A stretch of DNA of 64,000 nucleotides, taken from NCBI RefSeq assembly GCF_025244905.1, contig NZ_CP104285.1, positions 4,340,001-4,404,000 on the forward strand, written 5' to 3'. The notes under the pieces are model-generated. The model worked only from the letters and a program-made list of their open reading frames with translations. It ran no database searches and was not told the DNA's origin. The DNA is from Enterobacter mori (GTDB lineage: Bacteria > Pseudomonadota > Gammaproteobacteria > Enterobacterales > Enterobacteriaceae). The position numbers were made by a program, and so were the translations under genes. Shown here piece after piece: positions 1-64,000 of this stretch (the stretch's first letter is position 1; every line of letters starts with the position of its first letter).

Positions 1-528
1 GCCGAGACGCGCTTCGCGGGTCACGATCAGGTAGCTGCACAGCGCCGCGGCGATGGACATCCCGCCGAAGCAACCCACGGTCCCGGCAACAATCCCGACC
101 ACCGGGGTATAGCGGCGCAGGTCAACAATCGCAGCGTGGATATCGGCAATCGCCGCCAGGCCGAGGTTAGCTTCCTGCAGACGCACGCCGCCGGTTTCGA
201 GGCAAAGCACCGCCTGAGTCGGGATGCCGTTGCGGTTATCTTCCGCCGCCAGCTCCAGCGCCGCCGCCATTTTGGCGCCGGACACTTCGCCCATGCTGCC
301 GCCCTGGAACGCGCCTTCAATCGCGACGACGACCGCAGGCTGACCGTTGATGGTGCCTTTTGCAACGACCATGCCGTCGTCGGCCTGCGGAACAATCCCC
401 TGCGGCCCAAGCCACGGAGAGATAATGCCTGCAAACGGATCCAGCAGTTCGCGGTAGCTGCCGTCATCCAGCAGAGCCTGCGCGCGCTGGCGCGCTTTTA
501 GTTCGATAAAGCTGCTGTCATTACGCAT
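1..528 (-). CDS. mdcD: Malonate decarboxylase beta subunit MdcD (partial)
   Basis: Only the N-terminal 176 codons are inside the window; the rest runs off the left edge. Reading the minus strand from the ATG at 528 gives an open frame beginning MRNDSSFIELKARQRAQ. It continues into a crotonase/carboxyltransferase-type fold with glycine-rich stretches (FQGGSMGEVSGAK, LETGGVRLQEANLGLA) typical of the MdcD/acetyl-CoA carboxylase beta family. With MdcE, this subunit decarboxylates malonyl-S-ACP to acetyl-S-ACP and CO2. The start overlaps the mdcC stop by eight bases (ATGCGTAA), which implies translational coupling. The family call rests on motifs and operon position. Confidence 0.9.
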   Translation of the reverse strand, partial: MRNDSSFIELKARQRAQALLDDGSYRELLDPFAGIISPWLGPQGIVPQADDGMVVAKGTINGQPAVVVAIEGAFQGGSMGEVSGAKMAAALELAAEDNRNGIPTQAVLCLETGGVRLQEANLGLAAIADIHAAIVDLRRYTPVVGIVAGTVGCFGGMSIAAALCSYLIVTREARLG

Positions 529-820
529 GGCTCACCCCCTCAAAGACCTGTTCGATACGAATGCGCGCCACGCCCGGCGTCGCGCCGAAGTCGTGGATGG
601 TCAGTTTGCCTGCGGGCAGGCTGCTGACCGTTTGCAGACGGTTAAACAGCGCCTCCCAGCGACCACGGCTGTTGTCTACTGAAGTGGTGATTTCAATGGT
701 TAAGGTCTGGCCCGGTTCGGCGGCGAACAGCACCTCCATATCCCCGGAGCCGACGACGCCTGCCAGCGCTCTGCCGCTTACTTCGCGGCTGGCGGGCACG
801 GTCAATGTAATTTTTTCCAT
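521..820 (-). CDS. mdcC: Malonate decarboxylase acyl carrier protein MdcC
   Basis: This 99-residue protein is the acyl carrier subunit (delta) of malonate decarboxylase. It carries the 2'-(5''-phosphoribosyl)-3'-dephospho-CoA prosthetic group through which acetyl and malonyl thioesters pass. The sequence VVGSGDMEVLF puts a serine at position 25, the attachment position known for the Klebsiella protein. Length is normal for the family. It lies between mdcB, 9 bases upstream, and mdcD, which it overlaps by 8 bases. The Klebsiella-type order mdcA-B-C-D supports the call. Confidence 0.93.
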   Translation of the reverse strand: MEKITLTVPASREVSGRALAGVVGSGDMEVLFAAEPGQTLTIEITTSVDNSRGRWEALFNRLQTVSSLPAGKLTIHDFGATPGVARIRIEQVFEGVSHA

Positions 821-829
821 AACATCCTC

Positions 830-1687
830 TTAATGCTTTGAATAAGGCGTTTCGACGTGGTCGAGAAACAGCGTGGCGGCAAGCAGGTCGGCAGCACCGC
901 CCGGCGAGGCGTTGAACGAGAGCATCTGACGGTCTAAGCTCGCCAGCGTCTGCTGGCCTTCAGGCGTTGCGCATCCTCCTGCGTTCAGTACAGCACGAGC
1001 ACCGTTCTGCATGGCCTCCAGCCCCTCCATTCCGGCGCGCGACAGCACGCAGGTGTCGGTGAGTGACGTCATGATCGCCATCAGCGCGTCGAGCCTCGCA
1101 TGCGTTTCGCTGCTGCCGTTGAGACGGCTGAGGCGAAGCTGCGGCAGCGCGCGCTGCATAATGTGCGGGAACGCCTGCTGCGCCTCTTCACGCGCGCCCG
1201 GCACGCGGTAGCGGTGCGTGGCGCGCAGCCCTTTGCTGAACACTTTCGGCGCCGCATCGTCCGGGAGTTTCGCCAGCTGAGCGGCGGTATTCGCGACGGC
1301 TTGCGCAGTCGCCTCCCCGCCCAGCATCGCCACCGCGCTCACCAGCAACCCCAGCGCCCAGATCGCGCCACGATGGGTATTAACCCCGTCGGTGGCCGCC
1401 ATCATCTGCTGCTCGCCTTCGCGGCCAAGACGGCCAACGGTTTGCCGAAGCGCAATGTCCGCCGGACGCTGCCAGCTCTGCTGTGCCAGCGCCTGAAACG
1501 TGGGGGTCAGGCTGTGCGCGGAGCGCTCCATCAGCGCAAGCGATAAATCGTGGTGCGCGCCGTTTCCCCGACTGTCCACCAGACCGGGCTTCGGGCTTAA
1601 CCGTGCTTCGTCAATCAGACACTGCGTGGCGGTTCGCGCCAGCCATTCGGCACCGCCTTCAACCTGAATCTGGGGCAGAAGTTTCAT
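830..1687 (-). CDS. mdcB: Triphosphoribosyl-dephospho-CoA synthase MdcB
   Basis: This 285-residue CitG/MdcB-family enzyme makes 2'-(5''-triphosphoribosyl)-3'-dephospho-CoA from ATP and dephospho-CoA, the precursor of the MdcC prosthetic group. Family motifs are visible: an early PGLVDSRGNGAHHD segment and, mid-protein, GVNTHRGAIWALGLL. Its ATG overlaps the last base of the mdcA stop codon (TAATG), so the two are probably coupled. The MdcG transferase that loads the prosthetic group onto MdcC would lie beyond the left edge. Length is normal. Confidence 0.93.
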   Translation of the reverse strand: MKLLPQIQVEGGAEWLARTATQCLIDEARLSPKPGLVDSRGNGAHHDLSLALMERSAHSLTPTFQALAQQSWQRPADIALRQTVGRLGREGEQQMMAATDGVNTHRGAIWALGLLVSAVAMLGGEATAQAVANTAAQLAKLPDDAAPKVFSKGLRATHRYRVPGAREEAQQAFPHIMQRALPQLRLSRLNGSSETHARLDALMAIMTSLTDTCVLSRAGMEGLEAMQNGARAVLNAGGCATPEGQQTLASLDRQMLSFNASPGGAADLLAATLFLDHVETPYSKH

Positions 1688-3342
1688 TACCAGCTCCGGA
1701 ATTTCGCAGGTGGGTTATACAAACCGCCGGACCATTCCACGAGGTCAGACACGCTGCCCGCTGCCAGCAGAGAGCGCGTAGCGTCGGTGCGGCGAATCCC
1801 CATATCTTCCGGATACACAACCTTGCCGCTCTGGCGCAGTTCCGCCACGCGTTTGGCGTCCACGCCCAGGCCGATATCGGTGATCCCCGCGACGGCGGCA
1901 ACCATGGCACGACGCTCTTCCAGATCTTTTGCCCGGTAGAGGTAAGCAATCCCCTCTTCCGTCAGCACGTGGGTGACGTCATCGCCGTAAATCATGACGG
2001 GCGCCAGCGGCATACCGGAGGCTTTGGCCACCTCGACGGCGTCGAGTTTTTCCACGAAGGTTGGCTTCACGCCCGCCTGGAAGGTTTCCACCATCTGCAC
2101 CACGAGTTTTTTACCGCGCTGCATCGGGTCGGGCTCGGTGATCATGTTCAGCCAGGCAGGGGTGGCGTGGCGACGACCGTGCGGGTCATGGCCCATGTTT
2201 GGCGCACCGCCAAAGCCAGAAAGACGACCGCGGGTCACGGTGGAGGAGTTGGCGTAGCCGTCAACCTGCAGCGTGGAGCCGATGAACATATCCACCGCGT
2301 ACTGGCCTGCCAGCTGGCAGAAGGCGCGGTTGGAACGCATAGAGCCGTCGGCACCGGTAAAGAACACGTCCGGACGGGCGCGGATGTACTCTTCCATCCC
2401 CAGCTCGCCGCCGAAGCAGTGCACGCTTTCCACCCAGCCGCTTTCAATGGCGGGTATCAGGGTTGGATGCGGGTTCAAGGTCCAGTGTTTACAGATTTTG
2501 CCTTTGAGTCCGAGCTGTTCGCCGTAGGTGGGCAACAGCAGCTCAATCGCCGCGGTGTTAAAGCCGATCCCGTGGTTCAGGGACTGCACCTGGTGTTCCG
2601 CGTAGATGCCTTTAATCGCCATCATCGCCATCAGGATATGTTCCTGTTTGATGAGGCGCGGGTCGCGGGTGAACAGCGGTTCGATGAAGAACGGCTTGTC
2701 GGCAACCACCACGTAGTCAATCCAGGAGCCTGGAATATCCACGCGCGGCAGATCGCACTCGTCTTCCACCAGCTCGTTTACCTGTGCGATGACGATACCG
2801 TCGTGGAACGCGGCGGCTTCCACCAGCGCCGGGGTATCTTCGGTACTCGCCCCGGTGTAGAGGTTGCCTTTACGGTCCGCTTTAAAACCGGCAATCAGCG
2901 CCACGTTGGGCGACAGGTCGACGTAGAGACGTGAATACAGTTCGATGTAGGTATGGATCGCACCGATTTCGAGCTGACCGTCTTCCAGCAGCTGCGAGAT
3001 ACGCAGGCTTTGCGTCCCGGAGAAGGAGAAGTCCAGCTTGCGGGCGATGCCTTTTTCAAAGATATCAAGATGCTCACTGCGGCCAACGCTCGGCATGATC
3101 ATATGCAGGTCGTGAACGATTTGCGGGTTCACTTCAGCGAGTGAGCGGGAAAGGAAATCCGCCTGCTTCTGGTTGTTGCCTTCCAGCACGACTTTGTCGC
3201 CCGGGGCGATCAGTTTTTCCAGCATGGCGACAAGATCGCCGGTTGGCAGTACTTTGCCCTGCACCGGTACGGACGCCAGACGGCGCGCTTTCTCGCTGCG
3301 TCGTGTGTTCCATTGCCGGGTGGGTGTTTGCCCAGATAACAT
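1687..3342 (-). CDS. mdcA: Malonate decarboxylase alpha subunit MdcA (acetyl-S-ACP:malonate ACP transferase)
   Basis: This 551-residue subunit swaps acetyl for malonyl on the acyl carrier protein, the first step in growth on malonate. The protein has the CoA-transferase-like MdcA architecture, with a conserved glycine-rich stretch near GRLSGFGGAPNMGHDPHGRR in the C-terminal half and a GADGSMRSNRAF segment before it. The ATG at 3342 follows a strong AGGAGG ribosome site at 3348-3353. It is the first gene of the operon and is divergent from yheT. In E. coli the neighbour of yheT is yheS, so the malonate operon is an addition to the shared gene order. Confidence 0.95.
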   Translation of the reverse strand: MLSGQTPTRQWNTRRSEKARRLASVPVQGKVLPTGDLVAMLEKLIAPGDKVVLEGNNQKQADFLSRSLAEVNPQIVHDLHMIMPSVGRSEHLDIFEKGIARKLDFSFSGTQSLRISQLLEDGQLEIGAIHTYIELYSRLYVDLSPNVALIAGFKADRKGNLYTGASTEDTPALVEAAAFHDGIVIAQVNELVEDECDLPRVDIPGSWIDYVVVADKPFFIEPLFTRDPRLIKQEHILMAMMAIKGIYAEHQVQSLNHGIGFNTAAIELLLPTYGEQLGLKGKICKHWTLNPHPTLIPAIESGWVESVHCFGGELGMEEYIRARPDVFFTGADGSMRSNRAFCQLAGQYAVDMFIGSTLQVDGYANSSTVTRGRLSGFGGAPNMGHDPHGRRHATPAWLNMITEPDPMQRGKKLVVQMVETFQAGVKPTFVEKLDAVEVAKASGMPLAPVMIYGDDVTHVLTEEGIAYLYRAKDLEERRAMVAAVAGITDIGLGVDAKRVAELRQSGKVVYPEDMGIRRTDATRSLLAAGSVSDLVEWSGGLYNPPAKFRSW

Positions 3343-3570
3343 TATTAACCTCCTGATTCAGCACATCATTCTGATTTGCTTAACGTTGAGTAAAGTCTGC
3401 GCTCTGGCGAGAAAGGCATCAATTAAGCGTAGAGCGGAATCATTAGCCTGAGAGTAATAATCAAGGTAAAGATTTGTGATCGGGATCAGTTCATGGTTCG
3501 GAAATCCAGGCTAAACGGGGTACAATTCGGAAGGTATAGTAAATTTCTGACAAGAATCAGCATCGCCCTT
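3343..3570. promoter_or_regulatory. Divergent mdcA / yheT promoter region
   Basis: This 228-base AT-rich gap holds the start signals for the malonate operon (minus) and yheT (plus). A CRP-like site TGTGATCGGGATCAGT lies at 3475-3490 (left half perfect, right half TCAGT), about 133 bases upstream of mdcA. For yheT, TACAAT at 3521-3526 is a plausible -10, with a weak -35 (TTCGGA at 3497-3502). No operator for a LysR-type MdcR was recognised with confidence, and the regulator gene is not in the window. Confidence 0.5.
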
Positions 3571-4593
3571 ATGACCCAAATCATTCCATCAGACTTCGAC
3601 ATTGCAGCCGAAGAGAGCGCAGAGTTCGTGCCCATGCGCGGCGTGGCTAACCCCCACCTGCAAACCATGCTGCCGCGCCTGATCCGCCGCAAGGTGCAGT
3701 TCACCCCGCACTGGCAGCGCCTGGATTTGCCGGACGGCGACTTTTTAGATCTCGCCTGGAGCGAAGCGCCGGAGCAGGCCCGACACAAACCTCGCCTGGT
3801 GGTGTTTCATGGTCTGGAAGGCAGCCTGCACAGCCCCTACGCCCACGGTTTAATCGAGGCGGCGAAAGCCCGCGGCTGGCTGGCGGTGGTGATGCATTTT
3901 CGCGGCTGCAGCGGCGAGCCGAATCGCCAGAAGCGTATTTATCACTCCGGGGAAACCGAAGACGGCACCTGGTTTTTGCACTGGCTAAGAGAGAACTTTG
4001 GCACGGTGCCAACGGCGGCGGTGGGCTATTCGCTGGGCGGCAATATGCTGGCCTGCCTGCTGGCGAAAGAAGGTAATGCGGTGCCGCTGGATGCCGCTGT
4101 TATTGTCTCCGCTCCCTTTATGCTCGAGCAGTGCAGCTACCATATGGAAAAAGGGTTTTCCCGCGTCTATCAGCGCTACCTGCTCAACCTGCTGAAGGCC
4201 AACGCCGCGCGCAAGCTGAAGGCCTACCCGGACACGCTGCCGGTTAGCCTGCAGCAGCTCAAGCGCGTGAAGCGTCTGCGCGAGTTTGACGATCTGATCA
4301 CCTCGAAGATCCACGGTTTTGCCGATGCGATTGACTATTACCGTCAGTGCAGCGCCATGCCGCTGTTGAATCAAATCACCACGCCGACGCTAATCATCCA
4401 CGCCAAAGACGATCCGTTTATGGATCATCACTCCATTCCGGCACCGGAGCATTTACCGGCCAACGTGCAGTATCAGCTCACCGAGTACGGCGGGCACGTC
4501 GGCTTTGTTGGCGGCACGCTGCGCAGGCCGAAAATGTGGCTGGAAACCCGCATCCCTGACTGGCTCACCTCTTTTCTGGACGGTAAAAAATGA
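3571..4593 (+). CDS. yheT: Alpha/beta-hydrolase YheT
   Basis: This 340-residue alpha/beta hydrolase closely follows E. coli YheT throughout. The nucleophile elbow is GYSLGG, the catalytic histidine lies in the late GGHVGFVGG motif, and the acid is likely in HAKDDPF. The substrate is unknown; the family includes esterases of the ABHD1/3 group. The ATG at 3571 ([10 protein letters not shown]) is chosen over an upstream in-frame ATG at 3493 because similarity to the family begins there. The stop overlaps the yheU start (ATGA), so the two are co-translated. Confidence 0.93.
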
Positions 4594-4808
4594 TTATCCC
4601 CTGGCAGGATCTCGCTCCCGAAACGCTCGATAATCTGATTGAAAGCTTTGTATTACGTGAAGGCACCGATTATGGTGAACAAGAACGTTCGCTCGAACAA
4701 AAGGTCAGCGATGTTAAGCGCCAGCTGAAAAGCGGCGACGTGGTGCTGGTGTGGTCCGAACTGCATGAGACGGTCAATATCATGCCCCGCAACGCGTTTC
4801 ACGGCTGA
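4590..4808 (+). CDS. yheU: UPF0270 family protein YheU
   Basis: This 72-residue UPF0270 protein is conserved across enterobacteria and has no assigned function. Its sequence ([20 protein letters not shown] near the start) matches YheU at full length. It is predicted to be small, cytosolic and helical, with no signal peptide or membrane segment. The gene overlaps the end of yheT by four bases and is followed after 30 bases by prkB, so the three probably form one transcript. Confidence 0.93.
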
Positions 4809-4838
4809 TCTGTAAACCTTTCCAGTCAGGGAGTTGCT

Positions 4839-5708
4839 ATGTCTGCCAGACATCCGGTTATTGCCGTTACGGGCTCGAGTGGTGCGGGAACCACCACCAC
4901 CAGCCTCGCATTTCGCAAGATTTTCGCACAGCTGAATCTCCAGGCGGCAGAAGTGGAGGGCGACAGCTTTCACCGCTATACGCGCCCGGAAATGGACATG
5001 GCCATCCGCAAGGCGCGCGATCTGGGCAAACACATCAGCTATTTCGGCCCGGAAGCCAACGATTTCGGCCTGCTGGAGCAAACCTTTCGCGAATACGGGC
5101 AAAGCGGTACCGGGCAGTCCCGCAAGTATCTGCACACCTACGACGAAGCCGTTCCCTGGAACCAGGTGCCGGGGACATTCACCCCGTGGCAACCCCTGCC
5201 GGAGCCGACGGACGTGCTGTTTTACGAAGGGCTACACGGCGGCGTGGTCACACCTCAACACGACGTCGCGCGTCACGTGGATCTGCTGGTCGGCGTGGTG
5301 CCGATTGTTAACCTTGAGTGGATCCAGAAGCTGACGCGTGACATGAGCGAGCGCGGGCATTCTCGCGAAGCGGTGATGGATTCCGTCGTGCGTTCCATGG
5401 AGGACTACATCAACTTCCTGACGCCGCAGTTCTCCCGCACCCACATCAACTTCCAGCGCGTGCCGACGGTGGATACCTCCAACCCGTTTGCGGCCAAAAC
5501 AATCCCGTCGCTGGATGAGAGCTTCGTCGTCATCCATTTCCGCAATCTCGAAGGCATTGATTACCCCTGGCTGCTGGCGATGCTGCAGGGCTCGTTTATT
5601 TCGCACATGAATACGTTGGTGGTGCCGGGCGGAAAAATGGGGCTGGCGATGGAGTTAATTATGACGCCGCTGGTCCAGCGACTGATGGAAGGGAAGCAGA
5701 TTGCGTGA
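4839..5708 (+). CDS. prkB: Phosphoribulokinase-like protein PrkB
   Basis: This 289-residue P-loop kinase of the phosphoribulokinase/uridine kinase superfamily is full length compared with E. coli PrkB. A Walker A loop GSSGAGTTTTS lies at residues 12-22, followed by the EVEGDSFHRY segment typical of class I bacterial PRK. No RuBisCO or other Calvin-cycle gene is visible here, so the cellular substrate remains unclear. A GGGAG ribosome site precedes the ATG. The gene ends at a convergent REP-containing gap facing yhfA. Confidence 0.92.
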   Translation: MSARHPVIAVTGSSGAGTTTTSLAFRKIFAQLNLQAAEVEGDSFHRYTRPEMDMAIRKARDLGKHISYFGPEANDFGLLEQTFREYGQSGTGQSRKYLHTYDEAVPWNQVPGTFTPWQPLPEPTDVLFYEGLHGGVVTPQHDVARHVDLLVGVVPIVNLEWIQKLTRDMSERGHSREAVMDSVVRSMEDYINFLTPQFSRTHINFQRVPTVDTSNPFAAKTIPSLDESFVVIHFRNLEGIDYPWLLAMLQGSFISHMNTLVVPGGKMGLAMELIMTPLVQRLMEGKQIA

Positions 5709-5715
5709 GTTGTTT

Positions 5716-5788
5716 TGCCCGGTGGCGCTGCGCTTACCGGGCCTACGTTCGTGCTTTTGTAGGGCGGGTCAGCGAAGCGCCACCCGCC
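5716..5788. repeat. REP pair in the prkB/yhfA convergent gap
   Basis: Two inverted REP-type palindromes fill the gap between convergent prkB and yhfA. The first reads GCCCGGTGGCGCTGCGCTTA then ccgggcctac; the second is gtagggcgggtcagcgaagcgccacccgcc. The imperfect GGTGGCG...CGCCACC core and flanking GTAG are the enterobacterial REP/BIME hallmarks. Confidence 0.85.
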
Positions 5789-5794
5789 AAAAGA

Positions 5795-6199
5795 TTATGC
5801 CTCGATCACTTCATACGAATGGGTGATTTTTACCGCTTTTTCCAGCATTAACGCCACTGAGCAGTACTTCTCCGCAGAAAGGTCTACGGCGCGTGATACT
5901 GCGGCATCTTTCAGTTCTTTCCCGGTCACGATAAAGTGCAGATTAATGTGGGTGAACAGGCGTGGCGCCTCTTCGCGACGTTCGGAAGTAAGCTTCACTT
6001 CGCAATCGGTCACATCATGACGACCTTTTTGCAGAATCGACACCACGTCAATTGCGCTGCATCCACCCGCTGCCATCAGCACCATTTCCATTGGGCTTGG
6101 GGCTTTATCGCCGGAGTTACCGTCCATCAAAATCTGGTGTCCTGACGCGGACTCGCCCAGGAACGTTAAACCTTCAACCCACTTCACGCGCGCTTGCAT
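5795..6199 (-). CDS. yhfA: OsmC family protein YhfA
   Basis: This 134-residue OsmC/Ohr-fold protein of unknown cellular role is conserved beside crp in enterobacteria. The family's two cysteine regions are visible: AAGGCSAIDV and AEKYCSVALML. The start is placed at 6199 (MQARVKWVEG), where E. coli YhfA begins, with GGAG eight bases upstream, rather than five codons earlier at 6214. It is divergent from crp across the crp control region. Confidence 0.92.
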   Translation of the reverse strand: MQARVKWVEGLTFLGESASGHQILMDGNSGDKAPSPMEMVLMAAGGCSAIDVVSILQKGRHDVTDCEVKLTSERREEAPRLFTHINLHFIVTGKELKDAAVSRAVDLSAEKYCSVALMLEKAVKITHSYEVIEA

Positions 6200-6510
6200 A
6201 TTCTTAAACTCCAACGTTGCATTTTTGGTGACAGATTACGCGTGCGTTACATTTCTCGCAATGGAAGGCGACCTGCATCATGCTGAAGCGAGACACCAGG
6301 AGACACGCGGCGAAAGCTATGCTAAAACACTCTGGATGCTACAGTAATACATTGACGTTACACATGTATGCAGAGGACATCAAACTTTACTGGCTGCGAA
6401 ACGTTACGGTAGCCGACTTCCCAGGGTATGGGTAAGAATTCGATTGCAACCCCAGAGTCCGGATGCATCTTATGACTCTGGTGACAGCTTATAACAGAGG
6501 ATAACAGCGC
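6200..6510. promoter_or_regulatory. crp upstream control region
   Basis: This region separates yhfA from crp and is very like the E. coli crp leader: the tract GCTACAGTAATACATTGA at 6338-6355 is conserved and is followed by a CRP-like element TGCAGAGGACATCAAA at 6369-6384. In E. coli this region carries autoregulatory CRP sites and a divergent transcript start. The right half-site is degraded here (TCAAA). A GAGGATAAC segment before the ATG carries the ribosome site. Confidence 0.6.
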
Positions 6511-7143
6511 ATGGTGCTTGGCAAACCGCAAACAGACCCGACTCTCGAATGGTTCTTGTCTCATTGCCACATTCATAAGTACCCATCAAAGAGCACGCTG
6601 ATTCACCAGGGTGAAAAAGCGGAAACGTTGTATTACATCGTTAAAGGCTCGGTGGCAGTGCTGATCAAAGATGAAGAAGGGAAAGAGATGATCCTTTCTT
6701 ATCTGAACCAGGGCGATTTCATCGGTGAACTGGGCCTGTTTGAAGAGGGCCAGGAACGTAGCGCCTGGGTTCGTGCAAAGACAGCATGTGAAGTGGCTGA
6801 AATTTCTTACAAGAAATTCCGTCAGTTGATTCAGGTTAACCCTGACATCCTGATGCGTCTTTCTTCACAGATGGCGCGCCGTCTGCAGGTGACGTCTGAG
6901 AAAGTGGGTAACCTCGCCTTCCTGGACGTGACCGGTCGTATCGCGCAGACACTGCTGAACCTGGCGAAACAGCCAGACGCCATGACCCACCCTGACGGCA
7001 TGCAAATTAAAATTACCCGCCAGGAAATTGGTCAAATCGTCGGTTGCTCCCGTGAAACAGTGGGCCGTATCCTGAAAATGCTGGAAGATCAAAACCTGAT
7101 CTCCGCCCACGGTAAAACCATCGTGGTTTACGGAACGCGTTAA
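6511..7143 (+). CDS. crp: cAMP receptor protein Crp
   Basis: This is the global carbon-response activator/repressor, 210 residues and nearly identical to E. coli CRP. An N-terminal cyclic-nucleotide-binding domain holds the phosphate-binding cassette ([15 protein letters not shown]), followed by the long dimerisation helix. The C-terminal helix-turn-helix ([18 protein letters not shown]) recognises TGTGA-N6-TCACA sites. Candidate targets elsewhere in this window include ppiA, pckA and malT. It has its own terminator downstream, and yhfK follows closely. Confidence 0.99.
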
Positions 7144-7150
7144 TTCCGCT

Positions 7151-7190
7151 TAAACGGCGTGCCATCGCAAGGTGTCACGCCGTTTTTGTC
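7151..7190 (+). terminator. crp rho-independent terminator
   Basis: A hairpin with arms AAACGGCGTG and CACGCCGTTT is followed by a T-rich run (TTTTTGTCTC). It lies between the crp stop and the yhfK start and would end crp transcripts, or attenuate read-through into yhfK. Confidence 0.85.
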
Positions 7191-7200
7191 TCTACTCCCC

Positions 7201-9288
7201 ATGTGGCGCAGGCTGATCTATCACCCGGAAGTTAACTACGCACTGCGACAAACGCTGGTGTTGTGCCTTCCTGTGGCCATAGGGCTGATCCTCGGACACC
7301 TCCAGCAAGGTCTGCTGTTTTCCCTCGTTCCCGCCTGCTGCAACATTGCCGGTCTGGACACGCCGCATAAGCGCTTTTTCAAACGTTTGATCATCGGTGG
7401 CTGCCTGTTTGCTGGCTGTAGTCTCGCCGTACAGCTCCTGCTTGCCCGTGATATCCCGCTGCCGCTGATCCTGACCGTGCTGGCGATGACGCTTGGCGTG
7501 ACGGCGGAAATCAGTTCGCTGCATGCGCGCCTGCTGCCCGCCTCGCTGATTGCGGCTATCTTCACCCTGAGCCTCGCCGGGAATATGCCGGTGTGGGAGC
7601 CGCTGCTGATCTACGCCCTTGGCACGCTCTGGTACGGGGTGTTTAACTGGTTCTGGTTTTGGCTGTGGCGGGAACAGCCGCTGCGTGAATCCCTGAGCCT
7701 GCTCTATGTGCAGCTTGCGGATTACTGCGAAGCCAAATACACCCTGCTCACCCAGCATACCGACCCGGAGAAATCTCTGCCGCCGCTGCTGACGCGCCAG
7801 CAAAAGGTTGTCGACCTGATAAGCCAGTGCTACCAGCAGCTGCACATGCTTGCCGCCAACAAGAACCACGAATACAAACGGCTGCTGCGCACCTTCCAGG
7901 TAGGGCTGGACCTGCAGGAGCATATCTCCGTCAGCCTTCACCACCCGCAGGAGGTGCAAAAGCTGGTGGAGCGTAGCCATGCCGAAGCGGTGATCCGCTG
8001 GAACGCCCAGACCGTCGCAGCGCGGCTGAGGGTACTGGCTGACGATATTCTCTATCACCGCTACCCCACGCGATTTAACATGGACAAACAACTCGGCGCG
8101 CTGGAGAAAATTGCCCGTCAGCACGCGGATAACCCGGTCGGCCAGTTTGCCGCCTGGCACTTCAGCCGCATCGCCCGCGTGTTGCGTACTCAGCGTCCGC
8201 TTTATCCGCGTGACCTTATGGCGGATAAGCAGAAACGTCTGCCGCTGCTGCCCGCGCTCAAAAGCTATCTGTCACTGAAATCCTCCGCCCTGCGCAACGC
8301 GGCGCGGATAAGCGTGATGCTGAGCATTGCCAGCCTGATGGGCATGGCGCTGCACCTGCCGAAACCCTACTGGATTTTAATGACCGTGCTGTTTGTCACA
8401 CAGAACGGCTACGGGGCCACGCGAGTACGTATCTTCCACCGGGCTGGCGGAACGCTAGCCGGGCTGATTATTGCGGGCGTGACGCTTCACTTCCACGTGC
8501 CGGAAGGCTATACGCTGGTCGGGATGCTGGCGATCACCATGGTGAGCTATCTGATCATCCGTAAAAATTACGGCTGGGCGATGGTGGGCTTTACGGTCAC
8601 GGCGGTGTACACACTGCAGCTGCTCACGCTCAACGGCGAACAATTTATCGTGGCTCGTCTGGTCGATACGCTGATTGGCTGCCTGATTGCCTTCGGCGGC
8701 ATGGTCTGGCTGTGGCCGCAGTGGCAGAGCGGGTTGCTCAGGCAGAACGCCCATGACGCGCTGGAAGCCGACCAGCAGGCCATTCGCCTGATCCTCAGCG
8801 ACGACCCGCAGCCCTCCCCGCTGGCGTATCAGCGGATGAAGGTCAACCAGGCGCACAACGCCCTGTTTAACTCGCTCAACCAGGCCATGCAGGAGCCGGG
8901 GTTTAACTCGCACTATCTTGCAGACATGAAGCTCTGGGTGACGCACAGCCAGTTTATCGTCGAGCACATTAACGCCATGACCACGCTGGCGCGCGAGCAC
9001 ACGATGCTGACGCCGGATCTGGCCCAGCGCTATTTGCAGTCGTGTGAAATTGCGTTGCAGAGATGCCAGCAGCGTCTGGAGTATGACTCGCCGGGCGAGG
9101 CGGGGGATTCGAATATTCTGGAGGCGCCTGAAACGCTGACCCATGGGCCGATGAGCACCCTGGAGCAGCATTTGCAGCGCGTTCTGGGGCATTTGAACAC
9201 CATGCACACCATTTCGTCGGTGGCATGGCGTCAGCGCCCGCATCACGGGATTTGGTTAACGCGCGTGTTGAAACGAACGCCGTACTAA
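7201..9288 (+). CDS. yhfK: FUSC/YccS-type inner membrane protein YhfK
   Basis: This 695-residue membrane protein of the YccS/YhfK (FUSC) family resembles aromatic-acid efflux components. An N-terminal bundle of hydrophobic segments (about residues 15-150) and a second one (about residues 365-510) flank and follow cytoplasmic helical regions. Its substrate is not known. The start is placed at the ATG at 7201 (MWRRLIYHPEVNYAL), where E. coli YhfK begins. An earlier in-frame ATG at 7159 would put the start inside the crp terminator hairpin. The 3' end faces argD across a REP pair. Confidence 0.92.
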   Translation: MWRRLIYHPEVNYALRQTLVLCLPVAIGLILGHLQQGLLFSLVPACCNIAGLDTPHKRFFKRLIIGGCLFAGCSLAVQLLLARDIPLPLILTVLAMTLGVTAEISSLHARLLPASLIAAIFTLSLAGNMPVWEPLLIYALGTLWYGVFNWFWFWLWREQPLRESLSLLYVQLADYCEAKYTLLTQHTDPEKSLPPLLTRQQKVVDLISQCYQQLHMLAANKNHEYKRLLRTFQVGLDLQEHISVSLHHPQEVQKLVERSHAEAVIRWNAQTVAARLRVLADDILYHRYPTRFNMDKQLGALEKIARQHADNPVGQFAAWHFSRIARVLRTQRPLYPRDLMADKQKRLPLLPALKSYLSLKSSALRNAARISVMLSIASLMGMALHLPKPYWILMTVLFVTQNGYGATRVRIFHRAGGTLAGLIIAGVTLHFHVPEGYTLVGMLAITMVSYLIIRKNYGWAMVGFTVTAVYTLQLLTLNGEQFIVARLVDTLIGCLIAFGGMVWLWPQWQSGLLRQNAHDALEADQQAIRLILSDDPQPSPLAYQRMKVNQAHNALFNSLNQAMQEPGFNSHYLADMKLWVTHSQFIVEHINAMTTLAREHTMLTPDLAQRYLQSCEIALQRCQQRLEYDSPGEAGDSNILEAPETLTHGPMSTLEQHLQRVLGHLNTMHTISSVAWRQRPHHGIWLTRVLKRTPY

Positions 9289-9290
9289 TT

Positions 9291-9361
9291 TTGCCGGATG
9301 ACGCTTCGCTTATCCGGCCTACGGTTTTGTAGGCCCGTGCAAGCGCAGCGCCGCCGGGCAA
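9291..9361. repeat. REP pair in the yhfK/argD convergent gap
   Basis: REP palindromes in opposite orientation (gccggatgacgcttcgcttatccggcctac, then gtaggcccgtgcaagcgcagcgccgccgggc) occupy nearly the whole space between the two convergent stop codons. Confidence 0.82.
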
Positions 9362-9366
9362 TGAGG

Positions 9367-10674
<1,308 letters not shown>

Positions 10675-11238
10675 TCAGCGATGGAGGAAATTTGCCAGCA
10701 GCGCGTGCCCCTGCTCGCTGAGGATGCTTTCCGGGTGGAATTGCACGCCTTCGAGATCCCACTCGCGGTGACGGATCCCCATGATCTCCTGAGTATCGCT
10801 CCAGGCGGTCACCTCAAAGCAGTCGGGCAGCGTCGGCGGGTCAATGACCAGGGAATGGTAGCGTGTCACGGTTAACGGATTATTGAGCCCCGTGAATACC
10901 CCAGTGCCCGTGTGGGTGACTGGAGAGGTTTTACCGTGCATCACTTTGGCGGCGCGCACGATGGCGGCACCAAACGCCTGGGCAATGGCCTGATGGCCCA
11001 GGCAGACGCCCAGAATCGGCAGTTTGCCTGCATAGTGGCGGATAACATCCAGAGAAATGCCCGATTCCGAGGGCGTACACGGCCCCGGCGAAATCACGAT
11101 TTTCTGCGGGGCCAGCGTGTCGATATCGGCCAGAGTGAGGTCATCATTACGGCGGACAACCACCACTGCACCCAGTTCACAAAAATACTGGTAAAGGTTC
11201 CAGGTGAAGGAATCGTAGTTATCAATCAGCAGAATCAT
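10675..11238 (-). CDS. pabA: Aminodeoxychorismate synthase glutaminase subunit PabA
   Basis: This 187-residue class I glutamine amidotransferase supplies ammonia to PabB for 4-amino-4-deoxychorismate, the folate precursor. The nucleophile is in [15 protein letters not shown] (Cys79 region); the catalytic His-Glu pair is in [13 protein letters not shown] near the C-terminus. The oxyanion segment [12 protein letters not shown] is also present. Length and sequence match E. coli PabA. It follows the fic-derived gene by 30 bases in the same direction. Confidence 0.97.
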
Positions 11239-11268
11239 GGCGGCTCCCGAAAAAAATGCCGCCCTATT

Positions 11269-11853
11269 CTACTCAGATTCCCACGCTTCGCTCACTACTT
11301 TGGCAAAGATAGCGTTCAGCGCGGTCAAATCGCCCATCGCGCCGCTTCGGTTAGCCGCCACCCACTGCTCGGGATCGATATCCCGCCAGTCCAGCGCGTA
11401 ACCCGCGTGGAGTGCCAGCTGCTCGAAGAAAACGCGTTGGGCAATACCGTTGCCGCGCATAAAGGGATGCAGCATATTGATTTCACAGTAGTAGTGGCTA
11501 ACCCGGTCAACAAAAGCCGCCTTCTCAAGACCCACAAGATACTTTTCGCTTTCAAGCGCCGCCATCAGTTCGTTGCCCATCTTCTCGATGTACTCGAAAT
11601 GGCAGAAGGGAATGTCACCCTTAAAAATATCGTCGGTACGGAATTCGCCTGCCCGCTTCATCTCGCTGTGATACAGATGGCGGTGAATCAGGCACAGATG
11701 GGGCAACCCGGGCGCGGATGGCCCAAGCTCCAGCATCTCGATGTGGGGCGCGGAAGGACCATGACCTTTTTCAAGGAGACAACTGGCCTGCAAATTGACG
11801 CTACGCTGCTGTTCCCAGAGACGGGATTTTTGCTTGTCGGTGAGTTTTTTCAC
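11269..11853 (-). CDS. Chimeric YhfG-Fic protein
   Basis: This 194-residue protein starts with GTG at 11853, behind GGGAGG. Residues 1-29 (MKKLTDKQKSRLWEQQR and onward) match the N-terminus of YhfG, the small antitoxin encoded just upstream of fic in E. coli. From about residue 40 (LELGP...GLPHL...) it matches Fic from about residue 48 to its end. The YhfG C-terminus, the yhfG stop, the fic start and the Fic N-terminal YPG segment are missing. The Fic motif reads HPFMRGNGIAQR (residues 129-140): His and GNG are present, the usual acidic residue is Arg and the following Arg is Ile. YhfG contributes S24-C-L-L-E28-K29, resembling the inhibitory-helix motif (S/T)xxxE(G/N). Fic enzymes AMPylate target proteins; activity here is uncertain. 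Confidence 0.85.
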   Translation of the reverse strand: MKKLTDKQKSRLWEQQRSVNLQASCLLEKGHGPSAPHIEMLELGPSAPGLPHLCLIHRHLYHSEMKRAGEFRTDDIFKGDIPFCHFEYIEKMGNELMAALESEKYLVGLEKAAFVDRVSHYYCEINMLHPFMRGNGIAQRVFFEQLALHAGYALDWRDIDPEQWVAANRSGAMGDLTALNAIFAKVVSEAWESE

Positions 11854-11959
11854 TTAACGCCTCCCTGAATAGTCCGTTTGCCACAAGTATAAGCAGCAAA
11901 ACGCGCTTTCGCAGGGAGGGCGACATAACGCGGGCAGAAGAAACCCGCGTTCAGAAGAA

Positions 11960-12810
<851 letters not shown>

Positions 12811-13995
12811 ATGACTAACAGCAATCGCATCAAGCTCACATGGATCAGCTTCTTCTCCTACGCCCTGACCGGCGCGTTGGTGATCGTCACCGGGATGGTG
12901 ATGGGAAATATCGCAGACTACTTCCAGCTGCCCGTTTCCAGCATGAGTAACACCTTTACCTTCCTCAACGCGGGGATCCTGATCTCTATCTTCCTGAATG
13001 CCTGGCTGATGGAAATCGTACCGCTAAAAACCCAGCTGCGCTTTGGCTTTGTGCTGATGGTCGCCGCCGTGGCGGGCCTGATGCTGAGCCACAGCATCGC
13101 CCTCTTCTCCGCCGCGATGTTTGTGCTCGGTCTGGTCAGCGGGATCACCATGTCGATCGGTACGTTCCTGATTACCCATATGTATGAAGGCCGCCAGCGC
13201 GGCGCGCGCCTGCTGTTTACCGACTCCTTCTTCAGCATGGCCGGAATGATTTTCCCGATGGTCGCGGCCGTTCTGCTGGCACGCAGCATCGAGTGGTACT
13301 GGGTGTATGCCTGCATCGGCCTGGTCTACGTGGCGATCTTTATTCTGACCTTCGGCTGTGAATTCCCGGTGCTGGGCAAGAAAGCGCAAACCAACGCAGA
13401 GCCCGTTGCGAAAGAAAAGTGGGGCATCGGCGTACTGTTCCTCTCCATCGCCGCCCTGTGCTACATCCTGGGCCAGTTGGGCTTTATCTCCTGGGTACCG
13501 GAATACGCCAAAGGTCTGGGCATGAGCCTGAACGATGCGGGTAAACTGGTGAGCGATTTCTGGATGTCTTACATGTTCGGCATGTGGGCCTTTAGCTTCA
13601 TCCTTCGCTTCTTCGACCTGCAGCGCATCCTGACGGTGCTGGCGGGCCTGGCAACCGTGCTGATGTATCTGTTCATCAACGGCTCCCCGGACAATATGCC
13701 GTGGTTCATTATGACCCTGGGCTTCTTCTCCAGCGCGATTTATACCTCTATCATCACCCTGGGCTCCCTGCAGACCAAAGTGGCTTCGCCGAAGCTGGTT
13801 AACTTCGTGCTGACCTGCGGCACCATCGGCACCATGCTGACCTTCGTGGTCACTGGCCCGATTGTGGCCCACAGCGGCCCGCTGGCGGCGCTGCACACCG
13901 CGAACGGCCTGTATGCCGTGGTGTTCATCATGTGCTTCGTTCTGGGCTTCGTGACCCGCCACCGCCAGCACAACGTCGCAGCGGCGTCTCACTAA
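12811..13995 (+). CDS. tsgA: MFS transporter TsgA
   Basis: This 394-residue major facilitator superfamily protein matches enterobacterial TsgA in length and position. About twelve hydrophobic segments are visible, beginning at residue 10 ([20 protein letters not shown]). The substrate is not established; in Salmonella the gene was named for tellurite/selenite-associated growth. The ATG follows AACAGGCCAGAC. Its stop lies three bases from the codA stop on the other strand. Confidence 0.94.
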
Positions 13996-13998
13996 TTT

Positions 13999-15315
13999 CT
14001 ACGCCCCTTTGCGCTCGGCAGAGGGGCTGTTTCTGGCAAAGCTCACCTCTTCTCCCCCGATATCCATCTGGATCCAGGTCTGCGCCAGCTGCGTCGTGGC
14101 AATCACGCGTCCCTGACGAATCGACCAGCGCACCGGCACCTGGCAGCGCACCGCTTCAAACCCGCTCTCCGCAGGCAGGATAATCAGGTTTGCCGGGTTC
14201 CCCGTCGCAATACCGTAATCGCTCAGGCCAAAGGTACGGGCGCTGTTGTGGGTGATCAGATTCAGGCCGCTGTCGATTTGCGGATAGCCCATCATCTGAC
14301 AGACGTGCAGCCCCATATGCAGCACCTGCAGCATGTTGCCGGTCCCGAGCGGGTACCACGGGTCGAAGACGTCGTCATGACCGAAGCAGACGTTAATGCC
14401 CGCTTCCTGCAGCTCTTTCACCCGGGTGATGCCGCGGCGCTTCGGATAGTCATCAAAGCGCCCCTGCAGGTGGATGTTGACCAGCGGGTTAGCAACGAAG
14501 TTAATCTCCGACATTTTCAGCAGGCGGAAGAGCCGCGAGGTGTAAGCGCCGTTGTAGGAGTGCATGGCGGTGGTGTGGCTGGCCGTCACGCGCGGGCCGA
14601 TACCTGCTTCATACGCAAGCGTTGCCACCGTCTCGACAAACCGCGACTGTTCGTCGTCGATTTCATCGCAGTGGATATCCAGCGGTCGGTCATACTTCTT
14701 CGCCAGCTCAAAAGCGATGTGCAGCGACTGTACACCATACTCGCGGGTGAACTCGAAGTGCGGGATCGCCCCCACTACGTCGGCCCCCAGTTTTAACGCC
14801 TCTTCCAGCAGCGCCGCGCCGTTCGGGTAAGAGAGAATACCTTCCTGCGGGAACGCGACGATCTGCAGCGTCACCCACGGAGCCACCTCCTGCTTCACCT
14901 CCAGCATCGCCTTCAGGGCAGTGAGCGTCGGGTCAGAGACATCTACATGGGTGCGGACGAACTGAATGCCGTTGGCAATTTGCCACTTCAGCGTTTTCCA
15001 GGCGCGCGCTTTCACATCCTCATGGCTAAGCAGCGCCTTACGCTCGGCCCAACGTTCAATACCTTCAAAGAGGGTGCCGGACTGGTTCCAGTTTGGTTCA
15101 CCTGCGGTCTGGGTGGTATCGAGGTGGATATGCGGCTCAATAAACGGCGGGATCGCCAGCCCGCCGCGCGCATTCAGGATTTCATAACTTTCGGCATGGG
15201 TATCATCCATTGGCGTGATATCACCAAAACGACCGTTCTCGATGGCGATTTGCCACAGCCCTTCCCGACCCGGTAAGCGAACATTCTGGACAAGCCAAAG
15301 CGGTGTTGTAGACAT
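13999..15315 (-). CDS. codA: Cytosine deaminase CodA
   Basis: This 438-residue amidohydrolase converts cytosine to uracil and ammonia for pyrimidine salvage. Metal ligands are visible: EPHIHLD (His62 and His64), the catalytic Glu in [10 protein letters not shown], a His in [10 protein letters not shown], and an Asp in [11 protein letters not shown]. It is highly similar to E. coli CodA with an extra short C-terminal tail. The ATG has a strong GGGAGAAAGG ribosome site. The E. coli partner permease gene codB is not adjacent: neighbours are tsgA (convergent) and nirB (divergent). E. coli has no codA at this locus. Confidence 0.95.
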
Positions 15316-15376
15316 ACCTTTCTCCCGAAAAACACGGCTGATATTTAGGAGTACGCATTTTCAAAATACGCACTCT

Positions 15377-15392
15377 ATTTTGTACACAAAAT
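15377..15392. promoter_or_regulatory. Inverted repeat in the codA leader
   Basis: ATTTTGT-AC-ACAAAAT is a 7-2-7 inverted repeat about 62 bases upstream of the codA ATG, in AT-rich DNA between codA and nirB. Spacing and symmetry suit a dimeric repressor. It does not match the PurR consensus known from E. coli codBA. Confidence 0.4.
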
Positions 15393-15453
15393 CAACGAAT
15401 ACGAAAAGCCAGCAAATTCCATAACTTATAAAAATACTGACAAATCAGTCATA

Positions 15454-15469
15454 TACCACCTTATGGGTA
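15454..15469 (+). promoter_or_regulatory. NarL/NarP site upstream of nirB
   Basis: TACCACC-TT-ATGGGTA is two inverted heptamers with a two-base spacer (7-2-7), as bound by NarL and NarP. It is centred 28 bases upstream of the FNR site centre, the same layout as at E. coli nirB (about -69.5). Confidence 0.8.
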
Positions 15470-15482
15470 GGTGAAGGCGTAT

Positions 15483-15496
15483 TTGATTTGCATCAA
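15483..15496 (+). promoter_or_regulatory. FNR site of the nirB promoter
   Basis: TTGAT-TTGC-ATCAA is an exact match to the FNR consensus TTGAT-N4-ATCAA. Centred at about 15489.5, it predicts a start near 15531, 24 bases before the nirB ATG, as in E. coli, where FNR acts at -41.5. Anaerobic induction is therefore expected. Confidence 0.9.
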
Positions 15497-15554
15497 TAAG
15501 TGCCCCTGCTGAATCGTTAAGGTAGGCAGTAATAGAAAAGAAATCGAGGCAATA

Positions 15555-18098
15555 ATGAGCAAAGTCAGACTCGCTATCATCGGTAACGGCATGGTCGGCC
15601 ACCGCTTTATTGAGGATCTTCTCGATAAAGCCGATGCTGAGCAGTTCGATATTACCGTGTTCTGTGAAGAACCCCGCAAGGCGTACGACCGCGTGCACCT
15701 GTCTTCCTACTTCTCCCATCATACCGCTGAAGAGCTCTCTCTGGTGCGTGAAGGCTTCTACGAGAAGCATGGTGTGAAAGTGCTGGTGGGCGAACGCGCT
15801 ATCACCATCAACCGTCAGGAAAAAGTGATCCACTCCAGCGCCGGGCGCACGGTTTTTTACGACAAGCTGATCATGGCGACTGGCTCGTATCCGTGGATCC
15901 CGCCGATCAAAGGCTCGGAAACGCAAGATTGCTTCGTTTATCGTACCATTGAAGACCTCAACGCCATTGAATCCTGCGCCCGTCGAAGCCGCCGCGGCGC
16001 GGTGGTCGGCGGCGGCCTGCTGGGTCTGGAAGCGGCTGGCGCGCTCAAAAACCTCGGCGTTGAAACCCACGTTATCGAATTTGCCCCGATGCTGATGGCT
16101 GAACAGCTGGACCACATGGGTGGTGACCAGCTGCGTCGTAAAATCGAAAGCATGGGCGTGAAGGTTCACACCAGCAAAAATACCAAAGAGATCGTTCAGG
16201 AAGGCACCGAAGCGCGCAAAACCATGCGCTTCGCCGACGGCAGCGAGCTGGAAGTGGACTTTATCGTCTTCTCCACCGGTATTCGTCCGCGCGACAAGCT
16301 GGCGACCCAGTGCGGTCTGGCCGTTGCGCAGCGCGGTGGGATCATGATTAACGATTCCTGCCAAACCTCCGATCCGGATATCTACGCCATCGGCGAGTGC
16401 GCCAGCTGGAATAACCGCGTGTACGGCCTGGTGGCGCCGGGTTACAAAATGGCGCAGGTCGCCGTTGACCACATTCTCGGCAGCGAAAACGCGTTTACTG
16501 GCGCCGACATGAGCGCCAAGCTGAAGCTGCTGGGTGTGGACGTGGGTGGTATTGGCGATGCGCACGGTCGTACCCCGAACGCCCGCAGCTACGTCTACCT
16601 CGACGAAAGCAAAGAAGTCTACAAACGCCTCATCGTCAGCCAGGATAATAAAACCCTGCTCGGTGCGGTGCTGGTGGGCGACACCAGCGACTTTGGTAAC
16701 CTGCTCCAGCTGGTGCTGAACGCCATTGAGCTGCCGGAAAACCCGGACGCGCTGATCCTCCCGGCGCATGCCTCCAGCGGCAAGCCGTCTATCGGCGTGG
16801 ATAAACTCCCGGACAGCGCGCAGATTTGCTCCTGCTTCGACGTCACCAAGGGCATGCTGATCTCTGCCATCAACAAAGGCTGCCACACCGTTGCGGCGCT
16901 GAAAGCGGAAACCAAAGCCGGTACCGGTTGCGGCGGCTGTATTCCGCTGGTGACTCAGGTGCTGAACGCCGAGCTGGCGAAACAGGGCATCGAAGTGAAC
17001 AACAACCTGTGCGAGCACTTCTCCTACTCTCGCCAGGAGCTGTACCACCTGATCCGCGTGGAGGGCATCAGGTCCTTCGACGAACTGCTGGCGAAGCACG
17101 GCCAGGGCTACGGCTGTGAAGTGTGTAAACCGACCGTCGGCTCCCTGCTGGCCTCCTGCTGGAACGAGTACGTGCTCAAGCCCGAGCATACGCCGCTGCA
17201 GGACACCAACGATAACTTCCTGGCCAACATCCAGAAAGACGGCACCTACTCCGTTATTCCACGTTCCGCCGGTGGCGAAATTACGCCGGAAGGGCTGGTG
17301 GCCGTGGGCCGTATTGCGCGCGAATTTAACCTGTACACCAAAATCACCGGCTCCCAGCGTATCGGCCTGTTTGGCGCACAGAAAGACGACCTGCCGGAAA
17401 TCTGGCGTCAGCTGATTGAAGCGGGCTTTGAAACCGGCCACGCGTACGCCAAAGCGCTGCGCATGGCAAAAACCTGCGTGGGCAGCACCTGGTGCCGCTA
17501 CGGCGTCGGCGACAGCGTAGGCTTCGGCGTGGAGCTGGAGAACCGCTACAAAGGCATCCGCACCCCGCACAAAATGAAGTTTGGCGTCTCCGGCTGTACC
17601 CGCGAATGCGCAGAAGCACAGGGTAAAGACGTGGGCATCATCGCCACCGAGAAAGGCTGGAACCTGTATGTGTGCGGCAACGGCGGGATGAAGCCGCGCC
17701 ACGCGGACCTGCTGGCGGCGGATCTCGATCGCGACACGCTGATTCAGTATCTCGACCGCTTCATGATGTTCTACATCCGTACCGCCGATAAGCTGACCCG
17801 TACCGCCTCCTGGCTGGATAACCTGGAAGGCGGCATCGACTACCTGAAGTCCGTCATCATCGACGACAAGCTGGGCCTGAACGAACAGCTGGAAGCCGAA
17901 ATGGCTCGCCTGCGCGAGGCGGTGATCTGCGAGTGGACTGAAACCGTGAACACGCCTGCGGCGCAGACGCGCTTCAAACACTTTATCAACAGCACCCAGC
18001 GCGACCCGAACGTACAGGTAGTGCCAGAGCGTGAACAGCATCGCCCGGCAACGCCGTATGAACGCATCCCAGTGACGCTGGTGGAGGAGAACGCATGA
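15555..18098 (+). CDS. nirB: NADH-dependent nitrite reductase large subunit NirB
   Basis: This 847-residue cytosolic subunit reduces nitrite to ammonium with NADH. Domains in order: an N-terminal FAD/NAD(P)-binding oxidoreductase (GNGMVGHRF; second dinucleotide fold near VVGGGLLGLEAAG); a [2Fe-2S] BFD-like domain with CSCFDVTKG and CGGC; and a C-terminal siroheme/[4Fe-4S] module with cysteines in MAKTCVGSTWCRYG, SGCTRECAEAQ and YVCGNGG. Length matches E. coli. It heads nirB-nirD and overlaps nirD by four bases. FNR and NarL-type sites precede it. Confidence 0.98.
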   Translation: MSKVRLAIIGNGMVGHRFIEDLLDKADAEQFDITVFCEEPRKAYDRVHLSSYFSHHTAEELSLVREGFYEKHGVKVLVGERAITINRQEKVIHSSAGRTVFYDKLIMATGSYPWIPPIKGSETQDCFVYRTIEDLNAIESCARRSRRGAVVGGGLLGLEAAGALKNLGVETHVIEFAPMLMAEQLDHMGGDQLRRKIESMGVKVHTSKNTKEIVQEGTEARKTMRFADGSELEVDFIVFSTGIRPRDKLATQCGLAVAQRGGIMINDSCQTSDPDIYAIGECASWNNRVYGLVAPGYKMAQVAVDHILGSENAFTGADMSAKLKLLGVDVGGIGDAHGRTPNARSYVYLDESKEVYKRLIVSQDNKTLLGAVLVGDTSDFGNLLQLVLNAIELPENPDALILPAHASSGKPSIGVDKLPDSAQICSCFDVTKGMLISAINKGCHTVAALKAETKAGTGCGGCIPLVTQVLNAELAKQGIEVNNNLCEHFSYSRQELYHLIRVEGIRSFDELLAKHGQGYGCEVCKPTVGSLLASCWNEYVLKPEHTPLQDTNDNFLANIQKDGTYSVIPRSAGGEITPEGLVAVGRIAREFNLYTKITGSQRIGLFGAQKDDLPEIWRQLIEAGFETGHAYAKALRMAKTCVGSTWCRYGVGDSVGFGVELENRYKGIRTPHKMKFGVSGCTRECAEAQGKDVGIIATEKGWNLYVCGNGGMKPRHADLLAADLDRDTLIQYLDRFMMFYIRTADKLTRTASWLDNLEGGIDYLKSVIIDDKLGLNEQLEAEMARLREAVICEWTETVNTPAAQTRFKHFINSTQRDPNVQVVPEREQHRPATPYERIPVTLVEENA

Positions 18099-18421
18099 GC
18101 CAGTGGATAAATATTTGCGAGATTGACGACATTATCCCCGCCACCGGCGTATGTGCGCTGCTGGGCAACGAGCAGGTCGCCATTTTCCGTCCTCGCCACG
18201 ATGAACAGGTTTTTGCCATCAGCAATATCGACCCGTTCTTCGAGGCCAGCGTCCTGTCCCGCGGCATCATCGCGGAACATCAGGGCGAACTGTGGGTCGC
18301 CAGCCCGTTGAAAAAGCAGCGTTTCAGCTTAACTGACGGACGCTGCATGGAGGATGAACGTGTCTTCGTGAAGCACTACGACGCCCGCGTGAAGGACGGC
18401 AAGGTACAATTGAAAGGCTAA
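18095..18421 (+). CDS. nirD: Nitrite reductase small subunit NirD
   Basis: This 108-residue Rieske-fold subunit partners NirB. As in E. coli, the fold lacks the usual iron-sulfur ligands: Cys19 (GVCALLG) and Cys90 (DGRCMED) do not form CxH pairs. The start overlaps nirB (ATGA). In E. coli nirC, the nitrite channel gene, follows nirD; here only 135 bases separate nirD from cysG and no nirC remnant is readable. Confidence 0.96.
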   Translation: MSQWINICEIDDIIPATGVCALLGNEQVAIFRPRHDEQVFAISNIDPFFEASVLSRGIIAEHQGELWVASPLKKQRFSLTDGRCMEDERVFVKHYDARVKDGKVQLKG

Positions 18422-18556
18422 TCCCCTGCCTTTTCAATACGAAAAGCTTATGACCCCTTATGGGTAACGGCAGGAAAAACCGTATGTTCTGTACGATTCC
18501 TGCTGTTATCCTGACGTCAATTATTACCCCCTCCATGAATGCTGCGAGGTAACGTC
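18422..18556 (+). promoter_or_regulatory. nirD-cysG junction with a NarL-like box (nirC absent)
   Basis: TGACCCC-TT-ATGGGTA at 18450-18465 repeats the right heptamer (ATGGGTA) of the nirB NarL site exactly and has a weaker left heptamer. CCTGCC at 18425-18430 and GGCAGG at 18470-18475 could pair around it. The stretch may hold a separate cysG promoter or mark the place where nirC was lost. The cysG ribosome site (GAGGTAAC) lies at its end. Confidence 0.45.
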
Positions 18557-19930
18557 GTGGATCACCTGCCGATTTTTTGTCAATTACGCAACCGCGACTG
18601 CCTGCTCGTGGGCGGCGGCGACGTGGCTGAACGCAAAGCGCGCCTGCTGTTAGAGGCTGGCGCCCGACTCACCGTCAACGCCCTCGACTTCGCCCCACAG
18701 TTTGAGGTCTGGGCTCAGGAAGGGATGCTCACGCTGGAACAGGGTGAGTTTAATGAATCCCTGCTGGATACCTGTTGGCTGACCATTGCCGCAACGGATA
18801 ACGATGAAGTGAACCAGCGCGTCAGCGACGCCTGCGAAGCGCGCCGCATCTTCTGTAACGTGGTGGATGCGCCGAAAGAGGCCAGCTTCATCATGCCGTC
18901 AATTATCGACCGTTCACCGCTGATGATCGCAGTGTCGTCCGGTGGACGCTCGCCGGTTCTCGCCCGCCTGTTGCGGGAAAAACTGGAGGCCGTGCTGCCC
19001 CAGCACCTTGGTCAGATAGCCCATTACGCCGGGCAGCTTCGCGCCCGCGTGAAGCAAACTTACTTGACCGTGGGCGAGCGTCGCCGCTTCTGGGAGAAAT
19101 TCTTTGTTAACGACAGGCTGGCACAGTCGCTGGCAAATCAGGACGCGAAAGCCGTTGAAGAAACGACCGAACAGTTGCTGAGCGAACCGCTGGATCATCG
19201 CGGTGAAGTGGTGCTGGTGGGCGCCGGACCCGGCGATGCGGGCCTGCTGACGCTGAAAGGGCTGCAGCAGATCCAGCAGGCCGATATCGTGGTTTACGAT
19301 CGCCTGGTGTCCGATGACATCATGAATCTTGTGCGCCGCGACGCAGACCGCATTTTCGTCGGCAAGCGTGCTGGCTACCACTGCGTGCCCCAGGAGGAGA
19401 TCAACCAGATCCTGCTGCGTGAAGCGCAAAAAGGTAAGCGCGTGGTGCGCCTTAAGGGTGGCGATCCGTTTATCTTTGGACGCGGCGGCGAAGAGCTGGA
19501 AACCTTGTGCAACGCGGGCATTCCCTTCTCCGTGGTGCCGGGTATTACGGCGGCGTCCGGGTGTTCAGCCTACTCTGGCATTCCGCTGACCCACCGCGAT
19601 TACGCCCAGAGTGTGCGTCTGGTGACGGGCCACCTGAAAACCGGCAGCGAGCTGGACTGGCATAATCTGGCCGCCGAAAAGCAGACGCTGGTGTTCTACA
19701 TGGGGCTCAATCAGGCCGCGACGATTCAGGCCAAACTGCTGGAACATGGCATGGAGGCTGATATGCCGGTTGCGCTGGTGGAAAACGGTACCGCTATTAC
19801 GCAGCGCGTGGTCGATGGCGTGCTGACGCAGCTGGGCGAACTGGCGCAACAGGTTGAAAGCCCGGCGCTGATTATTGTCGGTCGCGTGGTTGAGCTACGC
19901 GAAAAGCTGAACTGGTTCTCTAATCACTAA
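18557..19930 (+). CDS. cysG: Siroheme synthase CysG
   Basis: This 457-residue trifunctional enzyme makes siroheme from uroporphyrinogen III. The N-terminal Rossmann part ([20 protein letters not shown]) is the precorrin-2 dehydrogenase/ferrochelatase. The C-terminal SAM-dependent uroporphyrinogen methyltransferase begins near residue 215 with [18 protein letters not shown] and includes [13 protein letters not shown]. The start is GTG at 18557 (MDHLPIFCQ), as in E. coli, rather than an ATG six codons upstream. Its product serves NirB and sulfite reductase. Confidence 0.97.
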
Positions 19931-19948
19931 CGCATACTCTCTCTTCCA

Positions 19949-19980
19949 GGAGTAGTCTTTAACCGGACTACTCCCTTCTT
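19949..19980 (+). terminator. Terminator after cysG
   Basis: A 9-bp stem GGAGTAGTC / GACTACTCC closes an 8-base loop, followed by the weak pyrimidine run CTTCTT. It probably ends the nirBD-cysG transcript before yhfL. Confidence 0.65.
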
Positions 19981-20006
19981 ACGGCTGTCGATAACATACC
20001 GCCCCG

Positions 20007-20025
20007 AAATGGAACTTTTCCATTT
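20007..20025 (+). promoter_or_regulatory. Palindrome upstream of yhfL
   Basis: AAATGGAA-CTT-TTCCATTT is an 8-3-8 perfect inverted repeat 49 bases before the yhfL ATG. It could be an operator or a small stem-loop; no regulator was matched. Confidence 0.35.
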
Positions 20026-20073
20026 ATTCCCTCGTGTTACATCCAATTTTCGTTTTTAAGACAAGGAATGCGT

Positions 20074-20244
20074 ATGTTCAAACTGGCAAAAGCCGCCGTT
20101 CTGGTTGGCCTGTTATCGACTCTGACCGCCTGCACCGGTCACGTTCAAAACACCAAAAATAACTGCAGCTACGATTACCTGCTGCACCCGGCGATCTCCA
20201 TTTCGAAGATCATCGGTGGCTGCGGCCCGGCAGCTCAGCAGTAA
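20074..20244 (+). CDS. yhfL: Small lipoprotein YhfL
   Basis: This 56-residue lipoprotein lies between the cysG terminator and trpS. A short signal peptide ends in the lipobox LTAC (Cys20 after LLSTLTA), so the mature protein would be lipid-anchored. The rest (NCSYDYLLHPAISISK, IIGGCGP) matches E. coli YhfL. The ATG at 20074 is chosen because AAGGA ends six bases upstream; the in-frame ATG at 20068 directly abuts AAGGA. Function is unknown. Confidence 0.9.
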   Translation: MFKLAKAAVLVGLLSTLTACTGHVQNTKNNCSYDYLLHPAISISKIIGGCGPAAQQ

Positions 20245-20259
20245 GCGTTTTACAGGCGT

Positions 20260-20288
20260 AAAAAAACCGGGATTTCCCGGTTTTTTTG
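20260..20288 (+). terminator. yhfL rho-independent terminator
   Basis: The AAAAAACCGGG-attt-CCCGGTTTTTTT hairpin has A and T runs on both sides, so it could stop transcription from either strand (yhfL forward, trpS reverse). Confidence 0.9.
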
Positions 20289-20309
20289 TTGGTGCGGAGC
20301 GGTTTTTTG

Positions 20310-20380
20310 TCGGGTGGCGGCTCCGCCTTACCCGACCTACACGGTCCCGTAGGCCGGGTAAGCGTTAGCGCCACCCGGCA
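20310..20380. repeat. REP pair between yhfL and trpS
   Basis: Inverted REP units (cgggtggcggctccgccttacccgacctac, then gtaggccgggtaagcgttagcgccacccggc) lie between the yhfL terminator and the trpS stop. Confidence 0.85.
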
Positions 20381-20387
20381 AGCAGAC

Positions 20388-21392
20388 TCAAGGTTTCGCG
20401 ACAAACCCAATCGCTTCGTACACCGCTTTCAGGGTTTCGGATGCGCGCGCGCTGGCTTTTTCCGCGCCCTCTTTCATGACCTTCTGCAGGAAGGCTTCGT
20501 CGTTGCGATAGCGGTTATAGCGCTCCTGAAGCTCGGTCAGCATGCCGGAAACGGCGTCTGCCACTTCACCTTTCAGGTGGCCGTACATCTTGCCTTCGAA
20601 GTGCTGCTCCAGCTCAGGAATGCTCTGACCGGTGACACCGGAGAGAATATCCAGCAGGTTGGACACGCCCGCTTTGTTCTGCACGTCGTAGCGCACAACA
20701 GGCGGCTCGTCGGAATCGGTGACCGCGCGCTTGAGCTTTTTCACCACGGATTTCGGATCTTCCAGCAGGCCGATAACGTTGTTGCGGTTATCGTCAGACT
20801 TGGACATCTTCTTGGTCGGCTCCAGCAGCGACATCACGCGCGCGCCAGATTTTGGAATGAAAGGCTCTGGCACTTTAAAAACGTCGCCGTAGATCGCGTT
20901 AAAGCGCTGGGCAATATCGCGGCTCAGTTCCAGGTGCTGCTTCTGGTCTTCACCCACCGGCACCTGGTTGGTTTGATACAGCAGGATGTCAGCCGCCATC
21001 AGCACCGGATAGTCAAACAGACCGGCGTTGATATTTTCAGAGTAGCGCGCGGATTTGTCCTTGAACTGGGTCATGCGGCTCAGCTCGCCGAAATAGGTGT
21101 AACAGTTCAGCGCCCAGCCCAGCTGTGCGTGCTCTGGCACGTGAGACTGAACGAAGATAGTGCTCTTCTCTGGATCGATACCGCAGGCCAGATATAACGC
21201 CAGGGTGTCCAGCGTGGCTTTGCGCAGCTTCTCAGGATCCTGACGCGCGGTAATCGCATGGAGATCCACGATGCAGTAAATGCAATGGTAGTCATCCTGC
21301 ATGCTGACCCACTGACGTAACGCACCCATGTAGTTACCAATGGTCAATTCACCTGAAGGCTGTGCGCCACTAAAAACGATGGGCTTAGTCAT
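20388..21392 (-). CDS. trpS: Tryptophanyl-tRNA synthetase
   Basis: This 334-residue class I aminoacyl-tRNA synthetase charges tRNA-Trp. The HIGH-type motif appears as [12 protein letters not shown] near the N-terminus and the KMSKS loop as KKMSKSDDN around residue 195. Length matches E. coli. Its start overlaps the gph stop by eight bases (ATGACTAA). It is the last gene of the damX-dam-rpe-gph-trpS series. Confidence 0.98.
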
Positions 21393-22146
21393 TATTCAAT
21401 TCCTGATGTTCACTGTGCGAAAGCCCGAGTGCGGGCAACAAATCTTTGAAGTGGTCGAACACGACGTCCGGCTCACTCAGCGTGATGGCTTCACCGTAGT
21501 TGTAGCCATAGGTTAATCCCACGGAAGGACAGCCTGCCGCTCTGGCAGCCAGAATATCATTACGGGAATCACCGACAAAGAGCAGCTCCGCAGGCGTTAA
21601 GGATAATTTTCCTGCCACCAGCAGAAGCGGTTCCGGGTGCGGCTTTTTGTTCTGCACGTCGTCGCCGCCCACAATCACGGAGAAATACTTCGCGATATCC
21701 AGCGCTTCCAGAAGCGGTGCGACAAACGGCGTCGGCTTGTTCGTCACCAGCCCCAGCGGGATGCCTTTGGCGTGAAGTGCACTCAGCGTTTGTTCAACAT
21801 CCGGGAACAGGAAGCTGCCCTCCTCAACGGTCTCTTCGTAGAAACGATCGAACAGTTTACGCAGAATACGCAGCTGCTCATCTTTAGGAATGTCGGCGTG
21901 ATCGACGCTCGGTTTACCCTGTGCAGAACGCTGCGATGCACGTTCCTGACGAGCCCAGGTCAGGGCGCGATCCATCAACACATCAGCGCCGTTGCCAATC
22001 CACGTCACCACGCGCTCTTCGCCCGCAACGGGTAATTCCAGAGCATACAGCGCCTGATCGACGGCGCTCGTTAAGCCAGGCGCGCTGTCGACCAGCGTGC
22101 CGTCGAGGTCAAATGCGATACCCCGGGTTGCCTGCAATTTATCCAT
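21385..22146 (-). CDS. gph: Phosphoglycolate phosphatase Gph
   Basis: This 253-residue HAD-family phosphatase hydrolyses 2-phosphoglycolate, a product of DNA 3'-phosphoglycolate repair. HAD motif I is [13 protein letters not shown] near residues 13-25, motif II lies in LVTNKPTPF, and motif IV in [13 protein letters not shown]. The gene overlaps rpe upstream and trpS downstream by eight bases each, so translation is likely coupled through all three. Confidence 0.97.
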
Positions 22147-22816
22147 GACTTACCTTCGCCAGTTCACGGCGCATTTCATCAATGACTTTTTTGTAATCTG
22201 GTTGGTCGAAAATAGCTGAGCCTGCAACGAACATATCCGCGCCCGCAGCCGCAATTTCACCAATGTTATTGACCTTCACACCGCCATCCACTTCCAGACG
22301 AATATCGTAACCTGACTCGTCAATACGACGGCGCACTTCACGCAGTTTATCGAGCGTCTGAGGAATGAAGGACTGGCCACCAAAGCCCGGGTTAACGGAC
22401 ATCAGCAGGATCACGTCCAGCTTATCCATCACGTAGTCGAGATAGCTCAGCGGCGTAGCCGGGTTAAAGACCAGGCCCGCTTTACAGCCGTTCTCTTTGA
22501 TCAGCTGCAGCGTGCGGTCAACGTGTTCGGAGGCTTCCGGGTGGAAAGTGATGATACTGGCTCCCGCAGCGGCGAAATCAGGCACGATGCGATCAACCGG
22601 TTTCACCATCAGGTGCACGTCAATCGGTGCGGTAATACCGTAGCTACGCAGCGCCTTGAGCACCATAGGACCGATGGTCAGATTGGGAACGTAGTGGTTA
22701 TCCATAACGTCAAAATGGACGACATCCGCGCCAGCCGCCAGTGCGTTGGCGGTGTCTTCACCCAGGCGGGCAAAATCGGCCGACAGAATTGAGGGAGCAA
22801 TCAAAAACTGTTTCAT
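22139..22816 (-). CDS. rpe: Ribulose-phosphate 3-epimerase
   Basis: This 225-residue TIM-barrel enzyme interconverts ribulose-5-phosphate and xylulose-5-phosphate. Conserved segments are [12 protein letters not shown] (metal His and Asp), [20 protein letters not shown] and LEVDGGVK. The start at 22816 ([10 protein letters not shown]) is chosen because AAGGAG lies six bases before it. The ATG two codons earlier abuts that ribosome site and would add two residues absent from the family. Confidence 0.97.
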
Positions 22817-22857
22817 CCGCATCTCCTTGAAATGTATTTACCGGCGGGCAAAACGGC

Positions 22858-23670
22858 TCAGGGGCGATAAAGAGCCAGGAGTTCGTCCACCTTTTTACGT
22901 GTGCCGCCGTTGCTGCTAATGCTACGCCGCACCTTGACCTGAAAATGCTTCGCGGCTTTGTACCATTCGCGCGTATCAGGGGTATCGTGATTCGAAATTA
23001 ACACCGGAATTCTTTTTCTGACCAGCTTTTCCGCCATCTCCGCCAGACGCGCCTGCTCGGCAGGGCTGAAGCTGTTGGTGTGATAAGCGGTAAAATTCGC
23101 CGTAGCAGAGAGCGGGGCGTAAGGCGGATCGCAGTAAACGACCGAGTTTACGCCAGCCAGCTCCATGCACTCCTCATAGGAGAGACAGTGGAATTCTGCA
23201 TTCTGCGCTTTTTCAGCAAAGTGGTACAACTCATCCTGCGGGAAGTAAGGACGCTTGTAGCGACCAAACGGCACGTTGAATTCACCGCGCAGATTATACC
23301 GGCACAGGCCGTTGTAGCCATGGCGGTTGAGGTAGAGGAACAACAGCGCGCGACGGAACGGATCCTGGCTCTGATTAAACTCAGTGCGGAACTGATAGTA
23401 GACGTCAGGATGGTTGTTCTCCGGGGTAAACAGCTTCCGCGCCTCTTCCACATACTCATCGGTACGCAGCTTTACAATGTTATAGAGGCTGATAAGGTCG
23501 CTGTTGATATCCGCCAGGATATAACGAGAAAAATCGGTATTCAGGAATACCGATCCAGCGCCCACGAAGGGCTCGATAAGACACTCGCCTTTCGGCAGGT
23601 GCTTTTTAATATCGTCGAGCAGGGGGTATTTCCCCCCTGCCCATTTCAGAAAAGCGCGATTTTTTTTCAT
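22858..23670 (-). CDS. dam: DNA adenine methylase Dam
   Basis: This 270-residue orphan N6-adenine methyltransferase modifies GATC and guides mismatch repair, SeqA binding and dnaA control. The SAM-binding motif FVGAGSVFLN lies near residue 35, and the catalytic DPPY motif (VVYCDPPYAPLS) near residue 180. It is slightly shorter at the C-terminus than E. coli Dam (278). It sits between damX and rpe as in E. coli. Confidence 0.98.
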   Translation of the reverse strand: MKKNRAFLKWAGGKYPLLDDIKKHLPKGECLIEPFVGAGSVFLNTDFSRYILADINSDLISLYNIVKLRTDEYVEEARKLFTPENNHPDVYYQFRTEFNQSQDPFRRALLFLYLNRHGYNGLCRYNLRGEFNVPFGRYKRPYFPQDELYHFAEKAQNAEFHCLSYEECMELAGVNSVVYCDPPYAPLSATANFTAYHTNSFSPAEQARLAEMAEKLVRKRIPVLISNHDTPDTREWYKAAKHFQVKVRRSISSNGGTRKKVDELLALYRP

Positions 23671-23737
23671 GCTGACTAACTGATTACACCTTCTCCGGCT
23701 GTGGAGAAAGCTCCGACAGCATCCTGCGCTTTAAACA

Positions 23738-25036
23738 TTACTTCAGATCGGCCTGCACCTGATGAATCGGCTTCGCCCACGGGTTCTTCGCCTGGACATC
23801 AGCGGGCAGTGTTGCAACGGCGCGTTTCGCTTCATCTTTAGAAGCATACACACCGCTCACCAGCACATACCAGGGCTGCCCGTTGCGGGTCGTCTGATAA
23901 ACAACGTAGTTTTTCAGATTTGATTTCTTCGCCCAACCGTTGAGGTTGTCATAGTTAGACGAACTGCTCAGTTGCAGGGTGTAGTTGCTGGATGGCGCAG
24001 ACTTCAGAGAGCCTACGTTGCCTGCCGTTTTACCTGCTGCTGCGCTGGAAGTGGTTGCCGTTGCAGCAGGTGCTGCCGTCGCTGCAGGTGCCGTTGTGGT
24101 TGCTGTCGCTTTTGGCGCTGCTGTCGCCGCTGGCGCTTTCACCGGCTCGCTCACTGCAGGTTTGGTCTGTGCGGGCGCTTTCACTTCAGGCGCTTTAGCC
24201 ACAGTCTGCGGCTTGCTTTCACGCTTCGGCTCAATCACGGCCTGTTTGCGTTCATGACGCGGTGCAGTCTGCGTCTGGCGCGGCTTGGTTTCCGTTGTCG
24301 GCGCGGTTGCCGTTGCTTGCGATTGTGCATTGCTACCGCGAATCGGCGCGACGGTTGCAGGTTCAGTTGGCAGCGTAGAGTTGACCACCACGTTGTTCAT
24401 CTGATCCTGGTTCTGAGGCTGCGTCAATGCGTTGTTCAGATCGCCCTGAACCTCTACACGCTGCTGGCCCTCTGGCGTAGCAGGTGCCTGCCCTTCGGTC
24501 GGGGTAGAAGAGACTGGCGGCAAAGACACATCCTGCGGAGTCGTTGTATTACCCGCAGTCTGCTCTGCAGACGTGGTACCCGGCGCTGGCTGCGCACCGT
24601 TTGCCTGGTCGGTCGCATCGTTACCTGACAGATTGATGCTCTTTTCAGTAGAAGCCGTCTGATCTGCTGAATTCGTTGAGGGTGCTTTCAGCGCGGAACC
24701 AATGCCGACAATCAGCAGCAGCAGTACCAGAACGCCCAGCCCCATCATGATGTACTGGCGGGAAGCCGGTTTTGCCGCTACCGCTTTTTTACGTTTACGC
24801 GGGCGACGCTCTACAGGCTCTTCGTCCATTGAATCTTCTTCGGACTCATAATCCTCTTCTTCTCGCTCATCACGCGCGTTACGACTGCGTGAAGGGCGAC
24901 GATCGTCTGCATCCAGATCAACATCGTCAAAGTTGATCTGCGGCTCGTTATCACGTTCTGAAGATTGACGAGAACGACCAGTACGACGATCGCTGGGATC
25001 GGGTTTCAGCTCGTCTTCTGGTTTGAATTCATCCAT
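23738..25036 (-). CDS. damX: Cell-division SPOR protein DamX
   Basis: This 432-residue bitopic inner-membrane protein is recruited to the division septum. The acidic/basic cytoplasmic N-terminus (about 1-92) leads to one transmembrane helix ([20 protein letters not shown], about 95-115). A long low-complexity periplasmic region rich in Ala, Pro, Thr and Gln follows, then a C-terminal SPOR domain (from about residue 352, [20 protein letters not shown]) that binds denuded glycan strands. Length matches E. coli. Confidence 0.96.
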
Positions 25037-25127
25037 TTAACACCCCACTCAAAGGCTTATGCCAACGACTTTGCATTTACCTGAAGCTAAACGACCACCG
25101 GTAACAGTGGCCTGACCTTTCTAGTTG

Positions 25128-26216
25128 TTACGCCTGCTGACAATCAGCGATAGCGCCAAGAACGACATCGTGCGGCACTCCGCCGCGCACTTCACTCTTC
25201 CCTATTGCAAGCGGGAGTACCAGACGCATCTCACCTGCCAATACTTTTTTATCGCGCATCATGTGGGGTAGATACGCCTGCGCAGACATCTCCTGCGGCC
25301 CTGTCACTGGCAACCCGGCACGTTCAAGCAGCGCAATAATGCGCGCCGTCTCTTCCGGTTTGAACTGACCCAGGCGCTCAGACGCACGCGCAGCCATGAC
25401 CATACCGGCCGCGACCGCTTCGCCATGAAGCCAATTGCCGTAGCCCATTTCAGCTTCGATCGCGTGACCAAACGTATGCCCCAGATTCAGTAAAGCACGT
25501 AAGCCCGTTTCGCGCTCGTCTGCTGCAACGACTTCTGCTTTCAGCTCACAACAACGACGAATACAGTACGCCAACGCAGGCCCGTCAAGGCGTAGCAGGG
25601 CATCCATATTCTCTTCCAGCCAGATGAAGAACTCACCGTCAAGAATAATGCCGTATTTGATCACTTCTGCAAGACCAGACGCCAGCTCACGCTCAGGTAA
25701 GGTTTTCAGACAGTCGAGATCCACCACCACCGATGCCGGCTGGTAGAACGCGCCAATCATGTTTTTACCGAGCGGATGGTTGACTGCAGTTTTGCCGCCA
25801 ACAGAAGAGTCGACCTGCGACAGCAGGGTCGTTGGGATCTGAATAAAGCGCACGCCACGTTGATAGCTGGCGGCCGCAAAGCCAGTGAGATCGCCCACAA
25901 CACCGCCGCCGAGGGCGAGCAGTGTCGTATCGCGACCGTGCGGTTTTTGCAGAAGTGCGGTAAAGACGGTATCAAGCACCGTCAGGCTTTTATACTGCTC
26001 GCCATCGGGCAGAATCACACTGTCGACCTTCACGCCCGCCTGCTCAAGCAGGTGGCGCACGCGGTCGAGATAAAGCGGAGCCAGTGTCTCATTGGTGACC
26101 AGCATCGCCTGATCACCCGCTTTCAGTGGTAAGAAGGAAGCTGGGTCGTTAAACAAACCAGCCGCGATGGTGATAGGGTAACTACGTTCCCCGAGAGTAA
26201 CTGTAATCCTCTCCAT
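25128..26216 (-). CDS. aroB: 3-dehydroquinate synthase AroB
   Basis: This 362-residue NAD- and metal-dependent enzyme makes 3-dehydroquinate in the shikimate pathway. The nucleotide site [19 protein letters not shown] lies near residue 105 and metal ligands include HTFGHAIE. It is co-directional with aroK, 57 bases downstream of its stop, forming the conserved aroK-aroB pair that leads into damX-dam. Confidence 0.98.
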
Positions 26217-26273
26217 GACGCGACATCCACCTTAAATGCTTTTACCCGCAGGCGAGTGTATATAAAGCCAGAA

Positions 26274-26795
26274 TCAGTTGCTTTCCAGCATATGAATAAT
26301 CTGGTTTGCAACCACTTTAGCGCTCTGATCGTCAGTACGAATGGTCACATCAGCAATCTCTTCGTACAGAGGATTGCGTTCGCCTGCCAGGGCTTCCAGA
26401 ACTTCACGTGGTGGCGTTTCAACCTGCAGCAGCGGGCGCTTTTTATCACGCTGCGTACGTGCCAGTTGTTTTTCGATAGTTGTCTCAAGATAGACCACTA
26501 CACCACGGGCGGAGAGACGGTTGCGGGTTTCGCGAGATTTAACAGAGCCGCCGCCAGTTGCCAGCACAATGCCCTGTTTTTCCGTGAGTTCGTTGATCAC
26601 TTTTTCTTCTCGGTCACGGAAACCTTCTTCGCCTTCTACATCGAAGACCCAGCCCACATCCGCTCCGGTTCGTTTCTCAATCTCTTGATCAGAATCGTAA
26701 AATTCCATATTGAGTTGTTGAGCTAACTGACGCCCAATAGTGCTTTTGCCGGCACCCATAGGCCCAACCAGAAAGATATTGCGTTTCTCTGCCAT
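26274..26795 (-). CDS. aroK: Shikimate kinase I
   Basis: This 173-residue P-loop kinase phosphorylates shikimate. Walker A is [12 protein letters not shown] at residues 11-22; the shikimate-binding acidic segment [13 protein letters not shown] and the [12 protein letters not shown] loop follow. The start at 26795 ([11 protein letters not shown]) matches E. coli AroK; an in-frame ATG 18 codons upstream is less likely. This gene begins the long aroK-aroB-damX-dam-rpe-gph-trpS transcription unit. Confidence 0.97.
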
Positions 26796-27081
26796 TTTTT
26801 CGGTACTACTAAGACTATTCGTTAATGGTAATCCCCGCTTCGCAGACACCCAGCGTAGCAGGACATGAACTGAAACCTCATATGCAATAGAGCGAGAGTC
26901 AGACTAAAAATTATCTCAATACTCCGGCTTGTTTGGCAACTGATTAAATCACCACACCAGACGCATAAGGTAATAAGAGGTAAGTCCAACTCAAATCGGT
27001 ACTCCTTGTATGCTAATTCATGCCCCACGTCAAACATCTGCAACAAACTGAATGCAAAATCATTGCGGGGATCGTTACCTG
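26796..27081 (-). promoter_or_regulatory. aroK upstream region
   Basis: A 286-base AT-rich gap separates the hofQ stop from the aroK start. No convincing protein lies in it. It should contain the promoter of the aroK-to-trpS operon; I did not find a promoter strong enough to assign hexamers. Confidence 0.4.
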
Positions 27082-28299
27082 TTAATGAATACCGACCAGG
27101 CGTGGCGTAATAAACACCACCAGCTCGCGCCGCTCGTTATCTTTGCCGTCGTGACGGAACAGTTGCCCAATCCAGGGGATTTGCCCTAGCCCCGGCACGC
27201 TATCGCTGCCGGTTTTATTCTTTTGCGAGAAAATGCCGCCCAGCGCCAGCGTTTCTCCGCTTTTTACCTCCACCTGCGTTTCTATCTCTTGCTTATCAAT
27301 TGCCAGCGTTTCGCCATCGGCCTGCTGAAGCACCTGACCCGGCATGTTTTCGCTGATGTGAAGTTTCAGACGTACGCGCCCTCCTGGCAGCACCACCGGT
27401 GTGACCTCCATTCCTAGCACGGCCTCTTTAAATTCCACGGAGGTCGCGCCGCTCTCGCCGCTGGAAACCTGATACGGAATTTCGCTGCCCTGCTTGATGC
27501 TGGCCGGTTGCATATGGGACGCCAGCAGCCGTGGACTGGCGATAATATCCACCTGCTGTTTTTGCTCCAGAGCCGACAGTTCCAGATCCAGCAGCCTGCC
27601 GTTGATGCGCCCAATATTAAACCCGACGTGCGTGGTCGCATCGGCGACCGACAGATCTGCCCCGAGCGTCGTGACCTGCCCCACCTTACCGGCCTCCGTA
27701 GCCTCTGCGAGATTCCATTTCACTCCCAGTTCTCGCAGGCTTTTTTCGTTAATGGTGACGATATGGGCCGAAAGCTCCACCTGCTCAACGGGCAGGTCCA
27801 TCTGCTCCGCCCAACGCTTTAGCACGTCCACGACGCTCTGATTATCCCGCACCCACAGGCGGTTTGTGCGCTTATCGACGGATAAACTACCCTTCGGGCT
27901 CAGGAGCTTTTCGGCGTTTTTTTGCACGTCTCCGGCATCCGCCCAGGTGAACGGAATGCTATGTGAGACGAGCGGAGCCTCAAGCAACCGACGTGCCTGC
28001 TGCTCGCGCTGCCAGGCGGCAGTGTGGACATAAAAGATGCCGCCGTCTTCCTGCAGGACCAGCCCGGCACTGGTCACCACCGTCTGCAGCGCCTGTCGCC
28101 AGGGCACGCGCGTTAAATTCAACGAAAGCGAGCCCGTCACATCTGGTGATATCACCAGATTACGGTTCTCCTGCGCCACCAGCGCCTGCAGCACCTGTAC
28201 GACAGGGACATCATCCACCACGAGGGTGACGGGTTTTGGCGCTGCGGCCCACAGGGGCTGGCTGAGCGCCAGCAGTAACAGCAATATCCTTAATGTCAC
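27082..28299 (-). CDS. hofQ: Secretin-family DNA uptake protein HofQ
   Basis: This is an outer-membrane secretin, homologous to PilQ/ComE, used for import of DNA as a nutrient. The GTG at 28299 gives an N-terminal signal peptide (MTLRILLLLLALSQPLWA) followed by a secretin N-domain (VTLVVDDVPVVQVLQAL). The conserved secretin core follows, with ASPRLLASHMQPASIKQGSEIPY and the terminal VVFITPRLV. A frame extension to 28359 exists but lacks a sensible signal peptide. About 405 residues, near E. coli length. It overlaps the end of hofP by 89 bases. Confidence 0.88.
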   Translation of the reverse strand: MTLRILLLLLALSQPLWAAAPKPVTLVVDDVPVVQVLQALVAQENRNLVISPDVTGSLSLNLTRVPWRQALQTVVTSAGLVLQEDGGIFYVHTAAWQREQQARRLLEAPLVSHSIPFTWADAGDVQKNAEKLLSPKGSLSVDKRTNRLWVRDNQSVVDVLKRWAEQMDLPVEQVELSAHIVTINEKSLRELGVKWNLAEATEAGKVGQVTTLGADLSVADATTHVGFNIGRINGRLLDLELSALEQKQQVDIIASPRLLASHMQPASIKQGSEIPYQVSSGESGATSVEFKEAVLGMEVTPVVLPGGRVRLKLHISENMPGQVLQQADGETLAIDKQEIETQVEVKSGETLALGGIFSQKNKTGSDSVPGLGQIPWIGQLFRHDGKDNERRELVVFITPRLVGIH

Positions 28300-28615
28300 T
28301 TTTATTCGTTCCTTCTCGTTGCCATGTCCATTGCGTCGGTTCACACAGGTCACCCACATCCACGGTCAGCTGTTGTTGATCCATCTTGCTCACCCGCCAG
28401 CCAGGCGGTAAACGTTCATCCCTTTTCACGCGGTGCCAGCGTTGTTGCCCGTCGCGCAAAATGCCGGTATCCGCGCTGCCACTCACCATTCCCTGATATC
28501 GCCACCGGGCGAGCTGTCCAGCCGCACAGCTATCCTCCGGAGGCTGGAAGGGATCGCGCATTCCAGTCAGAAACAGCAGCGAACAGAGAATCAGATAGCG
28601 CACCTTACTGCGCAT
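28211..28615 (-). CDS. hofP: DNA utilisation protein HofP
   Basis: This 134-residue exported protein of the hofMNOPQ cluster matches E. coli HofP (TGMRDPFQPPEDSC near residue 20 and a SxxRWRYQGMVS-type segment). A hydrophobic N-terminus (YLILCSLLFLTG) suggests export or anchoring, like PilP. It overlaps hofO by 11 bases at its start and hofQ by 89 at its end, so all are probably co-translated. The divergent C-terminal tail lies entirely in the hofQ overlap. Confidence 0.85.
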   Translation of the reverse strand: MRSKVRYLILCSLLFLTGMRDPFQPPEDSCAAGQLARWRYQGMVSGSADTGILRDGQQRWHRVKRDERLPPGWRVSKMDQQQLTVDVGDLCEPTQWTWQREGTNKSDIKDIAVTAGAQPAPVGRSAKTRHPRGG

Positions 28616-29066
28616 GATCGCTCTCCAGTTGCAGGCTCAGGCGTAGCGTTGAGCCCTCAGGTGCAAGGCTAAACGCCCTCACGCTCACCGCCTGCTGCGC
28701 CAGACGGGAAAACAGCGCAGGGACATCTGACCATAGCGCATCCAGCACCAGTTCCCCGCCGTTCTGCTGCGGTTTCCAGTGCACCAGCGCGGTTCTCATC
28801 TCCTGAAAATCCAGCGGCGAGAAGGGCTGAACGGGCGGCATCTCGCGCTGGGCTGGCGCCACGGGTTGCCGTCCGGCCCCAGGCCACAACGCGGCGTTCA
28901 ATTGCCTGGCGCGAATGGATAACGCCTCGAGTTCTTCACACTTCAACCCGACGGGCCGGACCAAAAGCCCCCATACCGCCACGGCAATAACCCCGGACAG
29001 CACGCACCAGCAACTCACCCGCACAGAAGAGCGGCTTTCTACCCAGCGTTGCAAACGTTGTTCCAC
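28605..29066 (-). CDS. hofO: DNA utilisation protein HofO
   Basis: This 153-residue PilO-like inner-membrane protein has a single transmembrane segment near residues 18-36 (SCWCVLSGVIAVAVWGLLV) followed by a periplasmic domain. Sequence conservation within this family is low, so the name rests on position between hofN and hofP and on PilO-like topology. E. coli HofO is 146 residues. Confidence 0.82.
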   Translation of the reverse strand: MEQRLQRWVESRSSVRVSCWCVLSGVIAVAVWGLLVRPVGLKCEELEALSIRARQLNAALWPGAGRQPVAPAQREMPPVQPFSPLDFQEMRTALVHWKPQQNGGELVLDALWSDVPALFSRLAQQAVSVRAFSLAPEGSTLRLSLQLESDHAQ

Positions 29067-29069
29067 GGC

Positions 29070-29564
29070 CTACCCCCGGCGCTTAAGCTGAAAAGTGAAC
29101 ACCCAGCGGCCCTGTCTATCCTGCTGCAATTCACCAGCAGACCCGAGGCTGAACCCTGCCACCTGTTTCAGCGCATCCGTCATGGCCGCAAGTGCCGGGA
29201 GGGCCGAGGCATAACCGCTCACCGTAAGCACAGGCGGTTGATAACGTAACGCTGAAAGCCAGGCTTGTGCTGGCATCACGGCAGAGAGTGACTCCAGTGC
29301 CGGTTGCCATGCGACGGGCCGAGACTCCACCCCAGTCGCTGCTGAGGGTGCAGAGGGGCGCTGACGTGTTTTCAGTATTTGCTGCACCGCGTTGATTCCC
29401 GCCAGTTCACTCTGTAGCCCACGCAGCTTCACGTCATGGTTCATCCGCAGGCCAAGCCCGACGGTGAACGTCACCAGCAACGAAGCGATAAACAGCACGC
29501 CCCAGAAGCGCAGGCAGCGCATCCGGCGCTGCTGTCGCCACGGTAAAAAATTCGCCGTGCTCAT
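29070..29564 (-). CDS. hofN: DNA utilisation protein HofN
   Basis: This 164-residue PilN-like protein has a short cytoplasmic N-terminus with the conserved NFLPWRQQRRMRCLRFWG, one transmembrane helix (about 20-38) and a periplasmic domain. E. coli HofN is 179 residues. It overlaps the end of hofM by four bases and is followed after 3 bases by hofO. Confidence 0.86.
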   Translation of the reverse strand: MSTANFLPWRQQRRMRCLRFWGVLFIASLLVTFTVGLGLRMNHDVKLRGLQSELAGINAVQQILKTRQRPSAPSAATGVESRPVAWQPALESLSAVMPAQAWLSALRYQPPVLTVSGYASALPALAAMTDALKQVAGFSLGSAGELQQDRQGRWVFTFQLKRRG

Positions 29565-30337
29565 TCAGGCACCTCACTCATGGCCAACGCCAGCGCGACG
29601 GTAAAATCAGCACCGCACTCGGGTAAGGGAGGCTGGCAGCTGACCAGCAGTTTCCAGGGGTCACGTGTGGCATCGAACTGCACGATGTCATCAGAAGAGA
29701 GCGCAAGCAGGGCCGCCAGCTCGGTGACATCTTTCGCTTCTGTGGCGTAGCGCCGTCCCCACTGGTGGCGCATCGCCCACAGCCACTGGTGCCGATCCCG
29801 CCAGGCGACGCACTGAGCAGGGGCAACGGCAGGGAGGAGATTCCCTAACGCGCCTGCATCCGGCGTGATAGCCGCTAACCGCAAGCGCAGCGTTTTTGCC
29901 AACAACAAAAGGGCATCGACTTCGTTGTTTTGCGCCGCCGTAACATGAAATGTGTTGCTGAACGTGTCCTCCACATAGTCAAAGCACAGCCCGTCAGTGG
30001 ACATCTCCAGCTCCCGGGACAGCGTGGAACCCACCCAGGAAACCTGCTCGCTGTCACGAAGGGCCATGGACGGGCGCGGCAGTGACCGTTGCAACGTGCG
30101 CGCAGCGGGAAATGAGAGGAATACCCGGTGATAATGGGGCAACGCCCGCCGCCAGTCGCGTAACGCGGCAACCAGGTGTTCTGGCTTGAGAATTTTCCCG
30201 TCGCGGATAATGCCGTCTGCCAGAGAAACAGCCCACCAGCGCCGTAAACGCCACCCTGACTTTTCTTTGGTCAGCGCTACGATGCGCACCCTATCTTGTT
30301 GAATATGAATGCCCGTTTGCCAGGTTTTGAAAGCCAT
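29561..30337 (-). CDS. hofM: DNA utilisation protein HofM
   Basis: This 258-residue PilM-like actin-fold cytoplasmic protein is first in the hofMNOPQ cluster, which E. coli needs to use external DNA as a carbon source. The N-terminal QTGIHIQQDRVRIVAL is the expected phosphate-1 strand. Length matches E. coli (259). It is divergent from mrcA, as in E. coli. Confidence 0.88.
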   Translation of the reverse strand: MAFKTWQTGIHIQQDRVRIVALTKEKSGWRLRRWWAVSLADGIIRDGKILKPEHLVAALRDWRRALPHYHRVFLSFPAARTLQRSLPRPSMALRDSEQVSWVGSTLSRELEMSTDGLCFDYVEDTFSNTFHVTAAQNNEVDALLLLAKTLRLRLAAITPDAGALGNLLPAVAPAQCVAWRDRHQWLWAMRHQWGRRYATEAKDVTELAALLALSSDDIVQFDATRDPWKLLVSCQPPLPECGADFTVALALAMSEVPE

Positions 30338-30457
30338 ACTTCACGATCTCCTTATCGCCCGTCAGAGTGACGGCTATATCAATGAATCAGGCTTGCCTTT
30401 ATACTACCGCGCGATTGTTTAGAAACTGCCCAAGTGAAACCAGATGGGAAATCTCCG
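30338..30457. promoter_or_regulatory. Divergent hofM / mrcA promoter region
   Basis: A 120-base gap serves hofM (minus) and mrcA (plus). A GGGAAAT segment shortly before the mrcA GTG is the only candidate ribosome site and it is weak. No operator was recognised. Confidence 0.4.
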
Positions 30458-33010
30458 GTGAAGTTCGTAAAGTATTTATTGATCCTTGCAGTCTGTTGCA
30501 TTCTGCTGGGAGCAGGCTCGATTTATGGTTTGTACAAATATATTGAGCCGCAGCTACCTGATGTCGCCACGCTTCGTGATGTGCGGCTCCAGATCCCAAT
30601 GCAGGTCTATAGCGCCGATGGCGAGCTCATGGCGCAATATGGCGAAAAACGCCGTATCCCGCTGACCTTGAAACAAATTCCTCCCGTGATGGTGAACGCT
30701 TTTATCGCCACCGAGGACAGCCGTTTTTACGAGCACCACGGCGTCGATCCGGTGGGGATTTTCCGCGCCGCCAGCATTGCGTTGTTCTCCGGTCATGCCT
30801 CTCAGGGGGCCAGTACCATTACGCAGCAGCTGGCGCGTAACTTCTTCCTCAGCCCTGAAAAAACGCTGACGCGTAAGATCAAAGAGGTGTTCCTCGCGAT
30901 CCGCATCGAGCAGTTGCTGAGCAAAGACGAGATCCTTGAGCTTTACCTCAACAAGATTTATCTCGGTTACCGCGCCTATGGCGTTGGCGCTGCTGCGCAG
31001 GTGTACTTCGGTAAGCCGGTAGAACAACTCACGCTGAGCGAAATGGCGACCATCGCCGGTCTGCCAAAAGCGCCCTCCACGTTCAACCCGCTCTACTCCA
31101 TGGACCGTGCAACTGCGCGTCGTAACGTGGTGCTGTCGCGTATGTTGAGCGAAGGCTACATCAGCCAGGCCGAGTACGACCAGGCACGCAGCGATGTTAT
31201 CGACGCCAACTACCATGCGCCGGAAATCGCCTTCTCCTCACCGTATCTCACCGAGATGGTTCGTCAGGAGATGGTGAACCGCTATGGCGAGAAGGCCTAT
31301 GAAGACGGCTATCGCGTATACACCACGGTGACCCGCAAAGTTCAGCAGGCGGCACAGCAGGCAGTGCGTAACAACGTGATGGATTACGACATGCGCCACG
31401 GCTACCGCGGCCCGTCGAACGTGTTGTGGAAAGTGGGCGAAAGCGCATGGGACAGCAAGAAAATCACCGACTCGCTGAAAACACTGCCAACCTATGGCCC
31501 GCTGCTGCCAGCCGTCGTTACGCAGGCCGATCCGCAGGAAGCCATCGCACTGCTGGCAGACGGCACTTCCGTCTCGCTGCGTATGGATGGGATCCGCTGG
31601 GCCCGTCCGTATCGCTCTGACACGCTGCAAGGCCCGACGCCGCGCAAAGTGACGGACGCGGTGCAGACGGGTCAGCAAATCTGGGTTCGCCCGGTGGGCG
31701 ATGCGTGGTGGCTGGCACAGGTGCCAGACGTTAACTCCGCGCTCGTCTCCATTAATCCGCAAAACGGTGCGGTGATGGCGCTGGTCGGCGGGTTTGATTT
31801 CAACCAGAGCAAATTTAACCGTGCCACTCAGGCGCTGCGTCAGGTTGGCTCTAACATCAAGCCGTTCCTCTACACTGCCGCGATGGATAAAGGGCTGACG
31901 CTCGCCAGTATTCTCAACGACGTACCGATTTCCCGCTGGGATGCCGGTGCGGGTTCTGACTGGCAGCCGAAGAACTCCCCACCGCAATATGCAGGCCCAA
32001 TCCGTCTTCGTCAGGGTCTGGGACAGTCGAAAAACGTGGTGATGGTTCGCGCCATGCGCGCCATGGGCGTCGACTATGCGGCAGAGTATCTGCAGCGCTT
32101 CGGCTTCCCGGCGCAGAATATCGTCCATACCGAATCGCTGGCGCTCGGCTCCGCGTCCTTTACGCCGCTTCAGGTTGCGCGCGGTTATGCGGTAATGACA
32201 AACGGTGGATTCCTGATTGATCCGTATTTCATCAGTAAAATTGAGAATGATCAGGGCGGCGTGCTGTTCGAGGCGAAACCGAAAATCGCCTGTGCAGAGT
32301 GCGATATTCCGGTCATTTACGGCGATACGCAGAAGTCCAACGTACTTGAAAACAAAGACATGGAAGATGTCGCCATTTCTCAGGAACAGCAGAATTCAGC
32401 GGTACCACAGCCTCAGCTGGAGCAGGCTAACCAGGCGCTGGTTGCCCAGACCGGTGCGCAGGAGTATGCCCCACACGTGATCAACACGCCGCTGTCGTTC
32501 CTGATTAAGAGCGCGCTGAATACCAATATCTTTGGTGAACCGGGCTGGCAAGGCACCGGCTGGCGTGCCGGACGTGATTTGCAGCGCCGCGACATCGGCG
32601 GAAAAACGGGGACCACTAACAGCTCGAAAGATGCATGGTTCTCCGGTTACGGACCGGGTGTGGTCACCTCTGTCTGGATCGGCTTTGACGATCACCGTCG
32701 CGATTTGGGTCGTACCACGGCCTCCGGCGCGATCAAAGATCAGATCTCCGGTTACGAAGGCGGCGCGAAGAGTGCGCAACCGGCGTGGGATGCCTACATG
32801 AAATCCGTTCTGGAAGGCGTGCCGGAGCAGCCGCTAACGCCTCCGCCGGGCATTGTGACGGTCAACATTGACCGCAACACCGGGCAGCTCGCCAATGGCG
32901 GTAACAGTCGTGAAGAGTATTTCATCGAAGGCACGCAGCCAACCAGGCAGGCAGTGCATGAGGTGGGAACAGAAATTATCGATAACGGCGAAACGCACGA
33001 GCTGTTTTAA
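30458..33010 (+). CDS. mrcA: Penicillin-binding protein 1A
   Basis: This 850-residue class A PBP polymerises and cross-links peptidoglycan. An N-terminal membrane anchor (about 4-25) precedes the glycosyltransferase domain, with the catalytic glutamate in ATEDSRFYEHHG and a second motif GASTITQQLARNFF. An OB-like insert follows. The transpeptidase domain has Ser465 in GSNIKPF, SKN in the middle, and KTGT from Lys716. The start is GTG at 30458 (MKFVKYLLIL), as in E. coli; another GTG lies eight codons upstream. Confidence 0.98.
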   Translation: MKFVKYLLILAVCCILLGAGSIYGLYKYIEPQLPDVATLRDVRLQIPMQVYSADGELMAQYGEKRRIPLTLKQIPPVMVNAFIATEDSRFYEHHGVDPVGIFRAASIALFSGHASQGASTITQQLARNFFLSPEKTLTRKIKEVFLAIRIEQLLSKDEILELYLNKIYLGYRAYGVGAAAQVYFGKPVEQLTLSEMATIAGLPKAPSTFNPLYSMDRATARRNVVLSRMLSEGYISQAEYDQARSDVIDANYHAPEIAFSSPYLTEMVRQEMVNRYGEKAYEDGYRVYTTVTRKVQQAAQQAVRNNVMDYDMRHGYRGPSNVLWKVGESAWDSKKITDSLKTLPTYGPLLPAVVTQADPQEAIALLADGTSVSLRMDGIRWARPYRSDTLQGPTPRKVTDAVQTGQQIWVRPVGDAWWLAQVPDVNSALVSINPQNGAVMALVGGFDFNQSKFNRATQALRQVGSNIKPFLYTAAMDKGLTLASILNDVPISRWDAGAGSDWQPKNSPPQYAGPIRLRQGLGQSKNVVMVRAMRAMGVDYAAEYLQRFGFPAQNIVHTESLALGSASFTPLQVARGYAVMTNGGFLIDPYFISKIENDQGGVLFEAKPKIACAECDIPVIYGDTQKSNVLENKDMEDVAISQEQQNSAVPQPQLEQANQALVAQTGAQEYAPHVINTPLSFLIKSALNTNIFGEPGWQGTGWRAGRDLQRRDIGGKTGTTNSSKDAWFSGYGPGVVTSVWIGFDDHRRDLGRTTASGAIKDQISGYEGGAKSAQPAWDAYMKSVLEGVPEQPLTPPPGIVTVNIDRNTGQLANGGNSREEYFIEGTQPTRQAVHEVGTEIIDNGETHELF

Positions 33011-33019
33011 GCATAAAAA

Positions 33020-33038
33020 TGCCCGGTAAAACCGGGCA
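33020..33038 (-). terminator. nudE terminator
   Basis: The stem TGCCCGG-taaaa-CCGGGCA is followed, on the minus strand, by a run of Ts (AAAAA at 33015-33019 on the plus strand). It would end nudE transcripts just past the REP element. Confidence 0.7.
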
Positions 33039-33045
33039 AAGAAAT

Positions 33046-33083
33046 GTAGGCCGGGTAAGGCGAAGCTGCCACCCGGCTTTTTT
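33046..33083 (+). repeat. REP element serving as the mrcA terminator
   Basis: A single REP unit (gtaGCCGGGTaaggcgaagctgccACCCGGC style, arms 33050-33056 and 33071-33077) is followed directly by TTTTTT. It therefore has the form of a rho-independent terminator for mrcA. It lies between convergent mrcA and nudE. Confidence 0.75.
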
Positions 33084-33088
33084 ATGGC

Positions 33089-33649
33089 CTACAGTCGCCC
33101 CTGCCCCTTCAGCCATTCGCGGACCAGGAACAGCGCGCTCACGTTGCGAGCCTCATTAAAGTCAGGGTCTTCCAGCAGATCCATCAGGTGCGCTAACGGC
33201 CAGCGAACCTGCGGCAGCGGCTCTGGCTCATCCCCTTCCAGCGATTCTGGATAGAGATCTTCCGCCACCACGATATTCATTTTGCTGGAAAAATAGGACG
33301 GTGCCATGCTCAGTTTTTTCAGGAACGACAGCTCATTCGCGCCAAAACCGACTTCTTCTTTCAGTTCACGGTTCGCGGCTTCGAAAACGGTCTCGCCCGG
33401 ATCGATCAGTCCCTTGGAGAATCCAAGCTCGTAAGATTCAGTTCCTACAGCGTATTCACGGATCAAGATCAGATGATCGTCAACGATGGGGACAATCATC
33501 ACCGCTTCACGCGAAGAGGGGCGCATACGTTCGTAAACGCGACGCACACCGTTGCTGAACTCCAGGTCCACACTTTCCACATTAAACAGGCGCGATTTAG
33601 CGACGGTTTCAACGCTCAGAATGGTGGGTTTTTGTAGTGGTTTGCTCAT
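33089..33649 (-). CDS. nudE: ADP-ribose diphosphatase NudE
   Basis: This 186-residue Nudix hydrolase acts on ADP-ribose, NADH and AP3A. The Nudix box is complete: it begins GLIDPGETVFEAANRE and ends LKEEVGF (about residues 80-102). Length equals E. coli NudE. A good promoter precedes it on the minus strand: TTGACA (33712-33717) and CATATC (33689-33694) with a 17-base spacer. Confidence 0.96.
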   Translation of the reverse strand: MSKPLQKPTILSVETVAKSRLFNVESVDLEFSNGVRRVYERMRPSSREAVMIVPIVDDHLILIREYAVGTESYELGFSKGLIDPGETVFEAANRELKEEVGFGANELSFLKKLSMAPSYFSSKMNIVVAEDLYPESLEGDEPEPLPQVRWPLAHLMDLLEDPDFNEARNVSALFLVREWLKGQGRL

Positions 33650-33970
33650 CTTGACGGGTCTTTGCTGTGTGAACTGGCGTTATTGTGCGATATGCCGCAC
33701 GGTTTGGGCAATGTCAATTGTACTTTATTTACATTTATGCAACGTAACTGGAATCAATCCTTAATTCAAAACAAATGTCAAGAGGTTGAAATGTTTCCAG
33801 GAATTTGCTGATATCGCGCCATCACAGGCTTTGCTATTATCATCGGTCACTGGGATGCGCTTCAGAATGCTCAAGTTCGACTCCATACTTGCCGATAGCC
33901 AACCACAGACTCTCATTCATGTTAAAGGTGCTACTGACTACACCTGTAAGATAAGTAAGATGGGGAAAGC
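33650..33970. promoter_or_regulatory. Divergent nudE / igaA region
   Basis: This 321-base AT-rich gap holds the nudE promoter (TTGACA-17-CATATC, minus strand, 33689-33717). For igaA, TATTAT near 33834-33839 is a possible -10 with no good -35. No conserved protein was recognised. Confidence 0.5.
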
Positions 33971-36109
33971 ATGAGCACCATTTTGATTGTTCTCGCTGCT
34001 ATGCTGGCCGCCGCGCTGGTTGCAGGGTGGGCGTACAGGCGTCGCGTACAGCGTCGATATCGACTGCCCTTTTTAAACGCTTTTGCGGGTGCGACGACAC
34101 GTAAGCTCGCGCCTGAAGAACGCAGCGCCGTTGAACACTACCTCGATAATCTGAACCGCGCCCAGCAGTCGCCGGGGCCAACGGGTGCCAGTACTGCGCC
34201 GGTCTCCCTCAATCTTAACGCACAAAGCGACACCGTGCTCTGCGTGACGCGCTCGATCACCCGTTACGGCATTACCACTGACGATCCCAACAAATGGCGT
34301 TATTACCTGGATTCTGTCGAGGTCCATCTGCCGCCATTCTGGGAACAGTACATTAATGATGAAAACAGCGTAGAGCTGATTCATACCGACTCCCTGCCGC
34401 TGGTTATCTCGCTAAACGGCCATCACCTCAATGAGTACGTGCACGAAGCGCCGCGCTTCGCGCTGGAACGCGCCAGTTCAAAGCAGGCCAGTATTCGCGG
34501 TGAAGAGACAGAGCAGATTGAACTGTTGAACATTCGTCAGGAGACGCATGAAGAGTACGCCTTAAGCCGTCCGGATGGTATTCGTGAAGCGGTGCTGATC
34601 GTTGCGGCATTCCTGCTCTTTTTCTTCTGCCTGCTCACGCCAGATGTTTTTGTTCCCTGGCTGGCTGGCGGCGCAATCCTGCTCCTGGCGGCCGGATTGT
34701 GGGGGCTGTTTGCCCCTCCGACGAAAACGTCGCTGCGTGAAATTCACTGCCTGCGTGGAACGCCAAAGCGCTGGGGTCTCTTCGGCGAAAGCGATCAGGA
34801 ACACCTCAATAATATCTCGCTCGGTATTATCGACCTTATCTATCCGCGCCACTGGCAGCCGTGGATCGCCCAGGATTTAGGGCATAAAACCGATATCGAT
34901 ATCTACCTCGACCGCCATGTGGTGCGTCAGGGTCGTTATCTGTCCCTGCACGATGAAGTGAAAAACTTCCCGCTTCAGCACTGGCTTCGCAGCACGGTCA
35001 TTGCTGGCGGCGCAGCGCTGGTCTTTGCGATGCTGCTACTTTTCGTGCCGCTGGATATGCCCATTAAGTTCACCCTGTCATGGATTAAAGGGGCGCAAAC
35101 GGTTGAAGCCACCAGCGTGAAGCAACTGGAAGACGCCGGCATACGCGTGGGGGATACGCTGCGTCTGCAAGGGACCGGAATGTGTAACATCCATGCGCCC
35201 GGCGCATGGAGCACACGTCAAAGCTCGCCGTTTATGCCGTTTGATTGTTCGCAAATTATCTGGAACGATGCGCCTCCGCTGCCGCTGCCTGAATCCGACG
35301 TCGTGAATAAAGCCACGGCGCTCACCGAGACGGTCAGCCGCCAGCTGCATCCAAAACCGGATGACGATTCGCGCGTTAGCCCTGCCCTGCGCTCGGCAAT
35401 TCAGAAATCTGGCATGGTACTGCTGGACGACTTTGGTGAAATCGTCCTGAAAACAGAGGACCTGTGTTCTGCCCAGGACGAGTGCGTGCGGCTTAAAAAT
35501 GCACTGGTGAATCTCGGGAACAGCAAGGACTGGGATGCACTGGTGAAACGCGCCGAAGCAGGACGCCTGGACGGTGTCAACGTGCTGCTGCGTCCGGTCA
35601 GCGCCGAATCTCTGGATAACCTCGTCGCCACCTCCACCGCGCCGTTTGTGATGCGCGAAACCACCCGAGCAGCCCAGGCGTTAAACAGCCCGGCACCGGG
35701 CGGCTTTGTGATTGTCAGCGATGAAGGGAGCGATCTGGTTGATCAGCCTTATCCGCAAGTTGCGTTATATGACTACCCGGCTCAGGAGCAGTGGGGAGAG
35801 TTCCAGCGCCTTGCTCAGATGCTGATGCAAACGCCGTTCAGTGCGGAAGGGATCGTCACACGTATCTTCACAGACGCCAATGGCACACGCCATGTCGACC
35901 TACACCGGATGCCGGATAGCGCAGGATTGTGGCGTTATATCGGTACATCCCTGCTGATGATGGCGATGCTGGCATGCATTTTCTGGAACGGCTTTATGGC
36001 CTTGCGCCGCTATCAACGTTCGCGCACCCGGCTTGCTGAGATTCAGCAGTATTACGATAATTGCCTCAATCCTAAGCTCATCTCATCCTCTGAGAGCCTG
36101 ATCGGATAA
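33971..36109 (+). CDS. igaA: Rcs phosphorelay attenuator IgaA
   Basis: This 712-residue inner-membrane protein (YrfF/UmoB family) restrains the Rcs envelope-stress phosphorelay. It has an N-terminal membrane helix (about 2-22), two central helices near 205-255, another near 338-360, a long periplasmic domain with conserved CNIHAPGAW and FDCSQIIW cysteines, and a final helix near 655-675. Sequence follows E. coli YrfF end to end. In Salmonella it is essential unless Rcs is inactive. Confidence 0.96.
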   Translation: MSTILIVLAAMLAAALVAGWAYRRRVQRRYRLPFLNAFAGATTRKLAPEERSAVEHYLDNLNRAQQSPGPTGASTAPVSLNLNAQSDTVLCVTRSITRYGITTDDPNKWRYYLDSVEVHLPPFWEQYINDENSVELIHTDSLPLVISLNGHHLNEYVHEAPRFALERASSKQASIRGEETEQIELLNIRQETHEEYALSRPDGIREAVLIVAAFLLFFFCLLTPDVFVPWLAGGAILLLAAGLWGLFAPPTKTSLREIHCLRGTPKRWGLFGESDQEHLNNISLGIIDLIYPRHWQPWIAQDLGHKTDIDIYLDRHVVRQGRYLSLHDEVKNFPLQHWLRSTVIAGGAALVFAMLLLFVPLDMPIKFTLSWIKGAQTVEATSVKQLEDAGIRVGDTLRLQGTGMCNIHAPGAWSTRQSSPFMPFDCSQIIWNDAPPLPLPESDVVNKATALTETVSRQLHPKPDDDSRVSPALRSAIQKSGMVLLDDFGEIVLKTEDLCSAQDECVRLKNALVNLGNSKDWDALVKRAEAGRLDGVNVLLRPVSAESLDNLVATSTAPFVMRETTRAAQALNSPAPGGFVIVSDEGSDLVDQPYPQVALYDYPAQEQWGEFQRLAQMLMQTPFSAEGIVTRIFTDANGTRHVDLHRMPDSAGLWRYIGTSLLMMAMLACIFWNGFMALRRYQRSRTRLAEIQQYYDNCLNPKLISSSESLIG

Positions 36110-36173
36110 CGTCACTGCGCGGCAAGTTGTGCTACCCTGTCGCGCACGTTTCTTCTGGCTGGAGTTCCCCTAA

Positions 36174-36857
36174 ATGCATCTTGATATTGCCTGGCAGGAG
36201 GTCGATACCGTCCTGCTGGATATGGACGGCACGCTGCTCGATCTCGCCTTTGATAACTTTTTCTGGCAAAAGCTGGTGCCGGAAACCTATGGCGAGCAGC
36301 AGGGTATCTCTCCGGCAGAAGCGCAGGAATTCATTCGTTCGCAATATAGCGCCGTGCAGCATACGCTAAACTGGTACTGTCTGGACTACTGGAGCGAGCG
36401 CCTCGGTTTGGATATTTGTGCCATGACCACCGCCCAGGGACCACGCGCCGTGCTGCGCGACGATACGGTGCCGTTCCTGGATGCCCTGAAAGCCAGCGGC
36501 AAGCGCCGTATTTTGCTGACTAACGCGCATCCTCATAATCTGGCCGTGAAGCTGGAGCATACGGGTCTGGCGTCACACCTTGATTTATTACTTTCCACCC
36601 ACACATTTGGTTATCCGAAAGAGGATCAGCGGTTGTGGCATGCGGTGGCGGAAGAGACCGGTTTGCAGCCGGAACGTACGCTGTTTATTGATGACAGCGA
36701 GCCGATTCTGGATGCCGCCGCGACGTTTGGCATTCGCTATTGTCTGGGCGTGACCAATCCTGATTCCGGACTGGCTGAAAAAAGCTACCTGCGGCATCCG
36801 GGGCTGAACGACTATCGCCGGATGATCCCCTCACTCACCGTGAAGGAGACGCCATGA
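36174..36857 (+). CDS. yrfG: GMP/IMP nucleotidase YrfG
   Basis: This 227-residue HAD-like phosphatase dephosphorylates purine nucleotides (GMP and IMP in E. coli). HAD motif I is LLDMDGTLLDLAF near residues 14-26, motif II is ILLTNAHPHN, and motif IV is LFIDDSEPILDAA. The start at 36174 (MHLDIAWQEV) fits the family. Its stop overlaps the hslR start by four bases. Confidence 0.95.
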   Translation: MHLDIAWQEVDTVLLDMDGTLLDLAFDNFFWQKLVPETYGEQQGISPAEAQEFIRSQYSAVQHTLNWYCLDYWSERLGLDICAMTTAQGPRAVLRDDTVPFLDALKASGKRRILLTNAHPHNLAVKLEHTGLASHLDLLLSTHTFGYPKEDQRLWHAVAEETGLQPERTLFIDDSEPILDAAATFGIRYCLGVTNPDSGLAEKSYLRHPGLNDYRRMIPSLTVKETP

Positions 36858-37255
36858 AAGAAAAACCCTCTGATGGGGTAAGACTGGATAAATGGCTATG
36901 GGCGGCCCGGTTTTATAAAACGCGTGCCCTTGCCCGTGAAATGGTTGACGGCGGCAAAGTGCATTACAACGGTCAGCGCAGCAAGCCGAGCAAGCTGGTT
37001 GAGCTGAATGCCACCTTAACGCTGCGCCAGGGTAATGATGAAAAAACGGTAGTGATTAAAGCCATTACCGAACAGCGACGTCCCGCAACCGAAGCCACAC
37101 TGCTTTATGAAGAGACGGCTGAAAGCATTGAAAAGCGTGAGAAAACCGCGCTGGCGCGCAAAATGAACGCGCTGACGATGCCTCACCCGGACCGGCGACC
37201 GGATAAAAAAGAGCGCCGCGATCTGATGAAATTTAAACACGGTGAGACCGAGTAA
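36854..37255 (+). CDS. hslR: Ribosome-associated heat-shock protein HslR (Hsp15)
   Basis: This 133-residue S4-domain RNA-binding protein rescues stalled 50S subunits carrying nascent-chain tRNA. The S4 motif RLDKWLWAARFYKTRALAREM lies near the N-terminus (shown from residue 10), followed by a basic C-terminal tail. It overlaps yrfG by four bases and is followed after 24 bases by hslO; the pair is heat-shock regulated in E. coli. Confidence 0.96.
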   Translation: MKEKPSDGVRLDKWLWAARFYKTRALAREMVDGGKVHYNGQRSKPSKLVELNATLTLRQGNDEKTVVIKAITEQRRPATEATLLYEETAESIEKREKTALARKMNALTMPHPDRRPDKKERRDLMKFKHGETE

Positions 37256-37279
37256 CCCTCACCCGCACGAGAGATGAAA

Positions 37280-38158
37280 ATGGCCCAACACGACCAATTA
37301 CACCGCTATCTGTTTGAACAATTCGCCGTGCGCGGCGAGCTGGTCACCGTATCCGAAACCTGGAAACAGATTCTGGAAAACCACAACTACCCGCTGCCGG
37401 TGAAAACCCTGTTGGGCGAACTGCTGGTTGCCACCAGCCTGCTGACCGCCACGCTGAAATTCGCTGGCGATATCACCGTGCAGCTGCAGGGTGATGGCCC
37501 GATGACGCTGGCGGTGATCAACGGCAACAACCAGCAGCAGATGCGCGGCGTGGCGCGCGTTCAGGGCGAAGTCCCTGAAAATGCTGATCTCAAAACGCTG
37601 GTGGGCAATGGCTACCTGGTGATCACCATCTCCCCGGAGGAAGGTGAGCGCTATCAGGGCGTGGTCGGTCTGGAAGGCGACACCCTGGCAGCCTGCCTGG
37701 AAGACTACTTCATGCGTTCTGAACAGCTGCCAACGCGTCTGTTCATCCGCACCGGTGAAGTGGACGGCCAGCCTGCTGCGGGCGGTATGCTGCTGCAGGT
37801 TCTGCCTGCGCAGGATGCACAGACCAATGATTTCGAACACCTGGCGACCCTGACCGAAACCGTCAAAGCGGAAGAGCTCTTCAACCTGTCGGCGACAGAC
37901 GTGCTGTGGCGTCTGTACCACGAAGAAGAAGTCACGGTTTACGACCCGCAGGCGGTGGAGTTTAAGTGCACCTGCTCACGCGAACGCTGCGCTGGGGCAC
38001 TGAAAACCCTGCCGGATGAAGAGATCGACAGCATCATGGCAGAAGACGGTGAAATCGATATGCACTGTGACTACTGCGGTACGCACTACGTGTTCAATTC
38101 GATGGATATCGCCGAAATCCGCAATAACGCCTCCCCGGCGGACCCGCAGGTTCACTAA
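37280..38158 (+). CDS. hslO: Redox-regulated chaperone Hsp33
   Basis: This 292-residue cytosolic holdase is switched on by oxidation. Four zinc-binding cysteines are in the C-terminal CTCSRERC and HCDYCGTHY motifs (CxC and CxxC). The start is placed at the ATG at 37280 ([14 protein letters not shown]) because GAGAG lies six bases before it; the ATG two codons earlier touches that site. Length then equals E. coli Hsp33. Confidence 0.97.
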
Positions 38159-38168
38159 ACCTCTTTCA

Positions 38169-38250
38169 CCCCTCACCCTACCCTCTCCCCACAGGGGAGA
38201 GGGTGTATGAGTTCCCTCTCCCCTGTGGGGAGAGGGTTAGGGTGAGGGGG
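38169..38250. repeat. Paired CCCTCACCC palindromic repeat after hslO
   Basis: Two inverted copies of a second repeat family: cccctcaccctaccctctccc then acaggggagaggg, 14 bases later ccctctcccctgtggggag then agggttagggtgaggggg. The two halves are near-perfect reverse complements, so the element can form one long hairpin of about 80 bases. Related copies follow pckA, yhgF, nfuA and gntT. Confidence 0.85.
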
Positions 38251-38548
38251 AAAACCTCCCCAAGCTGAATCGTTTTCATAATGTAACTCTTACGTAATTT
38301 TCCTACATGTATGCGATTACATTCACATTCTTCCGGTTAAATTCACCAGCAATTAACCTTTTAAGAACATTTTCCCCAACCAAAAAGCGATTCCTGCGAT
38401 AATCTGCCCGCCCTGTGACTGGAGTCGCAGCGTTTTCCGTTAGTAAGGGTTTTGTCCAGATACGTAAATCTATGAGCCCCGTCGCGGTTAACAACCCCAG
38501 AAAAACCCTACAATTTCAGGCAGTACATATTGGCTAAGGAGCAGTGAT
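38251..38548 (+). promoter_or_regulatory. pckA promoter region with CRP site
   Basis: TGCGA-TTACAT-TCACA at 38312-38327 is a good CRP site (one mismatch to TGTGA-N6-TCACA), 222 bases upstream of the pckA ATG. CRP control of pckA is known in E. coli. The long AT-rich leader ends with TAAGGAG before the ATG. No protein was recognised in it. Confidence 0.65.
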
Positions 38549-40165
38549 ATGCGTGTTAATGGTTTAACCCCGCAAGATCTCAAGGCTTATGGTATTCACG
38601 ACGTCCAGGAAGTGGTCTACAACCCCGATTACGATACGCTGTATCAGGAAGAGCTCAATCCAGCACTGGAAGGATACGAGCGAGGTGTGTTGACAAACCT
38701 TGGTGCTATCGCCGTCGATACCGGTATTTTTACCGGTCGTTCGCCGAAAGATAAGTATATCGTCCGAGACGAAACCACCCGCGATACGCTGTGGTGGGCT
38801 GATAAGGGCAAAGGGAAGAACGACAACAAACCGCTCTCCCCGGAGACCTGGCAGCATCTGAAAGGGCTCGTCACTCACCAACTCTCCGGCAAGCGCCTGT
38901 TCATTGTCGACGCTTTTTGCGGCGCTAACGCCGACACCCGACTTTCCGTGCGTTTCATTACCGAAGTGGCCTGGCAGGCGCATTTCGTGAAAAACATGTT
39001 TATTCGTCCGACCGACGAAGAGCTGCAGGACTTCACCCCGGATTTCATCGTGATGAACGGTGCGAAATGCACGAATCCACAGTGGAAAGAGCAGGGCCTG
39101 AACTCCGAAAACTTTGTTGCCTTCAACCTGACCGAGCGTATCCAGCTGATTGGCGGTACCTGGTACGGCGGCGAGATGAAGAAAGGCATGTTCTCGGTCA
39201 TGAACTACCTGCTTCCGCTGCGCGGTATCGCCTCCATGCACTGCTCGGCTAACGTCGGTGAAAAAGGCGACGTGGCGGTATTCTTCGGTCTTTCCGGCAC
39301 CGGGAAAACCACCCTGTCCACCGATCCAAAACGTCGTCTGATTGGTGATGACGAACACGGCTGGGATGACGACGGCGTATTCAACTTTGAAGGCGGCTGC
39401 TACGCGAAGACCATTCGCCTGTCTGAAGAGGCCGAGCCGGATATCTTCCACGCGATCCGTCGCGACGCGCTGCTGGAAAACGTCACCGTACGTGCCGACG
39501 GCTCCATCGACTTCGACGATGCGTCGAAAACGGAAAACACCCGCGTCTCTTACCCGATCTACCACATCGACAATATCGTGAAGCCGGTGTCGAAAGCGGG
39601 TCATGCCACGAAGGTGATTTTCCTGACGGCGGATGCGTTCGGCGTGCTGCCGCCGGTTTCCCGCCTGACCGCCAGCCAGACGCAGTACCACTTCCTCTCG
39701 GGCTTTACCGCCAAGCTGGCGGGTACCGAACGCGGCGTGACGGAGCCAACCCCAACCTTCTCCGCCTGCTTCGGCGCAGCCTTCCTGTCGCTGCACCCGA
39801 CGCAGTACGCTGAAGTGCTGGTAAAACGCATGCAGGCATCCGGCGCGCAGGCGTACCTGGTGAACACCGGCTGGAACGGTACCGGCAAACGTATCTCTAT
39901 CAAAGATACCCGTGCGATTATCGACGCCATTCTGGATGGTTCTCTGGACGACGCCGAAACCTTCACGCTGCCGATGTTTGACCTGGCGATCCCAACGTCG
40001 CTGCCGGGTGTGGATACGCATATCCTCGACCCACGCAACACGTACGGTTCGCCGGAGCAGTGGCGCGAGAAGGCGGAATCGCTGGCGAAGCTGTTTATCG
40101 AGAACTTCGAGAAGTATACCGATACCCCGGCGGGTGCTGCGCTGGTGAGCGCGGGACCAAGGTAA
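38549..40165 (+). CDS. pckA: Phosphoenolpyruvate carboxykinase (ATP)
   Basis: This 538-residue enzyme converts oxaloacetate and ATP to phosphoenolpyruvate, the first step of gluconeogenesis. The kinase-1a P-loop [11 protein letters not shown] and the kinase-2 motif [20 protein letters not shown] are adjacent, near residues 247-285. Catalytic metal ligands are in [17 protein letters not shown]. Length matches E. coli (540). It is followed by its own terminator and repeat elements. Confidence 0.98.
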
Positions 40166-40170
40166 AAGCA

Positions 40171-40196
40171 AAAAGGCAACGCAAGTTGCCTTTTTT
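40171..40196 (+). terminator. pckA rho-independent terminator
   Basis: AAAAGGCAAC-gcaa-GTTGCCTTTTTT, a 10-bp stem with GCAA tetraloop and T run, starts six bases after the pckA stop. Confidence 0.92.
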
Positions 40197-40204
40197 AATG
40201 TTTT

Positions 40205-40240
40205 CTCCCTCTCCCCGTGGGAGAGGGCCCGGGGTGAGGG
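40205..40240. repeat. CCCTCACCC-family palindromic repeat (single) after pckA
   Basis: ctccctctccccgtgggag then agggcccggggtgaggg is one unit of the second repeat family, in the pckA-envZ gap just before a REP unit. Confidence 0.75.
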
Positions 40241-40263
40241 CATCAGACCGCAGAGACCGCATT

Positions 40264-40297
40264 TTGCCGGGTGGCGGCTTCGCCTTACCCGACCTAC
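40264..40297. repeat. REP unit between pckA and envZ
   Basis: ttGCCGGGTggcggcttcgcc then ttACCCGacctac: a single REP palindrome adjoining a bidirectional terminator. Confidence 0.8.
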
Positions 40298-40326
40298 AAA
40301 AAAGGGTGGCTAGTGCCACCCTTTTT

Positions 40327-40327
<1 letters not shown>
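40298..40327. terminator. Bidirectional terminator at the envZ 3' end
   Basis: AAAAAAGGGTGGC-tagt-GCCACCCTTTTTT has a 7-bp GC stem with A and T flanks on both sides, so it can act on either strand. On the minus strand it ends the ompR-envZ transcript. Confidence 0.85.
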
Positions 40328-42389
<2,062 letters not shown>

Positions 42390-42617
42390 TGTGTGTACTC
42401 CCAAAGGTTCGGATAGTCTTTGTAACAGCGTATTCTAAAAAAGTGCACGTATTCGACCAGCTAATTCTGGTATAAATTCTAGTCGAAATTGTTACAAAGC
42501 ATATTTAACAGCAGCTTATCTGCTCATTTCATCACATAAATCATTATTAATCCTGTCTGTTACACTGTGAGCTACGTATTGTGCGCAAGACAGTAAACCG
42601 GCAGCAAAGGCTTCACC
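42390..42617. promoter_or_regulatory. Divergent ompR / greB promoter region
   Basis: This 228-base gap serves both genes. Perfect 10-base inverted repeats, CTTTGTAACA (42418-42427) and TGTTACAAAG (42490-42499), are separated by 62 bases on the ompR side. A GTATTC pair lies between them. No standard CRP site was seen, although cAMP-CRP influences ompB in E. coli. Confidence 0.5.
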
Positions 42618-43091
42618 ATGAAAACGCCCCTGATCACCCGCGAAGGGTACGAGAAACTCAAAAAAGAGATGGATTACCTGTGGCGCGAAGAGCGTCCTGA
42701 AGTGACCAAAAAGGTGACCTGGGCCGCAAGCCTGGGCGATCGCAGCGAAAATGCGGACTACCAGTACAATAAAAAGCGACTGCGTGAGATCGACCGCCGG
42801 GTTCGCTACCTGACAAAGTGCCTTGAGAACCTGAAAATTGTCGATTACTCCCCGCAACAGGAGGGCAAAGTATTCTTCGGCGCGTGGGTTGAAATCGAAA
42901 ACGATGACGGCAACACCCTGCGGTTTCGTATTGTTGGCTACGATGAAATTTTTGGTCGTAAGGATTACATCTCCATCGACTCCCCGATGGCCCGCGCGCT
43001 GCTGAAAAAGGAAGTGGGCGATCTGGCCGTCGTTCAGACCCCTTCCGGCGAAGCCAGCTGGTACGTGAACGAAATCGAGTACGTTAAATAG
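42618..43091 (+). CDS. greB: Transcript cleavage factor GreB
   Basis: This 157-residue factor rescues backtracked RNA polymerase by stimulating transcript cleavage. The N-terminal coiled coil carries the acidic tip (GDRSENADYQYNKKRLREID); the C-terminal FKBP-like domain follows (SIDSPMARALLKKEVGD). Sequence and length match E. coli GreB. It is divergent from ompR and upstream of yhgF, as in E. coli. Confidence 0.97.
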   Translation: MKTPLITREGYEKLKKEMDYLWREERPEVTKKVTWAASLGDRSENADYQYNKKRLREIDRRVRYLTKCLENLKIVDYSPQQEGKVFFGAWVEIENDDGNTLRFRIVGYDEIFGRKDYISIDSPMARALLKKEVGDLAVVQTPSGEASWYVNEIEYVK

Positions 43092-43178
43092 TCCGAGAGC
43101 GCCCTCCCCGGCTGGCATTTTGCCGTGTCAGCCCGTATAACTATCCCCTGATTTTTCGACTCAACAGATGATAAAGCC

Positions 43179-45509
43179 ATGATGAAAGATTCGCTCTGCC
43201 GCATTATTGCGGGTGATATTCAGGCCAGAGCCGAACAGGTAGAAGCTGCCGTTCGCCTGCTTGATGAAGGGAACACCGTGCCGTTTATTGCACGCTATCG
43301 TAAGGAAGTCACCGGTGGTCTGGATGACACACAGCTGCGTAACCTGGAGACACGTCTGGGTTATCTGCGCGAGCTGGAAGAACGTCGTCAGGCGATCCTG
43401 AAATCCATCGGCGAACAGGGCAAGCTGACCAGCGAGCTGGAAAACGCCATCAATGGCACCCTGAGCAAAACAGAATTAGAAGATCTCTATCTGCCGTATA
43501 AACCGAAGCGTCGCACGCGCGGGCAGATTGCGATTGAAGCGGGCCTTGAGCCGCTGGCCGACCTGCTGTGGAACGAGCCTTCTCACGACCCGGAAACCGA
43601 AGCGGCCAAATTTATCGACGCTGATAAAGGCGTAGCGGACACCAAGGCCGCCCTCGACGGCGCACGCTACATTCTGATGGAGCGGTTCTCTGAAGACGCC
43701 GCCCTGCTCGCCAAAGTGCGTGATTACCTGTGGAAAAACGCCCACATCGTCTCTACCGTGGTGGCGGGCAAAGAGGAAGAAGGCGCGAAATTCCGCGACT
43801 ACTTCGATCATCACGAACCGATTTCTACCGCGCCGTCGCACCGCGCGCTGGCGATGTTCCGCGGCCGCAACGAAGGCGTGCTCCAGCTCTCCCTGAATGC
43901 AGACCCGCAGTTTGACGAGCCGCCGAAAGAGAGCCACTGCGAGCAGATCATTATCGGTCACCTCGGCCTGCGCCTGAACAACGCCCCGGCGGACAGCTGG
44001 CGTAAAGGCGTGGTGAGCTGGACCTGGCGGATCAAGGTGCTGATGCACCTCGAAACCGAGCTGATGGGCACCGTGCGCGAGCGCGCCGAAGACGAAGCGA
44101 TCAACGTCTTCGCCCGTAACCTGCACGACCTGCTGATGGCCGCCCCGGCCGGCCTGCGCGCGACCATGGGCCTCGACCCGGGCCTGCGTACCGGCGTGAA
44201 GGTTGCCGTCGTTGACGGCACCGGCAAGCTTGTCGCTACCGACACCATTTACCCGCACACCGGTCAGGCAGCAAAAGCCGCCGTCGTGGTGGCGGCGCTG
44301 TGCGAGAAGTACAACGTGGAACTGGTCGCCATCGGCAACGGTACGGCCTCACGCGAAACCGAACGTTTCTATCTCGACGTGCAGAAACAGTTCCCGAAAG
44401 TGACGGCGCAGAAAGTGATCGTCAGCGAAGCGGGCGCATCCGTCTATTCCGCGTCCGAGCTGGCGGCGCTGGAGTTCCCGGACCTGGACGTTTCCCTGCG
44501 CGGCGCGGTTTCTATCGCACGCCGCCTGCAGGATCCGCTGGCCGAACTCGTGAAGATCGACCCGAAATCCATCGGCGTAGGCCAGTATCAGCACGATGTG
44601 AGTCAGACGCAGCTGGCGCGCAAGCTGGATGCGGTGGTGGAAGACTGCGTAAACGCCGTCGGCGTGGACCTGAACACCGCCTCCGTTCCTCTGCTGACCC
44701 GCGTGGCGGGCTTAACACGCATGATGGCGCAGAACATCGTCTCCTGGCGCGATGAGAACGGTCAGTTCCAGAACCGTCAGCAGCTGCTGAAGGTGAGCCG
44801 TCTGGGACCAAAAGCCTTTGAACAGTGCGCAGGCTTCCTGCGCATCAACCACGGCGATAACCCGCTCGATGCCTCTACCGTTCACCCGGAAGCCTACCCG
44901 GTTGTGGAGCGCATTCTGGCCGCAACCCAACAGGCGCTGAAAGACCTGATGGGCGACAGCAGCGCGCTGCGTAACCTGAAAGCATCGGATTTCACCGACG
45001 AACAGTTCGGCGTACCGACGGTCACCGACATCATCAAAGAGCTGGAAAAACCGGGCCGCGATCCGCGTCCTGAGTTCAAAACGGCGACCTTTGCTGACGG
45101 CGTGGAGACCATGAACGACCTGCTGCCCGGCATGGTACTGGAAGGTGCGGTCACCAACGTCACCAACTTTGGCGCGTTTGTGGATATCGGCGTGCACCAG
45201 GATGGCCTTGTCCACATTTCTTCCCTCGCCGACAAGTTCGTTGAAGACCCGCACACCGTGGTCAAAGCGGGCGACATCGTGAAGGTGAAAGTGCTGGAAG
45301 TGGATCTGCAGCGCAAGCGTATCGCCCTGACCATGCGCCTGGACGAGCAGCCGGGCGAAACCAACGCGCGCCGCGGCGGCAACGGCGGTGGCCGCGAGCA
45401 GCAGCGTCCAGCGGCCAAAGCGGCAAAACCGCGCGGACGTGACGCACAGCCTGCGGGCAACAGCGCGATGATGGATGCGCTGGCGGCGGCAATGGGGAAG
45501 AAACGCTAA
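43179..45509 (+). CDS. yhgF: Tex-family RNA-binding protein YhgF
   Basis: This 776-residue Tex homologue is a nucleic-acid-binding protein of the transcription machinery. An N-terminal helical region leads to a YqgF/RNase H-like core ([18 protein letters not shown] near residue 335), helix-hairpin-helix segments ([17 protein letters not shown]), and a C-terminal S1 domain ([21 protein letters not shown], about 652-720). A Gly/Arg-rich tail follows. Length is close to E. coli YhgF (773). Confidence 0.95.
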
Positions 45510-45522
45510 GGTAATAAATATC

Positions 45523-45608
45523 CCCCCTCACCCTAACCCTCTCCCCAGAGGGGAGAGGGTACCCATCGAGCCCCTCGCCCCTCTGGGGAGAGGGGTTGGG
45601 GTGAGGGG
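45523..45608. repeat. Paired CCCTCACCC palindromic repeat after yhgF
   Basis: Inverted copies ccccctcaccctaaccctct then ccccagaggggagagggt, and cccctcgcccctctggggag then aggggttggggtgagggg, separated by about 10 bases. This is the same composite as after hslO, with slightly different loop sequence. Confidence 0.85.
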
Positions 45609-46081
<473 letters not shown>

Positions 46082-46110
46082 CAAGCCAGCGGTTCAGTGA
46101 GTCTATTACA

Positions 46111-48429
46111 ATGAAAAAATTAACTATTGGCTTAATTGGCAATCCTAATTCCGGCAAGACAACCTTATTTAATCAGTTAACCGGTGCGCGCCAGCGCGTT
46201 GGCAACTGGGCAGGCGTGACGGTTGAACGCAAAGAAGGCCAGTTCACGACGACAGACAATCAGGTCACGCTGGTCGATCTGCCTGGCACCTATTCGCTCA
46301 CCACGATTTCATCCCAGACCTCGCTCGATGAGCAGATCGCCTGCCACTATATTCTGAGCGGCGACGCGGATATGCTCATCAACGTGGTGGATGCGTCCAA
46401 CCTTGAGCGCAATCTCTATCTGACGCTGCAGCTGCTTGAGCTGGGTATTCCCTGCATCGTGGCGCTTAACATGCTTGATATCGCAGAGAAGCAGAAATTG
46501 CGCATCGACGTCGATGCCCTCTCCGCCCGACTGGGCTGCCCGGTGGTTCCGCTGGTCTCTACCCGCGGGCGCGGCATTGACGCCCTGAAGCTGTCCGTTG
46601 ACCGCCATGCAGGCAACGCCGACGTTGAACTGGTGCACTACGCGCAGCCGCTGCTTCGCGAAGCCAGCCAACTGGCGGAAGAGATGGACACCGCCATGCC
46701 TGTCAGACAGCGTCAATGGCTCGGCCTGCAGATGCTGGAAGGTGATATCTACAGCCGCGCCTATGCCGGTGACGCGGCAGATAAACTCGACGTCGCGCTC
46801 GCACGCCTTAGCGATGAACTGGACGACCCCGCCCTGCACATCGCGGATGCCCGTTATCAGGCCATCGCCGCGATTTGCGACGTGGTCAGTAACGCCCTGA
46901 CGGCAGAGCCCAGCCGCTTTACCGCCGCCGTTGATAAGATTGTGCTCAACCGCTTCCTCGGTTTGCCGATCTTCCTGCTGGTGATGTACCTGATGTTCCT
47001 GCTCGCCATTAACATCGGCGGCGCGCTCCAGCCTGTCTTTGATGCCGGTTCCGTGGCGATCTTCGTGCACGGTATCCAGTGGCTGGGCTACACCCTGCAC
47101 TTCCCGGAATGGCTGACCATCTTCCTCGCCCAGGGGATTGGCGGCGGTATCAACACCGTGCTGCCGCTGGTACCGCAGATCGGTATGATGTACCTGTTCC
47201 TCTCCTTCCTCGAAGACTCCGGCTATATGGCTCGCGCGGCGTTCGTGATGGATCGCCTGATGCAGGCGCTGGGGCTGCCGGGTAAATCCTTCGTGCCGCT
47301 GATTGTTGGCTTCGGTTGTAACGTGCCGTCGGTGATGGGTGCACGTACGCTGGATGCACCGCGTGAACGGCTGATGACCATTATGATGGCGCCATTTATG
47401 TCCTGCGGGGCGCGTCTGGCCATCTTTGCGGTCTTTGCCGCCGCTTTCTTTGGTCAGCAGGGCGCGCTGGCGGTCTTCTCGCTGTACGTGCTCGGCATCG
47501 TGATGGCGATCCTGACCGGTCTGATGCTGAAGCACACCATTATGCGCGGTGAAGCGTCACCGTTTGTGATGGAGCTGCCGGTCTACCACATACCGCATCT
47601 GAAAAGCCTGGCAATTCAGACCTGGCAGCGCCTGAAAGGCTTCGTGCTGCGCGCCGGTAAGGTGATTGTCATCGTCAGTATCTTCCTGAGCGCGCTGAAC
47701 AGCTTCACGTTGAGCGGGCAAGCGGCAGATAACATCAACGACTCCGCGCTGGCCTCCGTCAGCCGTGTCATCACGCCGGTGTTCAAACCGATTGGCGTGC
47801 ATGAGGATAACTGGCAGGCGACCGTGGGCCTGTTCACCGGCGCGATGGCGAAAGAGGTGGTTGTCGGCACGCTGAACACCCTTTACACCGCCGAGAATAT
47901 CCAGGAAGCGGAATTTAACCCGGCGGAGTTTCACCTCGGCGACGAGCTGCTCGGCGCGGTGGAAGAGACCTGGCAGAGCCTGAAAGACACCTTCAGCCTG
48001 AGCGTGCTGGCGAACCCGATTGAGGCCAGCAAAGGCGACGGCGAAATGGCGACCGGCGCCATGGGCGTGATGAGCGAGAAATTCGGCAGTGCGTCAGCGG
48101 CCTACAGCTACCTCATCTTCGTGTTGCTGTACATTCCGTGCATCTCGGTGATGGGGGCGATTGCCCGTGAGTCCAGCCGCGGCTGGATGGGCTTCTCCAT
48201 TCTGTGGGGGTTGAATATCGCTTACTCCCTGGCGACGGTGTTCTATCAGACCGTAAACTTCAGCCAGCACCCGCGTTACAGCCTGGTCTGCATCCTGGCG
48301 GTGATCCTGTTTAACGTGATAGTGATTGGCCTGCTGCGTCGGGCGCGGAGCCGCGTTGATATCAACCTGCTGGCGACGCGTAAAACCCCGACCTCCTGCT
48401 GCAACAGCCCGGCTGGCGACTGTCACTAA
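46111..48429 (+). CDS. feoB: Ferrous iron transporter FeoB
   Basis: This 772-residue inner-membrane Fe(II) transporter has an N-terminal GTPase domain: G1 [13 protein letters not shown] (about 10-22), G3 DLPGTYSL, G4 NMLD. A helical GDI domain follows, then about ten transmembrane segments including two Gate regions with conserved cysteines ([11 protein letters not shown] and [10 protein letters not shown]). The C-terminus carries CC ([10 protein letters not shown]). Length matches E. coli (773). Confidence 0.98.
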
Positions 48430-48440
48430 GGGGCAAACAG

Positions 48441-48680
48441 ATGGCGTCGTTGATTCAGGTTCGTGATTTACTGGCGTTACAGGGGCGCATGGAGGCAAAG
48501 CAGCTGAGCCTCAGCCTGCATACGCCCCAGCCGATGATCGATGCCATGCTGGAAAGACTCGAAGCGATGGGAAAGGCCGAGCGTATTCAGGAAGAGCCGG
48601 ACGGTTGTTTGTCCGGCAGCTGTAAACGTTGCCCGGAAGGGAAAGCCTGCCTCAGGGAGTGGTGGACACTGCGCGAATAA
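48441..48680 (+). CDS. feoC: Fe(2+)-dependent regulator FeoC
   Basis: This 79-residue winged-helix protein ends in four cysteines ([16 protein letters not shown]), a probable iron-sulfur site. In related species FeoC protects or tunes FeoB. It starts 11 bases after the feoB stop. Its final nine codons overlap the end of bioH on the opposite strand (29 bases), a true convergent overlap of two conserved genes. Confidence 0.95.
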
Positions 48681-49434
48681 AGCCGGACAGCGCCGAACAA
48701 AACTCGCCGGGGTGCGAGATAAACGGCGCGTGTGCCGCTTTGGCAACCACCAGCGATTGGCTCTCCGGCCACAGGTCATCCAGCAGCGGAACCACCTTGC
48801 GCGGCACCAGCCCGTCCAGATAACCATAAATACGCAGATGCGGGACCGCCAGCGACGCCAGTGGTTCACGCAGATCGACCGTTTTCAGGATCTCAAGCCC
48901 CCCGTTAAGCACCTCAACGTCAGGCATCGGCAGCGAAAGCACGGTCTGTTTCAGCGTGCGCGCGTCCTGACGCGCGGTGTCTGTTCCCATCGTCTGCAGC
49001 GCGAGAAAACGTTCCACCGTCCGCTGAAAGTCTTCGCTTAGCTGCTGCTGGAATCCGGCCAGCACTTCAGGCTTGATCCCCGGCCACGCGTCCTGCGCGC
49101 TAAAGCACGGTGACGAGGCCACGGTAACCAGCGCGCTCACGCGCCCGGGGTTATCCAGCGCAATTTTGCTTGCCACCAGCCCACCCAGGCTCCAGCCCAG
49201 CCAGACGGCGCTTTGCGGCGCGGCATCCAAAACCTGCTGCGCCATCTCATCAAGCGACATCGCGCCAAAGCCGCGGCTGCGGCCATAGCCCGGCAAATCC
49301 ACCAAATGAAGTGTAAATTGCGAGGCGAGTTCCTCACTTACGCAACGCCACACTTCAGCATTCAGTCCCCATCCGTGCAGCAGCACAAGATGACAATTTC
49401 CCGTCCCGACGGTCTGCCACCACAGCGTCTTCAT
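48652..49434 (-). CDS. bioH: Pimeloyl-ACP methyl ester esterase BioH
   Basis: This 260-residue alpha/beta hydrolase removes the methyl group from pimeloyl-ACP methyl ester in biotin synthesis. Catalytic Ser82 is in LGWSLGGLV; the aspartate lies in [10 protein letters not shown] and the histidine in [11 protein letters not shown]. It is a little longer at the C-terminus than E. coli BioH (256). It is divergent from gntX. Confidence 0.96.
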
Positions 49435-49470
49435 CAGCTATCGTTCTCTTTTTTTACATGGAGGTTGCCT

Positions 49471-50154
49471 ATGCTAACAGTGCCCGGCTTGTGCTGGCTA
49501 TGCCGAATGCCGCTTGCGCTCAGCGCGTGGGGGATTTGTTCCGTCTGTACCCGCTCGCTGGAAGGACGCATCGTGGGGTGTCCGCAATGTGGGTTACCGG
49601 CGGTCAGCCTGGCGATCCCCTGTGGCCGCTGCCTGAAAAAAGCGCCGCCGTGGCAAGCGCTTGTGGCGGTGGATAATTATGTTCCGCCGCTCAGCCTGCT
49701 TATCCACGCGCTGAAGTTTTCCCACCAAAGCATACTGGCGACGCCCCTTGCCCGCCTGCTGCTTCTCGCCGTTTTGCAGGCGCGACGAACGCGCGCGCTG
49801 CCACGGGTCGACATGCTGATGAATGTCCCCCTGCACCACCGTCGTCACTGGCGGCGCGGCTATAACCAAAGCGACCTGCTCTGTCGTCCGCTCGCCCGCT
49901 GGCTTGGATGCCGTTACGCTGCCTCCGCGCTCAGGCGCGTGCAGGCAACCGCAATACAACATCAGCTCAGCGCGCGGCTTCGCAAAAGGAACCTGAAAAA
50001 TGCCTTCCGCCTTGAATTGCCGGTTCACGGCCTCCATATCGCGCTTGTGGATGACGTCGTCACCACGGGCAGTACCGTTGCTGAACTTTCCCGACTGCTT
50101 TTGCAAAGCGGCGCCGCGTCGGTTCAGGTATGGTGTCTGTGCCGTACCTTGTAG
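49471..50154 (+). CDS. gntX: ComF-family phosphoribosyltransferase-like protein GntX
   Basis: This 227-residue protein has a cysteine-rich N-terminus (CWLCRMPL, CSVCTRSL, CPQCGLP, CGRCL), probably a zinc finger, and a C-terminal phosphoribosyltransferase fold with the LVDDVVTTGSTVAEL motif. It belongs to the ComF family; in E. coli it is linked with use of external DNA, like the hof genes in this window. The start at 49471 follows GGAGG; a longer frame upstream overlaps bioH and is not supported. Confidence 0.94.
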   Translation: MLTVPGLCWLCRMPLALSAWGICSVCTRSLEGRIVGCPQCGLPAVSLAIPCGRCLKKAPPWQALVAVDNYVPPLSLLIHALKFSHQSILATPLARLLLLAVLQARRTRALPRVDMLMNVPLHHRRHWRRGYNQSDLLCRPLARWLGCRYAASALRRVQATAIQHQLSARLRKRNLKNAFRLELPVHGLHIALVDDVVTTGSTVAELSRLLLQSGAASVQVWCLCRTL

Positions 50155-50215
50155 CCCTTCTTCAATGGGCGTATGATTATACCCAGGTAATTTAGTCAAC
50201 TATTAGGCCAAAGCT

Positions 50216-50791
50216 ATGATCCGTATTTCCGATTCTGCACAAGCGCACTTTGCCAAATTGCTGGCAAATCAGGAAGAAGGGACGCAGATCCGCGTGTTTG
50301 TGATCAATCCAGGCACCCCGAATGCAGAATGTGGTGTCTCGTATTGTCCTCCGGACGCTGTGGAAGCAACTGACACTGCCCTTAAATTTGAACAGCTCAC
50401 CGCGTACGTCGATGAACTGAGCGCGCCGTATCTTGACGATGCGGAAATCGACTTTGTTACAGACCAACTGGGTTCTCAACTGACCCTGAAAGCACCGAAC
50501 GCGAAAATGCGTAAAGTGTCTGACGATGCCCCGCTGATGGAGCGCGTTGAGTATCTGCTGCAATCGCAGATCAACCCACAGCTGGCAGGACACGGTGGCC
50601 GTGTAACCCTGATGGAAATCACGGAAGACGGTCTGGCGATCCTGCAGTTCGGCGGCGGCTGTAATGGCTGTTCTATGGTCGACGTGACCCTGAAGGAAGG
50701 GATCGAGAAGCAGCTGCTGAACGAATTCCCGGAACTGAAGGGCGTGCGCGATCTGACCGAGCACCAGCGCGGCGAGCACTCTTACTACTAA
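50216..50791 (+). CDS. nfuA: Iron-sulfur biogenesis protein NfuA
   Basis: This 191-residue Fe-S carrier has a degenerate A-type N-terminal domain and a C-terminal Nfu domain with the cluster-binding CxxC ([14 protein letters not shown], Cys149/Cys152 region). It delivers [4Fe-4S] clusters under oxidative stress or iron starvation. Sequence and length match E. coli NfuA. It is followed by REP and repeat elements before the gntT control region. Confidence 0.97.
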
Positions 50792-50810
50792 TTCAGTCCC
50801 CGTCTGTACC

Positions 50811-50840
50811 GCCCGGTGACGCTGCGCTTACCGGGCCTAC
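50811..50840. repeat. REP unit after nfuA
   Basis: GCCCGGTgacgctgcgctta then CCGGGCctac: one REP palindrome 19 bases after the nfuA stop. Confidence 0.8.
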
Positions 50841-50860
50841 AAAGACAGCGCGGTTTGATG

Positions 50861-50893
50861 CCCTCACCCTTGCCCTCTCCCACAGGGAGAGGG
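50861..50893. repeat. CCCTCACCC-family palindromic repeat after nfuA
   Basis: ccctcacccttgccctctcc then cacagggagaggg: one unit of the second family, 20 bases past the REP. Confidence 0.75.
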
Positions 50894-51183
50894 AACAAAC
50901 ACTAAAACCGGCAACATGCGTTGCCGTTTTGCCTTTACCTCCCCTCCATATGTTGACCTGCATCTCATAATTTAAATTTTACCTGCCTGGGTGATTCTCA
51001 ATCACATAATGTTACCCGTATCATTCTCGTGGGCACTCAACACCCTTATAACAGCCGACTAAACTTAATGGTTTCGCAGGCATCAGTATGAGTGCCGTTA
51101 ACGCTCTGTTCCCAGTTGGGACAATCGGAATTTGTCGTTGAAACAATGACGTTACCCATAACAATTCAAAGGCCAGGTAAATC
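50894..51183 (+). promoter_or_regulatory. gntT promoter with two GntR-like operators
   Basis: ATGTTACCCGTATCAT (51009-51024) and ACGTTACCCATAACAA (51149-51164) both resemble the GntR operator ATGTTACCGGTAACAT. In E. coli gntT also has two GntR sites, one near the promoter and one downstream. TTGACC at 50953-50958 is a possible -35. A CRP-like GGTGATTCTCAATCACA (50990-51006) has seven rather than six bases between half-sites, so CRP binding is doubtful. Confidence 0.65.
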
Positions 51184-52500
51184 ATGCCATTAGTCATCGT
51201 CGCTATCGGTGTTGTGTTATTACTGCTCTTGATGATCCGTTTCAAAATGAACGGATTTATCGCTTTGGTTCTGGTGGCACTTGCAGTCGGTCTGATGCAA
51301 GGGATGCCGCTGGTGAAAGTCATCAGCTCGATTAAAGCCGGTGTCGGCGGCACGCTCGGCAGCCTGGCGTTGATCATGGGCTTCGGCGCCATGCTCGGCA
51401 AAATGCTGGCGGACTGCGGGGGTGCGCAGCGTATTGCCACCACCCTGATTGCCAAATTCGGTAAACAGCACATTCAGTGGGCCGTGGTGTTAACCGGTTT
51501 TACCGTCGGTTTCGCGCTGTTCTATGAAGTGGGCTTCGTGCTGATGCTGCCGCTGGTGTTCACCATCGCCGCTGCGGCAAACATCCCGCTGCTGTATGTC
51601 GGTGTGCCAATGGCTGCAGCGCTGTCCGTGACCCACGGCTTCCTGCCGCCGCACCCGGGTCCAACCGCTATCGCCACCATCTTCCACGCGGATATGGGTA
51701 AAACACTGCTGTTCGGTACGATTCTGGCGATCCCAACCGTGATTCTGGCAGGCCCGGTTTATGCCCGCTTCCTGAAAGGCATTGATAAGCCGATTCCGGA
51801 AGGTTTGTACAGCGCCAAAACCTTCACCGAAGAAGAGATGCCTGGCTTTGGCGTCAGCGTCTGGACCTCTCTGGTGCCGGTGATACTGATGGCGATGCGT
51901 GCTGTCGCTGAGATGGTTCTGCCAAAAGGTCACGCGTTTCTGCCCGTTGCGGAGTTCCTGGGTGACCCGGTGATGGCCACGCTGATTGCGGTGCTGATCG
52001 CGATGTTCACCTTCGGTCTGAACCGTGGCCGCTCGATGGATCAGATCAACGACACGCTGACCTCTTCCATCAAAATCATTGCCATGATGCTCCTGATCAT
52101 CGGCGGTGGCGGTGCGTTCAAGCAGGTTCTGGTCGACAGCGGCGTGGACAAATACATCGCGTCCATGATGCATGCCACCAACCTTTCCCCACTGTTTATG
52201 GCATGGTTTATCGCCGCCGTTCTGCGTATCGCGCTGGGTTCTGCAACCGTTGCGGCCATCACGGCAGGCGGTATCGTTGCCCCGCTGATTGCGACCACGG
52301 GCGTAAGCCCTGAGCTGATGGTTATCGCGGTCGGTTCCGGTAGCGTGATTTTCTCTCACGTTAACGACCCTGGTTTCTGGCTGTTCAAGGAGTACTTCAA
52401 CCTGACTATCGGTGAAACCATCAAGTCCTGGTCCGCGCTGGAAACCATTATTTCGGTGTGTGGTCTGGTCGGGGTGCTGCTGCTGAATATGGTGGTCTGA
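51184..52500 (+). CDS. gntT: High-affinity gluconate transporter GntT
   Basis: This 438-residue gluconate:H+ symporter of the GntP family lies in the inner membrane. About twelve to fourteen hydrophobic segments are visible from residue 2 (LVIVAIGVVLLLLLMIRF). Conserved family stretches include GFLPPHPGPTAIA and SGSVIFSHVNDPGFWLFKEY. Length equals E. coli GntT. GntR-type operators precede it. Confidence 0.96.
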   Translation: MPLVIVAIGVVLLLLLMIRFKMNGFIALVLVALAVGLMQGMPLVKVISSIKAGVGGTLGSLALIMGFGAMLGKMLADCGGAQRIATTLIAKFGKQHIQWAVVLTGFTVGFALFYEVGFVLMLPLVFTIAAAANIPLLYVGVPMAAALSVTHGFLPPHPGPTAIATIFHADMGKTLLFGTILAIPTVILAGPVYARFLKGIDKPIPEGLYSAKTFTEEEMPGFGVSVWTSLVPVILMAMRAVAEMVLPKGHAFLPVAEFLGDPVMATLIAVLIAMFTFGLNRGRSMDQINDTLTSSIKIIAMMLLIIGGGGAFKQVLVDSGVDKYIASMMHATNLSPLFMAWFIAAVLRIALGSATVAAITAGGIVAPLIATTGVSPELMVIAVGSGSVIFSHVNDPGFWLFKEYFNLTIGETIKSWSALETIISVCGLVGVLLLNMVV

Positions 52501-52501
52501 T

Positions 52502-52540
52502 AAAAAAAAGCCGGGTGGCGCTGACGCTTACCCGGCCTAC
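52502..52540 (-). repeat. REP unit serving as the malQ terminator
   Basis: GCCGGGTggcgctgacgctt then ACCCGGCctac is a REP palindrome. Its stem is preceded on the plus strand by AAAAAAAA (52502-52509), so on the minus strand it has the form of a rho-independent terminator for malPQ. Confidence 0.75.
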
Positions 52541-52546
52541 ATTCTA

Positions 52547-52581
52547 TTCCCTCTCCCTCTGGGAGAGGGTTAGGGTGAGGG
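52547..52581. repeat. CCCTCACCC-family palindromic repeat between gntT and malQ
   Basis: ttccctctccctctgggaga then gggttagggtgaggg: one unit of the second family directly beside the REP unit. Confidence 0.75.
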
Positions 52582-52586
52582 TGAAA

Positions 52587-54668
52587 CTACCGCTTCTTAC
52601 CCACCGCCCTTCTGCGCTTGTCCAAATCCTTAATCAGCCTGTTCACCCCATCATCGGCAAACATCTTCTCAAGCGTTGTGGACAGCTTGCGACGCCAGTT
52701 CTTGTACTGATAGCTGGTGCCCGGGATGTTCACCGGCTCCGCCATATCAATCCAGTCTTCCGGTTGCAGGCCCAGCAGGGCGCTGTTGCTGTCAGCAATA
52801 TAACGCTGCAAACCACGGTTAAGCGTGGAGGTCATCGACATCAACGATGCCTTATGTCCGGCGCGTTTCGGCAGACAGCCCTGCTTGTGCAGCGCATCCA
52901 GCAGCCCCTGTTTGGAGAGTTCGCGATCCTGGTACAGGCCGCGCAGAACCTCTTCATCAGGATACAGTCCCAGCGTTTTACCGAGCGTCAGGTCGCCGCT
53001 TTCCCAATAGCCACGAAGCGTAGGAAGGTCATGCGTCGTCGCGACTGCCATTGACTGTTCAGGGTACGCTTTCGGCGCGCGGAAGGTTTTCTCATGGTCG
53101 TTTTCAAAATAGAGCACTTTATAGGAGTAGACGCCGCTGTCGCGGAGCTTGCTGACAATTTCCACCGGCACGGTACCGAGATCTTCACCGATCACCATGC
53201 ACTGATGACGCTTGCTTTCCAGCGCCAGGATCGACAGCAGATCGTCAACCGGGTACTGCACGTACGCTCCGTGATCGGCCGTTTCACCGTAAGGGATCCA
53301 CCACAGACGCAGCACGGACATCACGTGGTCGATACGCAGCGCCCCGCAGTTCTGCATGTTCGCGCGCAGCAGGTCGATAAACGGCTCGTAGGCGCGCGCC
53401 GCCATGACGTGCGGATCCATCGGCGGCAATCCCCAGTTCTGACCGAGCGGGCCAAGGATATCCGGAGGCGCGCCGACGGAGGCTTTCAGACAGTAAAGCT
53501 CGCGATCGCACCAGGTTTCCGCACCGCCTTCCGCCACGCCCACGGCCAGGTCACGATACAGACCGATCGGCATTTTATAGCCCTGGCTCACCTGCCAGCA
53601 GGCGGCAAACTGGCTGTACGCCAGCCACTGCAGCCACAGGTAGAAGTCCACTTCATCGGCATATTTTTTACAGAAGGCTTTCACTTCAGGCGTGTCGACG
53701 GACTGATACGCTTCCGGCCAGACCGGCCAGCCCCAGCGCATTTCGTCCTCTTTCACCTGATACGCGTGCAGCGCATCAAACGCCGCCTGCCAGTACAGGC
53801 TCTCGCCCTCCTGGGTGACAAACTGACGGAAGGCCGTCATCTGCTCGTCATCGCGCTTCGCAAAACCTTTCCATGCCAGACGCAGTGCCGCCATTTTCAA
53901 CGCGGTGACGGTGGCGTAGTCCACCCAGTCGGCGTCACGCGCCTGCTTCAGCGCATGCTGCGTGGTACTGAGGTTCCACCACGCCTGCGCCTCTTTGCTG
54001 TTTTTGAAGTCATCTAACGCGTTAACGTCGATGTAAATCACGTTCAGCCAGCGACGGGACGACGGGCTATACGGGCTGGCACTTTCCGGGTTCGCCGGAT
54101 AAAGCGCGTGGATCGGGTTGAGGCCGATGAACGCGCCGCCGCGCTCGCCCACATCCACCAGCATCTTTTTCAGGTCGCCAAAATCCCCGATGCCCCAGTT
54201 GTTGTCCGAACGCAGCGTATAGAGCTGCACGCAGGCGCCCCACAGCTTTTTACCTTCGAGCAACGCCTGCGGCTCGTAGCAGCGTTTTGGTGCGACGATC
54301 ACCCGACAGTGGAAACGCAGGTCATCCTGGGTGAGCGTTAAGGTGTGATAGCCCTCCGGCAGCTTCGCCGGAAGGTTAAGCGTTTTGCCACCGGTAGCGT
54401 GGCCTTTGTGCTGATGCCCCTCTTCGGTGGTGAGCAGCCAGCTAAACTCGCCGCGCCCCTCCACCGCCAGCGGCATCTTTTTGCCTGCGGTGAATACCTT
54501 CACGTTCGGCACTGGTGCAACCGACGCTTTCGCGTCGGCTTTGTGCATGGCATCCAGCAAACGTCTTTTGGTGTCGGCGCCAATAGACTGCGGTTTGCCG
54601 TGCGCATTGATGTAACTGAGGCTGATCCCCGCCGCCTGCGCGGCACTGTCCAGACGTTTACTCTCCAT
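52587..54668 (-). CDS. malQ: 4-alpha-glucanotransferase (amylomaltase)
   Basis: This 693-residue GH77 enzyme transfers maltosyl and longer units between maltodextrins, releasing glucose. Catalytic region motifs include ALRIDHVMSVLRLWWIPYG (nucleophile Asp), MVIGEDLGTVP (acid/base Glu) and ATTHDLPTLRGYWESGD. Length matches E. coli (694). It lies nine bases after malP in the malPQ operon, activated by MalT. Confidence 0.97.
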   Translation of the reverse strand: MESKRLDSAAQAAGISLSYINAHGKPQSIGADTKRRLLDAMHKADAKASVAPVPNVKVFTAGKKMPLAVEGRGEFSWLLTTEEGHQHKGHATGGKTLNLPAKLPEGYHTLTLTQDDLRFHCRVIVAPKRCYEPQALLEGKKLWGACVQLYTLRSDNNWGIGDFGDLKKMLVDVGERGGAFIGLNPIHALYPANPESASPYSPSSRRWLNVIYIDVNALDDFKNSKEAQAWWNLSTTQHALKQARDADWVDYATVTALKMAALRLAWKGFAKRDDEQMTAFRQFVTQEGESLYWQAAFDALHAYQVKEDEMRWGWPVWPEAYQSVDTPEVKAFCKKYADEVDFYLWLQWLAYSQFAACWQVSQGYKMPIGLYRDLAVGVAEGGAETWCDRELYCLKASVGAPPDILGPLGQNWGLPPMDPHVMAARAYEPFIDLLRANMQNCGALRIDHVMSVLRLWWIPYGETADHGAYVQYPVDDLLSILALESKRHQCMVIGEDLGTVPVEIVSKLRDSGVYSYKVLYFENDHEKTFRAPKAYPEQSMAVATTHDLPTLRGYWESGDLTLGKTLGLYPDEEVLRGLYQDRELSKQGLLDALHKQGCLPKRAGHKASLMSMTSTLNRGLQRYIADSNSALLGLQPEDWIDMAEPVNIPGTSYQYKNWRRKLSTTLEKMFADDGVNRLIKDLDKRRRAVGKKR

Positions 54669-54677
54669 CGCGCTTCC

Positions 54678-57071
54678 TTAGCGTTTTGCCTGCCAGATAC
54701 GGGCCTGATAATCACGGATTGAGCGGTCAGAGCTGAACATGCCGCAGCGGGCGGTGTTCAGGATGCACGCGCGGGTCCACGCTTCCTGGTCGCGATACAG
54801 CACGTCGACCTGTTTTTGCGCTTCAACGTAGGCAGTAAAGTCAGCCATTACCAGATACGGATCGCCGCCGTGTTTGTCCATGCTGTGCAGCATCTGGTCA
54901 AACGCGTGCTTGTCACCGCCGCTGTATTTGCCGCTTTCCAGCTCTTTCAGCACAGCATCCAGCACTTTGTCTTTCTTACGCCATTTCACCGGATCGTAGC
55001 CTTTGGCCTTGATGGCTTTCACCTCTTCCACGGTATGGCCAAAGATAAAGATGTTCTCTTCACCGACCTTCTCGGCGATTTCGACGTTTGCCCCGTCGAG
55101 CGTACCGACGGTCAGCGCGCCGTTCAACGCCAGCTTCATGTTGCCGGTGCCGGAGGCTTCTTTTCCTGCGGTTGAGATCTGCTCGGAGATATCCGCCGCC
55201 GGGATCAGCATTTCAGCCGCCGAGACGCAGTAGTCCGGCAGGAACACCACCTTCAGCTTGTCGCCCACTTTCGGATCGCTGTTGACAGCCTCCGCCACTT
55301 TGTTAATGGCGAGGATGATGTTTTTCGCCAGGTAGTAGCCCGGCGCCGCTTTCGCACCGAACAGGAACACGCGCGGCACGCGGTCGGCCTGCGGGTTCTC
55401 GCGGATCTCTTTATACAGCGCCAGAATGTGCAGCAGGTTCAGGTGCTGGCGTTTGTACTCGTGCAGACGTTTGATCTGGATATCGAAAATGGCATTCGGG
55501 TTGATCTCAATCCCGGTACGCACTTTCACGAACTCTGCCAGGCGAACCTTGTTCTCCAGCTTGATCGCACGGTACTGCTCGCGGAATTTCGCGTCGTCAG
55601 CCTGTTTTTCCAGATTGATGAGCTGGTCCAGATCGTTGGCCCACTCTTTCTTCAGGGTCTTGTCCAGCAGGCCAGCCAGCAGCGGGTTGCACTGCTTGAT
55701 CCAGCGACGCGGCGTGATGCCGTTGGTCACGTTGTGGAATTTGGTCGGCCACAGCTGGTGGTATTCCGGGAACAGATCTTTCACTACCAGATCCGAGTGC
55801 AGCGCCGCCACGCCGTTAACGGCAAAGCCGCTGACTACGCACATGTTCGCCATGCGCACCTGTTTGTCGTGAACCACCGCCAGCTTCGCCCAGACCGCTT
55901 TGTTGCCCGGCCAGGTTTTATCCACCAGGGTTTTAAACTGGTCGTTAATCTTGTTGATGATCTGCATATGACGCGGCAGCAGCGTTTTCACCAGCTTCTC
56001 ATCCCAGCACTCGAGCGCTTCCGGCATCAGGGTGTGGTTGGTGTAGGCAAAGGTACGGCTGGTGATGGCCCAGGCGTCGTCCCAGCTCAGCTGATGCTCG
56101 TCGATCAGCACGCGCAGCAGTTCCGGGATGGCAATGGTCGGGTGCGTGTCGTTGAGCTGAATCACTTCGAAGTCCGCCAGCTGCGCCAGCTTGCGGCCCG
56201 CCAGGTGATGGCGACGCAGAATGTCCGCCACGGAGCAGGCGCACTGGAAGTACTGCTGCATCAGGCGCAGCTTTTTACCCGCCAGGTGGTTGTCGTTCGG
56301 GTAGAGCACTTTCGTCAGCTTCTCGGCGTCGATACCCTGCTGCTCGGCGCGCAGGAAATCGCCGTCGTTGAATTTGGTCAGGTTAAACGGATGCGCATGC
56401 TTCGCCTGCCACAGGCGCAGCGGTTGCGCCACGCCGTTACGGTAGCCGAGCACCGGCAGATCCCAGGCTTCACCGGTAATGGTGAACGCCGGTTCCCAGA
56501 GCCCCTGCTTAGTGACTTTCCCGCCAATGCCGACCTGCACATCGAGCTGCGCGTTGTGGCGGAACCACGGGTAGGTGTTGCGATGCCAGTCATCCGGTGC
56601 TTCCATCTGATGCCCGTCGGCGAACGACTGACGGAACAGGCCATACTGATAGTTCAGGCCATAGCCAATCGCGGACTGACCAACGGTTGCCATAGAGTCA
56701 AGGAAGCAGGCCGCCAGACGACCCAGACCACCATTCCCCAGCGCCGGGTCAGTCTCTTCTTCCAGCAGGTCGGTCAGGTTTATGTCGTGTTCTTTCAGCA
56801 CATCGCCGACGTCCTGATACCAGCCGAGGTTCAGCAGGTTGTTGCCGGTCAGGCGGCCAATCAGGAATTCCATCGAGATGTAGTTCACGTGACGCTGGCC
56901 CTTAACAGGCTTCGCCACCGGTTGAGCATCCAGCTGCTCTGCGAGCGCACCGCTCACCGCCTGCCACCACTGGTGAGGCGTCATCTCGTTTGCAGCACGA
57001 AGGCCAAAACGCTGCCACTGACGCGTCAGGGCAGCCTGGAATTGAGCTTTGTTGAAAGTAGGCTGTGACAT
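54678..57071 (-). CDS. malP: Maltodextrin phosphorylase
   Basis: This 797-residue GT35 phosphorylase cleaves maltodextrins to glucose-1-phosphate. The PLP lysine lies in the conserved [20 protein letters not shown] segment near residue 640, and the [17 protein letters not shown] motif is near 110. The start at 57071 ([10 protein letters not shown]) matches E. coli MalP; an in-frame ATG eleven codons earlier lies in the leader. Length is identical to E. coli. Confidence 0.98.
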
Positions 57072-60351
<3,280 letters not shown>

Positions 60352-60365
60352 TTTTTTTCTCAAAT

Positions 60366-60398
60366 AAAAAGTGCGATAGCCTCGCACTTTTTATTTTT
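60366..60398 (+). terminator. malT rho-independent terminator
   Basis: AAAAAGTGCGA-tagcc-TCGCACTTTTTATTTTT, an 11-bp stem with a T-rich tail, lies 14 bases after the malT stop. It marks the end of the conserved backbone on this side. Confidence 0.92.
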
Positions 60399-60551
60399 AA
60401 TGAAAAAAACCATTCCCAGCAATTATAAATTAATCACAACGATCAATATTTAATATATTAAAATTCCGAAAACATTTCCTCGCCGTTGACTTTACCCCTC
60501 CGCAGAAACACTATCCCCTCATAAATACCCAGTGCGGTAGCCATATTTATT
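60399..60551 (+). promoter_or_regulatory. Upstream region of the Rhs cassette
   Basis: This 153-base AT-rich stretch separates malT from the cassette. TTGACT (60486-60491), 17 bases, then CACTAT (60509-60514) is a possible but weak promoter. There is no clear ribosome site before the ATG at 60552. No attachment site or direct repeat was recognised. Confidence 0.35.
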
Positions 60552-61313
60552 ATGAATATAAATAAGCCTTCTATTAATACTGAGATTACGTCATGGATTT
60601 CAGTAGATAAATGGATTCAGTCCCTCTCTTCTGGTTCTCTTTTTGCCATTCTGGCCAATACAAACGGCGCTCATGGCGTAAAAGCCTGGTATAAATATGA
60701 TGGTTCGGCGACGCCTTTTGGCCTCTACAGCAATACTCGTTATGCCGAATGGCGTGCTGTTATGCCTGTGCTGGTTCCCGTGGCACGGTACAGCCGCTTC
60801 CTCCTCTGGGTCGAAAAAGAGTCTGCAAATCATCGTGGCTGGGGCTGGCTGGGCAACTCATCGTTATCGACGGAGAAGATCGCTGCCCAGCTCCGAAACC
60901 TTATGCAGGTTAACATGCCTGAAGGCAATACCGTTTTCTTTCGCTACTGGGATGCCGGTTTTTTTTCGCATCATGTCAATTTTTATGGTGAAGAATGGGG
61001 AAAAATACTGCCCGCATTTTCTGATTACTGGCTGAATGGTAAGACACATCATCTCACAACGTCTCCAGAGAGCGTGCCGCAACACCGCTTCCCATTGTCA
61101 ATCCCTCAAAATTTAATTGATACAATGAATCATTCAAACAATATGCCATTCGTTTTAAATGCCCTGAAAGTAATAAGTGAGGTTTATCCTGAACGCATTT
61201 TAAACTGGCCAGAAAAACAACTTACGAGACGTTTAGGTCAATTGCTGACGCCAGAAGTGTGCAGCAAGAATGACTGGCTGAGTATTGTGATGTCAGAACT
61301 GGACAGGACATAA
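60552..61313 (+). CDS. DUF4123-type type VI secretion adaptor
   Basis: This 253-residue cytosolic protein has no signal peptide or membrane helix. Residues about 25-165 show the DUF4123 pattern: FAILANTNGAHGVKAW at the start, LLWVEKES and WGWLGNSSLS in the middle, then NTVFFRYWDAGFF (the family's RFYDP-type motif) and a final FSDYWLNG. DUF4123 proteins load effectors onto VgrG spikes in type VI secretion. The C-terminal 80 residues were not recognised. The gene leads a three-gene cassette with two bases to the next gene. It is AT-rich relative to neighbours, suggesting acquisition. Confidence 0.75.
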   Translation: MNINKPSINTEITSWISVDKWIQSLSSGSLFAILANTNGAHGVKAWYKYDGSATPFGLYSNTRYAEWRAVMPVLVPVARYSRFLLWVEKESANHRGWGWLGNSSLSTEKIAAQLRNLMQVNMPEGNTVFFRYWDAGFFSHHVNFYGEEWGKILPAFSDYWLNGKTHHLTTSPESVPQHRFPLSIPQNLIDTMNHSNNMPFVLNALKVISEVYPERILNWPEKQLTRRLGQLLTPEVCSKNDWLSIVMSELDRT

Positions 61314-61315
61314 AA

Positions 61316-62467
61316 ATGGCATACGGTTACACTTACCCTGGCTATTCCCCCTCGGGAAAGCTGATTTACATTACCGTTCCCTATTCACCCGAACATATTT
61401 TATCTGAAGCCAATGAGAAATTTCAAAGTGCGATTACTGATATCAAAAATTCGATAACTAACTACCGCTCAGATAATAAAAATCAATTTTGGGGTAGTCT
61501 GCTGGATATGGAGCAGCAGATAAAATCAGGTGATATGGTATTAACCACAGAAAATACAGAAAAGAAAAAAATCGGTTCCTGGATGGAATGCAGTAAAAAT
61601 ACGGGAAAAACGGTCACATTGACACATGCCTTTGAAGCCGCGAAATTTATTCCAATCCCAGACATGCAGTTTCAGATTTTAAAGTTTTCCGCAGAACAAA
61701 AAAAGAATGCAAATCCGGTACGCTATCGGGGAGCGTTTTTTCAGGATGTCAACGCTCTTGGTTTTCAGGAATGGCGGAGCATAAATATTAATGGAGGAAC
61801 ACCTGTAGGGTCTGTGCAGAAATTTGACGCACGGGGTCAAGCCATCCTGAACATTCCTGCCTGTGAAGCAGGTTATGAATTTGCGCTTGTGATTAACTCA
61901 GACATCAGCGATGAGATGATTAACCAGCTCGTGGAGTCTTATCGCAGCGTGGCCGATGCATGTGCAAGCTGGTTACAAACAACGTGGGACAATGAGCTAA
62001 ATCCGGCCTGGGAGGAATGGGCAAAAAATCCTAATCTGGATGGGGTTCAGGCCGTGTCTCATATTGTCACAGGGATGCTCAGCCAGATAATGGCACTGTA
62101 CGATACGGTAAAACTGATTTGGGACTGGATAACAAACTGTAATCTGGATGCGCTCAGTAAATATATTTCAGCAGAAGGTTTACAGGAACTTCAGAAGCAA
62201 ATCGAAAATGGCACAAAACAAATATCGGATACGCTTATGATGCTAAGCGATGAAATTCTTATCTACATCGTCGGTAAGACCTTACTGCACTTTATAAGCC
62301 TTCTCACTCCGCAACTGATTGTTGATACGATTGGAGAAGCATTTGGACAGATACTTATTATGGTGATCCTTAATTTAATTCTACCCGCAGGAATAATGAC
62401 ATATCTGGTTGACGGCCTGGACAACCTGAGCGGGTTTGCCACGACTTCTGATATTCCCAAAATATAA
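61316..62467 (+). CDS. Unrecognised protein with hydrophobic C-terminal segments
   Basis: I do not recognise this 383-residue protein. The N-terminus (MAYGYTYPGYSPSGK) is Tyr/Gly/Pro-rich and no signal peptide is visible. A central stretch (about 120-200) looks beta-rich, with RGAFFQDVNALGFQEW and GYEFALVINSD. Helical segments follow (about 205-310, including LWD/WITNCNL). Two strongly hydrophobic segments end it, about 314-331 and 346-365. No PAAR, VgrG or known toxin motif was seen. It starts two bases after the adaptor gene and ends 18 bases before the Rhs gene, so it is probably part of the effector complex. AT-rich composition points to acquisition. Confidence 0.6.
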   Translation: MAYGYTYPGYSPSGKLIYITVPYSPEHILSEANEKFQSAITDIKNSITNYRSDNKNQFWGSLLDMEQQIKSGDMVLTTENTEKKKIGSWMECSKNTGKTVTLTHAFEAAKFIPIPDMQFQILKFSAEQKKNANPVRYRGAFFQDVNALGFQEWRSININGGTPVGSVQKFDARGQAILNIPACEAGYEFALVINSDISDEMINQLVESYRSVADACASWLQTTWDNELNPAWEEWAKNPNLDGVQAVSHIVTGMLSQIMALYDTVKLIWDWITNCNLDALSKYISAEGLQELQKQIENGTKQISDTLMMLSDEILIYIVGKTLLHFISLLTPQLIVDTIGEAFGQILIMVILNLILPAGIMTYLVDGLDNLSGFATTSDIPKI

Positions 62468-62485
62468 TCCTCAAGGACAACAAAA

Positions 62486-64000
62486 ATGGCAAAAGGATTT
62501 CCATTTAAAATAAATTCCCTGCTCGATGATATACGTACAGCCCTCAAATCATCCCATCACCTGGAGATGACCGCCAGCATTCCGAACGCGGGTCATCTCA
62601 ATACAAAAAAAAGTTACAGCGCTGAACTAAGCAGGGATCCGGCACGCCCCGAAAACATCTCCTTTAACGCAGACTATCAGCACACCCACCAGACGGCACT
62701 CGGTATCGAAATAAAGCCGCACAACCAGTCCGGCAGGGGGCCGGATGGTAAAAACACGCCTCCTCATAAAGATACCCCCACCGATGGTGACCCGGTTTCG
62801 CTCCTGAACGGCGAAGAGCTGCTCGCCATTGAAGACGGCACACTCCCGGGCCTCCCCGCCTTTACCTGGCGACGCTTTTACCGCTCCACAGCCGCCGGCA
62901 TTAACGGTCCGCTCGGGCACGGCTGGACCCACAGCCTCGCGCATACGCTCACGTTTCATGGCGATACCGTGGAGTGGCGCGACGATGAGCACCGTACCAC
63001 CGTCTTTCCCCTGCCGGATGAGAGCGCCCCCCACATTCTGAACCTCACCGGTCGCGCCACGCTCGGCCCTGCCCGGGTAAACGGATTGCCCCTCCGGGAC
63101 GGCTATGCCCTGAGCAGAGGTAACGGCCTGGAGTATATTTTTATTCGCGACGGCGACACGGCCAGGCTGAGCGTGATTCAGGACCGGTACGGCAACCAGT
63201 TGCACGTGGGCTGTGACCCTTCCGGGCGGCTGGCCTCGCTCAGTAACAGCGCGGGCTGGCGGCTCGCCTTCGTGTACACCTCCGCGACCGCTCCGCTGAT
63301 ATCGGAAGTCAGACGTCAGTTCAATCGCAATAACGGCGAGGGCTGGCAGACGGAACATATCCTCGCCCGCTACGGCTACAGCGACAGCGGCCAGTTAATT
63401 TCCGTGCGCAATGTTTCTGACGAGACGGAGCATTACCGCTATCGTCCGGATAACGTGATTATCTCGCGCCGACTCGCCGGCGGCGCGGAGTTTCACTGGG
63501 AGTGGGAGGACGTCGACGGTCAGGCCCGCTGCACCCGGCAGTACGGCAACTTTGCGCAGCTGGATACGCGCTACGCTTACGACACCGCCGCCCGCCGCGT
63601 CACCCTGACCCGCGCCGACGGCTCGCAGCAAACCCATGAGCACAATGAAACCGGCCTGCAGACCCTTGAGGTCAGCGCCTCCGGGGCGCAAAAACAGTGG
63701 CGATATAATGAGGCCGGCCTGTGTACTGCCTTTATCAACGGTGAAGGCGACACCTCGCGCTATTTTTACAGCGAAACGGGTGAGCTGAACCTGGTCACGC
63801 TGCCGGACGGTCAGAGTGTGCGTTACGCCTGGCTGAACGGCGCGGTCGTCAGAAAACAGCAGGGGCACGGTCGTGACGCCCTGGTCTGGCAGTATCGGCG
63901 CAACGCCTGCGGGGACATCACGGAGGCCATCACCCCGGATGGCCTGAGCACCCGCTGGCAGTACTCCCCGCAGGGATGCATCACGCAGGTTATTCTTCCC
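62486..64000 (+). CDS. Rhs-repeat polymorphic toxin (partial)
   Basis: The ATG at 62486 follows AAGGA. The frame stays open for 505 codons to the right edge. Residues 1-100 are unassigned and carry no recognisable PAAR domain. From residue 102 (DPVSLLNGEELLAIEDGTLP) a DUF6531-like region begins, followed by YD/RHS repeats such as RYGNQLHVGCDPSGRLASL, RYAYDTAARRVTLTRADG and RYFYSETGELNLVTLPDG. Rhs proteins encapsulate a variable C-terminal toxin, which lies beyond the window with any immunity gene. The first 150 bases are AT-rich and the repeat core GC-rich, as in other rhs genes. The DUF4123 adaptor upstream suggests type VI delivery. Confidence 0.88.
   Translation, partial: MAKGFPFKINSLLDDIRTALKSSHHLEMTASIPNAGHLNTKKSYSAELSRDPARPENISFNADYQHTHQTALGIEIKPHNQSGRGPDGKNTPPHKDTPTDGDPVSLLNGEELLAIEDGTLPGLPAFTWRRFYRSTAAGINGPLGHGWTHSLAHTLTFHGDTVEWRDDEHRTTVFPLPDESAPHILNLTGRATLGPARVNGLPLRDGYALSRGNGLEYIFIRDGDTARLSVIQDRYGNQLHVGCDPSGRLASLSNSAGWRLAFVYTSATAPLISEVRRQFNRNNGEGWQTEHILARYGYSDSGQLISVRNVSDETEHYRYRPDNVIISRRLAGGAEFHWEWEDVDGQARCTRQYGNFAQLDTRYAYDTAARRVTLTRADGSQQTHEHNETGLQTLEVSASGAQKQWRYNEAGLCTAFINGEGDTSRYFYSETGELNLVTLPDGQSVRYAWLNGAVVRKQQGHGRDALVWQYRRNACGDITEAITPDGLSTRWQYSPQGCITQVILP

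What the first reader, a model, noticed from the sequence alone, without database searches (positions are those of the whole stretch)
11269..11853. In-frame fusion of the antitoxin YhfG N-terminus to a truncated Fic enzyme
In E. coli, yhfG and fic are adjacent genes for an antitoxin and a Fic toxin. Here one 194-residue reading frame starts with the YhfG N-terminus (residues 1-29) and passes through a short linker (GHGPSAPHIEM) into Fic from about its residue 48. The rest of YhfG, its stop, the fic start and the Fic N-terminal segment are gone. The piece of YhfG that remains includes S24-xxx-E28-K29, close to the inhibitory-helix motif (S/T)xxxE(G/N). The result looks like a two-gene class I Fic module turned into a one-chain, class II-like protein. 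Either it is a decaying relic kept in frame or a self-inhibited enzyme.
Basis: partly seen in the sequence, partly recalled or inferred. Interest (0 to 1): 0.78.

Follow-up and report, generated by a model that had tools for sequence, protein, structure and literature searches.

The report
Antitoxin fused to its Fic toxin
In many Enterobacter species the small gene for a toxin's inhibitor has merged, through a deletion, with the gene for the toxin itself into one conserved gene, and similar mergers seem to have happened separately in related bacteria, which suggests that here the toxin is meant to stay with its inhibitor.

Summary
It is neither an assembly error nor a decaying relic. In the genus, 32 of 61 genomes carry the same unbroken fusion, 28 have fic apart from yhfG, 1 has no match. 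dN/dS is 0.13-0.14 overall and 0.21 in the antitoxin part. Ser24 and Glu28 of the inhibitory helix, the catalytic His and the second motif Arg are identical in 33 of 33 type-A copies. Four further fusion types with other junctions occur in six other genera; a single origin for all is rejected (p 0.0055), though A and B are not separated from each other (p 0.114). Each fusion lacks the Fic N-terminal 'DPY' lid segment, and core residues invariant in split forms (Arg138, Trp73, Asp69) are lost convergently. A 2016 paper describes what is very probably type A only as an N-terminal variant. Best reading: a selected, permanently antitoxin-engaged, class II-like single chain of unknown activity. Bartonella effectors with fused antitoxins are a precedent: new variant of a known kind.

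The parts
11269..11853 (-). whole fused yhfG::fic frame, 194 codons plus stop, GTG start
11770..11853 (-). YhfG-derived residues 1-28 (inhibitory helix)
   Evidence: AlphaFold helix 6-27
11782..11784 (-). codon of Ser24 of the inhibitory motif, identical in 33 of 33 type-A copies
11770..11772 (-). codon of Glu28 of the inhibitory motif, identical in 33 of 33 type-A copies
11737..11769 (-). linker residues 29-39, origin not resolved
11272..11736 (-). Fic-derived residues 40-194 (E. coli Fic about 46-200)
11434..11469 (-). Fic motif HPFMRGNGIAQR, residues 129-140: His, GNG and second Arg kept; R0, acid and first Arg replaced
11960..12532 (-). upstream neighbour ppiA (name recalled from sequence)
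10675..11238 (-). downstream neighbour pabA (name recalled from sequence)

Best explanation
This is a functional single-chain version of the chromosomal YhfG-Fic (EcFicA-EcFicT) module. A net loss of 175 nt across the 11-nt yhfG/fic overlap removed YhfG from about residue 29 on and Fic residues 1 to about 45, and joined the frames (shown by comparison with split relatives). Selection keeps the antitoxin's inhibitory helix and the Fic core on one chain (shown). The helix most likely seats on its own Fic active site as YhfG does in trans (inferred), so the antitoxin cannot be released as a separate protein. The Fic N-terminal DPY segment proposed to cover the target dock is gone (absence shown, consequence inferred). 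The working form in these bacteria would then be the antitoxin-engaged protein and not a free toxin (inferred). Similar fusions arose again in related genera (supported).
For: Same frame, no stops, in 32 of 61 genus genomes. dN/dS, type A, 33 genes: 0.143 overall (2dlnL against 1: 984), residues 2-29 0.205 (49.4), 20-29 0.183 (20.8), linker 30-41 0.274 (34.4), core 0.131; type B, 10 genes: 0.120, antitoxin part 0.132 (58.3). S24, L27, E28, H129, G134-N135-G136, R140 identical in 33 of 33. S24 and L27 are shared by all five fusion types, an acid at 28 by four. S24 and E28 of EcFicA bind R146 of EcFicT in the crystal (PMC5033356). Helix 6-27 predicted with block pLDDT 96 and 91 at residues 11-20 and 21-30; pTM 0.86. 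Separate origins. Convergent loss of lid-seat residues.
Against: The seating of the helix was not measured: no coordinates were at hand, and Foldseek (TM 0.67-0.69, rmsd 6.6-6.8 to EcFicT chains) does not test it. Position 29 is Lys, not Gly/Asn. The EcFicA R25-EcFicT T40 contact is gone (T40 deleted, position 25 mostly Cys). Constraint is about half that of split fic (0.065). One type-B allele has a stop codon, and type E has lost the catalytic His and the acid at 28. No expression data.
Confidence: 0.6

Rival explanations
1. Binding-only pseudoenzyme: the fused chain keeps the fold and a surface for a partner or target but does no chemistry; the antitoxin helix is a structural plug.
For: The motif acid is absent in all five types and the first Arg in types A and C. 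Stanger et al. found no adenylylation by EcFicT (passage) and argue from structure that it does not bind ATP. Type C lost acid and first Arg although the four split relatives of its genus keep HPFREGNGR. Type E lost the His.
Against: H129, GNG and R140 are identical in 33 of 33 type-A copies and the motif region has dN/dS 0.036, more than a scaffold would need.
Confidence: 0.3
2. Constitutive de-modifier: with the antitoxin Glu held in place and the lid gone, the chain removes AMP or another group from a target, as the Fic-1-AntF complex does for GyrB.
For: [quoted passage not shown] Fused forms keep an acid at 28 in types A-D together with the His and second Arg. Losing the lid would open the target dock (inference from PMC5033356 section 18).
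Against: The motif acid is lacking in all five types; the paper lists E139 of Fic-1 in the negative patch. In type A its loss precedes the fusion, since split sisters have HPFRIGNGI. No target is known.
Confidence: 0.2
3. Switchable self-inhibited enzyme in the manner of class II Fic proteins, with an unknown signal that lifts the helix.
For: Same order of parts as class II and a conserved Ser/Glu pair.
Against: Class II motifs not met; two ATP-site residues of AMP-transferases are missing in type A; no trigger known.
Confidence: 0.18
4. Decaying relic kept in frame by chance.
For: Weaker constraint than split fic; one type-B allele with a stop; type E with a lost His.
Against: 32 of 32 genus copies unbroken; dN/dS well below 1 in every segment.
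Confidence: 0.05
5. A single ancient fusion followed by repeated re-splitting or replacement with split alleles.
For: A plus B as one clade is not rejected (p 0.114). Fused alleles seem to have moved between genera, so split alleles could return by recombination; four split species lie within the type-A part of the pabA tree.
Against: All fused as one clade p 0.0055, A+C 0.0139, B+C 0.0197. The deleted YhfG and Fic pieces could come back only by recombination. Linkers differ in length and sequence.
Confidence: 0.07

Closest known systems
EcFicT/EcFicA (Fic/YhfG) of E. coli, PDB 5jff and 5jfz
   Same: Orthologous locus between ppiA and pabA; Fic core homologous (E 1.1e-65); YhfG helix with the S24/E28 motif
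   Different: E. coli has two overlapping genes with a complete antitoxin and the Fic DPY segment; here one chain lacking both
'Subgroup 2' Enterobacter FicT of Stanger et al. 2016 (PMC5033356)
   Same: Very probably the same proteins: Enterobacter, shortened distinctive N-terminus, no DPY, R0 not Arg, hydrophobic R1
   Different: The paper does not call it a fusion and says an EcFicA homologue lies upstream of all ecFicT but one; its figures were not seen here
Bartonella effectors Bep3/1, Bep3/2, Bep4 with an N-terminally fused antitoxin (PMC8401265, passages)
   Same: Antitoxin sequence fused N-terminally to a Fic domain
   Different: Secreted host-targeted effectors of another lineage, not a syntenic chromosomal module; not fetched or compared here
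Class II Fic proteins (SoFic, FICD)
   Same: Inhibitory helix N-terminal to the Fic core on one chain
   Different: Strict inhibitory and catalytic motifs not met here; different origin
Fic-1-AntF of Pseudomonas (PMC13327609, 8wt0)
   Same: Antitoxin Glu28 next to the second motif Arg; Fic core similar (E 2.8e-28)
   Different: Two chains, full motif HPFREGNGR, demonstrated AMPylase and deAMPylase
Type II TA system with toxin and antitoxin on one polypeptide (PMC4826407, abstract start in a listing only)
   Same: Antitoxin covalently linked to its toxin
   Different: Not read further; not a Fic protein as far as recalled

Membership tests
EcFicT-like Fic family (ppiA-pabA locus) | Homology to EcFicT and position between ppiA and pabA | tested here: met
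   (for type C only ppiA was seen; pabA lies outside the fetched DNA or was missed)
Class I FicTA toxin-antitoxin module | Inhibitory helix supplied by a separate antitoxin gene | tested here: not met
   No second yhfG hit in the window's genome: one match only
Class II Fic protein | Inhibitory helix N-terminal to the Fic core on the same chain | tested here: met
   (order of parts; seating on the active site not measured)
Class II Fic protein | Motif (S/T)xxxE(G/N) | tested here: not met
   Position 29 is Lys in 32 of 33 and Glu in 1 of 33 type-A copies
Canonical Fic AMP-transferase | HxFx(D/E)GNGRxxR | tested here: not met
   HPFMRGNGIAQR in the window; acid and first Arg absent in 33 of 33 type-A copies
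Fic-1-AntF-like deAMPylase | Glu28-dependent removal of AMP from a target | not testable with these tools
   Glu28, His and second Arg are conserved; the motif acid is absent
Stanger subgroup 2 | Enterobacter, no DPY, R0 not Arg, shortened N-terminus | tested here: met
   against the text; the paper's own sequences were not compared

The most novel reading that the evidence does not exclude
The recurrent fusions are dedicated one-chain hydrolases or de-modifiers: fixing the antitoxin glutamate in place and discarding the N-terminal lid gives a Fic protein whose target dock is always open and whose active site can only take a modification off. The true enzyme of the enterobacterial YhfG-Fic module, the founding Fic protein, would then be the antitoxin-toxin complex and not the toxin.
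Probability: 0.18. Interest if true: 0.82.

Novelty: new variant of a known kind. Interest (0 to 1): 0.58.

Why it matters
E. coli Fic gave the family its name, yet by the 2016 paper its activity and target were unknown and YhfG was filed as its antitoxin. If several lineages have tied YhfG's inhibitory helix to Fic for good, and selection keeps both, release of a free toxin cannot be the point of the module there, and experiments should look at the complex. Fused and split forms in close species are a natural experiment on how class I and class II Fic proteins turn into each other, seen here in the fusing direction. The residues lost together with the N-terminus point to the seat of the proposed lid lock.

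Tried and rejected
Decay: rejected by dN/dS and conserved motif residues. Assembly error: rejected by 32 genus assemblies. YhfG matches in frames of 165-174 and 214-235 aa in genera g115, g151 and g139 (10 genomes) looked like further fusions; one search shows a separate canonical fic frame in 8 of these 10 (L118, L121, L122, L123, L128, L129, L131, L135), so none was counted; in L117 and L119 (short DNA) my patterns found no fic frame. In the order, 24 of 295 genomes had YhfG, 9 of them outside the family. I looked at 4 of these 9: L179, L180 and L182 have a separate canonical fic, and my pattern found none in L181; the other 5 were not read. L183 was fetched and not used.

Linker origin: shuffles give no significant match to the missing YhfG or Fic stretches for A, B and C; only the end of type D's linker resembles Fic helix 1 (68 of 2000 shuffles). 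For type C the YhfG of another genus (g66) was used, as its own was not found by my pattern. Recombination between the Thr-Leu codons that both split genes share near the junction is possible but unproved.

The perfect correlation of lost DPY with lost R0 reported by Stanger et al. holds for types A, B and C but not D and E, which keep Arg there.

Rows dropped: L049, L082, L144 (broken frames) and L118, L122, L129, L132 were skipped from the Fic tree, which had 113 distinct of 122 rows. In the pabA tree 8 of 122 loci gave no pabA. L142 (type E) was left out of alignment A2 and entered the column counts through A1. The AU tests used 81 of the 113 rows, thinned by hand, and short tree searches; D and E were not tested pairwise. 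Column counts use the 57 split rows of the 100-row A2. Recombination was not modelled in dN/dS.

Full report
What is there. The frame lies on the minus strand, 11853 to 11269: 194 codons, GTG start. Residues 2-28 match Pfam YhfG (E 6.8e-8, above the cut-off) and residues 52-146 match Fic (E 3.2e-12); NCBIfam's Fic model begins at protein residue 35, position 41 of 200 in the model. Against E. coli Fic (5jfz_A, E 1.1e-65) window residue n is E. coli residue n+6, so the catalytic His is H129 (E. coli H135) and the second Arg of the motif is R140 (R146) (class and residue roles from PMC5033356). The neighbours are ppiA upstream and pabA downstream (names recalled from sequence).

It is the usual state of about half the genus. 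Of 61 genomes of the genus, 32 (the window's included) have the full fusion in one frame without a stop, 28 have fic apart from yhfG, and 1 has no match. In all 28 split genus genomes yhfG has 55 codons, overlaps fic by 11 nt, and the pair takes 760 nt. The fusion takes 585 nt, a net loss of 175, which is 1 modulo 3 and so joins the two frames.

It is under selection. Codon models on 33 type-A genes (32 of the genus and one of genus g42) give dN/dS 0.126 (F3X4) and 0.143 (F1X4); under F1X4, fixing it at 1 costs 2dlnL 984. By segment: residues 2-29 0.205 (49.4), 20-29 0.183 (20.8), 30-41 0.274 (34.4), 42-194 0.131 (903.9), 125-150 0.036 (283.3). Ten type-B genes: 0.120 overall, antitoxin part 0.132 (58.3), linker 0.150 (48.0). 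Split fic of the genus: 0.065. So the fused genes are constrained, about half as strongly as split fic. In 33 of 33 type-A proteins S24, L27, E28, H129, G134, N135, G136 and R140 are identical; position 29 is Lys in 32 and Glu in 1; R0 is Met, Ile, Ala, Ser or Val; the acid position is Ser, Arg or Asn; the first Arg is Ile or Val.

It seems to have happened several times. A search for YhfG in 392 genomes of the family gave 158 with a match. Thirty of these, chosen for weak or long-frame matches, were fetched and read by pattern; 14 are fusions. With three genus genomes in the same sample that makes 17 of 158, in seven genera; strong full-length matches were taken as split without reading each, and a fusion whose YhfG part falls below the profile would be missed. 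By junction and linker there are five types. A: the genus, plus G236 of g42. B: five genomes of g20, three of g66, and G101 and G316 of g42; a further g42 genome, G448, has this type with an internal stop. C: G295 of g142. D: G087 of g28. E: G230 of g32. One or more loci of every type, A to E, were checked for neighbours: ppiA was found in each, and pabA in each but C. Fused and split forms coexist in g42 (4 fused, 3 split, of 7), g66 (3 and 3, of 6) and g142 (1 and 4, of 6, one without a match); in g32 one of 2 genomes is fused and the other has no match.

Origins. In a tree of the Fic core (113 rows) A is one clade (support 99) beside the split genus rows, B (92) sits with the three split g66 rows (97), and C with the four split g142 rows (99); five changes are needed and strongly supported branches force at least four. 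Type E has a very long branch and its place is unsure. Holding all fusions as one clade is rejected (p 0.0055), as are A+C (0.0139) and B+C (0.0197), but A+B is not (0.114). The AU tests alone thus force at least two origins; I think five most likely. In the pabA tree the g42 carriers of A and B group with g42, whereas their fusions group with A and B, so fused alleles have probably moved between genera into the same locus. Four split species (L083, L086, L107, L108) fall inside the type-A part of the pabA tree, which is weakly resolved.

What the fusions share. All keep YhfG to about residue 27-28, including Ser24 and Leu27; position 28 is Glu in A and D, Asp in B and C, Thr in E. All resume Fic just before the Thr-Leu-x-Leu-Gly segment and lack Fic's first 45 or so residues. 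Those residues carry the DPY motif, which Stanger et al. describe as part of a lid lock: D10 holds R138 (R0) and Y12 the base of the flap, where targets dock (PMC5033356 section 18). DPY is in 28 of 28 split and 0 of 32 fused genus copies. Of 45 core columns identical in all 57 split sequences, D69 and W73 are lost in A, C, D and E, R138 in A, B and C, and N174 in C, D and E. Four columns are lost in three or more lineages against 0.26 expected (0 of 20,000 draws reach it); without E, three against 0.04. The draws treat columns as equally free, which is a simplification. The simplest reading is that R138, W73 and D69 seat the deleted N-terminus; only R138 is shown in the paper to do so. Against the paper's perfect correlation, D and E keep Arg at R0.

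The active site. Type A's split sisters (28 of 28) read HPFRIGNG(I/V)(A/V)QR, so the acid and first Arg were lost before that fusion and R0 after it. Type B's split sisters read HPFRIGSGRAQR, against HPF(F/L)VGSGRAQR in B. Type C's four split sisters read HPFREGNGR(A/T)QR, against HPFFAGNGLAQR in C: there a canonical motif lost R0, acid and first Arg on the fused branch. Type D is HPFRLGSGRTQR; type E is SPFRRGNGRTLR, without the catalytic His.

Structure. AlphaFold on a 100-row alignment gives pLDDT 85.9 and pTM 0.86, with helix 6-27 and block values of 96 and 91 at residues 11-20 and 21-30; the flap region is poor. Type B (L139) gives 82.9 and 0.83 with helices 6-25 and 36-44 before the core. 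Foldseek's best matches are the E. coli Fic chains (TM 0.67-0.69, rmsd 6.6-6.8), which does not test the seating.

How it most likely works. Shown: one gene, one chain, both parts constrained, antitoxin motif and His-GNG-Arg kept, lid segment gone. Inferred: the helix engages its own active site, so the protein is always in the antitoxin-bound state. In a related system that state is an enzyme: the Fic-1-AntF complex takes AMP off GyrB and needs AntF Glu28 (PMC13327609, abstract and two sections read). But all fusion types lack the motif acid and A and C the first Arg, so ordinary AMPylation is unlikely and ordinary deAMPylation doubtful. What chemistry remains, if any, is open.

Prior work. 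Stanger et al. 2016 (PMC5033356; most of the Results, the Discussion, the supporting legends and searched passages read) describe an Enterobacter 'subgroup 2' with a distinctive N-terminus, a five-residue deletion, no DPY and no R0. This is very probably type A, though the figures and their sequences were not seen. The searched passages do not call it a fusion, and a legend says that an EcFicA homologue lies upstream of all ecFicT but one. Antitoxin-fused Fic domains are known in three Bartonella effectors (PMC8401265, passages), which that paper files as class III. PMC13327609 says in its discussion that class I arose from class II by fission; the present case runs the other way. A toxin and antitoxin on one polypeptide is mentioned in PMC4826407 (listing only). 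Makarova et al. 2009 name YhfG as a Fic antitoxin family (PMC2701414, passages). Passages of PMC5651007, PMC3667792 and PMC5675462 were also searched and named no such fusion. In the listings, and the passages read from them, I saw no paper that names a YhfG-Fic fusion; these cover open-licence papers only, and most listed papers were not opened.

Noticed in passing
L144 (G448) and L049: Type-B fusion with one internal TAG stop just after the Fic core begins: a fused allele that has decayed in one species of g42.
   Followed up: partly
L142:1054-1599 (G230): Type-E fusion with the catalytic His replaced by Ser and the acid at position 28 by Thr; very long branch in the Fic tree.
   Followed up: partly
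L116, L139, L140 against L146-L148: In genus g42 three allele states (split, type A, type B) occupy the same locus, and the Fic and pabA trees disagree, which suggests transfer of fused alleles between genera.
   Followed up: partly
L083, L086, L107, L108: Four split genus genomes lie inside the type-A part of the pabA tree: return of split alleles, or a poorly resolved gene tree.
   Followed up: no
L082 (Enterobacter sp. EA-1, CP025776.1): Split locus whose fic is spread over several frames; decay or sequencing errors.
   Followed up: no
L047 (CACSKA010000004.1): A record titled Chryseobacterium carries this enterobacterial locus next to an enterobacterial pabA: probably a mislabelled record.
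   Followed up: no
L137 (G164): yhfG in two abutting pieces (profile positions 1-24 and 26-54), and no fic frame seen by my patterns.
   Followed up: no
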